From a virus, in the IMG/VR virus record IMGVR_UViG_3300046087_000207, positions 1-42,007 of that record: DNA of 42,007 nt; one strand, given 5' to 3'. Below are positions 1-42,007 of this stretch, piece by piece (the first letter of the stretch is position 1; the number at the start of each line of letters is the position of its first letter). A program made the translations under genes and the position numbers. Under the pieces are notes generated by a model that made no database searches, was not told the origin of the DNA, and saw only the letters and a program-made list of their open reading frames with translations.

Positions 1-900
1 CTTGATATAGTCATTACTTGCATAATTTATCAGTGTGGTTTTTTGTTTTTTAACGTTATTTTCTCTATCTAGTCGCTCCTGAGTAAAATCTCGTAGTCGA
101 TGGTAGGGCGAATAAACTGATTTCATACTGAATATCTCTTTTTTAATCTTAAAATTTTCAATTTTTTCATTGTTATTATAATATACTTTATTCTTTATAT
201 TACTTGATACGACATTTTTTTTCTGGGCAAATTTTAGCAAAGTAAAAAGCTTCTTTCTTCTAAGAGTATTCTCGCTTTTAGCCAGTATGCCTGCTCGTTT
301 GTAAGCTTCGCGTACTTTACTGCTTTTGACCCATGCATAATCCCATAGCATTTGTTTAGTAACTCCATATTGATTTAATAAAGTTCGAAGCATGGTTATA
401 TTATACCAGCAAGTTGTATCTCGTTGAGTAGATGTCTTTCCTTCAGAATCAGTTTTCTTTCTTCTTTCGCTGAGATGTTCAATCTCACACATTCCTGTCT
501 TTTTCAAAAATTTTCTTACTCTAGTATAAGTTTTTAGATCATAAAGATCTAAACACACTTTCTTTAAAATCTTATCTGATATTTTTTTCCAAACTTTACC
601 ATCTATAGCTTTAAATTCTGCTTCTATTATATGTAATATACCACCTATAATCATAGGCACCGCAGGAAAAAATTTATCATTCTTAAATAATTTATTAATA
701 AATATTTCTATTTCAGGAGATATCTCAGGTGCTTTAAACCTAATATTACAGGCATTAAAAGGATCAATATTAACTTTAATATTAAGAACATTTAAATTAT
801 CATTAATATCTTTTCGGCAAAGGTTAACAGAATCACTATTAAAATTAACGAAATTATGTTTTTTTTGTTGACAGGGAATATTTGATGAGATAATGTTCAT
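1..900 (-). CDS. Partial winged-helix replication-like protein (C-terminus beyond window edge)
   Basis: The reverse frame is open for exactly 300 codons, from an ATG at 900 to the window edge, starting MNIISSNIPCQQKK. I do not recognise the family with certainty. Around residues 120-175 there is a pattern typical of winged-helix replication proteins (DnaD/replisome-organiser style): YTRVRKFLKKTGMCEIEHLS, then a basic stretch RRKKTDSEGKTSTQR and a beta-wing-like TCWYNITMLRTLLNQYG. The rest is lysine-rich. Three copies of a 9-bp repeat lie just upstream of the start and a promoter precedes them, an arrangement seen in iteron plasmid Rep genes. If the molecule is circular, the frame continues without a stop into the 51 codons at 42007-41852, giving a 351-residue protein. 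The role in replication initiation is inferred. Confidence 0.6.
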   Translation of the reverse strand, partial: MNIISSNIPCQQKKHNFVNFNSDSVNLCRKDINDNLNVLNIKVNIDPFNACNIRFKAPEISPEIEIFINKLFKNDKFFPAVPMIIGGILHIIEAEFKAIDGKVWKKISDKILKKVCLDLYDLKTYTRVRKFLKKTGMCEIEHLSERRKKTDSEGKTSTQRDTTCWYNITMLRTLLNQYGVTKQMLWDYAWVKSSKVREAYKRAGILAKSENTLRRKKLFTLLKFAQKKNVVSSNIKNKVYYNNNEKIENFKIKKEIFSMKSVYSPYHRLRDFTQERLDRENNVKKQKTTLINYASNDYIK

Positions 901-920
901 TTCGAAAGCCTTTGAAAAGC

Positions 921-951
921 GTTTCGTTCGTTTCGTTCGTTTCGTTCGTTT
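921..951. repeat. Iteron-like 9-bp tandem repeat upstream of the Rep-like gene
   Basis: Three perfect head-to-tail copies of GTTTCGTTC start at 921, 930 and 939, followed by a partial fourth (GTTT). They lie 21 bases before the start codon at 900. The repeat is relatively GC-rich against its surroundings and is bordered by an imperfect inverted match (cgaaa at 903, tttcg at 922). The position fits iterons or an autoregulatory operator, but the copy number is low for an origin. Confidence 0.6.
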
Positions 952-991
952 AAGAAGTTTTTCATAAAAACCGTATATTTTTTTGTGGTAG

Positions 992-1024
992 ATTATAATA
1001 TAGCTTAGGTTTTTTTATTTACAA
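992..1024 (-). promoter_or_regulatory. Candidate promoter of the Rep-like gene
   Basis: On the reverse strand a TTGTAA -35 box (1024-1019) is followed after 16 bases by TATATT (1002-997), which overlaps a TATAAT (997-992). It lies about 100 bases before the start at 900 and directly upstream of the 9-bp repeats. Confidence 0.45.
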
Positions 1025-1052
1025 GTTCTTTGTTTTGTAGTTAGTAGTTAAT

Positions 1053-1081
1053 AAAAAAGGCTCTTTAACGGAGCCTTTTTT
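1053..1081. terminator. Rho-independent terminator (bidirectional type)
   Basis: A perfect 11-bp stem (aaaaaaggctc / gagcctttttt) encloses a 7-base loop, and A and T runs form its base. It lies immediately after the stop of the reverse gene at 1084 and so terminates that transcript. It would also work on the forward strand. Confidence 0.85.
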
Positions 1082-1083
1082 AT

Positions 1084-1287
1084 TTAGAAACTAAAATTTA
1101 ATGTTTTAATTAAGAAAAACAGAATTGCAATTACTAATATAACTAACAGATAATTTAGACAATTATTCTTTTTCATCTTATTTATTTCTATATTATTAAA
1201 TCTTTGTCTAGGATCTTTCCAAAAACTATACAATTCATCTAATCTAGTTTGCTTTTGTACGTCTATTTTTATTTGTTCTTTAGTCAT
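1084..1287 (-). CDS. Small tail-anchored membrane protein
   Basis: This 67-residue product has a charged N-terminal half (MTKEQIKIDVQKQ...FWKDPRQRFNN) and one strongly hydrophobic segment near the C-terminus (LNYLLVILVIAILFFLIKTL, about residues 44-63). The layout would leave the bulk in the cytoplasm with a C-terminal anchor. A perfect hairpin terminator follows the stop directly, which supports a real transcription unit. No good Shine-Dalgarno sequence precedes the ATG, so translation may be weak. The family is not recognised. A holin-like role cannot be excluded, but there is only one membrane segment and no lysin beside it. Confidence 0.5.
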   Translation of the reverse strand: MTKEQIKIDVQKQTRLDELYSFWKDPRQRFNNIEINKMKKNNCLNYLLVILVIAILFFLIKTLNFSF

Positions 1288-1340
1288 AAGTTGCTTAATA
1301 AAAAGTTATCTATTTATAAGTAATATTACAACAGAATCTC

Positions 1341-1370
1341 TTTATAATGCAAATTTTTGTATATTGTCAC
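1341..1370 (-). promoter_or_regulatory. Possible promoter of the small membrane protein gene
   Basis: Reverse-strand GTGACA (1370-1365) and TATAAA (1346-1341) are separated by 18 bases and lie about 55 bases before the start at 1287. Confidence 0.35.
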
Positions 1371-1383
1371 GTTCGTCAACTGG

Positions 1384-1599
1384 CTACATCTTCATTTTAT
1401 GCTTGTGTAGCCAGTCAATGAACTTAGTCTCATCGATATATAATTTTCTGGATATTTTAATAATTGCTCCGCTTTCTTGTAAATTGTTATTTTTACGATC
1501 AATAATCCACCAACGTACAGAACGTATGCTTAATATAGTAGGATATCTTCTTGCAAGCTCGTCTATAGTAATTAAATTTTTAAGATCAGGCAGAATCAT
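1384..1599 (-). CDS. AlpA/excisionase-like helix-turn-helix protein
   Basis: This 71-residue protein starts at the ATG at 1599, chosen because AAGGA lies 7 bases upstream. A longer start at 1632 has no such site and overlaps the upstream gene more deeply. The sequence follows the MerR/AlpA/Xis winged-helix pattern: LITIDELARRYP as the first helix-turn-helix, SIRSVRWWIIDRKN as recognition region, a beta turn (AIIKISRKLYID) and a final helix ETKFIDWLHKHK. This family includes excisionases and small phage regulators. It overlaps the upstream gene by 14 bases, so it is co-translated with it. A likely role is recombination directionality for the integrase at 6.2-7.3 kb, or control of this operon. 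Confidence 0.7.
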   Translation of the reverse strand: MILPDLKNLITIDELARRYPTILSIRSVRWWIIDRKNNNLQESGAIIKISRKLYIDETKFIDWLHKHKMKM

Positions 1600-1951
1600 T
1601 AATAATTTCCTTTTTGAAAGCATTTTCTTCATTAGAATTTTTAACTTTCATCTTGTCAACCATATTTTGCAAATTATCTATTAAAAATTGAACAGAAACT
1701 ACATCTAAATACACGCTTAATCCTGTAATATGTTTATTATTTTTAAATGTTTGTATATTAATGCGTATAGCTTCTTGATCAGGGAAATCATGATTATTAA
1801 AAGAATTTGATATCTGCATTATAGTAGAATTTCCTTCATTATCTACAGATGTAATATTTAAAAGATCTTTTAATAAAGTATCATCTTCCAAATCATAATT
1901 CATATGAATATCATAAATTCCTAATTTAGTATCTATAAATTTTTTGCTCAT
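1586..1951 (-). CDS. Hypothetical 121-residue protein
   Basis: The product starts MSKKFIDTKLGIYDIHMNY. It is acidic in the middle and ends in a charged helix (NLQNMVDKMKVKNSNEENAFKK). It has no membrane segment or recognisable catalytic motif. An AAGG sequence about 8 bases upstream serves as ribosome binding site and is embedded in the stop region of the 42-codon gene before it, while its own end overlaps the helix-turn-helix gene. It is therefore the middle gene of a three-gene operon whose products are probably needed together. No function is assigned. Confidence 0.6.
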   Translation of the reverse strand: MSKKFIDTKLGIYDIHMNYDLEDDTLLKDLLNITSVDNEGNSTIMQISNSFNNHDFPDQEAIRINIQTFKNNKHITGLSVYLDVVSVQFLIDNLQNMVDKMKVKNSNEENAFKKEIINDSA

Positions 1952-1962
1952 AATAATATACC

Positions 1963-2091
1963 TTAAAATATTGTTTTTTGTGAGATTTGTTTACGTTTAG
2001 CGTTTAAGCCTAGATAAAGAAGGATTATCTGTAATGCTTCAGAAAAATTAATGTATCCATCGTTATATGCTCGTATAGTTTTTTTAATCAT
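1963..2091 (-). CDS. Small 42-residue protein, first gene of the HTH operon
   Basis: A 43-codon frame starts MIKKTIRAYNDGYINFSEAL and ends QKTIF. An AAGGAG ribosome binding site stands about 7 bases before the ATG, and the stop codon runs into the Shine-Dalgarno sequence of the next gene. The first half resembles small DNA-binding or transposon-associated peptides (YNDGYINFSEALQIILLYLG could form two helices), but the protein is too short to place in a family. The ribosome site and tight coupling are the main evidence that it is real. Confidence 0.6.
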   Translation of the reverse strand: MIKKTIRAYNDGYINFSEALQIILLYLGLNAKRKQISQKTIF

Positions 2092-2115
2092 TTCTAAACT
2101 CCTTGTTTTAAGTTA

Positions 2116-2129
2116 TAAGCATATGCTTA
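2116..2129. promoter_or_regulatory. 14-bp perfect palindrome, candidate operator
   Basis: TAAGCATATGCTTA is a perfect palindrome. It lies between the reverse promoter (2137-2165) and the first gene of the helix-turn-helix operon, where a bound repressor would block that transcript. The HTH protein of the same operon is an obvious candidate to bind it. Confidence 0.5.
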
Positions 2130-2136
2130 CAAAATA

Positions 2137-2165
2137 ACTATTGTACTTATTTAAACTAATGTCAA
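2137..2165 (-). promoter_or_regulatory. Promoter of the HTH operon
   Basis: A perfect reverse-strand TTGACA (2165-2160), a 17-base spacer and AATAGT (2142-2137, four of six consensus bases). It stands back to back with the forward promoter at 2190. Confidence 0.5.
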
Positions 2166-2189
2166 CTTATTCATACTAATTTTAACTAA

Positions 2190-2218
2190 TTGACAACTCT
2201 TAATTTATGTTCTATATT
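2190..2218 (+). promoter_or_regulatory. Consensus sigma70-type promoter of the recombination operon
   Basis: TTGACA (2190-2195), a 17-base spacer and TATATT (2213-2218), about 35 bases before the ATG at 2253. Its -35 box and that of the divergent promoter form an inverted pair 24 bases apart, amid repeated ACTAAT words, so both directions could be controlled by one bound protein. Confidence 0.75.
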
Positions 2219-2252
2219 TAAAATGTGGTTAATTTAAAAAAGGAGCAAAAAT

Positions 2253-3122
2253 ATGTTAGATTTATCAAAATTAGAAGCAAGAATTACATTAAAGCCTCAT
2301 AGGTGGGTAGTTTATGGTGGTGAAGGAGCTGGAAAAAGTACATTAGCATCTCAAGCACCTAACCCTATATTCTTATGTGCTGAAAATGGTGCTGAGGCTC
2401 TTCCGGTACGAGCGCATCAAATTAAATCCTATCAGGATCTTACAGAGAGTATTCAATGGTTATATAAAGAAGAGCATGACTATCAAACTGTAGTTATTGA
2501 TACTATGGACGCGCTTGAGAAACTAGTATGCGTTAAAATTGTAGAAGAGCATAATAATGATCCACGCAATAATAGAGTTGAAACACTTGCTGAGATTAAT
2601 CAGAAAGTCTTCAGAAAAGGAACTGCCTTGTTTCTTGAAAAATGGTCAAAGATAACTTCTGCTTTAGATACATTACGTAGTAAACGTAATTTAAACATAA
2701 TATTACTGGCTCATAGTAACTTTGAAGGAAAAGTTATCCAAGACCCTATTAATGGATCTTATACGAAATTTGATCTTAAACTTGATAAAGATGTTACCTC
2801 TCATTTAGTTGAATGGGCTGATTGTGTGTTTTTCTTATGTAAAGACATGTATGCAATATCTTCTGCTGCTGAAACAAAAAAAGGTAAAGTGCGCATGGCA
2901 ACTGATGACAGAGTAATCATAACAGAAGATAATGGCAGAGTAAGAGCTAAAAATAGATTTAGATTACCGCCAAAAGTTGTAAATCACATCGATAAAGCTT
3001 ATGATTTATTACATGAGATGATTGTAGATTATATCGATACAAGCAATTCTAATATTGTTGATTTTAAAAAATCTAATGAATCTAAAGAAAGAGATGTAAC
3101 AGCGTATTTAGGAGCTGGTTAA
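2253..3122 (+). CDS. Sak4-like RecA-fold recombination ATPase (AAA_24 type)
   Basis: The 289-residue protein has a Walker A motif GGEGAGKST at residues 22-30 and a Walker B strand TVVIDTMD at about 79-86, followed by IILLAHSNFEG, the sensor-like strand of this family. The layout matches the phage Sak4/AAA_24 group, RecA-core ATPases that promote single-strand annealing during phage recombination and often sit beside a single-strand binding protein. Here the next gene is a DUF669 protein, exactly that pairing. An AAGGAG site precedes the ATG, and a consensus promoter lies upstream. The C-terminal 60 residues are variable and charged. It probably acts on phage DNA ends or replication intermediates in the cytoplasm. 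Confidence 0.85.
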   Translation: MLDLSKLEARITLKPHRWVVYGGEGAGKSTLASQAPNPIFLCAENGAEALPVRAHQIKSYQDLTESIQWLYKEEHDYQTVVIDTMDALEKLVCVKIVEEHNNDPRNNRVETLAEINQKVFRKGTALFLEKWSKITSALDTLRSKRNLNIILLAHSNFEGKVIQDPINGSYTKFDLKLDKDVTSHLVEWADCVFFLCKDMYAISSAAETKKGKVRMATDDRVIITEDNGRVRAKNRFRLPPKVVNHIDKAYDLLHEMIVDYIDTSNSNIVDFKKSNESKERDVTAYLGAG

Positions 3123-3148
3123 TTAATAACTTAAAAGGAAAATAAATT

Positions 3149-3718
3149 ATGAATACAAATGAAAAACTAGACTGGACTAATATTGAAGATATTATGAAAA
3201 GTGAAGAAGCTAAAAAAACTCAGTTATCACAGGCTTTACTGCCTAATAATATTTACGATGCTATAATTTCAGGTTCTGAGCTTAAACAATCAAAAAAAGG
3301 TGATAGTTATCTTAGTATAGCTTTTACCATCTTAAGCCCAGATGCTTATAAAAACCGTATTATCTATGACATTTATATGCAAACTCATGATAATACCGAG
3401 GTTGTTGATCGTGCTAAATATAAGCTCCGTCAAGTGTGTATGGCAGTTATGGGGAAATTAGCAGATTATCCAGTTGATTTAATCGGTAAAAAAGCTAAGC
3501 TTTCTATTAAAACAATTGACGAAAAAGATAATAATGGAGTATATAAAGTAAACTCTGAAGGAAGAACTATACAGAAAAATGTGATTACAAGAGTAATGAG
3601 CGTTAATGAAGTTGTTCCTAATATTTTACAATCTAAACTAGATTATAATGAGTCAATTGATAAAAAACCATTGTTAGATATCAATAATCTTGATTTAGAA
3701 GACGCAATACCATTTTAA
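3149..3718 (+). CDS. DUF669-type single-strand DNA binding protein
   Basis: This 189-residue product follows the Sak4-like gene by 26 bases and has its own AAGGA site. The pattern fits phage DUF669 proteins: an N-terminal WTNIEDI stretch, a beta-rich core (NIYDAIISGSELKQSKKGDSY and IAFTILSPDAYKNRIIYDIY) and a helix with LRQVCMAVMGK. The C-terminus is DLEDAIPF, very like the acidic D-D-x-P-F tip by which bacterial SSB recruits recombination and repair partners. Family knowledge links DUF669 with Sak-type annealing proteins. I infer that it coats single-stranded phage DNA and hands it to the ATPase encoded just upstream. Confidence 0.8.
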   Translation: MNTNEKLDWTNIEDIMKSEEAKKTQLSQALLPNNIYDAIISGSELKQSKKGDSYLSIAFTILSPDAYKNRIIYDIYMQTHDNTEVVDRAKYKLRQVCMAVMGKLADYPVDLIGKKAKLSIKTIDEKDNNGVYKVNSEGRTIQKNVITRVMSVNEVVPNILQSKLDYNESIDKKPLLDINNLDLEDAIPF

Positions 3719-3734
3719 TGTAAAATTTAATTTT

Positions 3735-4103
3735 ATGAAAACTGCTTTAATGATTGATGATGAGGATATTAATCATCATGTAATCCGAATGATTTTAAAG
3801 AATGATGGATATGAAATGATTAACTCATATACAGGAGCAGAAGCATTAGATTATCTTAGCAAGTATTCAAGTAAAATTGATTTTATATTTCTAGATTTAA
3901 TGATGCCTGATATGCATGGTTTAGAGGTGTTGAAAAAAATAAAATCTGATGAGTCTCTCGCTCATATTCCTATAATTGTTCAAAGTGCTAATAGTGATAA
4001 GAATACTTACTTTAAAGCTATTGAGCTTGGAGCGATTGAATTCTTTACAAAACCTTATAACAACAAAGACATAAGTAATTTTATAAAAAGTAATTTTAAA
4101 TAG
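3735..4103 (+). CDS. Single-domain response regulator receiver (CheY-like)
   Basis: The 122-residue protein is one complete receiver domain with no output domain. The acidic pair D8-D9 (MIDDEDIN), phosphoacceptor D54 in FLDLMMPDMHG, switch residue S84 in IVQSAN and K106 in FFTKPY are all present, so it should accept phosphate. It begins 16 bases after the DUF669 stop on the same strand and looks co-transcribed, although no clear Shine-Dalgarno sequence precedes the ATG. No histidine kinase is encoded in the window, so any phosphodonor would be a host kinase. Free receivers act by protein-protein contact. A role in redirecting host signalling is plausible but unproven. Confidence 0.9.
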   Translation: MKTALMIDDEDINHHVIRMILKNDGYEMINSYTGAEALDYLSKYSSKIDFIFLDLMMPDMHGLEVLKKIKSDESLAHIPIIVQSANSDKNTYFKAIELGAIEFFTKPYNNKDISNFIKSNFK

Positions 4104-4217
4104 TATGACTATCTATGTGTTTTGAAATATAATTTTATTCTTTTTTTATGTTTTTTACGTTGTTCTGTCTTTGATAAAGTTATTATTTACAATTATGTAA
4201 CATTTCTATATAAATTA

Positions 4218-4223
4218 TATAAT
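4218..4223 (+). promoter_or_regulatory. Possible -10 box before the 4269 gene
   Basis: A perfect TATAAT lies 45 bases before the start at 4269, but the expected -35 position (ATGTAA, 4195-4200) is weak. The 160-base gap between 4104 and 4268 holds no other clear signal. Confidence 0.3.
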
Positions 4224-4268
4224 AGAGCTAAATTAAGAAGCTCTCCAAAAGTGTATATATAGGTAATG

Positions 4269-4556
4269 ATGACAAAGAATTATCCTGGATTTCAAAGACA
4301 TCAAAAAAAGATAGTTTATCCAGATTTTAACGAATATATAGATATAGTAAGTGCTATAATGGATATTAAAAAATATGAATCTCGTTCTGAATATGAAAAA
4401 GATCATACTCTTTTATCTATAAAAGTGCTTGAAAAAATGCTTCAAAAAAATTATATAACTGATGAACAAAAAAAAGAATATGAAACAACTATAAAATTAT
4501 TAAAAGAAACAATTAATGCTGAAGAAACTATTATTAAAGATGCTTTAGAACAATGA
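4269..4556 (+). CDS. Hypothetical 95-residue helical protein
   Basis: The start at 4269 is preferred over the ATG three bases earlier because AGG lies five bases upstream. The product (MTKNYPGFQRHQKKIVYPDF...) has a short N-terminal basic segment, then mostly charged helix rich in lysine and glutamate (YEKDHTLLSIKVLEKMLQKN, EYETTIKLLKETINAEETII). No family is recognised. It is the last forward gene before the convergent integrase operon, from which 12 bases separate it. Confidence 0.5.
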   Translation: MTKNYPGFQRHQKKIVYPDFNEYIDIVSAIMDIKKYESRSEYEKDHTLLSIKVLEKMLQKNYITDEQKKEYETTIKLLKETINAEETIIKDALEQ

Positions 4557-4568
4557 GGATATTTAAAG

Positions 4569-5189
4569 CTAGTTTTTCTTAATTAAGAATTTTTCTATTT
4601 CTTCTTGTGTCATTCCTGTTTTTAAATTCATATCATTTAACCACTCTTTAAAATCATTTAAAGATTTTCTCCAAAAATTAGGCCATTCTAATAATTGACA
4701 GTCTGTCATCATAAGTAACTCACGTAAGTTATTAGGATAGCCTGGATCTTTATTTAAAAAACAATTTAAAATTCTTACTGACAACCCACAATTCTTTTCC
4801 CATCCTATTAAATAATTTGCTAAATTATCTAAAGCGTTTTGATTTAACGGTTGTTCTAATAATTTTCTAAGTTCTTTATCTTCTTCTAATACAGGCTTGT
4901 TAAGGTTATTAGTTTCATTATTATCACCTCTTAACCAATCCAACAACTTATCTCTATCGGCAAGACATTCTTCTTTTGTGTCGTAGTAAAATTTTAATGG
5001 ATCATGCTTAATGTTTAAAAACATTATTACTAGTGAAGAAATATCTTCTTTTTTTTCATATTGATATGTATTAATAGACATTGTATTCTTATTTTTATTA
5101 TATGTAAGATAATTCCATCCATCTAATGATGATTCACACATATAACCGATTATATTACCTTCAAATTTAAAATTGCTTTCATTAGTCAT
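4569..5189 (-). CDS. Hypothetical 206-residue protein, end of integrase operon
   Basis: The product starts MTNESNFKFEGNIIGYMCES and has a beta-like N-terminal part (LDGWNYLTYNKNKNTMSINT). It continues through a charged linker to a helical C-terminal region with several tryptophans (LIGWEKNCG, LLEWPNFWRKSLNDFKEWL). An AAGGAG sequence 7 bases upstream overlaps the end of the preceding gene, so it is translated as part of the same operon. No known family is recognised and no membrane segment is present. Confidence 0.55.
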   Translation of the reverse strand: MTNESNFKFEGNIIGYMCESSLDGWNYLTYNKNKNTMSINTYQYEKKEDISSLVIMFLNIKHDPLKFYYDTKEECLADRDKLLDWLRGDNNETNNLNKPVLEEDKELRKLLEQPLNQNALDNLANYLIGWEKNCGLSVRILNCFLNKDPGYPNNLRELLMMTDCQLLEWPNFWRKSLNDFKEWLNDMNLKTGMTQEEIEKFLIKKN

Positions 5190-5192
5190 ATA

Positions 5193-5489
5193 TTACTCCT
5201 TTGCAGTATCATTTTTAATTCGTTTATCTACTTCCCATATAGCATTATTTACCTGCCATACAGATTTCTTAACCATATCTTCTTGGTAAAATATCCTTTT
5301 ACCAATTGCCATTTTTTCATAGCTATCTAATCTTTTATCTTTTTTATTTTGTAACTCATCATATTTAGTAGCATAAAATACCAGTCTTTCAAAGTATTTC
5401 TCTTTGAGATCGGTTAACATATTAATCATGTCATCAAATTGCTCAGGAGTTATAACAACTCTGTTATCCATAAAACTGTTTTCTATCAT
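5193..5489 (-). CDS. Hypothetical coiled-coil 98-residue protein with duplicated start
   Basis: The product starts MIENSFMDNRVVITPEQFDD and is otherwise charged and helical (MLTDLKEKYFERLVFYATKY, KRLDSYEKMAIGKR). Its first 26 bases overlap the end of the preceding gene in another frame. The first 38 bases around its start are an almost exact copy of the start region of that preceding gene, including the N-terminal peptide MIENSFM. No clear Shine-Dalgarno sequence is present, so translation probably depends on coupling. Function is unknown. Confidence 0.5.
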   Translation of the reverse strand: MIENSFMDNRVVITPEQFDDMINMLTDLKEKYFERLVFYATKYDELQNKKDKRLDSYEKMAIGKRIFYQEDMVKKSVWQVNNAIWEVDKRIKNDTAKE

Positions 5490-5495
5490 TTTTTT
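5458..5495. repeat. Duplicated gene-start segment, copy 1
   Basis: A 38-base segment spanning the start of the 98-residue gene matches the segment at 5720-5757 with two mismatches. It covers the A-rich leader, the ATG and about nine codons (MIENSFM-D/N-NRV). Confidence 0.75.
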
Positions 5496-5751
5496 CTTTA
5501 TAACTATATTTAAGTTTATCTACAAATGGAGCATCATCTACTGCAACTGTAATAGTAACATTCACGTTTGTTTCTTTATCTAAACTACCTACAAATTTCA
5601 TTTCAGCTTTATGTTCAGAGGATTTTATTGTGCCCATTTCTTGTAAATTTAAAAGAACTAATCCATTAATATCTAGAGCAGTATCAACTGCTTTACAAAG
5701 TTTCTTGATTATAGGTGCTACTCTGTTATTCATAAAGCTGTTTTCTATCAT
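5464..5751 (-). CDS. Hypothetical protein paralogous to the gene before the integrase
   Basis: This 95-residue product begins MIENSFMNNRVAPIIKKLCK. Its core FVGSLDKETNVNVTITVAVDD resembles the end of the 60-residue protein at 7303-7485 (LKGKVDNETNVEITIKLSP), so the two flank the integrase as likely paralogues. The shared part is a beta-hairpin-like stretch carrying a DxETNVxxTI pattern. The start overlaps the stop of the preceding gene by ATGA. AGGAG stands 11 bases upstream, a long but usable spacing. Function is unknown. Confidence 0.55.
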   Translation of the reverse strand: MIENSFMNNRVAPIIKKLCKAVDTALDINGLVLLNLQEMGTIKSSEHKAEMKFVGSLDKETNVNVTITVAVDDAPFVDKLKYSYKEKNDRKQFYG

Positions 5752-5757
5752 TTTTTT
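5720..5757. repeat. Duplicated gene-start segment, copy 2
   Basis: Partner of the repeat at 5458-5495, spanning the start of the 95-residue gene. The copies are 262 bases apart in direct orientation, which suggests a small tandem duplication whose bodies have diverged or been replaced. Confidence 0.75.
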
Positions 5758-6068
5758 ATATTCTCCTGTATTTTTTTAAGAAAGTTATCGCGTTGTTCTT
5801 CATTCGAATAAAATACTTCAATATAGTCATCACCAGTAGAAAAATTAATCCTATTTAATTTAACTTTAATAATATATTCAAATCTACCATCATGTAATTT
5901 TCTAGTATAACTTTCAAATCCAACAACATCTTCATTTTTTATAACATAAGGCTCATTACAAATAGAGCGCCGTAATCTATCATAAATTCTAATTTCTTGT
6001 TGAGTAGGTTTTTTTTCCTTGCCTTGATTCTCAAGAAAATTTTTACTAGGTGAAATAATCAATCCCAT
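5748..6068 (-). CDS. Hypothetical 106-residue protein
   Basis: The product starts MGLIISPSKNFLENQGKEKK and has a beta-strand-rich middle (VVGFESYTRKLHDGRFEYII, KVKLNRINFSTGDDYIEVFY) and a final charged helix (SNEEQRDNFLKKIQENIKK). The start overlaps the stop of the small membrane gene upstream by one base (TAATG). Its own stop overlaps the next start (ATGA). This tight packing supports co-translation in the integrase operon. The family is not recognised. Confidence 0.55.
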   Translation of the reverse strand: MGLIISPSKNFLENQGKEKKPTQQEIRIYDRLRRSICNEPYVIKNEDVVGFESYTRKLHDGRFEYIIKVKLNRINFSTGDDYIEVFYSNEEQRDNFLKKIQENIKK

Positions 6069-6232
6069 TATTTATTTCCGAATATTTTATCTATAATTAA
6101 ATCTACAAAGCAAGCTGTTATTGTTATAGCTAATATTATTGTAATATTATTACTATTGAATATCAGAAATATTAAATAATGTATTACTATTATTTGAAGA
6201 ATTCTTAAAAGGATTCTTATGTTAATCATCAT
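6068..6232 (-). CDS. Small two-span membrane protein (54 residues)
   Basis: A 55-codon frame begins MMINIRILLRILQIIVIHYL, and its ATG overlaps the integrase stop (ATGA). A GGAG lies five bases upstream, inside the integrase coding end. Two hydrophobic stretches (IVIHYLIFLIF and ITIILAITITACFVDLII) would give two membrane spans joined by the short SNN loop. Size and topology resemble small phage membrane proteins, such as class II holins or superinfection-exclusion proteins. Neither role can be assigned from sequence alone, and no lysin is adjacent. Confidence 0.55.
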   Translation of the reverse strand: MMINIRILLRILQIIVIHYLIFLIFNSNNITIILAITITACFVDLIIDKIFGNK

Positions 6233-7302
6233 TTATCTCCGAATATTTTCTTGTTCATACTGCTTACCACATCAGTTATATGTGATTGGGAAAGATGACT
6301 ATAACGACTTACCATTTGCAAAGATTTATGACCTAATATTTCAGCTATTTCTGTAGCGGTAGCACCATTCATAGCCAGGTAACTAGCAGCACAGTGTCTT
6401 AAATCATGAAATCTAAAATCTTTTATATTAGCTTTTTTGAGAACTTGTTTCCATTTATATTCTATGGTTATATGTTTAGTAGAAATTTTACTTACAAATA
6501 CATAACTATCATTACTTTTTTTATAATCACTAAGCCATTGTAATAATTCAAAAGCTTTCCCTACTAAAGGCAATCTTCTAATCTCATTATTTTTAGTCTC
6601 ATATAAAATAATTGCATTTTTATCTAAATGTACATCTTTCCATTTTAAAGTAAGTAACTCCATTTTTCTTGCTCCTGTACTAAGAGCAAGTATTACTAAA
6701 ATATATAAATCAGGATATTTTTCTCCTTTGCATACATCAAGTATAGTATCAAGTAGATGCTGACGTTCTGTATCAGTTAGATACCTAACTCTCCCTCTTG
6801 GTTCTTTTAATTTAGTAATATTTCTTGTTGGAGATACTTCAAGCCAACACCATTCTTTAATAGCTACATTAAATGCATGATTAAGTACTGCCATATATCT
6901 ATTAATAGTACTTGCGGATCTTTGTTTTTTTATATCTAATTCTAATTGAGCTAATTTATCTCTGGCTTCTACAATCATAGCAGTAGTGATTTCATTTAAA
7001 TTATAATTACCTAATTGTTTTTTCCACCAAAGTAATTGAGGCCCTTGTTTAGCAATAGATTCAGGCTTTCTAATTAAAATATTATCTATATAACGTTCTA
7101 CTAAATCACTAAAACTATGTTTTTCTTTTGTTCCTTTGAAATATCTTTTTTCCCTAATAGCAGCTTCGGTAATGGAAGCCCATTTTTTGCCATCTGCTAA
7201 TTTATCAAATGTACAACTGACAGAAGGAGCTCCTTTTATATCAATTCTAACTCGATAAGAAAATGACTTGTCTTTTTTAAAACGTTTTTCAATACTTGCC
7301 AT
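6229..7302 (-). CDS. int: Tyrosine recombinase, phage integrase
   Basis: The 357-residue protein has the usual arrangement: an N-terminal arm-type DNA-binding part (SIEKRFKKDKSFSYRVRID), a SAM-like core-binding domain (about 62-160) and a C-terminal catalytic domain. The catalytic set is complete: R212 in STGARKMELL, K237, H299 and R302 in HDLRHCAASY, H325 in LGHKSLQM and nucleophile Y334 in SRYSHL. Integrases of this type insert phage DNA at a host site and, with an excisionase, remove it. The gene follows a 60-residue gene with no gap and precedes a small membrane gene by ATGA overlap. The promoter for the operon is at 7533-7561. The attachment site is not visible with certainty. Confidence 0.95.
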   Translation of the reverse strand: MASIEKRFKKDKSFSYRVRIDIKGAPSVSCTFDKLADGKKWASITEAAIREKRYFKGTKEKHSFSDLVERYIDNILIRKPESIAKQGPQLLWWKKQLGNYNLNEITTAMIVEARDKLAQLELDIKKQRSASTINRYMAVLNHAFNVAIKEWCWLEVSPTRNITKLKEPRGRVRYLTDTERQHLLDTILDVCKGEKYPDLYILVILALSTGARKMELLTLKWKDVHLDKNAIILYETKNNEIRRLPLVGKAFELLQWLSDYKKSNDSYVFVSKISTKHITIEYKWKQVLKKANIKDFRFHDLRHCAASYLAMNGATATEIAEILGHKSLQMVSRYSHLSQSHITDVVSSMNKKIFGDK

Positions 7303-7485
7303 TTAATATTTAGGAATAGGACTTAACTTAATAGTAATTTCTACATTAGTTTCATTATCTACCTTACCTTTAAGCAAAGCAGTTGCTTCATCATCATTAT
7401 AAGCAATCTTTTCTCGTGCTAGAAAACCTTCGATAGAGTCAATGTCATTTAATAATATAGATAATTTTTGATATAATGTTTTCAT
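7303..7485 (-). CDS. Small protein, first gene of integrase operon
   Basis: This 60-residue product starts MKTLYQKLSILLNDIDSIEG and ends with a beta-like stretch GKVDNETNVEITIKLSP that recurs in the 95-residue protein at 5464-5751. AAAGGA lies about 9 bases before the ATG. Its stop codon abuts the integrase ATG, so integrase translation is probably coupled to it. It could be a regulatory leader gene or a recombination accessory factor, but no family is recognised. Confidence 0.6.
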   Translation of the reverse strand: MKTLYQKLSILLNDIDSIEGFLAREKIAYNDDEATALLKGKVDNETNVEITIKLSPIPKY

Positions 7486-7532
7486 ATTTTATTCCTTTAT
7501 TAATATTAATAGTCCAATCTATTAACAAAATT

Positions 7533-7561
7533 ATTTTATAATAAATCTAATATAATGTCAA
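7533..7561 (-). promoter_or_regulatory. Promoter of the integrase operon
   Basis: On the reverse strand, TTGACA (7561-7556), a 17-base spacer and TAAAAT (7538-7533, five of six consensus bases), about 48 bases before the start at 7485. Confidence 0.75.
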
Positions 7562-7582
7562 CATGGGATTTGTTATCCCATG
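7562..7582. promoter_or_regulatory. Perfect dyad abutting the integrase promoter
   Basis: CATGGGAT and ATCCCATG flank a five-base spacer (ttgtt), directly upstream of the -35 box at 7561. It could be an operator for integrase control or part of an attachment site. As RNA it would form an 8-bp hairpin without a T run. Confidence 0.5.
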
Positions 7583-7665
7583 AAATAATAGCTAAAAATC
7601 AAGGATAATACTAGAAATTATTTTTTGATTATATTCAAATGGGAGGGTTTTGGGAGATTCATAAT

Positions 7666-7697
7666 AAAAAAGACTGATTTTTACTTCAGTCTTTTTT
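7666..7697. terminator. Bidirectional rho-independent terminator
   Basis: A perfect 12-bp stem (aaaaaagactga / tcagtctttttt) with an 8-base loop. It separates the reverse gene at 7803-8090 from the integrase operon. Confidence 0.85.
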
Positions 7698-7802
7698 TTA
7701 TCTATAAATAAAATATCGGAGTATTAATTATTAATAGTATTAGATCGAGTAAGATATGAAAAAACTTGATCTATAGTAGATTACATTATTATTAATATTA
7801 AA

Positions 7803-8090
7803 TCAAATTAAATTATCTTTAATTTTACAAGCATATGAATATATTTCCGAATCTGTTAGTTCTAATAAAACACTTGCATCTAAAAGATTGTTAGGCATTT
7901 GATATTTTGCTGCTCTTTCTGCTACTTGCTTTTCTACATAAATTTTTTCTTTTGGCAAAACAATAGAAGTAGGTGAATTATTATTCTCATTTTTTTTAAT
8001 ATAAGTACGAGTATTATTGGAATGGATTTCATCTACCCCCATTGCCTTATACCATTTTAGTATTTTAATATCGCTCTGACTTAATATCAC
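7803..8090 (-). pseudogene. Possible N-terminal fragment of a family-4 uracil-DNA glycosylase
   Basis: The 95-codon frame (GTG start at 8090, no Shine-Dalgarno sequence) reads ILKWYKAMGVDEIHSNNTRT near its start. This resembles the N-terminal leader of alphaproteobacterial family-4 uracil-DNA glycosylases (LLxWYxxxGVDE), which is followed there by a poorly conserved linker. The frame ends where the conserved catalytic domain (the iron-sulphur cysteines and the GEAPGxxED-type motif) should begin, and none of that domain is present. I read it as a truncated host-like gene left by integration or recombination. Alternatively it is a small phage protein with a chance match. The similarity is from memory of the family, not a search. 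Confidence 0.4.
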
Positions 8091-8101
8091 ATTTATATAA
8101 C

Positions 8102-8131
8102 TTTACAAATTAACTATTATTTTTGTATAAT
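8102..8131 (+). promoter_or_regulatory. Promoter of the chaperonin operon
   Basis: TTTACA (8102-8107), an 18-base spacer and a perfect TATAAT (8126-8131), 45 bases before the ATG at 8176. The genes that follow are tightly spaced as far as 11321. Confidence 0.7.
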
Positions 8132-8175
8132 AGCTTCTTAAACAATTAATAATAATGTAAAACACAAAAACATAT

Positions 8176-8581
8176 ATGTCAATTGACCTTATAGACGCTT
8201 TAGTTAAACATTTAAAAACTGATTATAATGCTTTTATAATGTAATAGTTTTGGTTTTGACTATATAAACAAAGATAATTTAATAAATGTAATCTTTGCCT
8301 TTCTATCAGGAACTGTAAAAGTTGCCTATACTACTAAAACTGATAAATTTAGAGGAAATTTTATTCAAAAAGAAGGAGTCACTGAAGTAATAATGTATCG
8401 TCCTATATTTATTAATTTAGTTAAAACTAAAAATATTGAAGTTATAGAAAGAATGACACGTTATGATTTAGCTCCTAAATTACATATATATGATATAGAA
8501 AGCTTTAATGAGACGGATTATGATAATTTATGTCAACAATTAGAAAAATTATTTAACCCTTTAAGTATGAGACTTGAATGA
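8176..8581 (+). pseudogene. Frameshifted gene ahead of the coiled-coil/chaperonin genes
   Basis: An ATG at 8176 opens MSIDLIDALVKHLKTDYNAF and stops at 8242 (TAA TAG). Shifting by one base at that stop gives an open frame from about 8243 (NSFGFDYINKDNLINVIFAF, then GTVKVAYTTKTDKFRGNF) running to 8581, including an internal ATG at 8393 that could give a 62-residue product. Read together the two parts make a protein of about 134 residues with even charge and no motif I recognise. Its end overlaps the next start (ATGA). It is either a one-base frameshift mutation, an assembly error or a recoding site. No classical slippery heptamer is visible. Confidence 0.55.
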
Positions 8582-9426
8582 ATAACAATGCAGTACGTAC
8601 AGAATTATTAAATATATATACTTATTTAGACTATTTATTACAAACAGTTGATAAATTATTAGAAGAAACACCGACTGATACGGCTAAAAATATATATCAG
8701 GCAGCATGGCTTTCTAAATGTTTAAATTTGCAAGAAATTCTAACTATATTCCAAAATCAAATTATCAATAAAAGAGAAAAGTTCAACCTAGTATTAGATA
8801 AAGCATTAAAAGAGCTAAATAATGATGTTGATACTAAAATTCAAACTAACTCTTTAGAAGAAGCTAGTATTCGTGAACACACTAAAGATTTAGCTAATGC
8901 AACTATTGTAAGTTCTGTAAATGCACTTGATAATATGTTTAGTACCCTTGAAGAAGATTTACAAAAAAAGTTTGAAATAACTGAAGCTGCTATTATAAGT
9001 CATGGTAAAGAAATTCATGAAATAAAAAATTATCTTCAACAAGAGCTTATTCCTGCGGTAATAAAATTAAATTCATTAATATCGCAAGAAACAACAACAC
9101 AGCCGTCACAAGTCAAAGAGCAAGAAGAAGGAGAAGAAGAATATAAATTTTTAGAGGATATAATATATAATAAAGGAAAAAAAGACAAAGAAAGTCAAGC
9201 TACTATAAAAGGTATTACTAAAGAAAAAGATAATAAACCTCCCAAATGGATTAAATATATAGATGAAGTAAAGCAAAAAATGAAAGAAAAAGGATGGAGT
9301 GAACATGAAGTTTCAGAACGTGCAAAAATTAACTTTAATTCATTTAGAAAATTTCAAAGAAAAGATCCAAAATTAACTAATGGAGTAGTTAATAAAATAC
9401 TAAAACTTTTTGATATAAATTATTAA
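8578..9426 (+). CDS. Coiled-coil protein with C-terminal HTH-like domain
   Basis: The 282-residue product starts MNNNAVRTELLNIYTYLDYL. Residues 1-170 are mostly amphipathic helix (LEEDLQKKFEITEAAIISHG), expected to form coiled coils. A glutamate-rich linker (QVKEQEEGEEEYKFLEDIIY) and a lysine-rich segment follow. The last 50 residues (VKQKMKEKGWSEHEVSERAK, INFNSFRKFQR) have the spacing of an XRE-like helix-turn-helix. It is translated from an ATGA overlap with the gene before it and ends 16 bases before the chaperonin. It may be a regulator or a scaffold linked to the chaperonin operon. The linker peptide KFLEDIIYN resembles KFLENIIYN in the virion protein at 16048-18858. Confidence 0.65.
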   Translation: MNNNAVRTELLNIYTYLDYLLQTVDKLLEETPTDTAKNIYQAAWLSKCLNLQEILTIFQNQIINKREKFNLVLDKALKELNNDVDTKIQTNSLEEASIREHTKDLANATIVSSVNALDNMFSTLEEDLQKKFEITEAAIISHGKEIHEIKNYLQQELIPAVIKLNSLISQETTTQPSQVKEQEEGEEEYKFLEDIIYNKGKKDKESQATIKGITKEKDNKPPKWIKYIDEVKQKMKEKGWSEHEVSERAKINFNSFRKFQRKDPKLTNGVVNKILKLFDINY

Positions 9427-9442
9427 CAACAAAGGAGACAAA

Positions 9443-11128
9443 ATGAGTATTAAAACAGTAGAAATTTATCATGGAGATGCTGCACGAAAACCAATGCTAG
9501 TAGGTATTAATAAATTTGCAAAAGCTGTAGGTTCAACACTTGGTTCACAAGGTAAAAATGTAATTATTGAAAAAGGAACTGAAGGACTTCATCAAATAAC
9601 CAAAGATGGCGTTACCGTTGCTAAAAGCATTTATTTTAAAGATGAATTAGAAAATTTAGGCGCACAATTAGTAAAAACCGTTACTGAAAAAACTGCTAAT
9701 TTTATTGGAGATGGTACTACTTCTAGCACTATTTTAGCTGCTGCTATGTGTAATGAAGGTTATGATTATATTCAACAAGGTATAAATACTGTTGAGCTTA
9801 AAAAAGGATTAGATTATGCAAAAAATAAATTTATTACATTCCTTGAAAGTTATGTAAATATTATAGCTGATAATAATGATGGAGAAATGGCTTATAAAAT
9901 TGCTACTATTTCTTCTAATTATGATGAAGATATAGCATCTACTTTACGTGATACCTTTAAAAAAGTAGGTAAAAACGGCGTTATAGTAGTAGATAAAGAA
10001 ATTCAAGGTTCGGAAAAAACTAAAACCATGCATTTAGATCTTATTGAAGGATTTAGAGTAGAAAGCGGTTATATTAACAATAATTTTATTATCGGAAATA
10101 GTGCTAACAGATGGGAAGCTAATGACTGTAGAATTTTAGTATTACCTATGGATATTACTAATTTTCAATTTATTATTCGTATTGTAGAACACTGTGCAAG
10201 TAAAGGAGATCCTATACTTATAATTGCTAATGATTTTACCGGAGATTCCGTTATAAGCATGCTACAAAATAATGCTCACGGTAAGGTAAAAATATGCGGT
10301 ATTAAAAGTCCTTCTATAGGAGAAGAAAAAGCACAAATATTAGAAGATATATGTATCTATACAGGTGCTAAATACCATAAAACTTCCGATGGTAGATTTA
10401 GAGAAGATATTACACCTAATTTTTTAGGCATAGCAAATAAAGTAATAGTAGAACGTACTCATACCACTATTCTAGGCGGTAAAGGTGATCCTATAATGAT
10501 TCAAAATCGTGTAGATAGCATTACTACTGATATTGAATCAGGTACATTAACCGCTTATCAAAGAACTTATTATCTAGCACGTAAAGCCCAATTACTAGGA
10601 CAGGTTGCTATGATTAAAGTATGTGGTCAGACCGATACCGATTTATCTGAAAAGTTAGACCGGGTTGATGATGCTGTGCATGCTACTAAATCTGCTATCA
10701 CTTATGGTTATGTAGCTGGAGGAGGATCAACATTATTTAAGATTGCTCATTTTATGAAAAAATTAATAATTCCTGAAAATACAAATGGATTCAATGCCGG
10801 AATATTAGTGTTTATTAAAGCTTTAAAAGCTCCTATTTCTAAAATTATTAGCAATACTACAGGCTTAGAAGATGTTACGGAATATTTAAATAAAATTAAT
10901 AAATCAAATAATAAGGATATATCAATATTTGGTTTTGACGCTAATACTTCTAGTATAGTTGATATGTTAGATACAAATATTATCGATCCATATGAAGTAG
11001 TAAAATATGCAGTATTAGATGCTGCTGCTGTTGTAGGAATATGGCTTACTACAGATACTGCCGTAATTAATGTTCGTAAAGATGCAACTGAAAATTTGCG
11101 TGAGTTATTACTTGGAAATGTAGTTTAA
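9443..11128 (+). CDS. Divergent phage GroEL-like chaperonin
   Basis: The 561-residue protein is a full-length group I chaperonin (Hsp60, usually about 545). The equatorial nucleotide site is intact: GDGTT at 89-93, with D90 matching GroEL D87. ITKDGVTVAK, VDDAVHATK (GroEL D398 region), YVAGGGST and the late VDMLDTNIIDP stretch are also present. Departures from the host type include LGSQGKN in place of LGPKGRN, a diverged apical domain, and no C-terminal GGM repeats (it ends ELLLGNVV). An AAAGGAG site lies 6 bases before the ATG. No GroES gene is in the window. Related chaperonins of giant phages EL and OBP fold phage proteins. I infer assistance to virion or other phage protein folding, alone or with host GroES. 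Confidence 0.93.
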   Translation: MSIKTVEIYHGDAARKPMLVGINKFAKAVGSTLGSQGKNVIIEKGTEGLHQITKDGVTVAKSIYFKDELENLGAQLVKTVTEKTANFIGDGTTSSTILAAAMCNEGYDYIQQGINTVELKKGLDYAKNKFITFLESYVNIIADNNDGEMAYKIATISSNYDEDIASTLRDTFKKVGKNGVIVVDKEIQGSEKTKTMHLDLIEGFRVESGYINNNFIIGNSANRWEANDCRILVLPMDITNFQFIIRIVEHCASKGDPILIIANDFTGDSVISMLQNNAHGKVKICGIKSPSIGEEKAQILEDICIYTGAKYHKTSDGRFREDITPNFLGIANKVIVERTHTTILGGKGDPIMIQNRVDSITTDIESGTLTAYQRTYYLARKAQLLGQVAMIKVCGQTDTDLSEKLDRVDDAVHATKSAITYGYVAGGGSTLFKIAHFMKKLIIPENTNGFNAGILVFIKALKAPISKIISNTTGLEDVTEYLNKINKSNNKDISIFGFDANTSSIVDMLDTNIIDPYEVVKYAVLDAAAVVGIWLTTDTAVINVRKDATENLRELLLGNVV

Positions 11129-11138
11129 GGAGATAAAA

Positions 11139-11321
11139 ATGAGAGAAGAACAATTTAGATTATATTGGCTACAATGTTTACAAATGGCACTTGCTTATAA
11201 TCCAGAAAATCCTGAAAAACAGAAAGAAATAGCCGATATTTTATTTGAATCTATTATAAGTATACCGAAAAAAGAGAGTAAAACTGTTTTAGAATCTGCT
11301 TTACATAAAATCAAACATTAA
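11139..11321 (+). CDS. Hypothetical 60-residue helical protein after the chaperonin
   Basis: The start MREEQFRLYWLQCLQMALAY is preceded by AAGGAG, and the gene begins 10 bases after the chaperonin stop, so the two are co-expressed. The sequence is mostly helical (NPEKQKEIADILFESIISIP) and ends in lysine and histidine. It is far shorter than GroES (about 95 residues) and lacks its mobile loop and beta core, so it is not a co-chaperonin of known type. Function is unknown. Confidence 0.6.
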   Translation: MREEQFRLYWLQCLQMALAYNPENPEKQKEIADILFESIISIPKKESKTVLESALHKIKH

Positions 11322-11402
11322 AGATTGATAATAAATCTATTTTGTGTCATATTTTAAGAGAGCAAATAGAAATTCCTAGTTGCTTATATAAAAAAGGTTA
11401 AT

Positions 11403-11621
11403 ATGTCTTTACGTCAATATTCTTATAGAGATACTATTTATTTTTTTGATCCAGAAAAAATAAATGTAATAACACCTAATACGGTTAATAATGTTTTTGT
11501 ATTTTCATTTGATAGTCAAAAATTAATACAAATTGCTTTTACTAGTTATGATGAAGGAATAACATGGATTAATGATAATATTATAAATCCATCTTTAACA
11601 GGTGATTGCGAATGTCCTTAA
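11403..11621 (+). CDS. Hypothetical 72-residue protein
   Basis: The product starts MSLRQYSYRDTIYFFDPEKI and ends GDCECP, with an alternating hydrophobic pattern that suggests beta structure. AAGG lies 7 bases before the ATG. The gap of about 80 bases from the preceding gene holds no obvious promoter or terminator. No family is recognised. Confidence 0.5.
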   Translation: MSLRQYSYRDTIYFFDPEKINVITPNTVNNVFVFSFDSQKLIQIAFTSYDEGITWINDNIINPSLTGDCECP

Positions 11622-11632
11622 AATAGTTACCT

Positions 11633-11651
11633 ATAATTCATTGTGAATTAT
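11633..11651. promoter_or_regulatory. Dyad upstream of the secreted repeat protein
   Basis: ATAATTCA and TGAATTAT flank a three-base centre about 35 bases before the ATG at 11686. The dyad has no T run and looks like an operator rather than a terminator. No convincing -35/-10 pair can be fixed around it. Confidence 0.4.
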
Positions 11652-11685
11652 TATACGTTAAAATATTTTTTATTAAGGTATTTAT

Positions 11686-11949
11686 ATGTTTAAAAAAATG
11701 GCATACACAATATTTTTAGTTTCATCGTTGGTTGTTTCAAATTTAAGTTATGCAAGTATGAATTGCTATACCAGCAGAATTGGTAATTCTGAATATACTA
11801 ACTGCAATGATAATTATGGGAATCATGTATCAGGTCATACCAGCAAAATTGGTAAGTCAGAATACTCCCATTTTAGTGATAATCATGGAAATCATGGTAG
11901 TTGCTATACTAGCAGGATAGGTGGGACGACTTATACTAATTGTAATTAA
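11686..11949 (+). CDS. Secreted cysteine-containing repeat protein
   Basis: The 87-residue product has a clear Sec signal peptide: a basic start MFKKM, a hydrophobic core AYTIFLVSSLVVSNL and a likely cleavage after SYA (residue 23). The mature part consists of three imperfect repeats of about 22 residues: CYTSRIGNSEYTNCNDNYGN, HTSKIGKSEYSHFSDNHGN and CYTSRIGGTTYTNCN. Paired cysteines occur in the first and third. It should be exported to the periplasm or beyond. Such export is unusual for a phage gene and suggests a cargo gene acting at the envelope or on other cells. The sequence after the stop encodes an apparent lost tail (see 11965-12051). Confidence 0.7.
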   Translation: MFKKMAYTIFLVSSLVVSNLSYASMNCYTSRIGNSEYTNCNDNYGNHVSGHTSKIGKSEYSHFSDNHGNHGSCYTSRIGGTTYTNCN

Positions 11950-11964
11950 CTAGATCTTAGATAA

Positions 11965-12051
11965 TTAACACAGCGTCCAAAGACAGTATATGTTCTAGGA
12001 TATCATCGTAAAGATGGAACTTATGTACGTGGCTATTATAAAAGTAAGTAA
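11965..12051 (+). pseudogene. Out-of-frame tail remnant of the secreted protein gene
   Basis: After the stop of the secreted protein, a different frame reads RPKTVYVLGYHRKDGTYVRG, then YYKSK and a stop. GYHRKDGTYVRGYYKS is a recurrent C-terminal element of small secreted bacterial proteins. The frame has no start codon of its own and is closed by a stop just upstream. I infer that an ancestral gene ran through and was broken by a stop plus frameshift around 11950-11966. Confidence 0.45.
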
Positions 12052-12075
12052 ACAACTAGAGAGTTAAAATATAAG

Positions 12076-12393
12076 ATGCTTCTTATTTTTGTTGCATGCA
12101 TTATATGGCCAGTATTAAACTATTTTGGTGTTGATCAACAAATCATTTTTACGATTTTCTGTATAATTTATATACTTTTCGAATTAGAAAAGAGTATTTA
12201 TCGCACACAAAATCAACTATTATATATAATTAGACAGGAGATTAAAGAAACCAAGGAAGAAATTAATGATCTAATTAAGCAGGAAATTAGTGATCTTTTA
12301 TGTCAGATAGAAAATAAGTTAGATAGAGATAAAATTAATAAAGAAATTGATGATTTTAGATATTATAGTAAATATGAAGATGATGAAGATTAG
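12076..12393 (+). CDS. Membrane protein with cytoplasmic coiled coil
   Basis: The 105-residue product begins with two hydrophobic spans (MLLIFVACIIWPVLNYFGV and QQIIFTIFCIIYILFELEK). A charged helix follows, with heptad-like spacing (QEIKETKEEINDLIKQEISD, IENKLDRDKINKEIDDF) and an acidic end YEDDED. The likely layout is a membrane hairpin with a cytoplasmic coiled coil. No clear Shine-Dalgarno sequence is present. It is the last forward gene of the block and faces the toxin-antitoxin operon. A role in lysis or membrane remodelling is possible but unsupported. Confidence 0.5.
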   Translation: MLLIFVACIIWPVLNYFGVDQQIIFTIFCIIYILFELEKSIYRTQNQLLYIIRQEIKETKEEINDLIKQEISDLLCQIENKLDRDKINKEIDDFRYYSKYEDDED

Positions 12394-12424
12394 TATGTTT
12401 TATTCAATTTAGTTTACATATTCT

Positions 12425-12682
12425 TTATTCATAATGGTACCTACATTGAATTATTATTAAATTATTATCTTCTATTTTATAAACTAATCTATGTTCTGTA
12501 TCTATTCTTCTGGACCAATATCCTGTCATGTCAAATTTTAGTGGTTCAGGTTTTCCTATACCAGTGAATGGATCTCTTAAACAATCTTTTATAAGTTCAT
12601 TTATACGTTTTAGCATTTTTTTATCAGTTTCTTGCCAATATAAATGATGTTCCCATCCCTCTTTAGAAAATAAAAGATTCAT
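12425..12682 (-). CDS. yoeB: YoeB/Txe family toxin (ribosome-dependent mRNA endonuclease)
   Basis: The 85-residue protein matches E. coli YoeB along its whole length (YWQETDKKMLKRINELIKD, KPEPLK, YWSRRIDTEHRLVY, CRYHYE). The catalytic residues fall at the family positions: E46, R65, H83 and Y84. YoeB binds the ribosomal A site and cleaves mRNA there. Only the antitoxin keeps it inactive. The ATG overlaps the antitoxin stop by ATGA, the usual arrangement of the family. On a phage-plasmid such a pair would stabilise inheritance or interfere with rival phages. All key residues are intact, so the toxin should be active. Confidence 0.93.
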   Translation of the reverse strand: MNLLFSKEGWEHHLYWQETDKKMLKRINELIKDCLRDPFTGIGKPEPLKFDMTGYWSRRIDTEHRLVYKIEDNNLIIIQCRYHYE

Positions 12683-12948
12683 TTTTCACTTATCTCCATT
12701 AAATCTTTTAAATCTTTTTTTATAAATTTTTTCTGTTTTACTTCTTCCATAGCTTCATATAAAAGAATTGCATTTTTAGGGCTTTTTAAAAGATAAAGTG
12801 TTTCTTGAATTGAGTTATAATCTTCCTCTGAGATCAGTACTGCTTTATTCTTTTTTCCAACAATATATACTGGTTCATGAGAATCCACAGTATAATCAAT
12901 TAGCTTAAATAAATTTGCTCTTGCTTGGGTTGTGCTATATATTTCCAT
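12679..12948 (-). CDS. yefM: YefM/Phd family antitoxin
   Basis: The 89-residue protein has the YefM N-terminal DNA-binding and dimerisation fold: MEIYSTTQARANLFKLID, then EPVYIVGKKNKAVLISEEDY. Its C-terminal half (AMEEVKQKKFIKKDLKDLME) is charged and disordered-looking, the part that wraps around the toxin. GAGG lies 8 bases before the ATG. A perfect dyad (12972-12989) covers the -10 region, so the complex should repress its own operon as in E. coli. It is the first gene of a two-gene unit with yoeB. Confidence 0.92.
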   Translation of the reverse strand: MEIYSTTQARANLFKLIDYTVDSHEPVYIVGKKNKAVLISEEDYNSIQETLYLLKSPKNAILLYEAMEEVKQKKFIKKDLKDLMEISEK

Positions 12949-12971
12949 CTCATTACCTCAACATTTATTAA

Positions 12972-12989
12972 TGTACTATTTATAGTACA
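12972..12989. promoter_or_regulatory. YefM operator-like dyad
   Basis: TGTACTA and TAGTACA are perfect inverted arms around TTTA. A further half-site GGTACA follows at 12996. YefM operators in E. coli carry the same TGTACA-type core. The dyad overlaps the -10 box of the promoter. Confidence 0.75.
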
Positions 12990-13009
12990 GCATTAGGTAC
13001 AGATGTCAA
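12979..13009 (-). promoter_or_regulatory. Promoter of yefM-yoeB
   Basis: Reverse-strand TTGACA (13009-13004) and TATAAA (12984-12979), 19 bases apart. The -10 box is buried inside the operator dyad. Confidence 0.55.
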
Positions 13010-13273
13010 CTAAGAATTCTCTATCTCTTCCTTAATCTTTTTCTCTATTGCTTCTTTTATCCATATATTTCGTGCTTTTGAGTAAATACTGTTTTCTAAA
13101 TAACTATCAATGGCATTTAGCATTTTTGCAGGTATACGAATCGTAATTTTAATGTTATCGTTTTTACTATCGGGATTTTGTTCTGTTTTTACCAATCCTT
13201 TATTAATAACATTATCTATTAGACCTGTTAGGGTTTGGTTGTTTCTTATAGTTGGTTTCTTTGTTATTGTCAT
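13010..13273 (-). CDS. Ribbon-helix-helix partner of ParA (ParB-type analogue)
   Basis: The 87-residue product has a flexible basic N-terminus (MTITKKPTIRNNQTLTGLID) and a C-terminal ribbon-helix-helix: beta strand NIKITIRIPAKM, first helix LNAIDSYLENS, second helix SKARNIWIKEAIEKKIKEEI. AAAGG precedes the ATG by 7 bases. It lies 34 bases after a ParA gene, the standard layout of type Ib partition systems, where a small RHH protein binds repeated centromere sites and stimulates ParA. TAGGTC half-sites occur in its leader at 13289 and 13300, 11 bases apart. It probably also represses the pair. Confidence 0.75.
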   Translation of the reverse strand: MTITKKPTIRNNQTLTGLIDNVINKGLVKTEQNPDSKNDNIKITIRIPAKMLNAIDSYLENSIYSKARNIWIKEAIEKKIKEEIENS

Positions 13274-13288
13274 AATTGGCCTTTCTAA

Positions 13289-13305
13289 TAGGTCTGTTAT
13301 AGGTC
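13289..13305. repeat. TAGGTC half-sites between parA and the RHH gene
   Basis: TAGGTC occurs at 13289-13294 and 13300-13305, an 11-base period that puts both on the same face of the helix. The same word appears inverted in the dyad upstream of parA (13972-14010). These are candidate RHH binding sites, either operator or centromere. Confidence 0.55.
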
Positions 13306-13307
13306 AT

Positions 13308-13967
13308 TTATATGTCAAATTTTTCATTAAAAACATAATTATATAATGTTTTTATCTCAAGAATTGCTTTTTGATCCTGGGCTTTGAGTTCGGTTATTGC
13401 TTTTCCTTCTGCTGCTGCATTACCAAAAACTTTTCTATTACATATGATTGAATCTGTTAGCATTTTTATATTATTTGTATCTTTAATAAATTTCTGTGCT
13501 TCACTGTTATCTAATCCTCTGGAATCTGCTCTATTTAAAAAAGCACATGATTGAATATTAGGATTAATTTGTTTGATCTCTTCAATAACATTAGATACTG
13601 CTTCAAGAGTCCATAAATCAAAACTCCTTGGAACAAAAGGAATTAACAAAATATCTGCTATTGAAAGAGCAGCACGTTGACTTACCGTATCTCTACCACC
13701 GGTATCTATTATAATATCGCTATAATTGGCTTTTAGTTTTAAGATTTCAGTCCTTACAGCTTTTCCAGTTAACTTTATACATGTATATTGAGGAAGTTTT
13801 TCTTCTTCTTTACTATTTCTTAAAATAGAAAAATCATATGATGTTTCTTGATCATCTGCATCGACCAATAGAATATTAGGCTTTTCATAACTCCTCATAA
13901 TAGCGATGTTTGTTGCAATTGTAGTTTTGCCCGAACCGCCTTTTATTCCACCAACTACTATTATCAT
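13308..13967 (-). CDS. parA: ParA-family partition ATPase
   Basis: The start at 13967 (MIIVVGGIKGGSGKTTIATN) is preferred. The longer frame from 14012 would begin inside the operator and adds residues before the first strand, where ParA proteins begin. The product has 219 residues, with a deviant Walker A KGGSGKTT at 9-16, Walker A' strand LLVDADDQ and switch IIIDTGGRD. Small ParA proteins of this size lack a DNA-binding N-terminus and rely on an RHH partner, which is the next gene. They distribute plasmids or phage-plasmids over the nucleoid. A promoter and a large palindrome lie directly upstream, inside the end of the previous gene. Confidence 0.88.
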   Translation of the reverse strand: MIIVVGGIKGGSGKTTIATNIAIMRSYEKPNILLVDADDQETSYDFSILRNSKEEEKLPQYTCIKLTGKAVRTEILKLKANYSDIIIDTGGRDTVSQRAALSIADILLIPFVPRSFDLWTLEAVSNVIEEIKQINPNIQSCAFLNRADSRGLDNSEAQKFIKDTNNIKMLTDSIICNRKVFGNAAAEGKAITELKAQDQKAILEIKTLYNYVFNEKFDI

Positions 13968-13971
13968 ATAT

Positions 13972-14010
13972 GACCTACTTAATATGTCTACTATAGGCCT
14001 ATAGTAGGTC
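13972..14010. promoter_or_regulatory. Palindromic operator/centromere candidate of the partition pair
   Basis: A perfect 20-bp palindrome (13988-14007, ctactatagg/cctatagtag) sits inside a wider inverted pair, GACCTACT (13972-13979) and AGTAGGTC (14003-14010). The same TAGGTC word recurs before the RHH gene. Confidence 0.65.
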
Positions 14011-14028
14011 AAAAATATTAGTTGTCAA
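14001..14028 (-). promoter_or_regulatory. Promoter of parA
   Basis: Reverse-strand TTGACA (14028-14023), a 16-base spacer and TACTAT (14006-14001). The -35 box lies in the last codons of the 677-residue virion gene and the -10 box inside the palindrome, so the pair can be expressed independently of the virion operon. Confidence 0.55.
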
Positions 14029-16051
14029 GAGCTTTAGTATCTTCTTTTCTCTTATTTAATATAGATTCTAATTGTTTTCCAGATAGATTTGCTAATCTAT
14101 CTTCATTATTAATCATATTATCTATAATGCTAGTTGAATATACATTCGAAAGAGCTTGCGGAATTTTAGGTACATATTGGTCTGCAGGAGTTCCTTTTAT
14201 TAAGCGTTTATGAATTTTAACTTCATTAGTTTTGATAGGAGATAGGAAAGATGTGTCTTTTAAATAAGGTATTTTAGATTTTAATATACTCCACCAACGA
14301 TCAGCTGTACCAGAAGGATTCGTTCCTGAAATAGGTTTTGAAAACATCATATGAGTATATTTTGCAGCGTCTTCTAATGCTTGCATATCTTCTTTCGTAT
14401 ATACTGTTTTTGCTAAAGTTGGATTATCTTTTTTGAATTTATCTAAATTTGTACTAAATCCCCTAAATGAAGTAGGATTATCACCAAATAACTTATGAGT
14501 TACTTCAGCTTTGATTAATTGATCAGCTTTAGGAAATAAGGACTTAACTTCTTTTACTATAGCAGCTGATTGTTGTGAGAATCCAAGCTTACTTACACCT
14601 AATATCTCATTTACAAGCATTTCATCAGTATAAGGTGTTTCCGAATAACGAGCATTATCAATGATTTTTTTCAAGAAAGTTTTTCCGAATTCACTTTTAT
14701 GTTCTGGATGATATTTTTTAGCCCACTGGGCATTTAGACTTCTTGCAGTTTTAAATTTATTTAATACCAGTTCATCACCAGTTTTAAGAGCTTCTTCAAC
14801 AATATCATCAAGATAATTATCAAACCTGCTTTTAATATCATTTAATGCATATCTGGTTTGTCCACCTTGTTCACTTTCATAAATAGTTCTATTAAGACCT
14901 TGTCTCCATGATTCAATTTGTTGGAATGGTAATTCATCACTCTTATTAATCATTTTATCAAGTGATCCTAAAATAGTCTTTACTTTTGGAATATCATCTT
15001 CATATATTACATTGGATTCCAGATCTTTACGTATTAAGTTTGGAATATCTTTTACTTTATTAGTTTTTATTGCACCCACCTGATTTGCAGCTTCATCATA
15101 TGCTTGATTTATAACTTTTCTTTCATTAAGGGCTGTTGTTGTAATATCATCAACTAATTCTCTGGCAGCAACTCCTTTATTAGGCAAAGAACCTCCGAGT
15201 TCTGATTTGATTTCCTCTATTCTTTCAGGAAATCTTTCTTTTTGCCTTTTATAAAAATCTAACATCCGTCTTTGATCATTATCTCCATAATATCCTTGAG
15301 CTGCATTTTCTTCTACAAGTAATTGATTTCTATTTCTAGTTAATTGCCCTTCAGTAAATGGAGTTTTATTTTGTTTAGCTATCTCTATAGCTTCCTGAAT
15401 CTCTTTTGAAGCTGGTTTTTTATAATGCATAACTAATTCTTTGTATTTTTCAGGAACTTTTTGAAATAATGGAGCTATAATTGGACTTGCAAGTTTAGTA
15501 GCTAAATGAGCACCTGAACCTAATGCAGCACTTGTTGTTCCACCATATAAAGCAGATAATACATCATTACTATTAAAAGACAATGGTTGTCCTTCATCAT
15601 TACTTCCAAGCCCATGAGCTGCACCATATGCACCACTAAGACCTGCAACTCCTTTCAATGTTTTTACCGGAAATGGTAATCCTAAAGAACCGGCGATCTC
15701 TCCCCCTAAATAACTTTTAGGATTTTGCTTAGAACTTTCTATATCATGCATTCTGCTTTTATCTCTTCCATGGGCATAAGCTTCACTCCATGACATCTCC
15801 GGATTTAATAATTTTGCTATAGGAGATCCTACTGCTCCAACTACTTTAGGCATAAAACCAAATGTCAAAGCATTACTTGCTCCTCGATGAAAAGACTCTA
15901 AAGGATTAAATGTCGTATCAGGATTTAAAGGAGTTGTTACTTCAGGAGTTTCTAAAGCCCCTTGAGGAATAGGTGTTTGCTTACTATTTCTATAAGCCAA
16001 AATCTCTCTTAATTCATTCGAATTTAATTGATTTAATGGTTTATTTTTCAT
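14018..16051 (-). CDS. Probable internal virion/DNA ejection protein (677 residues)
   Basis: The product begins MKNKPLNQLNSNELREILAY with a proline-rich segment. It continues with a glycine/alanine-rich region of membrane-seeking helices (about 55-195: GASNALTFGFMPKVVGAVG, GGEIAGSLGLPFPVKTLKGV). Residues 200-677 are long and helical. This composition is usual for large proteins stored in podovirus heads and ejected with the DNA, and the gene is the last of the virion module, downstream of two other such candidates. The start overlaps the end of the 936-residue gene by ATGA. No enzymatic motif (lysozyme, protease) was seen. Its exact role is inferred from composition and place. Confidence 0.6.
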   Translation of the reverse strand: MKNKPLNQLNSNELREILAYRNSKQTPIPQGALETPEVTTPLNPDTTFNPLESFHRGASNALTFGFMPKVVGAVGSPIAKLLNPEMSWSEAYAHGRDKSRMHDIESSKQNPKSYLGGEIAGSLGLPFPVKTLKGVAGLSGAYGAAHGLGSNDEGQPLSFNSNDVLSALYGGTTSAALGSGAHLATKLASPIIAPLFQKVPEKYKELVMHYKKPASKEIQEAIEIAKQNKTPFTEGQLTRNRNQLLVEENAAQGYYGDNDQRRMLDFYKRQKERFPERIEEIKSELGGSLPNKGVAARELVDDITTTALNERKVINQAYDEAANQVGAIKTNKVKDIPNLIRKDLESNVIYEDDIPKVKTILGSLDKMINKSDELPFQQIESWRQGLNRTIYESEQGGQTRYALNDIKSRFDNYLDDIVEEALKTGDELVLNKFKTARSLNAQWAKKYHPEHKSEFGKTFLKKIIDNARYSETPYTDEMLVNEILGVSKLGFSQQSAAIVKEVKSLFPKADQLIKAEVTHKLFGDNPTSFRGFSTNLDKFKKDNPTLAKTVYTKEDMQALEDAAKYTHMMFSKPISGTNPSGTADRWWSILKSKIPYLKDTSFLSPIKTNEVKIHKRLIKGTPADQYVPKIPQALSNVYSTSIIDNMINNEDRLANLSGKQLESILNKRKEDTKALDN

Positions 16052-18858
16052 TGTCCAGACTCTAATCGATGTAAAATTACTTCATCAGGTATATCATCAT
16101 AATCAGAAGGATCAAATCCATACTCTTCATTATTATGAGAAGTAATGTTACTTTCTTGTTCTATACTAAATGGTGTTTCAGTAATATAATGATATACTGC
16201 TGATGGAATTTCTTTCATTATTTCATAATTAGGTTTGCCATTTTTCAATAATTCTTTATCTCTAATAAATTCGTTATATGCATCTTGTGCACCATTTATA
16301 TCTCCACCAGCCTGTTTAACCCATTCATGAATAAATTTGCTACGTAATTCTTTATCAGTATTTTGTTCACGTTTAGACCTAAATATTTCAGCTGATGCTT
16401 CAGGTTGAATAGTAGTTCTAGGCATGCCGCTAGCAATAATTTGTCTTGATGCATCAGTAGGATTAGTTCCGGGAGCAGCTCTATTTTGGATAAGTAATGA
16501 GTTATTTTTTTCTATTTCTTGACGAGCTTTTTGCGCTTCTTCATTATATATTATATTCTCTAAAAATTTATATTCATCAACCAATTTTGATGCTAAAGTT
16601 CCAGGTTTGGTAAATGTACTAGTAGCTTCTTTCATTTGCTCTAAAGATTCTTCACTTTTAGGCAATAATTTATTTTCTTCTTTAGCTATTTGAGCTTCAT
16701 TATCTAATTGTTTTAATGTTTGAGCTGTAATACGTTGAACAGTTGCAGGAATAGCAGATTTAATAGATCCATTAGAAAGAATGTTCCCTTTATTATTATA
16801 ATAATTTATTTTAGCTTCATTTAACCTATTTGCCATTTTTCTCTCATCAGCTTGATCTAAATAATCGATAATAGATTTTTTAAATCCTAAATTTTGATCT
16901 TCCAGTCCTTTATTATATTCTTTTGCATGCATGAATTGACTAACTCCCTTAGTACTACCTTCACCAAGTGCACTTATCACATCAGGATTACGAGAGGATG
17001 CAAGAGAATTAGATAAGCCAAGCATATAATGTGCCCAAGGATTTTGTGTATTTCCTCCGGTATTTTGCGCACGAGTCATTAAATCTTGTAAATATTGATC
17101 TTTCATTTTATCAATCATACCGCCATTAGCATGTCTTTGAATCATTCCACCTTCTGCTTTATTCATCATATTCATAGCGGCCATTTGACCAAAAAGTCCC
17201 GCACCTGTTTGCCATGGACTTACTTTTTCATTGAAAGTAGGAGAAGGTGAAATATTAGAAGTTTGACCCATAATACTTCCAACAGGTAATTGATGAACCA
17301 TTTTATTTAAAATATCAACCTGACGAAGAGGATAATCAACTTCATTTTTAAATTCCTCATATTTTAAATTAAGATCTTGTTGTTCAACATCTCTTCGATT
17401 CTGACCAACAGTACGTAATGCTTCCATATCAAGTAATTTATTCTTATGATTAGTATCCAATAACTTATTTATATCTTCAGCAATTTTACCCTTTCTAATA
17501 ATTTCATCATTTTCAAGACCAGCTTTACTAAGTCTATAATTAAGATAAGTTTTTTTATCTGTTGAAGCAGTCTCACGAGCTTTATCATATGCATTTGCTA
17601 AAAATTGTGTTTCGCTATCCATTAATCCTTCCATTAAATCACGACGAGCACGCGCTTGTGCTTCTGCTCTAGCACCAGTATTAAAACTACCTCTAGCTAT
17701 AAATGGAGCAGATACTTTAGGCATTATATTTTCTTGAAAATTACGCATTGCCCTTTTTTGGATTAAATCTAGGACACTATTGGTTTTAGGATTAACATAA
17801 TCTTCTATATTTTCATTAGTTGTTTTTTCTTCAGCACGTTTATCTGCATCAGACAAGTTTTGAGTAGGAGATTCTTTTTTTAAATCTTCAAGATCCTCAA
17901 TTGTTTTCTTAACAGTTTCTTTATATTCAGGCTCAAGTAAGTTCTTACTTAATAAATCATAAGCAATATCTTCTTCTTTAGAAGATTTAGCTATTCTAGG
18001 TTTATTATAATAAGGATATGATTTTTCAGGATTAGTAAGTTTTGCAGTACGAATAGCTATATTTTTAACGAAATTATTATACCAAACAGGTTTCCCAGAA
18101 AATGTAAGATGATCTATATCAGCTGTAGGATAACCTCCCTGATCATTAAATATTTTTTTTATTTCATCTTCATATTTTATGTCATTATTACTTTCTTTTT
18201 TAAGCTTTTGTTCTCTTTGTTTTTGTTCTTCTTTAAGTCTATCACTGTCAAGCTTCTGCATGATAGTTTTATATTCTAGTAAATTACTATTATTATTTTC
18301 TGCTATATTTTTGTCATATACGTTTTTAATAATAAATCCTAGTGCTTCTTTTGAATTTTCATATTTTCCTAAATCATATTTCTCCCGAATATAAGGATTG
18401 TTCTCTAAAACAAACTCTAAAGCTTGATCATAATTTGATTGTTCATAATCAGACTCTTTTTTAGAAAGGTCATTTTCTTTTGCTTGTAAATCATTAGTTT
18501 TTAAAGAAAATTCATTTTCTTTTGCTTGTAAATCATTAGTTTTTGAAGCTAGTTCACCTTCTAGCCATTTAATAATATCTAGAATGTTATTAAGCTCTTT
18601 TTCTAATCTTTTTTTCTCAGCGTTATAAGCGACATCACCCATTGTTTTTATATCTAGACCTTGTAATCTAGCTAATGTGTCTTCTTTAGCTGCATTATGA
18701 GCTTCTAAATTTTTATGTACACCATGATATTGAGATTTACTTTTTTCTAAATCTTGTGCTGTATTTCGATAAAGAATTTGAGATTCCTCAAGATCTTTTT
18801 TTTCTTTTTCAAAGTCATGGTATGAATTGTCATGACCATATAGTTTAACTTTACTCAT
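16048..18858 (-). CDS. Large coiled-coil virion protein, probable ejection protein
   Basis: The 936-residue product is helical almost throughout. Residues 15-160 form a coiled coil with an internal 14-residue duplication (TNDLQAKENEF / TNDLQAKENDL). A charged central part follows, then around residue 570-590 a glycine-rich turn pair EGGMIQRHANGGMIDKMKDQ of a kind common in podovirus internal proteins, and an acidic C-terminus (GFDPSDYDDIPDEV). AAGG precedes the ATG, and the end overlaps the 677-residue gene. By position and composition it matches the second large internal protein of P22/T7-like phages. No transglycosylase motif was found. Confidence 0.6.
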   Translation of the reverse strand: MSKVKLYGHDNSYHDFEKEKKDLEESQILYRNTAQDLEKSKSQYHGVHKNLEAHNAAKEDTLARLQGLDIKTMGDVAYNAEKKRLEKELNNILDIIKWLEGELASKTNDLQAKENEFSLKTNDLQAKENDLSKKESDYEQSNYDQALEFVLENNPYIREKYDLGKYENSKEALGFIIKNVYDKNIAENNNSNLLEYKTIMQKLDSDRLKEEQKQREQKLKKESNNDIKYEDEIKKIFNDQGGYPTADIDHLTFSGKPVWYNNFVKNIAIRTAKLTNPEKSYPYYNKPRIAKSSKEEDIAYDLLSKNLLEPEYKETVKKTIEDLEDLKKESPTQNLSDADKRAEEKTTNENIEDYVNPKTNSVLDLIQKRAMRNFQENIMPKVSAPFIARGSFNTGARAEAQARARRDLMEGLMDSETQFLANAYDKARETASTDKKTYLNYRLSKAGLENDEIIRKGKIAEDINKLLDTNHKNKLLDMEALRTVGQNRRDVEQQDLNLKYEEFKNEVDYPLRQVDILNKMVHQLPVGSIMGQTSNISPSPTFNEKVSPWQTGAGLFGQMAAMNMMNKAEGGMIQRHANGGMIDKMKDQYLQDLMTRAQNTGGNTQNPWAHYMLGLSNSLASSRNPDVISALGEGSTKGVSQFMHAKEYNKGLEDQNLGFKKSIIDYLDQADERKMANRLNEAKINYYNNKGNILSNGSIKSAIPATVQRITAQTLKQLDNEAQIAKEENKLLPKSEESLEQMKEATSTFTKPGTLASKLVDEYKFLENIIYNEEAQKARQEIEKNNSLLIQNRAAPGTNPTDASRQIIASGMPRTTIQPEASAEIFRSKREQNTDKELRSKFIHEWVKQAGGDINGAQDAYNEFIRDKELLKNGKPNYEIMKEIPSAVYHYITETPFSIEQESNITSHNNEEYGFDPSDYDDIPDEVILHRLESGQ
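18471..18544. repeat. Tandem duplication inside the coiled-coil protein gene
   Basis: A 32-base block (cattttcttttgcttgtaaa...) occurs at 18471-18502 and identically at 18513-18544. The 42-base period equals 14 residues, two heptads, so the duplication keeps the coiled-coil register. Confidence 0.8.
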
Positions 18859-18866
18859 CTCTTACC

Positions 18867-20474
18867 TTACATTTTCTTATCAATTTTTCTTTGAGCATTC
18901 TTAAAATATTCAATAGCTGATTTTGCTTTTTTAGGAATAGTATTGCCTGAAGTTCTTTTATCATTACGAACTAACTTGTAAAATTCTTGAAATATTGCAT
19001 CAGCTTTTTTAAGATTACCATCACCTATTGCAACAGTAATATTTTTATCAAATCTATATTCACCTGGACTTACTGCTACAGGTTGTTTTTTAATAAGCTC
19101 TGCTTTAATTTGAACTGGTACTTTTTGATAAGCCTCATTAATATCTTTATTTTTATAAATATAATTTTTTAAATTATCTAATTCCTGATATCCAGCATCT
19201 GTGTGACCATCTCCAAGACCAGAGGTAACATCGGCAGGCATAATATAATCACCAACATCATAATCATCATGTATATTATCTTGTTGTCCTTTACCATCTC
19301 CTATTATTCCCCCACTTTTATCTTCAATTATACCGCCCTGAGCATAATATTTTCCTGTTTTCAATCCATACATAGGACTCATCCCATAAGAAGAACGGCT
19401 CTCAGTTTGATGACTATTAAGATAATCACGTTCCGGTAGTTTATGAGCAGTTAAGTCGACATTATTGACATTTGAAAAATAATCTTTTACCCGTTCTTTT
19501 TTTTGTTGTTCATTTTTATTATAATCATTCATCTGTTGATTATATTGTTGCTGTAGCTTTAAATTATCTTTATTAGCTTTATATAACATTCCTCCCATTA
19601 AAGCTGTCGGAATTATTACCTTAGGTGTAAACATCGTTCCTAATCCTAATGAATCCATTATTCCTGATGAACCTGAAGCAACTGCAGGAGCAGCAGAAAC
19701 AGCTGCATTTTGTGCTTGAATACTAGCGTTTGCAGTAACAGGAGCAGTAGCCCCGCCAAAGATTCCACCGGATCCGCCAAGTATATTACCAATAGCAGGC
19801 GCGGCAAACGATCCAAGTCCACCTAATACAGCATGTTTTAATGCATCTTTTGGTTTTCCTCCCAAAGCCATTGACCCAAGTCCTGCACCTGCTGCCGTTG
19901 CAAGACCGCTACCGAGCACACCTAATGTCGTACCCATTAATCCACTAGCTATTGAAGGAGCTGCAAGTCCACCAAGAAGAGCACCGATTAGAGGAAGGAA
20001 ATATTGTCTTTTACCGTCTTTAGGATTAACACTTGAGAATCCTCGTACTTCATCAAAAAAATCTAACATGTTAGAAGGACATAAACATATTTCAGTATCA
20101 CCGCCAACGCCCTGGGACGCTTCTACAGTAGCTAGAGGACTTTCTGGTTGAATAGTTGTTTTATCTTTGTTTTCTTCTGTAAACTCATCTAAAGCGTATT
20201 CTACTTCACTATCATCTACTTGATGTTCATCTAAATTCTCAATAATCTGCCTTACTAAACGTAAATAAGTAGGATCGGAAAATAACTCAGCTAAAGGCAT
20301 AAATGAACGGATATTACCATGATCAGGTAACCTAACTTCATGACCTTGAAGAGAATTAAGTAATTCAACTTCTTTTAAATTAAAATGAGCTTCTTCAGGC
20401 ACAACTCCACCTGATTTAGCTATTTGGGGATATTTATGATTTGTTAAAATCTCTCTTAAAAGCTCTTCTTGCAT
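18867..20474 (-). CDS. Glycine/alanine-rich virion protein (535 residues)
   Basis: The N-terminal 160 residues are acidic and end in a conserved-looking CPSNMLDFFDEVRGF...DGKRQYFLP block. The centre (about 160-290) is a glycine-zipper-like hydrophobic region (GALLGGLAAPSIASGLMG, GNILGGSGGIFGGA) suited to membrane insertion. The end carries AQGGIIEDKSGGIIGDGKG, DYIMPADVTSGLGDG and VAVSPGEYRFDKNITVAIGD. The last blocks are typical of podovirus internal or tail proteins of the -DGEYVIPADVV- type. AGAGGA precedes the start. The N-terminal block also occurs in the 514-residue protein at 20822-22366, so the two genes are probably paralogous. Ejection-apparatus function is inferred. Confidence 0.6.
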   Translation of the reverse strand: MQEELLREILTNHKYPQIAKSGGVVPEEAHFNLKEVELLNSLQGHEVRLPDHGNIRSFMPLAELFSDPTYLRLVRQIIENLDEHQVDDSEVEYALDEFTEENKDKTTIQPESPLATVEASQGVGGDTEICLCPSNMLDFFDEVRGFSSVNPKDGKRQYFLPLIGALLGGLAAPSIASGLMGTTLGVLGSGLATAAGAGLGSMALGGKPKDALKHAVLGGLGSFAAPAIGNILGGSGGIFGGATAPVTANASIQAQNAAVSAAPAVASGSSGIMDSLGLGTMFTPKVIIPTALMGGMLYKANKDNLKLQQQYNQQMNDYNKNEQQKKERVKDYFSNVNNVDLTAHKLPERDYLNSHQTESRSSYGMSPMYGLKTGKYYAQGGIIEDKSGGIIGDGKGQQDNIHDDYDVGDYIMPADVTSGLGDGHTDAGYQELDNLKNYIYKNKDINEAYQKVPVQIKAELIKKQPVAVSPGEYRFDKNITVAIGDGNLKKADAIFQEFYKLVRNDKRTSGNTIPKKAKSAIEYFKNAQRKIDKKM

Positions 20475-20491
20475 TATTATCCTCTAAATTA

Positions 20492-20809
20492 TTAATTATA
20501 CCCCAAATGCTTTTTTACTAATTCTTGAGCAAGTTTCGTTCCATGATTAATTAATTTAGGTGCTTCTTGCGCAATATACTGCACTCCAGAATGAATATAT
20601 TCAGGAATTTTTCTAATTTGATCACCAATAACTTCAGAGGATACAGAAGGCAAATGATCTTTTATTTTTCTAAGAACAGTACTAGAAGAATCGTAAATAT
20701 CTCCACCGAAACTATGGTTTTGATAAGCTTTTTCAATTAAATTATGAACATGTCCACCATGAGCATAATTACTAGTTTTAGGTTTTATATTGGATCTATA
20801 ATTTATCAT
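20492..20809 (-). CDS. Small structural-type protein (105 residues)
   Basis: The product begins MINYRSNIKPKTSNYAHGGH. It has a central NHSFGGDIYDSSSTVLRKIKD block and a helical end (YIHSGVQYIAQEAPKLINHG). The HGGH and FGGD turns resemble the glycine-turn motifs of the neighbouring large proteins, and the gene sits between two of them with short gaps, so a minor virion component is likely. Its family is not recognised. Confidence 0.5.
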   Translation of the reverse strand: MINYRSNIKPKTSNYAHGGHVHNLIEKAYQNHSFGGDIYDSSSTVLRKIKDHLPSVSSEVIGDQIRKIPEYIHSGVQYIAQEAPKLINHGTKLAQELVKKHLGYN

Positions 20810-20821
20810 ACTTATTTTCTC

Positions 20822-22366
20822 TTATTGATTTATAAAAGGATTATTTGTATTAAAATTATCAGTATTAGATGCTAAATTTTCAAAAGGATTCTCTCCAACA
20901 CTACCGCCTGTATTAAATCTAGGCATTGTCGGAAGCTTACTATAAGCATATTTACCTGCATCAGAAGCTGTATCGTAAACTTTTTTACCAAGTCCATAAG
21001 CTGTGTTTCCAAGGGTTGATGCTGCGTTATATGCTGTGTTTCCTGCTTTTTTACCAAGTCCATAAATTGTGTTTCCAAGGGTTGATGCTGCATTGTATGC
21101 ACCCGTTCCAAGATTAGACGCTGTATTATATGCTGTGTTTCCTATTCCTGAAAGTGTTGGAAATCTTGAAGAAGAAGTAGTAGTAGAAGGTTGATTAGAA
21201 TTAATCCCCGATGCATTACCACCAGCTCCACCACCTAAATAATTATATAAATTATCTGCTAATTCAATTCCTTTATTTTTACCTCTATTAGCACCAGCAT
21301 TATATGCCATATTACCAGCGATATTTCCTACAATAGGAGCTGCAAGATGTCCTATAAGAGGGATTCCAGCAGCTAAATTTTGACCAACTCTTTGACCAGC
21401 ATATTGTCCACCTAATCCTCCTACTGCTCCACCTATTGGTCCTGCAATTCCTCGCATTACATTTTGTATTAATCCTGGTGGAGGAGCTGTATTTCCTATT
21501 CCACTAGGGGTATTTCCTGCACCATAAGCATATTTACCTAAACCATACATTGTGTTTCCAAGATTAGATGCTGCATTATATGTACCTTTACCAATATCAT
21601 AAGCATATTTACCTGTATTATAAGCTGCGTTTCCAAGGGTTGATGCTGCATTATATGTACCTTTACCGAGTCCATAAGCTGCGTTTCCAAGGGTTGATGC
21701 TGCATTATATGTACCCGTTCCAAGATTAGACGCTGCATTACCAAGGGTTGATGCTGCGTTATATGCACCTGTTCCAAGATTAGATGCTGCATTTTTTATT
21801 CCAGAAAGTGTTGGCATTCCAATCATATCACCCCACCCATGACCTTCTCTAGGTTGTTCTTCATGCATTGAAGTTGACGTTTGAGTAGAGATAGGTGTTT
21901 GTGGTGTTGTTGTCATAGAATCTTTAATAGGCTTAAATATATTATTTAAACCATCAAACATCTTACCAAGATAATATTCTTTATGACCTGTATGAGGATT
22001 AGTTGTACCTAAAGAATAACTATCATCTAAAAATTTAACTAATTCATTAGGGACTAAAGATAATTCAGAATTTTCTCCTGAACCATTATGTTTTAATGTA
22101 TTAATATAATCATTAATTACACCACCATTAGCCTTTTTTTTCTCTATTTGACTCTTTAAATGAATTGCAATATTAGGTTGTGCAAATAATGTTTTTAATT
22201 TTGAAAAATCATGCTCAACATCTTCATTATGAACTAAGTTATGTAGATTACGAAGACCTCTTATAGACTCATTGTCTAAATGTACAGGAGTAGAACCAGT
22301 TTGATGAGCAAAATGTCTGATCATATGTAAATGATCATCATTATCTAAATTTATAGGCTGTTTCAT
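20822..22366 (-). CDS. Repeat-rich alanine/glycine virion protein (514 residues)
   Basis: The first 170 residues are charged and end in a block (LVPNELVKFLDDSYSLGTTN, HTGHKEYYLGKMFDG) shared with the 535-residue protein downstream. Two repeat tracts follow (about 190-290 and 400-490), made of alternating units such as GTYNAASTLGNAAYGLGKG. Between them lies a glycine-zipper-like hydrophobic stretch (GPIGGAVGGLGGQYAG). The repeats would form amphipathic helices with small faces, suited to packing in a tube or membrane. AAAGGAG lies before the start. Probably ejected with the genome. I know no close family for the repeats. Confidence 0.6.
   Translation of the reverse strand: MKQPINLDNDDHLHMIRHFAHQTGSTPVHLDNESIRGLRNLHNLVHNEDVEHDFSKLKTLFAQPNIAIHLKSQIEKKKANGGVINDYINTLKHNGSGENSELSLVPNELVKFLDDSYSLGTTNPHTGHKEYYLGKMFDGLNNIFKPIKDSMTTTPQTPISTQTSTSMHEEQPREGHGWGDMIGMPTLSGIKNAASNLGTGAYNAASTLGNAASNLGTGTYNAASTLGNAAYGLGKGTYNAASTLGNAAYNTGKYAYDIGKGTYNAASNLGNTMYGLGKYAYGAGNTPSGIGNTAPPPGLIQNVMRGIAGPIGGAVGGLGGQYAGQRVGQNLAAGIPLIGHLAAPIVGNIAGNMAYNAGANRGKNKGIELADNLYNYLGGGAGGNASGINSNQPSTTTSSSRFPTLSGIGNTAYNTASNLGTGAYNAASTLGNTIYGLGKKAGNTAYNAASTLGNTAYGLGKKVYDTASDAGKYAYSKLPTMPRFNTGGSVGENPFENLASNTDNFNTNNPFINQ
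20940..21145. repeat. Repeat tract encoding YNAASTLGN units, C-terminal
   Basis: Imperfect direct repeats around gtttccaagggttgatgctg encode the C-terminal set of NAASTLGN/AYGLGKK units in the 514-residue protein. Boundaries are approximate. Confidence 0.65.
21530..21795. repeat. Repeat tract encoding YNAASTLGN units, central
   Basis: A second, longer tract of the same unit, with near-identical copies of gtttccaagggttgatgctg. Its DNA similarity to the tract at 20940-21145 would allow recombination between the two and changes in copy number. Confidence 0.65.
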
Positions 22367-22416
22367 TTCTTCTTCTCCTTTTTTTCTATTAATTCATTAT
22401 TTCAATTTTAATCTAT

Positions 22417-22632
22417 TTATTGATATAAGTGAAATTTCTGTATGATATCCCTAACTAGAGTAAATACATGTTTATCTATATTTTCAAAATCAGCATATAA
22501 TACCTTAGAAAACTGCACCCAATTTTCTTCTATAATCTTTTGAGTTCTATAAGTTACAATCCTATCGTGTTTTATCTTATCAGGATTAATTTCTACGGTT
22601 ATAATTCTTAATTTACTCATTATAAAACTCAT
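22417..22632 (-). CDS. Small protein, paralogue of the preceding gene (71 residues)
   Basis: The product reads MSFIMSKLRIITVEINPDKI and ends TLVRDIIQKFHLYQ. The end and the middle (VTYRTQKIIEENW, KVLYADFENIDKH) align with the 63-residue neighbour (VLYRNPQVNKAF, IKNIVLKFHLY), so these are tandem paralogues. Its ATG overlaps the neighbour's stop by one base (TAATG), so translation is coupled. A second ATG at 22620 is a possible start. It sits inside the virion operon and is of unknown function. Confidence 0.5.
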   Translation of the reverse strand: MSFIMSKLRIITVEINPDKIKHDRIVTYRTQKIIEENWVQFSKVLYADFENIDKHVFTLVRDIIQKFHLYQ

Positions 22633-22823
22633 TAATATAAATGAAATTTTAATACAATATTCTTAATTAAATTAATTAAATGATTCTTTCTTGTATTAAG
22701 ATCTTTTGAAAAAATAATTCTTACAAAAGCTTTATTCACTTGAGGATTACGATAAAGAACTTCATTAGTTTTAGATTCTATTAAAGAATGCTTTTCCATA
22801 AATGTAAGATTTGTTTTTTTCAT
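22632..22823 (-). CDS. Small protein, paralogue of the following gene (63 residues)
   Basis: I start this gene at 22823 (MKKTNLTFMEKHSLIESKTN), two bases after the preceding stop. The longer frame from 22883 would overlap that gene by nearly 60 bases. The C-terminal half, ending NLIKNIVLKFHLY, is shared with the next gene, so a tandem duplication is likely. No Shine-Dalgarno sequence is visible and coupling to the upstream gene is assumed. The role is unknown. Confidence 0.45.
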   Translation of the reverse strand: MKKTNLTFMEKHSLIESKTNEVLYRNPQVNKAFVRIIFSKDLNTRKNHLINLIKNIVLKFHLY

Positions 22824-22825
22824 AT

Positions 22826-23092
22826 TTATGATATTGCAAAAAGAGAAGTTGAACTTACTACGAACAATACCCATTTTTTCCAATCATCTTTATTTGGATA
22901 AGAAAGACGAGTAGGAAGTGGAGTAACAGAATCTAAATTATTATTTTTTATAAATTGGCTAGCCCATTCCCACCAATTATCAACTGTATAAGATATAGGA
23001 ATGTCATAAGTAGGAAGATCTATACGAAGCTGTGCACTCCAACTTTCAAAAGTTGGTAATGTAGGATTCTGAATAAAAATTAAATTAGCCAT
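22826..23092 (-). CDS. Small virion-operon protein (88 residues)
   Basis: The product begins MANLIFIQNPTLPTFESWSA and contains tryptophan-rich segments (TVDNWWEWASQFIKNNN, DDWKKWVLFVVSS). The NxPxxxFxSWxxWA layout resembles small phage proteins found beside tail-hub genes, here directly after the gp10-like gene with a two-base gap. I have no firm family. The short hydrophobic end is too weak to call a membrane anchor. Confidence 0.55.
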   Translation of the reverse strand: MANLIFIQNPTLPTFESWSAQLRIDLPTYDIPISYTVDNWWEWASQFIKNNNLDSVTPLPTRLSYPNKDDWKKWVLFVVSSTSLFAIS

Positions 23093-23094
23093 AT

Positions 23095-24681
23095 CTAATC
23101 TATTACCTCTGTTGGTTGAGGGCGTTTATCTCCAGGTGCTAATACTGCTTGAGTTCTTCCTAATATAAAATCACCATCAACTTCATTAGAAGTGAATTCT
23201 ATAGCCCATATTCTTGCCATTCTATCTTCATTATCAATGTCAGTCTTTTCAATAGTAGGAGTTATGATGTAGTACTTTGAATAAATAGGAGGAGTATTAG
23301 GCCATGCTTTCCGGAGTATTCTAAATTTAACATCACCTGTTTGAACAAAATCATTTTCTAAACGTTTTAAGATAGTACAAACATCAGTATTTGGATTATC
23401 TTTTGGAAAAGAAAAATATTTAGTAACAATACGTGATTTTATTGCATAAACATTACTATATATGATTTGATTTACTCCGTACTCATGCATCCATATTCCA
23501 TAAGTCTGTACAGGAACTCCCATTATAGGAGGGACAAAAGGATTTACTGAAGGTATAGCAGCAGCAAGTAATGGATAAGGCAAAACAGCACTAGGAGGAA
23601 CACTGCAAGTTCTGGGTATAGAAGCATCATAAAAAGTATTATATTCAGTATTATATATTAATATTTCGTTACATTCTGTAGAAGTTCCACTTGGCCAATG
23701 AAACCAAATTTCAGAATATTTCTTAATAACTGTAGTAAAAATTCTACCTTGATATGCTCTATTTAAATTATTAAAAAAATAATCAGTACTTAAATTATTT
23801 GGAAGTTTTTTTACTATACCATCATATAAATAAAATTGTGTATTACCTACCCAATAATAAATATTATTGTATTCACAAGAACTATGATTACTTAATATAG
23901 AAATAGTATCATCAAGAATTACTGAACTAAAAGTTTCTAAACTAGCATCATAAGTTGAGCGAATTAATTTATCTACACCCCAAAATAAAAGAGATACATT
24001 TACATTATCACGAATAGTTGCAGCAGTAATAATTTTAGGTGTATTAGCAACAATAGCAGTATTGGTAATTGGCCATATTAAAGGATCAGAAGGATCAGAC
24101 CATTGAATTATGCCATAATTTCCATAAGCAATAACAAATGGTGTAGCTACTATTACCCCTCCTGATGCAATAACTGGTTGAGGAATAACAGCATTATTCA
24201 TTACCGGTTGAAAAAGAGCTATATCATATGCTCCTCCATAATAAATATTACCTTCAATATTATTATTAGTATTAATATCATTAGGTGCAACTTGAGCAAA
24301 TATCACAGAAAATGGAATACCAGCATCTAAATAATTTATTTGATCAAATATCCAAACATTACCTGAAGCAGGAACATAACTAGAAGGAGTTCTAATAATT
24401 TCAACACCAATTACTACTCCATTTGAATTAATATTAAGAAAACTAATACCACTTATTTCTCTTCCTAAATAAACATTTACTGTAGCTGAATTATTAAATT
24501 CATATAATGTTCTTATAACTTCAGATGTACCAGAATATATTAATTTATAACCACCCATTTTTTTAGGGCTATTATCATAAAATCTACACCATTGTCCATC
24601 AGTATAATATTCAGAATTATAACTAGTATTGTCTCTTTTTATTCCTATCTTAGAATCTAAAGGTATTACTATATCTGTCAT
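23095..24681 (-). CDS. P22 gp10-like tail hub / packaged DNA stabilisation protein
   Basis: The 528-residue protein opens with the pattern characteristic of this family, YTDGQWCRFYDNSPKKMGGY (a D-G-x-W-x-R-F start with the K-M-G-G-Y turn). Long beta-rich stretches with many aromatic residues follow (NYGIIQWSDPSDPLIWPITN, YNNIYYWVGNTQFYLYDG). In P22, gp10 closes the tail channel below gp4 and holds the DNA in the head. AAGG precedes the ATG. The gene lies immediately after the tail-fibre gene and two adaptor genes, as expected for a short-tailed virion. The family call is from recognition of the N-terminal pattern. Confidence 0.8.
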   Translation of the reverse strand: MTDIVIPLDSKIGIKRDNTSYNSEYYTDGQWCRFYDNSPKKMGGYKLIYSGTSEVIRTLYEFNNSATVNVYLGREISGISFLNINSNGVVIGVEIIRTPSSYVPASGNVWIFDQINYLDAGIPFSVIFAQVAPNDINTNNNIEGNIYYGGAYDIALFQPVMNNAVIPQPVIASGGVIVATPFVIAYGNYGIIQWSDPSDPLIWPITNTAIVANTPKIITAATIRDNVNVSLLFWGVDKLIRSTYDASLETFSSVILDDTISILSNHSSCEYNNIYYWVGNTQFYLYDGIVKKLPNNLSTDYFFNNLNRAYQGRIFTTVIKKYSEIWFHWPSGTSTECNEILIYNTEYNTFYDASIPRTCSVPPSAVLPYPLLAAAIPSVNPFVPPIMGVPVQTYGIWMHEYGVNQIIYSNVYAIKSRIVTKYFSFPKDNPNTDVCTILKRLENDFVQTGDVKFRILRKAWPNTPPIYSKYYIITPTIEKTDIDNEDRMARIWAIEFTSNEVDGDFILGRTQAVLAPGDKRPQPTEVID

Positions 24682-24693
24682 AATTTATACCTT

Positions 24694-27300
24694 TTATACT
24701 GGATTAACCACAAACCATTGAACAAAGGAATTATCTCCTGCCGCTCTAGATACAACTCTAAAACTACCATTAGCTATAGTATTCACTGATATAATACCAA
24801 CTGCTCCTACACTAGTTAAAAGAGTAAGAAATATTCTTGATGTTGTTTTACATGCAGTAGTATTTACTGTTACATCAGTAGTACCATTTAATTGAACTGA
24901 TCCGACAGTTCTGTTTGCATTGCTATTAGCAGTAACAACTAAATTAGCTATTGAATTAACAGCCACTGCTGTACCTGTAGCTCCAAGTATCATAGTATTA
25001 GAATTTGAAACTTGCGCTCCATTACCAATTGCAGCAGCATTAGTTAGACTTCCAACAGTTGAATCAGCATTGGCACCAATAAATGTACATCCATTATTAC
25101 CATCAAAAGAATCTCCTGCAGACTGTCCTACCGCTACATTGTTTCCTCCCGTGATGTTTACTTGTAAACTTTGAGTACCTAAGGCAGTATTATTAACACC
25201 GGTTGTATTAGCTTGTAAGGTAAAATAACCCAATCCAGTATTATTTCCTCCGGTAGTGTTTACTTGTAAGCTATCATAGCCTATACCTGTGTTTTGAGTT
25301 CCAGTGCTATTTAATCGCAAGCTTTGAAACCCAACTGCTGTATTACTTCCTCCGGTTGTATTTGATAATAAACTTTGAAATCCAACTGCCGTATTCTGTA
25401 TTCCTGTTGTGTTAGTAGAAAGAGTATTAAAGCCTAAAGAAGTATTTTGTGTCCCTGTAGTATTAAGCTGCAAACTAAAGCTACCTAAAGCTGTATTGTT
25501 TCCTCCGCTTGTATTAGATTGCAAACTTTGATATCCAATTCCAGTATTTAATGTACCTATGGTATTTGATGTTAAGCTCTGAGTTCCAAGTGCTGTATTT
25601 TGAGCACCAGTGCTATTTGTAGATAAACTATTAAATCCAACGGCGGTGTTTTGGGTTCCTGTCGTATTTAATTGTAAACTAGAAGCACCAACTGCTATAT
25701 TCTGTATCCCAGTAGTATTTAATTGTAAACTAGAAGCACCAACTGCTATATTCTGTATCCCAGTAGTATTTAATTGTAAACTAGAAGCTCCAATTGCTGT
25801 GTTCTGTATCCCAGTAGTATTTGATTGTAAACTAGAAACTCCAACTGCTGTGTTATCTGAACCAACAGTATTTGAATTAAGTGCATAAGATCCAAAAGCT
25901 GTGTTTGTATCACCAGTAGTATTTGATTCTAAACTAGAAACTCCAATTGCTGTATTACCTGAACCAACAGTATTTGAATTAAGTGCATAAGATCCAAAAG
26001 CTGTGTTTTGTACCCCAGTAGATATCACACTTCCAGTATTAATACCAACTGCTGTGTTATTAGTACCAGTAGGAAGTGGTGAAGGAACTGAATTAGCACC
26101 AAAAAAGAAATTATTAGATATTATATCATTATAAATAGGCATAGTATAAGGAGTGGCATAAGCAGCAGCCACATTAATACCGACTAATCCATTTGATAAT
26201 CCCCCTAGATTAACTTGATTAGGTAAAGATGGATTTGAACTAGATACCCAAAAAGTAGCTGAACTAGGAGCACCAGGATTACTTGGAACGTTATATAATT
26301 CAGAAGTATCAGTAAAATAAGCATATCTTTCCTGATCTTTTAAAAGATAAGTATTTATTCCACCAAGAGTAGAAACTGTAATATTAAAACCACCGGTAGT
26401 ATTATTATAAATATCATATTTATTTACCTGTACAGGAGTAAAATAAACATTAATATTATTAGATAAATTTCCAGAAAATATTATAATATTATTACTAGAT
26501 TGAGCAGTAGTTAAAGTTATATTAATACTTGCAGATACATCTAATTCAAGTAATGAATCAGTACCAAAATTTAATCTTCCAATCCCAATAGCATTGTAAT
26601 TAGCACCTCCAGTAATAAAAGTAGAATCTCCAGGAGCAAGACTTAAATTAGAAGCATTATTAATAGTATAACCAAGAGGAGGTTGTAGAGTTAAAAGTCC
26701 ACCAACTGTACTATTATTAATAACGCCAACTATAAATCCATCTACAGGAGAAGGAAGAATAATATTATTAGTGCCGCCGGTATAACTAAGTATTGATCCA
26801 CGATCACTAGGCTGAACTGTATAAGCATTTGTTATTACTGTTTCAGGAAGATTAGTATTAATTTTTGAATTAGTTAATGAAGAAAGTCCATAACCTGATA
26901 AAGCATTAGCATTTGCACCCGAACTACCTGTACCAAGTAATAATACTTCCCACTCGCCTTCGCTACTTGTATTATCGGTTACAGTGCACTGATAAAGTTG
27001 TCCTACTGAAATAGTCGCTAAAGAAGTAACGCTATTATCATAAATAGTAAATGCAAGGCTACCTGCATTAAATATCTGAAACGATCTACCTGTTCCAACT
27101 AAATTAGCAGGAGGAAAAATAAATTGATTGCCGGAATTACTAGTAGTCACAGACATTATTTGCGCAATTATATACTGTGAATTTGCATTATTCTCAGGCC
27201 ATGCAAAAGTAAAATTACCGGTTAAAGCAATCGGTGCATATCCATATTGACTAGGTGATGTAGGAAATAAAGAAAAGGGATTATAAAAACTAGATACCAT
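24694..27300 (-). CDS. Tail fibre with 18 tandem 17-residue repeats
   Basis: The 868-residue protein starts MVSSFYNPFSLFPTSPSQYG, a short virion-anchoring segment. A beta-rich shaft runs to about residue 410. A regular tract then contains 18 copies of a 17-residue unit, consensus NTAVGxxSLxxNTTGxx, and the protein closes with a C-terminal domain (TSVGAVGIISVNTIANGSFR ... FVQWFVVNP) of a type common at fibre tips. The N-T-A-x-G repeat resembles trimeric left-handed beta-roll stalks of YadA-like heads and several phage fibres. It should form a trimeric receptor-binding fibre. The start overlaps the adaptor stop by one base. Confidence 0.85.
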   Translation of the reverse strand: MVSSFYNPFSLFPTSPSQYGYAPIALTGNFTFAWPENNANSQYIIAQIMSVTTSNSGNQFIFPPANLVGTGRSFQIFNAGSLAFTIYDNSVTSLATISVGQLYQCTVTDNTSSEGEWEVLLLGTGSSGANANALSGYGLSSLTNSKINTNLPETVITNAYTVQPSDRGSILSYTGGTNNIILPSPVDGFIVGVINNSTVGGLLTLQPPLGYTINNASNLSLAPGDSTFITGGANYNAIGIGRLNFGTDSLLELDVSASINITLTTAQSSNNIIIFSGNLSNNINVYFTPVQVNKYDIYNNTTGGFNITVSTLGGINTYLLKDQERYAYFTDTSELYNVPSNPGAPSSATFWVSSSNPSLPNQVNLGGLSNGLVGINVAAAYATPYTMPIYNDIISNNFFFGANSVPSPLPTGTNNTAVGINTGSVISTGVQNTAFGSYALNSNTVGSGNTAIGVSSLESNTTGDTNTAFGSYALNSNTVGSDNTAVGVSSLQSNTTGIQNTAIGASSLQLNTTGIQNIAVGASSLQLNTTGIQNIAVGASSLQLNTTGTQNTAVGFNSLSTNSTGAQNTALGTQSLTSNTIGTLNTGIGYQSLQSNTSGGNNTALGSFSLQLNTTGTQNTSLGFNTLSTNTTGIQNTAVGFQSLLSNTTGGSNTAVGFQSLRLNSTGTQNTGIGYDSLQVNTTGGNNTGLGYFTLQANTTGVNNTALGTQSLQVNITGGNNVAVGQSAGDSFDGNNGCTFIGANADSTVGSLTNAAAIGNGAQVSNSNTMILGATGTAVAVNSIANLVVTANSNANRTVGSVQLNGTTDVTVNTTACKTTSRIFLTLLTSVGAVGIISVNTIANGSFRVVSRAAGDNSFVQWFVVNPV
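25141..26058. repeat. 51-bp tandem repeat array in the tail-fibre gene (18 units)
   Basis: Eighteen consecutive 51-base units keep the 17-residue period exactly over 918 bases. Some neighbours are nearly identical (NIAVGASSLQLNTTGIQ and NIAVGASSLQLNTTGTQ) and the NTAFGSYALNSNTVGS unit occurs twice, which points to recent unit duplication. The copy number is probably variable. Confidence 0.9.
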
Positions 27301-27953
27301 TATTGTAAACTCCTTGTAAAATATCCTGAGGTTTTGCGCATTTGTTCTTCACGTTGATATTTACCTAAAGTATCAGCATATAATTGATCGTATTTAGTAC
27401 GCTCATCAGCTTTTTCATAAGGAATAGCTTCAAGTAAGCACCGATAAAGCAATAAATTATAAGCATTATTAGTAAGCGTATTAGTTGGTGTTAGCTCACT
27501 AAGTGCTAAAGGCAATTGATAATATATAATTCTTGCCTGATAATCTTGATCAGGAGTCGGAGCTATAAGAAAATTATAAACATCAGCTTCGGCAATATAT
27601 TTAGGCTGTGCCAATGTTGATTGAATAGGACTATATTTATAACAATAATCTAATGATGCTGATTGAAGCGGTGTTAAAACATTAAATACAGTTGGTGTAG
27701 CAGGATTAGCAGTAAAAATATAAAATGTAGATAGATTTTTATAATCTTCAGGTTTTGTAAATGTCGGTTGACCCGCAGATAAAGTAAAATCACGAGTAAC
27801 TCGATCTTCAATAGATTTTAAATCAAGCGCAATTGCTTGTTGAGCATTAGATATAAATCTTGGTATTTCATTGGTAAGGGACAATGAAGAATTCTGCATA
27901 TATTGCTGTATATCATTGACCAGTCCAAAATAATCATTTTGAGCTAGCGGCAT
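27300..27953 (-). CDS. Head-tail adaptor protein (SU10-type)
   Basis: The 217-residue product begins MPLAQNDYFGLVNDIQQYMQ and follows the familiar adaptor layout: a helical start with EIPRFISNAQQAIALDLKSI, then VTRDFTLSAGQPTFTKPEDY (R-x-x-x-L-x-x-G-x-P-x-x-x-P-x-D-x), YYQLPLAL and a closing helical bundle with YEKADERTKYDQLYADTLGK. Phage adaptors of this kind sit below the portal ring in short-tailed virions. GGAG precedes the ATG. The gene sits among other tail-junction genes, which supports the call. Confidence 0.7.
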   Translation of the reverse strand: MPLAQNDYFGLVNDIQQYMQNSSLSLTNEIPRFISNAQQAIALDLKSIEDRVTRDFTLSAGQPTFTKPEDYKNLSTFYIFTANPATPTVFNVLTPLQSASLDYCYKYSPIQSTLAQPKYIAEADVYNFLIAPTPDQDYQARIIYYQLPLALSELTPTNTLTNNAYNLLLYRCLLEAIPYEKADERTKYDQLYADTLGKYQREEQMRKTSGYFTRSLQ

Positions 27954-27973
27954 AGTTGTCTCCTACTTTCCTC

Positions 27974-28684
27974 CTACTCTTGGCAAAGTACATTAGTGTA
28001 ACCTCCGTCACTATTTATACCTGCATTATTCATTATTATGAATTTTACACTTTTATTAATTATTTTGGAATTAAAAGTTGAAAAATTAACGTTTTGCAAG
28101 ATAGCAGAAGCATTAGTATTATTTGCTCCAGGTTGTAATATTATATAAAGCGGTGTTCCATTTAATCCACCTCGAATAGTTCCAATATTTACTCCACCAA
28201 CTATTATGAACTTTCCACTTACAGTTACTGACCCACCAGTTATAATAGTTAAATTATCTTCTAAAGTTACATTATCATAAATAAGCACTTGTAAAATACC
28301 TGTACTTAAATCTGTAATAGCATTTGCTTGGGATATAGTGATGTTAGGATTAAGAATTACTGGTGAGCCACCAATAGTATAAATCACTGTGTTACCGGTA
28401 TTATTAAGTGTTATAGCCTCAGTAGGTTGTACATAAAAAGGACGAGGAATGTTAACTGGAAATGGATCACCAGGTAATGCTAACACTTTTCCTTGAGGAT
28501 TTGGCTCAGTTGAGAAATCTTTATGAACATAAAATCCATTAAAAGTTAAAGTATTACCATACCACTCATATTGTTTTCTTAAATCATAATGCATAATCTT
28601 AAAGCCAGATATATCACATTTAGCAGTAGGATGATGATTCCTAAAAGAATAAGGCTGATATCGACGATTTTTCTTATATTTCAT
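27974..28684 (-). CDS. Minor structural protein with beta-rich extension (236 residues)
   Basis: The N-terminal part (MKYKKNRRYQPYSFRNHHPT, then CDISGFKIMHYDLRKQYEWY and NGFYVHKDFS) matches a small podovirus structural family with the pattern SGF-(K/R)-x-x-x-x-D-x-x-x-Q-(W/Y)...P-x-(D/G). From about residue 85 a repetitive beta-like domain follows (NTVIYTIGGSPVILNPNITI, GGSVTVSGKFIIVGG), which looks like an added beta-helix or carbohydrate-binding fold. The start overlaps the gp4-like gene stop by ATGA. The protein lies between two tail adaptors and is probably part of the tail junction. Confidence 0.55.
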   Translation of the reverse strand: MKYKKNRRYQPYSFRNHHPTAKCDISGFKIMHYDLRKQYEWYGNTLTFNGFYVHKDFSTEPNPQGKVLALPGDPFPVNIPRPFYVQPTEAITLNNTGNTVIYTIGGSPVILNPNITISQANAITDLSTGILQVLIYDNVTLEDNLTIITGGSVTVSGKFIIVGGVNIGTIRGGLNGTPLYIILQPGANNTNASAILQNVNFSTFNSKIINKSVKFIIMNNAGINSDGGYTNVLCQE

Positions 28685-29754
28685 AAATTAAACTGAAAAA
28701 TATATGGTGCATGTTCAGTATCTTCTTGTTCAATATCCTCCATAGACTGCGTGGCTGATTGCATTAAATTAGCCATTTTATCTGGTGAAATTTCAATACC
28801 CATTATTTTATCTTTCTGAGCAAGTTTAAGAGCTAAATTTGCACATAAAGCTTCATAAAATCTATTAGGAATATTAATGATATCCGTCAGATTATTAATT
28901 TGTGGATTTAGAATTTTTAAATTAAGAATAAGATAAGGATAATTCGTACCACCATCTGGAACAGGCCATAAAGTAATTGAAGGATTAATATCTCTATTAA
29001 ATAAATAACTTGAAACACTTCCTAATTTATCTTTAGTTGCTATTCCTAAATATTGACTGCGACTAAGTAAACTAATTTGTCTTGAGATATTATGCGTACA
29101 AAAATAAATCTCTTGAATATTTAATATATCACCGCCAGTCTCTCTAATTCTCCAAGCAAAAGCCAATTGAGCAACTTTGTTTACAAACCATACTTGTTGC
29201 CCTTGCGTATAAGTTTGAGATCCTGGCGCAATTACTGTAGTCCAAATGTCATTAATATAATTATAAACATTTATCGCATATTCAATAATAAGATTATATT
29301 GAGTAGTAACATTTGCCTGAATACCTATATAATCTATAGCAAAACCATCATTATTATCATATTGAAACTCAATCCACCCATTTGGCGAGTCTTGAATACA
29401 AGCAGTATTAGGGTTGCCGTCAAATGCATTCTCAGCAACACCAGATTCAGAAGCCGCCGCTCCTCCAAGTTGTCTTGTGATATTTGCAACAGATACTTCT
29501 CGTTCAGGAATATCAACAGTGCCTATCGGTAATTGATAGTTTTTTTGGCTACCTATCAAATTAGTCATAAATGGTTGAATACTATAAAGATTATTGTATC
29601 GTGCCCAATCAGTAAGTAAAATATTTAAAGAATTTATTGCACTACTAAGAGGATTTCCAACTAGTTCAGGCAAAGTTAAACCAACTCGTTCAAAAGACTC
29701 TATAACAATTTGATTTACTGTTATATTTATAAAAGGATTTAGGGTAATTGCCAT
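28681..29754 (-). CDS. P22 gp4-like tail accessory protein with inserted discoidin-like domain
   Basis: The flanks fit the gp4 family, the first tail ring bound to the portal: NQIVIESFERVGLTLPELVG near the start, ALNSLNxLLxxW-type NSLNILLTDWARYNNLYS, and a distal part with SITLWPVPDGG and NIPNRFYEALCANLALKLAQ. Between them, residues about 90-220, sits an unrelated beta-rich insert containing AENAFDGNPNTACIQDSPNG, WIEFQYDN, then IIEYAINVYNYINDIW. This resembles an F5/8 type C (discoidin) sugar-binding domain. gp4 itself has peptidoglycan-related activity in P22, but no such motif is visible here. AAGGAGG precedes the ATG. Confidence 0.75.
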   Translation of the reverse strand: MAITLNPFINITVNQIVIESFERVGLTLPELVGNPLSSAINSLNILLTDWARYNNLYSIQPFMTNLIGSQKNYQLPIGTVDIPEREVSVANITRQLGGAAASESGVAENAFDGNPNTACIQDSPNGWIEFQYDNNDGFAIDYIGIQANVTTQYNLIIEYAINVYNYINDIWTTVIAPGSQTYTQGQQVWFVNKVAQLAFAWRIRETGGDILNIQEIYFCTHNISRQISLLSRSQYLGIATKDKLGSVSSYLFNRDINPSITLWPVPDGGTNYPYLILNLKILNPQINNLTDIINIPNRFYEALCANLALKLAQKDKIMGIEISPDKMANLMQSATQSMEDIEQEDTEHAPYIFQFNL

Positions 29755-29765
29755 TTAACCCTCCT

Positions 29766-30455
29766 TTATAACGTTCCTTGTTGAGCCATAAATGCTTGAA
29801 ATGTAGGAGCTGTCCCTGAATTAATCACAAATCTAATTGCATAAACAGGTGCTGCAAAATTTAGATATTGTGAAGTAGTTAGAGCAGCAACTACTGTACC
29901 TGTGCCTGTATTTCCTCCAGGTGCTATTATGGGAACATTAAGCCAATTATCTGTAGGATCAAATGTTGGTGGGGAAGTATAGTCTTCAAAAGGAAATAAT
30001 GTATATTGCACATCATAATTTATAGTTCCTCCTACTTCAGTTTGTACTGCCCATTGAGATTTTTGAACATTCATTGACATTTTAAAAGGTACAGATTGAG
30101 CTAAGATACCAAAACCTACGCTCATCGCAGTAATATTTCCGTTAGTAGTTAGAGAAATTAATGTACTATAATATTGAACTGAAGACTTTGTATTATTATT
30201 AGATCCAGTTAGAACTTCAGTAACGATATTTCCAAATACATCTTTACCAACAATAGTAACATTAGTTGCTGAGTTATTTCCAGCTGAGGTAAAAGTAATT
30301 TGTCGATTCCACTCAGGAGTAGACACAACAATATTAGCATCTGCATTAAAAGCAGCATAATTAAGTACTAATTCTCCAGCGCCTGTTCTACTTTGAACAG
30401 CAGCATAAAAGCTAGTATTAGCAGCTAAATAGCTATTAAGTACTTGTATTTTCAT
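29766..30455 (-). CDS. Beta-sandwich head-associated protein A (229 residues)
   Basis: The product starts MKIQVLNSYLAANTSFYAAV. A recognisable beta domain covers about residues 50-115: RQITFTSAGNNSATNVTIVG, then VFGNIVTEVLTG and ITAMSVGFGI. This I/V-T-I-T-S-A-G...T-G-D-x-x-G-N-x-x-T-E pattern is common in phage head or tail accessory proteins and recurs in the next gene upstream. The C-terminal half is also beta-rich. GGAG precedes the start. Probably a decoration or head-completion component placed between the capsid and tail adaptor genes. Confidence 0.55.
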   Translation of the reverse strand: MKIQVLNSYLAANTSFYAAVQSRTGAGELVLNYAAFNADANIVVSTPEWNRQITFTSAGNNSATNVTIVGKDVFGNIVTEVLTGSNNNTKSSVQYYSTLISLTTNGNITAMSVGFGILAQSVPFKMSMNVQKSQWAVQTEVGGTINYDVQYTLFPFEDYTSPPTFDPTDNWLNVPIIAPGGNTGTGTVVAALTTSQYLNFAAPVYAIRFVINSGTAPTFQAFMAQQGTL

Positions 30456-30470
30456 CAGTAAATCTCCGTC

Positions 30471-31301
30471 TTAATTATAAGGAGCCGCGTACTGAGATAC
30501 TCCGTAAACTGTTCCGTAAGTTTGATTATTTACATCATTACTGTTTCCAGCCATAATCCATGCTACAACAAGTCTTTTAATCCCATCAGCAGCACTAGGA
30601 AGTAAAACCGTACCTCTAATATCTCCGGTAATTGCTGTTGCTGGTGCCGTCTGATCAGCAATTGTGTAATTATTACCTATACCAGTTGCTGGAATTGCAG
30701 CAATTACAGTTGGTGCTCCAAAATTACCGCCAATAATTCTATTAACATTATTTAATACATAAGGAAGACCAATAATATTGCTTACTCCTACAGATATAGC
30801 ACTAGTAGTAGCGCTAGCTGCCCAAACTCTAGTAATTCCTGCAAATGCTTTCTTTCCAATAGTAAAGTTAACATTAGGGGTATTAGCTACATTAACTTGC
30901 TCGGTCATAAAAACATCATCTTGATCAAATCCCCAGATTGTAAAATTAGTACTTGGTTCAAAAGCTCCACCACCTGAAGTAATAACTACTGTCCGTGGAA
31001 TATCAAAAAAATAAACCGTATCAGTAGTATTAGTAATTGAGTTATAAACACCTGAAACTACCGTTATATTTGCACCAGCTGTAAGAGGTATATAAGAAGC
31101 ACTAGTAGGACCAGTAACTGCACTAGCTAAACTAGTAGTAGATGCAACCTCAGGTGCAACTGAAATAGAAGCTAGTTGAGGTTGTGGAATACCCACTTGC
31201 ATTCCATTTAAAGCCTGAGCTTGTACTGTACCGATACTAATTAAATTACCGAAATTATTAGGTTGATAAAATCTATTTTGTGTAGTTAATGAAAAAACCA
31301 T
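30471..31301 (-). CDS. Beta-sandwich head-associated protein B (276 residues)
   Basis: The product begins MVFSLTTQNRFYQPNNFGNL. Residues about 100-175 repeat the domain pattern of its neighbour: RTVVITSGGGAFEPSTNFTI, WGFDQDDVFMTEQV, and then AGITRVWAASATTSAISVGV. It is rich in threonine, alanine and valine and has no charged helical segments. GAGG precedes the ATG, and the gene follows the major capsid gene directly. A capsid decoration or vertex protein is the most likely role. The two neighbours probably arose by domain sharing or duplication. Confidence 0.55.
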   Translation of the reverse strand: MVFSLTTQNRFYQPNNFGNLISIGTVQAQALNGMQVGIPQPQLASISVAPEVASTTSLASAVTGPTSASYIPLTAGANITVVSGVYNSITNTTDTVYFFDIPRTVVITSGGGAFEPSTNFTIWGFDQDDVFMTEQVNVANTPNVNFTIGKKAFAGITRVWAASATTSAISVGVSNIIGLPYVLNNVNRIIGGNFGAPTVIAAIPATGIGNNYTIADQTAPATAITGDIRGTVLLPSAADGIKRLVVAWIMAGNSNDVNNQTYGTVYGVSQYAAPYN

Positions 31302-31316
31302 TATAACCTCTTTAAA

Positions 31317-32219
31317 TTAAAAACCTTGACAACAAATAGTTGACCTAGCATTACTTGGACCGCTTGAATAACGATCAAAACCACCCATACCAACAGTTCT
31401 ATTCTTTTCATCCATCCATGAAGATACTTCAGCCATGTTTTTCTCATAGAAAAGCAATCCGTTTGGACATGTTGTAAATAAGAAGAATGAGTTAGGATTA
31501 GTTAAGTAAGGATTAACCACGTAACCACCTTTTACAAATCCTTGATGATATACAACACCGATATCACGATTAGCAGTACCAGGACGTTCAGCATTAAATA
31601 ACACTCGAGCCACGTCATATTGAAGAGTTGGTGAACAAAGTAATTTATCACCTTCATAATTTAATACTTTACCAGCAGCATCAGGTAATGTCTGAGCAAT
31701 TGTGATCATATCTGTAAGAGCTGTCTCACTAAAAGTAGCAGGAGAAAGAACATTAGAATACACACCAACTGCTGTTGGATGTTGACTTGATGCAAATGCT
31801 TGACCATCACCGATTGGATTAGTATTATTAAACGCAAAATTAAATACGTTAGTAGCATTTACGTCACGAGTTAATACTAAAGAAGCTTTAATTTGCTCCC
31901 CAGCGTTCGGAAATTCATCAGTATATAAATTATCGTCTATTGATTCAAAAGTGAACTCGATGGCAGATGAAAAGCTTGTATGATCGTACTGCGTTTTATT
32001 GATAATGAAGTTAGTTTGTAGTTCATATGCTTCACCTTCGTTCATTGCTTTCGCATATCCCATTGGTGCATATTCGACAACTATATCAAATGCTTTTTTA
32101 GTTGGAACTAGCTTAAAATACTTTTTATATAAGCTTTCATAATATTTAGCATCACATAATACTAAGCTTAATCCAGGCCACATAAAATTTATAATTTGTG
32201 ATCTTGTTACTTGTGCCAT
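31317..32219 (-). CDS. Major capsid protein (probable HK97 fold)
   Basis: The 300-residue product shows the order of features of Mu-F/HK97-like capsid proteins: an early helix and E-loop-like stretch (FDIVVEYAPMGYAKAMNEGE, YDHTSFSSAIEFTFESIDDN), a spine helix region with GEQIKASLVLTRDVNATNVF, and a P-domain/A-domain pattern with NYEGDKLLCSPTLQYDVARV and VNPYLTNPNSFFLFT. The end has ERNR-like charged turns (DEKNRTVGMGGFDRYSSGPS). A GAGGAG site and a strong promoter about 650 bases upstream suit a highly expressed gene. The probable scaffold gene lies upstream, as in P22-like phages. Confidence 0.8.
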   Translation of the reverse strand: MAQVTRSQIINFMWPGLSLVLCDAKYYESLYKKYFKLVPTKKAFDIVVEYAPMGYAKAMNEGEAYELQTNFIINKTQYDHTSFSSAIEFTFESIDDNLYTDEFPNAGEQIKASLVLTRDVNATNVFNFAFNNTNPIGDGQAFASSQHPTAVGVYSNVLSPATFSETALTDMITIAQTLPDAAGKVLNYEGDKLLCSPTLQYDVARVLFNAERPGTANRDIGVVYHQGFVKGGYVVNPYLTNPNSFFLFTTCPNGLLFYEKNMAEVSSWMDEKNRTVGMGGFDRYSSGPSNARSTICCQGF

Positions 32220-32256
32220 TTAAATATCTCCTCTTAAATGTTTTATTAAAAATATA

Positions 32257-32868
32257 TTATGAATACAAAGGGTAAGCATAAGGTGTAAACAGAGCATTAT
32301 TTGATGCCTGACTCCATGCGTTACCGATATTAGGTGATAAATTTACCATTGACATACAACTACCGGCATCACCTATTTTTGTTGTTGAAAAACCTGTTGA
32401 AGTATTACCATCCCCCGATGTAAAACCAGGTGAAGTACTAAAATTCAAACGAGTTGTTAATTGATTTTGTGCAAAACCGTTAGGTGATTGTGTCACATCA
32501 GCTTGCATATCATAAAGTATGTCAGTACCTATTTGTACTGCTACATAAGTTTGAACACCTGTAGGTTTTACTGTATTAGCTGCCCAATATTGTTGAATTG
32601 TTGATGGAACAACTCCTTGATTTGCACTTGGTGCAACTATTCCCGCACCACCAGTTGTAAAATCTTTAAATGCTCTTGCTGAGCCTAGAACCTCACCTGC
32701 AGAATTAGCTACAGTTGCAAAACCGGCAGTAATTATAACAGGTGTTCCTACAAAAATATTTGTAGCAGTTCCGCTTGCTATAGCATACCATGTATAATTT
32801 GGTGAATAAGCATAAGAATGAAAAGATTTTACTGGATTCATACCCAGATTTTGATTATAAGCTACCAT
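32257..32868 (-). CDS. Capsid-associated structural protein (203 residues)
   Basis: The product begins MVAYNQNLGMNPVKSFHSYA and is rich in alanine, threonine, glycine and asparagine with little charge. YAIASGTATNIFVGTPVIIT and VGSARAF-like EVLGSARAFKDFT resemble the small beta-barrel head decoration proteins that precede capsid genes in many podoviruses. AAAGGAG stands 10 bases before the ATG, and it is the first gene after the strong promoter at 32916-32944, so it should be among the most abundant products. A cement or decoration role is inferred from position and composition. Confidence 0.55.
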   Translation of the reverse strand: MVAYNQNLGMNPVKSFHSYAYSPNYTWYAIASGTATNIFVGTPVIITAGFATVANSAGEVLGSARAFKDFTTGGAGIVAPSANQGVVPSTIQQYWAANTVKPTGVQTYVAVQIGTDILYDMQADVTQSPNGFAQNQLTTRLNFSTSPGFTSGDGNTSTGFSTTKIGDAGSCMSMVNLSPNIGNAWSQASNNALFTPYAYPLYS

Positions 32869-32915
32869 GTTAGTTATCTCCTTTAATTAATATAAGTTTC
32901 CCGACCTATATTAAT

Positions 32916-32944
32916 ATTGTAGGTAACTAACAAAGATATGTCAA
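32916..32944 (-). promoter_or_regulatory. Strong promoter of the capsid genes
   Basis: Reverse-strand TTGACA (32944-32939), a 17-base spacer and TACAAT (32921-32916, five of six consensus bases), in the 197-base gap after the scaffold unit. It gives the capsid genes their own supply of transcript. Confidence 0.8.
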
Positions 32945-33026
32945 AAATTTGTAATAACAGTTAATTTCTTGAGAAATAAAGAATAAAATGTTTTGATTTA
33001 AACTATAATTTGTTTATAAAGAAACA

Positions 33027-33063
33027 TAGGAAATTTTAATGGATGCGCCGTTAAAATTTCCTA
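33027..33063. terminator. Long hairpin after the scaffold-region genes
   Basis: A perfect 13-bp stem (taggaaattttaa / ttaaaatttccta) with an 11-base loop begins just past the stop at 33066. The downstream reverse strand is T-rich only in part (TTTCTTTATAA), so it may terminate partially or protect the 3' end. Confidence 0.7.
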
Positions 33064-33065
33064 AA

Positions 33066-33593
33066 TTAAAAATCGTCATCTCTAACTGCACGCCTTTCAT
33101 GACTATATTCTTTTACTTTACCCTCAGCTCTTTCAAATAATCCTGGACGCGCCGGAGAATAATTAGGTTTACGACCTGCAGTAGCTGCGCCTTGAAGCGC
33201 TAGTTCATAATTAGCTTTCTCATGATATTCCCAGATATATTTATCTATCTCCATCAATATCTGTCCATGTCTTATTACCACATCTTCATTATTATTTTTA
33301 TTCTTTTCAGTAATAATATTAAAATATGGATGCATACTTTTTTTAACAGGTATCCAACCCTTTTCCATAAGTTCCATTTGATAATCACGTTTACTAGCAG
33401 GATTAAGATCTGCAAATAACCATTTTTTATCAGATGGAATTATTTCTTTTGGAATATGTAACTTACCAAGACGACTATTCATCATAGTCGTTCTATATTC
33501 ATCATAAGATAATTTAGTTTTGCGTTTATCCTCAGAACGAGTTTTAATGGCTTTAAAACTTACTTCATCTTCTTTGATTTCTTGATTATTCAT
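33066..33593 (-). CDS. Hypothetical head-module protein (175 residues)
   Basis: The product begins MNNQEIKEDEVSFKAIKTRS. It is basic and charged, with a compact middle (KKWLFADLNPASKRDYQMEL, MEKGWIPVKKSMHPYF) and a conserved-looking HGQILMEIDKYIWEYHEKAN, then a proline/arginine-rich end. The ATG overlaps the stop of the probable scaffold gene (ATGA), so both are made together. Phages with this gene order often have a small protein of this kind next to the scaffold. I do not know a function and leave it unnamed. Confidence 0.6.
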   Translation of the reverse strand: MNNQEIKEDEVSFKAIKTRSEDKRKTKLSYDEYRTTMMNSRLGKLHIPKEIIPSDKKWLFADLNPASKRDYQMELMEKGWIPVKKSMHPYFNIITEKNKNNNEDVVIRHGQILMEIDKYIWEYHEKANYELALQGAATAGRKPNYSPARPGLFERAEGKVKEYSHERRAVRDDDF

Positions 33594-34657
33594 GAGTAAT
33601 ATCCTCTTTCATGAGCTTTATTTTCTTGATGTTTATCATTATATTTTTTATATAATTTAGCTTTAAGTTCAGGATTTAAAGGTTTTCCATTTTTATCATT
33701 TACTTCGACTTTTTTAATTAATTGTCTAGCCATGTTATTTAAAAGTCCTAGACTTTTATTTCTTCCATCTTTCATAAAATCTCCATTTCTTTTTACACCT
33801 GTTATAGGATTATTTACTAAATTACGCATTCTTTCATCACGAGTACTATATTTATTATGCATAGCATCTTCTACCTCTCTATAAAATCCAGCAGAATAAA
33901 CTTTAGCTTTTTTACCACTAAACACATATTTTTTCTTTAAATCTTCCATAACTGCTATGGTTTCATTAACAAGTCCTTGATCATAATGTTCTGAAGATGG
34001 ATTCATATAAGGATTAGTTTTAACAAAATTTCTAGAATCAGGGTCTAATTTATTAAGATCAAATTTAGAAGATTGTTTTCGTGGAGTAGGGCGATTATCA
34101 GTAACATACTCTTCATCACTAGAATAGTCCTGAGGTGCTTGCTTAGCAAATTCTCGCATTTTTAGATCTAAATTAAAGCGCGCTTCATTTAGCTTCTCTA
34201 AAGTGTCCTCAGCTTGAAATATGCGGGTTTTTTCTTCTTTTAATTCTGCATCACGTTTAATAGCCTTAACAGTTTCAATATCATCTTGAACCTTTTTATA
34301 TTCAGCTTCTATTCTTTCTGCTTGCTGTTGATAAATAAGCCTACGTTGTTGTGATATTTCATATTCTTTAGCTATTTTTTCTTCATTGTTTTGATTAACT
34401 TGTTCTTCTAAGACATTTAAACGTTCTACTAATTTTCTATTATTTTCAATTTCTTCTTGTTTAGCACGTCTACTTCGTTCATCAAAAGAATCTACGTCTA
34501 TTTCTTCCTCTTCTTGATCATCTTCATCGTACTCATTAGTATCATCATCATCTAAATGTTCTTCTGCTATTTCTTGAAGATCTTTTTCGGTAGTTGGAAC
34601 TCTTCCTTCTAAAATCGCCTCTTCTTCATCGTCTAAAAATTTACTTTTATCATCCAT
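33590..34657 (-). CDS. Probable scaffolding protein
   Basis: The 355-residue product is extremely charged and helical. An acidic start (ILEGRVPTTEKDLQEIAEEH, then a run of Asp and Glu) leads to a long coiled coil (about 60-170, QRRLIYQQQAERIEAEYKKV) and a basic C-terminal region (KLYKKYNDKHQENKAHERGY). Acidic, coiled-coil composition with a basic C-terminal tail is the hallmark of capsid scaffolds such as P22 gp8, whose tail binds the coat. The gene lies between portal and capsid genes, where scaffolds are encoded. No protease motif is seen. AGAGGAG precedes the ATG. Confidence 0.65.
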   Translation of the reverse strand: MDDKSKFLDDEEEAILEGRVPTTEKDLQEIAEEHLDDDDTNEYDEDDQEEEEIDVDSFDERSRRAKQEEIENNRKLVERLNVLEEQVNQNNEEKIAKEYEISQQRRLIYQQQAERIEAEYKKVQDDIETVKAIKRDAELKEEKTRIFQAEDTLEKLNEARFNLDLKMREFAKQAPQDYSSDEEYVTDNRPTPRKQSSKFDLNKLDPDSRNFVKTNPYMNPSSEHYDQGLVNETIAVMEDLKKKYVFSGKKAKVYSAGFYREVEDAMHNKYSTRDERMRNLVNNPITGVKRNGDFMKDGRNKSLGLLNNMARQLIKKVEVNDKNGKPLNPELKAKLYKKYNDKHQENKAHERGYYS

Positions 34658-34680
34658 TGGTTGTCTCCTCTAGGTTGATA

Positions 34681-35148
34681 TTAAATATAAGGCGTTAAAA
34701 ATAAATGATCGACATAATACGGATCACATACATGAGCTTTTAAAGTAATATCTGGTAACATAGCTACATATTCACCACCAACTTTGAATTTGTCATATTC
34801 ATATTTGGAAAATTTATACCATTGACCTATATAAAAACACTGACCATTAGGGAAACATTCTTTATCTTTAAAACAATCTTCACCAAAAGCTAAAATCTTA
34901 AAGACAGATTGTTCTAAAACATCTTTAATAATAGTTTCTTCAGTGTATTGGCAAATCATGCCTTTATTATCCATTTTATAAAGCTTACCGTAAACATAAT
35001 TTCTTTCAGGTCTGATTACATCAAAACCTATTTCTTTAATTATATTTGCGGTGATTTCTTCTTCAGTCCATTCTTTCTTAAATTCTGTGTGCCATGTTTT
35101 TGAGATATTAAAATTATTCTCATGTTGTACAAAATCTTTTCCGTTCAT
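34681..35148 (-). CDS. Hypothetical 155-residue protein
   Basis: The product starts MNGKDFVQHENNFNISKTWH and has a beta-rich core with aromatic residues and several cysteines (KDKECFPNGQCFYIGQWYKF). It ends AHVCDPYYVDHLFLTPYI. AGGAG lies 7 bases before the ATG. It is the second gene after the 94-base gap at 35396 and leads into the scaffold gene. I do not recognise the family, and the cysteine spacing does not form a clear zinc site. Confidence 0.55.
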   Translation of the reverse strand: MNGKDFVQHENNFNISKTWHTEFKKEWTEEEITANIIKEIGFDVIRPERNYVYGKLYKMDNKGMICQYTEETIIKDVLEQSVFKILAFGEDCFKDKECFPNGQCFYIGQWYKFSKYEYDKFKVGGEYVAMLPDITLKAHVCDPYYVDHLFLTPYI

Positions 35149-35170
35149 GTTGTCTCCTATGAATAGATAA

Positions 35171-35395
35171 CTAAATTATAGTTGTTCCGGTAAATTTTAT
35201 TTTTAAAGCATCACTATCTCTAGCATCGCTTTGAAACTTTTTAAATTCTTCTAATATTTCTATGAGTGTTTTTCTTCTTTCAAAGATGCGATTGTAATTA
35301 TTTATATCGCCTTGAATGACATTTTGATCTAATAACATATCCGCACATTCAGCACGCATATAAAGTAAACGTTGTACAAAATTTTCTAAATCCAT
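35171..35395 (-). CDS. Hypothetical 74-residue helical protein
   Basis: The product starts MDLENFVQRLLYMRAECADM and is mainly helical (NRIFERRKTLIEILEEFKKF) with a short beta-like tail FTGTTII. No Shine-Dalgarno sequence precedes the ATG, but a TATAAT lies only a few bases upstream (about 35405), so a leaderless or nearly leaderless message is possible. Size and helical make-up are compatible with a small head or chaperone-like protein. The function is unknown. Confidence 0.5.
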   Translation of the reverse strand: MDLENFVQRLLYMRAECADMLLDQNVIQGDINNYNRIFERRKTLIEILEEFKKFQSDARDSDALKIKFTGTTII

Positions 35396-35489
35396 AATTA
35401 TTATTATATTGTTGCCAATTACTAATTAATAATAGTGTAATAGAAAAAATTTTTTATACAACGTTTTTTTAATACTAATGTGATATTTA

Positions 35490-36119
35490 TTAATGTCTTC
35501 TATGAGATTTAGTACGACCACCTCTTTTTTGAACTTGTTCTGCTTCCATCTTCCTTTTAAGATAAGAATTTTGATCTTCATCATTAACTGTCTGTCCTAT
35601 ATTCTTAACATTTCTATCTCTAGTTAAAAAAGGATTATTACGACGATAATTAATTCGACCACCTGTTTTTTGAGCTTGTCCTGCTTCCATTTGCCTCTTA
35701 AGATAAGAATTTTGATCTTCAGCACCTTGAGCTTGTGCATTCATCATTCTTTCTTGAGCAGCTGCTGCTCTATTTGCTTGTTGCATTTGATTTACTGTCA
35801 TACCAGTTTGCGCTAAAGAACCAACAGTATTAACTGCATGTCCTATATTCTTAGCATTTCTAGAAAGTGTACCACCAACTGCACTAAGACCTCTAGCTCC
35901 CATGCCTATACCTTTAGCTAAATAAGGAGCAGCCCTTCCTAACCCTTTAGCAAGCATACCGATTAAACTTCCCAAAAAATGATGTTCTTCTAAAGCTTTT
36001 TTATGAGTTTTTTTATCCATACTTCGTATATGCTCAAGACTTTTATCACCAAGCATTTTTCCTATCATATGATGTTCTTTCATTGCTTTTTTAATATGAG
36101 CTTTTGTTATATGATTCAT
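35490..36119 (-). CDS. Basic minor virion protein with EHHFLG motifs (209 residues)
   Basis: The basic product starts MNHITKAHIKKAMKEHHMIG. The motif EHH(F/M)(L/I)G occurs twice near the start (KEHHMIGKMLGD, EEHHFLGSLIGM) and again in the neighbouring 104-residue protein. A glycine/alanine hydrophobic segment follows (AKGLGRAAPYLAKGIGMGAR), then two related C-terminal blocks (QNSYLKRQMEAGQAQKTGGR and QNSYLKRKMEAEQVQKRGGR). Small basic proteins with a hydrophobic glycine segment suit DNA-associated or membrane-active virion parts. AGGA lies before the start. Confidence 0.55.
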   Translation of the reverse strand: MNHITKAHIKKAMKEHHMIGKMLGDKSLEHIRSMDKKTHKKALEEHHFLGSLIGMLAKGLGRAAPYLAKGIGMGARGLSAVGGTLSRNAKNIGHAVNTVGSLAQTGMTVNQMQQANRAAAAQERMMNAQAQGAEDQNSYLKRQMEAGQAQKTGGRINYRRNNPFLTRDRNVKNIGQTVNDEDQNSYLKRKMEAEQVQKRGGRTKSHRRH

Positions 36120-36140
36120 TTTATAATCCTATTGTTATAA

Positions 36141-36455
36141 TTAATTTTTTCTAAATAAATCTATAAGAGCAGGTATTGCTGAAGCAGCACCTAACAAAGC
36201 TCCTAAAAAATGATGCTCACGTTTAACCATTTTACCTTTTTTATGACCAAATTTAGTCGCAGAAGGAGCTGGAGCCATCGTATTATTATAACCAGTATAA
36301 GCAGGAGAAGGAGCTGCAAGTCCGCCCATATCATGTTTTGTTCTTTTTATACAACCACCTTTTTTACGGTGTAATCTTTTTACTACTTCACTTTTGCCAG
36401 TATGAATTTTAGCATTAGCTGAACCTAATTTACTTTTTATGTGTTCTAAATACAT
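36141..36455 (-). CDS. Basic minor virion protein with EHHFLG motif (104 residues)
   Basis: The product begins MYLEHIKSKLGSANAKIHTG, is very rich in lysine, arginine and histidine (VVKRLHRKKGGCIKRTKHDM), has a proline/alanine linker (GGLAAPSPAYTG) and ends KREHHFLGALLGAASAIPAL. The last segment matches the hydrophobic motif of its 209-residue neighbour. AGGAG precedes the ATG. It could condense DNA or accompany it during ejection. It is the first gene after the portal region. Confidence 0.55.
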   Translation of the reverse strand: MYLEHIKSKLGSANAKIHTGKSEVVKRLHRKKGGCIKRTKHDMGGLAAPSPAYTGYNNTMAPAPSATKFGHKKGKMVKREHHFLGALLGAASAIPALIDLFRKN

Positions 36456-36589
36456 TTTTATCTCCTAGAATTAATGTTAATAACTTAACAACATAAGTGT
36501 ATTATTATTTTTTATAATTTGCAAAAATCTGTAAAAATGATATTTCTAGACAATAGAAATCACTTATAAACGACGCAATTTACTTCTAA

Positions 36590-36629
36590 CTTTAGGTACT
36601 TTAGGTACTTTAGGTGGGTTATACCTAAA
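36590..36629. repeat. 9-bp direct repeats and hairpin after the portal gene
   Basis: CTTTAGGTA is repeated at 36590, 36599 and 36608 (the last copy incomplete). The third copy forms a 7-bp hairpin with ACCTAAA at 36623-36629 around GGGTTAT. It lies 12 bases beyond the portal stop. Each repeat copy could pair with the single ACCTAAA arm, so alternative structures are possible. Confidence 0.6.
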
Positions 36630-36640
36630 ATATTCACTTT

Positions 36641-39199
36641 TTAAAGTTGCTGTAATTTACTTGATATCTCAGTCAGTTTAATCTTCGCAGCAATATTAGC
36701 TTTCTCTATTTCCTTCTCACGATCTATCATTGCTTTTTGAAGCGTAGTTTGTTGAACAATTTGCGCTTTTTGAAGTTCAGTTTGAGCTTTAATATTATCA
36801 GTCTGCGCACGTTGTTCAATCGCATGAGCATCAACTTGAACTTTTTGAGCCTCCACTTCAACTTGATTTTGCATAACTTGATTAGGGTCAAGTGGTGGTG
36901 GAATCTGCGTGGCTGCTTGTTCTTGCTGTTGTTGATCTTGAGCAATAGTTTGTGCTTCCATAAGAGCAATCTGATTAAGTATAGATGAATCAAGCTCTGA
37001 TATATCTTCAGGTAATTTAAATTCTGCAATTTCCTCTTCAGGTGCTCCTTCTTGAGCAAGGCTTTGTTTAATTTGCTCTTCAATTTTATTTAATGCGTCA
37101 AAGAATTTTCTTTGTGCCATTAACATAGTTGCATTATTTAATATAGGTTGCTTAGTCTCAGGAGGTAAATCTTGTGCTGCATTTAATGAATCTATAAAGA
37201 CTTGTAATGCTAATATATAAGACTCCTGATCTTGATCCTTAAATGCTTTTACAGGTTGTCCTGCCATTAGAGATGCAGTCTCTATCATTGGAGTCATTGG
37301 CGAGATTTGTGCTTCAGGTTTTAAAATCTCATCAGGATTAAAATCTAAATTGGTTACATAATTACGTAATATATAATCTACGTTAATTTGAGTATATTTA
37401 TCTGCTAAATTAAGTAAGTTTTCATACTTAATCATATCAATATATTGAGATGATACTTTACTATTAGCAATAGGAGTAATAATTACATTAGGATCATTAA
37501 AATTAAATTCATTAAGTAATTCTCTAAACTCAAAACTCATATATTGAGGATCAATTAAATGAGCATATTTCTTAAGTTGTGTTAAAAATATTCTATATTC
37601 ACGAGTTAAAGCATCATAAACACCACGAATAATAAAATTAGGTATTTTAGAAGCTTCATCTATCATCATCATGATAGAACTTGCAGGAGTATTAGCACCA
37701 ATATTACCTATATCATTTAAACTTAAAGTAATCTGATCTACACCTTGTTCGTAATATTGCATCAATTCAGATAACGAAGGAGATGCTTGTGGAAAGGGCA
37801 GCGGACTAATTTGTTCAGATAATTTAAAATTTCCACCAGTATCAATCGGTATCATACTACCAGGGAATAATACTTGCGTGGTATTAGTATTCTTAATAGC
37901 TTTATTAACTAATACTGTTGGATGACTTGAATAAGCACCGGCATTAGCAATCATTCTGATCTTATTAGTAGCTGATTTAACTAATGGAGCAGCCAAGTGT
38001 AACAATCCCCAGTTCCAACTTTCGGAATTAGGAAAATATGAACTTTTTACGTAATTTTGAATAGTTTTGAAATTAGGATCATCAGACTCCCAGAATTCAT
38101 GAATAGCTGCAATTCTTCCTGAAGAAATATCAATATCAATTAAATATGGCAAATCTCTTTCAACTGGTGGCTTATAATCCCCCAAATCTCCAAAATCATT
38201 TAATTTATATCTAACTCTAACTTGATAAAATTCATAGACGTTATCATCTCTATCTTCACTCCCATCAACCATATCATCATCATACTCATCATCATCTTCA
38301 CCATAGCCAGATCCAATAGGACGATAGTTATATTCAAGAAAATCTTTATTAGCAATTTTAGCATCTAACTCAAATTTACTCATATGAACACGTTGAGATA
38401 TACGAGTAGCATCATCAGCACTACGTGAATACGGATTAACTTCAATATCTAATGCAGGTAAATAATAATTAACAAGTTTCTTCTCGGTTGAATCATAATA
38501 GATTTTTTGATAAACATTTCCTTCTAAAGCTAAATCATAAAAAGAATTCCTTTTATCTTCTTTGTAATTAGGAATAGCTAAATTAAAATATTGATTAATA
38601 AAATTCTTAAGCTTAATAGCTTTATTTTTTAACTCACTTGTTCCTTCTGTAATTGAAAAATTGATAATTTCTTCGCCTAAGAAGATAGAGGATAATGTTG
38701 ATGTAGCTTTAATTATAGCATTATTTAAGGCATAAGATTTATCAGATGACATTTGCTTACGACCCTCTATTATTTGACTGTCAGAACTTCTTGAATCATC
38801 TTTAGTGCGTATATTAAACTGCTCTTTACCTTCTCTTATATTATCTAACCATTGTTCCCGAGATTTTTTATCATTATCAAGATTATCCATTACATCTTTC
38901 GCAATAGATTGTCTTGTATGTTCAGGTATTAAATCAGCTATATTTTTTAATTCATAGATTAAATCAGTTTGAATTTTTTCATTATCTTGATCAATTACCT
39001 TCTTACCTTGTTGCATTTCATTATCAAGCATATCTTCTTGTTCTTGACCTTTATTCATCTCAAGATTAGCATTAAACAAATCATTAATAACATCCTCTTG
39101 TTCGTTATCTAATTCTCGCTCTAAAGATTTATTCTTTTGCTCTATATTATTAACTAATTTCTCTTGGTGAATTTTGTTGAATACATTTTGTAGGTTCAT
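36641..39199 (-). CDS. Portal protein (P22/SU10-like, large)
   Basis: The 852-residue protein is of the long portal class. After an acidic coiled-coil start it has WLDNIREGKEQFNIRTKDDS, a helical wing, a beta core with YDSTEKKLVNYYLPALDIEV, RISQRVHMSKFELDAKIAN, a clip/stem region around NPNVIITPIANSKVSSQYID, and a C-terminal coiled coil (about 765-852) rich in Gln, Lys and Ala, like the barrel of P22 gp1. Twelve copies form the channel through which the terminase packs DNA. It follows the large terminase gene by 8 bases. The acidic stretch DDDEYDDDMVDGSEDRDDN around residue 302 is an unusual loop. Confidence 0.85.
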   Translation of the reverse strand: MNLQNVFNKIHQEKLVNNIEQKNKSLERELDNEQEDVINDLFNANLEMNKGQEQEDMLDNEMQQGKKVIDQDNEKIQTDLIYELKNIADLIPEHTRQSIAKDVMDNLDNDKKSREQWLDNIREGKEQFNIRTKDDSRSSDSQIIEGRKQMSSDKSYALNNAIIKATSTLSSIFLGEEIINFSITEGTSELKNKAIKLKNFINQYFNLAIPNYKEDKRNSFYDLALEGNVYQKIYYDSTEKKLVNYYLPALDIEVNPYSRSADDATRISQRVHMSKFELDAKIANKDFLEYNYRPIGSGYGEDDDEYDDDMVDGSEDRDDNVYEFYQVRVRYKLNDFGDLGDYKPPVERDLPYLIDIDISSGRIAAIHEFWESDDPNFKTIQNYVKSSYFPNSESWNWGLLHLAAPLVKSATNKIRMIANAGAYSSHPTVLVNKAIKNTNTTQVLFPGSMIPIDTGGNFKLSEQISPLPFPQASPSLSELMQYYEQGVDQITLSLNDIGNIGANTPASSIMMMIDEASKIPNFIIRGVYDALTREYRIFLTQLKKYAHLIDPQYMSFEFRELLNEFNFNDPNVIITPIANSKVSSQYIDMIKYENLLNLADKYTQINVDYILRNYVTNLDFNPDEILKPEAQISPMTPMIETASLMAGQPVKAFKDQDQESYILALQVFIDSLNAAQDLPPETKQPILNNATMLMAQRKFFDALNKIEEQIKQSLAQEGAPEEEIAEFKLPEDISELDSSILNQIALMEAQTIAQDQQQQEQAATQIPPPLDPNQVMQNQVEVEAQKVQVDAHAIEQRAQTDNIKAQTELQKAQIVQQTTLQKAMIDREKEIEKANIAAKIKLTEISSKLQQL

Positions 39200-39207
39200 A
39201 CTAAGGC

Positions 39208-40851
39208 CTATTGATAGTTGAAAATGTTAAAATCGGGTTCATTCTCTGGTTCTTCATAAATATCTTCATGAATTAATATTTTTTCACGTTTGAGAGTTAT
39301 AAGAACTTGACTCATGGTATCAATAATATCATTACTTGAATGAGATGGGAAATTTATGGCTGCTTCTAATAATTCTTTAGCATGTTTAAATAATTTTTTA
39401 CTTTTAAAGGACTCTCGCACATAAACTCTTCCACTAGCTATTTCAGGTAAAGTTGACCTAGCTCTTGCAACTTTACCACCATGACCTTGAGGATTAAACC
39501 CTCTGGTAGGAATGCCTGCCATATATAATTCATTCATTAACGGATCACCAAGAGTCTTAGTTTCTATTAATACATAATCTACAGGTCTTTTACCTCCTAT
39601 AGGATTATCATAATCAGTATCTTTATAATTATGAGCCATTCTTTGAGCCATCTCTCTCATTACGTGAAATTCTATATGACCAGCATAAAGCTCTAATAAC
39701 ATAATGCAGGTAAGACCATAGAAATTTTTAAACACTCCCCAAGTAGTACATACTGACATACAAGGGTCTGAACTTTCATCAGCTTTCTTACCAACCAAAG
39801 CAGTGTCCCATGATTGTATAATACGTTCAAAATCAGGAGCATGCTCCTCATCCCAAATCATGAAATCATCTTTAGTAAAGATACCGCCTTGCATTGGTGA
39901 TGGTCTTTGTTGATATAATGAAGCATATGCAAATGCCCCTTTAATTTTCTTTTCTTGTTCAATATAACGTTTAGGATGTTTATCAGGCCATAATAAATCG
40001 CCTTCATTATGTCTTGGGTCAGACCATTTTTTATTATTAGTTGAAGGTAATATAATAGTTGAACAACGATGAGCTTTCTCAAATTCCATAGGTAATCTTA
40101 GATGCACAACATTCTTTTGATTCTCTAAAACATGCCCAGTTAAATCTTCCATATGAGGCCTATGTTGTAATATAATCTTACAACCTGTTTGCTTGTCATT
40201 AAGACGATCGCTCATAGTACGATCATACCAATTGTTTACAGCTGTTCTTCTAGCCTCAGAGTCCATATCTTCAATGGAATTCGGATCATCCAGTATTATC
40301 TGATCTCCACCCATACCGACACCACCTCCAACAGAGCAAGCAATACGATATCCTTTTTTATTATTGGAGAATTTTACAATAGCATTGTTATCATCTCTAA
40401 GTTTAAATACATTTCCAAATATTTCTTGATACCACTGGCTATTAATTAGATCTCTACATTTCAGAGAATGCTCATTAGAAAGTTTAGCAGCATAAGTACC
40501 ACATAAAAATTTCTTCCACGAATCACCTATTCCCCACACCCAAGCAGGATACATTATTGAAATGATAGAAGATTTCATACAACGAGGAGGCATGTTAACT
40601 ATCAAGAAGTTAATATCACCTCTATTACATGCTTCTAAATGCTCTGCAATAGCTTGTATGTGCCAGTTATCATAAAAGGTAACATTTAATCCCTCTAAGG
40701 CTGTCCAAGCATCCTTAATAAACAAATAAAAATTGTCTTTGTATTTTGCTTGTTGCTGCAATGCATAGTCAGATACGTAATTTGTAGTATCAAGAATGGC
40801 AAATTTCTGCTCTAATGTTAAAACTTTCTTATGAAAACTTAATCTATTCAT
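39208..40851 (-). CDS. terL: Terminase large subunit
   Basis: The 547-residue protein has both domains of a packaging motor. The ATPase part contains a deviant Walker A NMPPRCMKSS at 86-95, in which methionine replaces the glycine before K-S, and Walker B IILDD at 185-189. The nuclease part has QSWDTALVGKKAD, VLIETKTLGDPLMN and the late acidic HSSNDIIDTMSQ, giving the three-acid RNase H-like site. It cuts concatemeric DNA and drives it through the portal. The start overlaps the small subunit gene by 8 bases. Variants of the R-x-M-K-S kind occur in other terminases, so the enzyme need not be inactive. Confidence 0.92.
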   Translation of the reverse strand: MNRLSFHKKVLTLEQKFAILDTTNYVSDYALQQQAKYKDNFYLFIKDAWTALEGLNVTFYDNWHIQAIAEHLEACNRGDINFLIVNMPPRCMKSSIISIMYPAWVWGIGDSWKKFLCGTYAAKLSNEHSLKCRDLINSQWYQEIFGNVFKLRDDNNAIVKFSNNKKGYRIACSVGGGVGMGGDQIILDDPNSIEDMDSEARRTAVNNWYDRTMSDRLNDKQTGCKIILQHRPHMEDLTGHVLENQKNVVHLRLPMEFEKAHRCSTIILPSTNNKKWSDPRHNEGDLLWPDKHPKRYIEQEKKIKGAFAYASLYQQRPSPMQGGIFTKDDFMIWDEEHAPDFERIIQSWDTALVGKKADESSDPCMSVCTTWGVFKNFYGLTCIMLLELYAGHIEFHVMREMAQRMAHNYKDTDYDNPIGGKRPVDYVLIETKTLGDPLMNELYMAGIPTRGFNPQGHGGKVARARSTLPEIASGRVYVRESFKSKKLFKHAKELLEAAINFPSHSSNDIIDTMSQVLITLKREKILIHEDIYEEPENEPDFNIFNYQ

Positions 40852-41368
40852 TTTTTAACTTCTTAACTTTCTCTGCCATTTCCATTAATTTAGAAAAACC
40901 ATCAGAAGCAAGAAAATCATTAACAACACTATCTAACATTTCAGTTGCAAATTTAGCACCTTCCATACTTACCACTCCATTACCTAAATCCTCTAATAAG
41001 CGCAAACGAGTTTTCTTTATATCCTCAATTGTTTTAATGCCGCCAAAGTCATAATTTAAAGTATTAGCAATCGGAAATTTATTAGTTCCTTTTAAAGATT
41101 TATGAGTTAATTGTAGTATAGCGGAATTGCCTTTAGCCATTTCTTTTAAAGCGCAATCATCCCAAAAGCCTCTAACTTGCTCTTTTACATCTAAAGTAGC
41201 TTGTTTAAACTTAGGATACTTTTTACACCAATCATAATAAGTACTATTGTCTATACCGTATACATTACATGACTTCTGAATATGACCTGCATGAGCTTTA
41301 TATATTTCTAAAAACTTGTCAGGATCTTTATACGGTTTATTGGTTTTATGGGGTTTTTTGGTTTTCAT
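40844..41368 (-). CDS. Probable terminase small subunit
   Basis: I start at the ATG at 41368 (MKTKKPHKTNKPYKDPDKFL). A GTG at 41380 would add four residues. The product of about 174 residues has a helix-turn-helix-like N-terminal half (HAGHIQKSCNVYGIDNSTYY, DWCKKYPKFKQA), as in small terminases that bind the packaging site. A middle part (ALKEMAKGNSAILQLTHKSL) and a C-terminal helical region follow for ring assembly. It directly precedes the large terminase gene, which is the main support. The start lies inside the end of the ParB-like gene. Confidence 0.75.
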   Translation of the reverse strand: MKTKKPHKTNKPYKDPDKFLEIYKAHAGHIQKSCNVYGIDNSTYYDWCKKYPKFKQATLDVKEQVRGFWDDCALKEMAKGNSAILQLTHKSLKGTNKFPIANTLNYDFGGIKTIEDIKKTRLRLLEDLGNGVVSMEGAKFATEMLDSVVNDFLASDGFSKLMEMAEKVKKLKNE

Positions 41369-41852
41369 ACTCACAACCACACTGCGGACAGATTATTGTT
41401 TCAGGTATAGGAGCAATATTCTGAGAGGATTCTATCTCTACTTCTTGTTTAGGCTCATCAAATATATTCTCAGGCATTCCCCATTCTTTGAGATCATCCA
41501 TATCAAAGTTATTAGCTAACATATCCATGTCCCAATCACCAAAACCTAGATTGTCTCTAATATTTAAACGTTTGAGTTCTTCTTCAGATAACAGTCTATT
41601 TGGCTTTAAAACATGAATATCATCATGTTCTCTAAAACCTGCTGCAAGAAGAGCTTTTTTACGTGAATGACCGCCAATGATAAGGTTATTATATGATACT
41701 AAAATACGTCGATGATAGCCATCTTGTTTTATATCATTAACTAATCTTTTAAAGTCTGCTTTACTTATTCTACGCGGATTAATATCGTAATCTTTTAACT
41801 CTTTAAGCTTAACAGTTGTTTCAATCCACAAAATTCTTTCTGATTGTTCCAT
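41346..41852 (-). CDS. ParB/Srx-like domain protein with zinc ribbon
   Basis: The 168-residue product has an N-terminal ParB/sulfiredoxin-like fold: LKELKDYDINPRRISKADFK, RLVNDIKQDGYHRRILVSYN and the signature IIGGHSRKKALLAAGF. It ends with a CPQCGCEYE zinc-ribbon fragment. Domains of this kind are common just upstream of phage terminase genes, often linked to a DNA methylase, and may mark or nick DNA. Only the ParB part is present here. Its start overlaps the stop of the gene at the right edge by one base (TAATG). Confidence 0.75.
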   Translation of the reverse strand: MEQSERILWIETTVKLKELKDYDINPRRISKADFKRLVNDIKQDGYHRRILVSYNNLIIGGHSRKKALLAAGFREHDDIHVLKPNRLLSEEELKRLNIRDNLGFGDWDMDMLANNFDMDDLKEWGMPENIFDEPKQEVEIESSQNIAPIPETIICPQCGCEYENQKTP

Positions 41853-42007
41853 TAAAGGTTATCCTCCACATATTCTACTAACTTTATAGAATATTCCTTA
41901 AGTAACTTTTCCTTCTCTTCATCATCTTCAGTTAAATTATAAAACAACTCATGATTGTTTTCTTCCATTAAAAAATTACCTATAATATCTACAATATATT
42001 TATTCAT
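41852..42007 (-). CDS. C-terminal part of a gene at the right edge (possible end of the Rep-like gene)
   Basis: The reverse frame starts with an ATG at the last base of the window, MNKYIVDIIGNFLMEENNHE, and ends EYSIKLVEYVEDNL after 51 residues. It is acidic and helical. The ATG may be a true start or an internal methionine. The frame is in register with the open frame leaving the left edge (1-900), so in a circular molecule this would be the end of the Rep-like protein. The stop overlaps the ParB-like start. Confidence 0.5.
   Translation of the reverse strand: MNKYIVDIIGNFLMEENNHELFYNLTEDDEEKEKLLKEYSIKLVEYVEDNL

Follow-up and report, generated by a model that had tools for sequence, protein, structure and literature searches.

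The window, by which we mean the whole 42,007-nt stretch of DNA analysed here (an IMG/VR virus record, 30% GC, partial contig), encodes a divergent full-length GroEL that is probably an active, phage-dedicated group I chaperonin and, judging from its sequence, plausibly works without host GroES or with a changed partner preference. Every sibling contig long enough to cover the region carries the gene, and a compact phage would here spend about 1.7 kb, out of a genome of roughly 48 kb, on a folding machine of its own, kept in every sibling seen. The features on which the analysis rests are listed in the table.

Table. Chaperonin gene, its neighbours and other features of the window
Feature	Positions	Strand	Remark
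RNA polymerase alpha-CTD protein, 206 aa	4569-5189	-	near integrase
Tyrosine integrase	6229..7302	-	PHROG 1 integrase, 2e-64
ORF opening the cluster, 62 aa	8393..8581	+	overlaps next gene; conserved 7/7, 80-97%
282-aa protein immediately 5' of GroEL	8578..9426	+	16-nt gap to GroEL; conserved in 7/7 siblings, 46-88% identity
Shine-Dalgarno sequence AAAGGAGA	9431..9438	+	from sequence; 4 nt before ATG
GroEL-like group I chaperonin gene	9443..11128	+	561 aa; Pfam, PHROG, PDB, NCBIfam matches; present in all seven long contigs, the window among them
GDGTT nucleotide-binding motif (E. coli D87 region)	9707..9721	+	from sequence and alignment
Apical domain, about aa 202-389	10046..10609	+	boundary from apical-domain PDB matches
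Codon for catalytic Asp (E. coli D398), within VDDA	10670..10672	+	from sequence and alignment
60-aa ORF 3' of GroEL	11139..11321	+	in 4/6 siblings; not GroES-like
RelE-like toxin with adjoining antitoxin-like gene	12425-12948	-	PHROG 1213, 2.8e-16
ParA-family partition ATPase	13308-14012	-	end of structural gene block
Tailspike	24694-27300	-	
Capsid	31317-32219	-	
Portal-like	36641-39199	-	
TerL	39208-40851	-	

The chaperonin ORF is intact and complete, and its identity follows from the agreement of four independent libraries, namely, Pfam (Cpn60_TCP1, PF00118; residues 26-541, E 2.5e-50), PHROG (5725 groEL, 3.9e-107), NCBIfam (GroEL models, up to 5e-127) and solved GroEL structures in the PDB (residues 7-547, 1e-96). 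The protein scores above the cut-offs of the GroEL subfamily models NF009487 and NF000592, while its 411.8 bits against TIGR02348, the NCBI equivalog for canonical bacterial GroEL, lie below the curated cut-off of 582. Structure prediction, which an earlier reading of the sequence alone had proposed as a check for the apical domain, gave an AlphaFold2 model that is of middling quality (mean pLDDT 73), in which the three GroEL domains are present and which Foldseek aligns with GroEL structures over ~535 columns (E 1e-42). The protein thus has the whole-length, three-domain Cpn60 homology of group I chaperonins. The sequence-only reading described it correctly as a full-length, divergent GroEL, and the Shine-Dalgarno sequence ahead of the ATG agrees with the strong ribosome site claimed there.

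All seven members of the phage family, aligned residue by residue with 37 cellular GroELs and 23 others, most of them viral, keep T30, D52, D87, T89, T90, D398, G414-416 and D495 of the nucleotide site (E. coli numbering), with P33 replaced by S or A and T91 by S, while of the 138 positions that do not vary in cellular GroEL, 60 are not retained throughout the family. The nucleotide site had been read as intact, and the alignment bears this out: the catalytic residues are all retained, with no loss of ATPase residues in any member, and the protein appears ATPase-competent. The C-terminus (..RELLLGNVV) lacks the GGM tail. Its difference from host chaperonins at this end was thus noted rightly, but 22 of the 23 further non-cellular GroELs in the comparison lack the tail as well, so that its loss is a usual property of phage GroELs and not special to this one. 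K105, A109 and R452 are replaced in the phage family; these, with E461/V464, whose columns are alignment-dependent, are positions that we take to be inter-ring, and the three replacements are suggestive of altered ring stacking.

The gene is found in the same neighbourhood in all seven long contigs (the window and six siblings, all incomplete), with protein identities of 81-98%. Its dN/dS, 0.17-0.30 over six sibling comparisons, clearly indicates purifying selection, although the capsid (0.03-0.06) and TerL (0.04-0.11) are more constrained. The shared position, the identity and the dN/dS values together identify the chaperonin as a conserved, selected phage gene.

No GroES (PF00166/Cpn10) was detected in the window or in five siblings by a search that was positive in control genomes, nor was Cpn10 found in the three longest, near-complete siblings even at E<=10, in agreement with the earlier claim that none is encoded. 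Pfam would miss a lid unlike Cpn10, for example T4 gp31; a comparison of ten small ORFs with PHROGs found neither a GroES nor a T4-gp31-like lid among them. In the E. coli protein, L234, L237 and V264 are contact points for the GroES mobile loop, and replacement of N265 by Ala blocks GroES binding (PMC3514286). The equivalents of the three contact residues are I/H/R, V and Q/E in the phage family, where the 37 cellular sequences have L/I/V, L and V/L; V264 is changed to Q or E in all seven family members, and L234 to H or R in four siblings. No stretch of 33 residues is better conserved in cellular GroELs than the helix I segment (aa 265-297; relative divergence 0.32), but among the siblings its relative divergence is 1.17, above average. 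The claim that the apical domain differs from host chaperonins holds at these contacts, and the altered groove fits a loss or change of GroES binding. However, the phage family retains N265, F204 and Y199, which also matter for the binding of GroES or substrate, and the protein could still bind host GroES.

The apical domain has also been exchanged between sister phages. The window and the sibling G002 differ at 24 of 147 apical and 10 of 282 flanking positions, whereas for G002 and G003 the counts are 2 of 147 and 22 of 282, respectively (Fisher p 2e-6, for a region chosen after seeing the data). This pattern shows recombination within the gene, by which the apical domain passes between these phages as a block. 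A second variable block, aa 430-495, has a relative divergence of 2.3-2.7 in the phage family and 1.6-1.7 in cellular GroELs; being variable in the latter too, it carries little meaning. A search for clients by correlating protein distances over the seven genomes, too few for the purpose, yielded no informative partner: the highest correlation with apical distance was 0.59, for an 88-aa protein, and the capsid reached 0.16. Tail fibre and capsid protein, proposed earlier as clients, are putative ones: the gene lies outside the structural module, and the divergence of the apical domain tracks neither capsid nor tailspike.

All structural genes, including that of the small terminase subunit, are on the minus strand. 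The chaperonin gene is on the plus strand at the integrase side of the genome, outside the virion module, and follows two conserved genes. It had been credited with its own operon; it is instead the third gene in a same-strand cluster (starts at 8393, 8578, 9443 and 11139). The 282-aa protein encoded always just upstream of it evolves faster and has a weak C-terminal match to a Cro/CI-type HTH (HTH_26, E=0.022, below the cut-off); it could be a regulator of, or helper to, GroEL. Promoter-like sites are no more numerous than in shuffled sequence, and an Rfam search gave no match. The integrase and ParA genes probably indicate a temperate phage; their joint presence makes a phage-plasmid or integrating lifestyle possible. 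The 206-aa protein encoded near the integrase carries a C-terminal RNA polymerase alpha-CTD (PF03118, 29.8 bits against a cut-off of 23.8) and partially matches the NCBIfam rpoA model, and may be a transcription-hijacking or activator protein. The RelE-like toxin and antitoxin-like pair was found only in the window, G002 and G003.

The sibling contigs measure 38.6-49.7 kb, the longest 47.7-49.7 kb. Because a tailspike homologue spans both ends of the 47.7-kb contig, the complete genome probably measures about 48-50 kb, of which the window covers only a part. The capsid and portal proteins are distantly related to those of phages of Pelagibacter (HTVC023P/027P), Roseobacter (CRP-901/902) and Caulobacter, the portal counterpart in CRP-901/902 being named a head-to-tail connecting protein, and the description of the phage as podovirus-like is accordingly reasonable.

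In phylogenetic trees the members of the phage family group together with full support, and the stem of their clade is very long. It lies outside the cellular GroELs in the full-set tree and beside Alphaproteobacteria, with low or no support, in reduced-set trees. Monophyly with the GroELs of small podoviruses (Elemovirus/Callevirus) is neither established nor rejected by an AU test (p 0.70), in which long branches are involved. EL/KPN8 and PBS1/MarsHill branch apart from the family, likewise on long branches, in the full-set tree, which does not include OBP and AR9 themselves. The phylogeny suggested earlier as a check separates the protein from EL and agrees with its not being a recent host copy; the deeper attachment varies between trees.

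Phage GroELs, those of small phages included, are already known, and the present one is a distinctive addition, not the first. A tblastn search of 50,697 phage records found GroEL in 260, many of them real and a few of them bacterial contigs filed as phage; a DNA-level search of sequenced phages gave no GroEL match. Among the mis-filed records, CAKLQH020000021.1 and AFYI01000007.1 carry bacterial chromosomal groES-groEL with housekeeping neighbours, and such records would distort phage GroEL counts. The sequence-only reading placed known phage chaperonins in giant phages, which does not hold: GroEL occurs in podoviruses, namely, the elemo phages of Flavobacterium (60 kb), Cellulophaga Calle_3 (73 kb) and ctfjg026 (61 kb). 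A 2017 survey also reported it from 36 marine genomes in a group of Bacteroidetes phages to which Cellulophaga podoviruses and phi38:1 belong; for MGII archaeal viruses it listed chaperonins in 38 of 58 genomes, the GroEL type in 20 (PMC5332604). Soil viral chaperonins, GroEL-like genes of uncultured viruses that are transcribed and translated (PMC8390657), resemble the present gene by description only.

The Elemovirus, Callevirus (phi38:1 group) and ctfjg026 proteins share with it full length, a small podoviral genome, the missing GGM tail and a divergent apical domain, but they are just 29-33% identical to it and are encoded next to or near a GroES gene, which was not detected here. EL gp146, OBP gp246 and AR9 gp228 are, like it, phage GroELs with the ATP site kept and no GroES. 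These three act without a co-chaperonin and belong to giant phages (EL 211 kb), whereas the present gene lies in a genome of ~48 kb; EL is ~25% identical, on a distant long branch. Alphaproteobacterial and other bacterial GroELs share the group I domain order, the catalytic residues and 36-39% identity, and differ in having the GGM tail, canonical GroES-contact residues and normally a GroES partner. What distinguishes the present case is that a temperate ~48 kb phage combines a GroEL of moderately canonical sequence with the lack of any detectable GroES.

The protein would most likely form heptameric rings whose apical domains bind non-native phage (or selected host) proteins and release them upon ATP hydrolysis. 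Divergence from host GroEL would have altered the GroES-binding groove, so that the chaperonin probably works without host GroES, as EL, OBP and AR9 do, or with a changed partner. Expression from a cluster that lies beside the integrase and a presumed immunity region and away from the virion genes may place it early or under lysogeny control, and precedent alone would suggest capsid or portal proteins as clients. The synteny, the dN/dS values and the retention of catalytic residues amid so many changed positions support an active phage-dedicated chaperonin, and the predicted model with its three domains is consistent with one. That the apical domain is a recombining specificity module shared between sister phages, in a GroES-independent chaperonin of a temperate ~48 kb podovirus whose GroES groove is freed from constraint, is a more tentative extension, which we hold to be rather doubtful.

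It is possible, if rather unlikely, that the chaperonin still uses host GroES, the phage supplying only the ring since host GroEL folds phage proteins poorly, and that the apical changes tune clients and not the lid. The retained N265, F204 and Y199, the still hydrophobic V237/V259/L263 and a similarity to canonical GroEL far above the 22% of EL agree with this, but the replacements at V264 and L234 affect direct GroES contacts, and the three small phages examined in detail bring their own GroES. Less probable still is a lysogenic-conversion (moron) gene, a second GroEL through which the prophage aids a stressed host or alters its proteome without a part in virion assembly: the integrase and ParA, the location beside the integrase and presumed immunity region on the strand opposite to the structural genes, and the frequency of secondary groEL copies on plasmids would suit it, yet conservation in all seven contigs exceeds that of neighbouring accessory genes and resembles a core phage gene more than a sporadic moron, and the apical domain is exchanged among phages.

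A protein that is no longer a foldase and serves as binder, decoy or assembly platform is improbable, given the complete set of catalytic residues and the purifying selection, even though many intersubunit allosteric positions are changed (R197 to S, E409 to Y, D83 to N, R452 to S). Recent capture of an ordinary host GroEL, or a bacterial contig mis-binned as viral, has almost nothing left in its favour beyond the mis-filed bacterial GroEL contigs that the phage collection does hold. Both are ruled out, the former by a best cellular identity of 39% in 385 genomes of Alphaproteobacteria and 299 of Pseudomonadota (about 680, with overlap between the sets), the latter by the phage genes flanking the chaperonin in seven contigs.

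The preferred reading, that of an active phage-dedicated chaperonin that works without host GroES or with changed partners, has two testable twists, lid independence and apical exchange. Since the protein can be compared residue by residue with textbook GroEL and no GroES was detected, it can serve to examine what a group I chaperonin requires when it has no lid, and the swapped apical domains are natural chimeras for mapping client choice.

The terminase is nearest to those of Roseobacter phages (37%), and a terminase-based genome scan gave relatives of just 30-39% from mixed taxa; no tRNA and no convincing tRNA-like attP were found. Along its full length, the phage integrase shares 50% identity with an integrase on Legionella adelaidensis plasmid 9 (NZ_LR134418.1, 8001-9068), which lies a few kb downstream of rpoD and is far closer than the other matches in the plasmid set; this similarity may be taken as a lead to the host.
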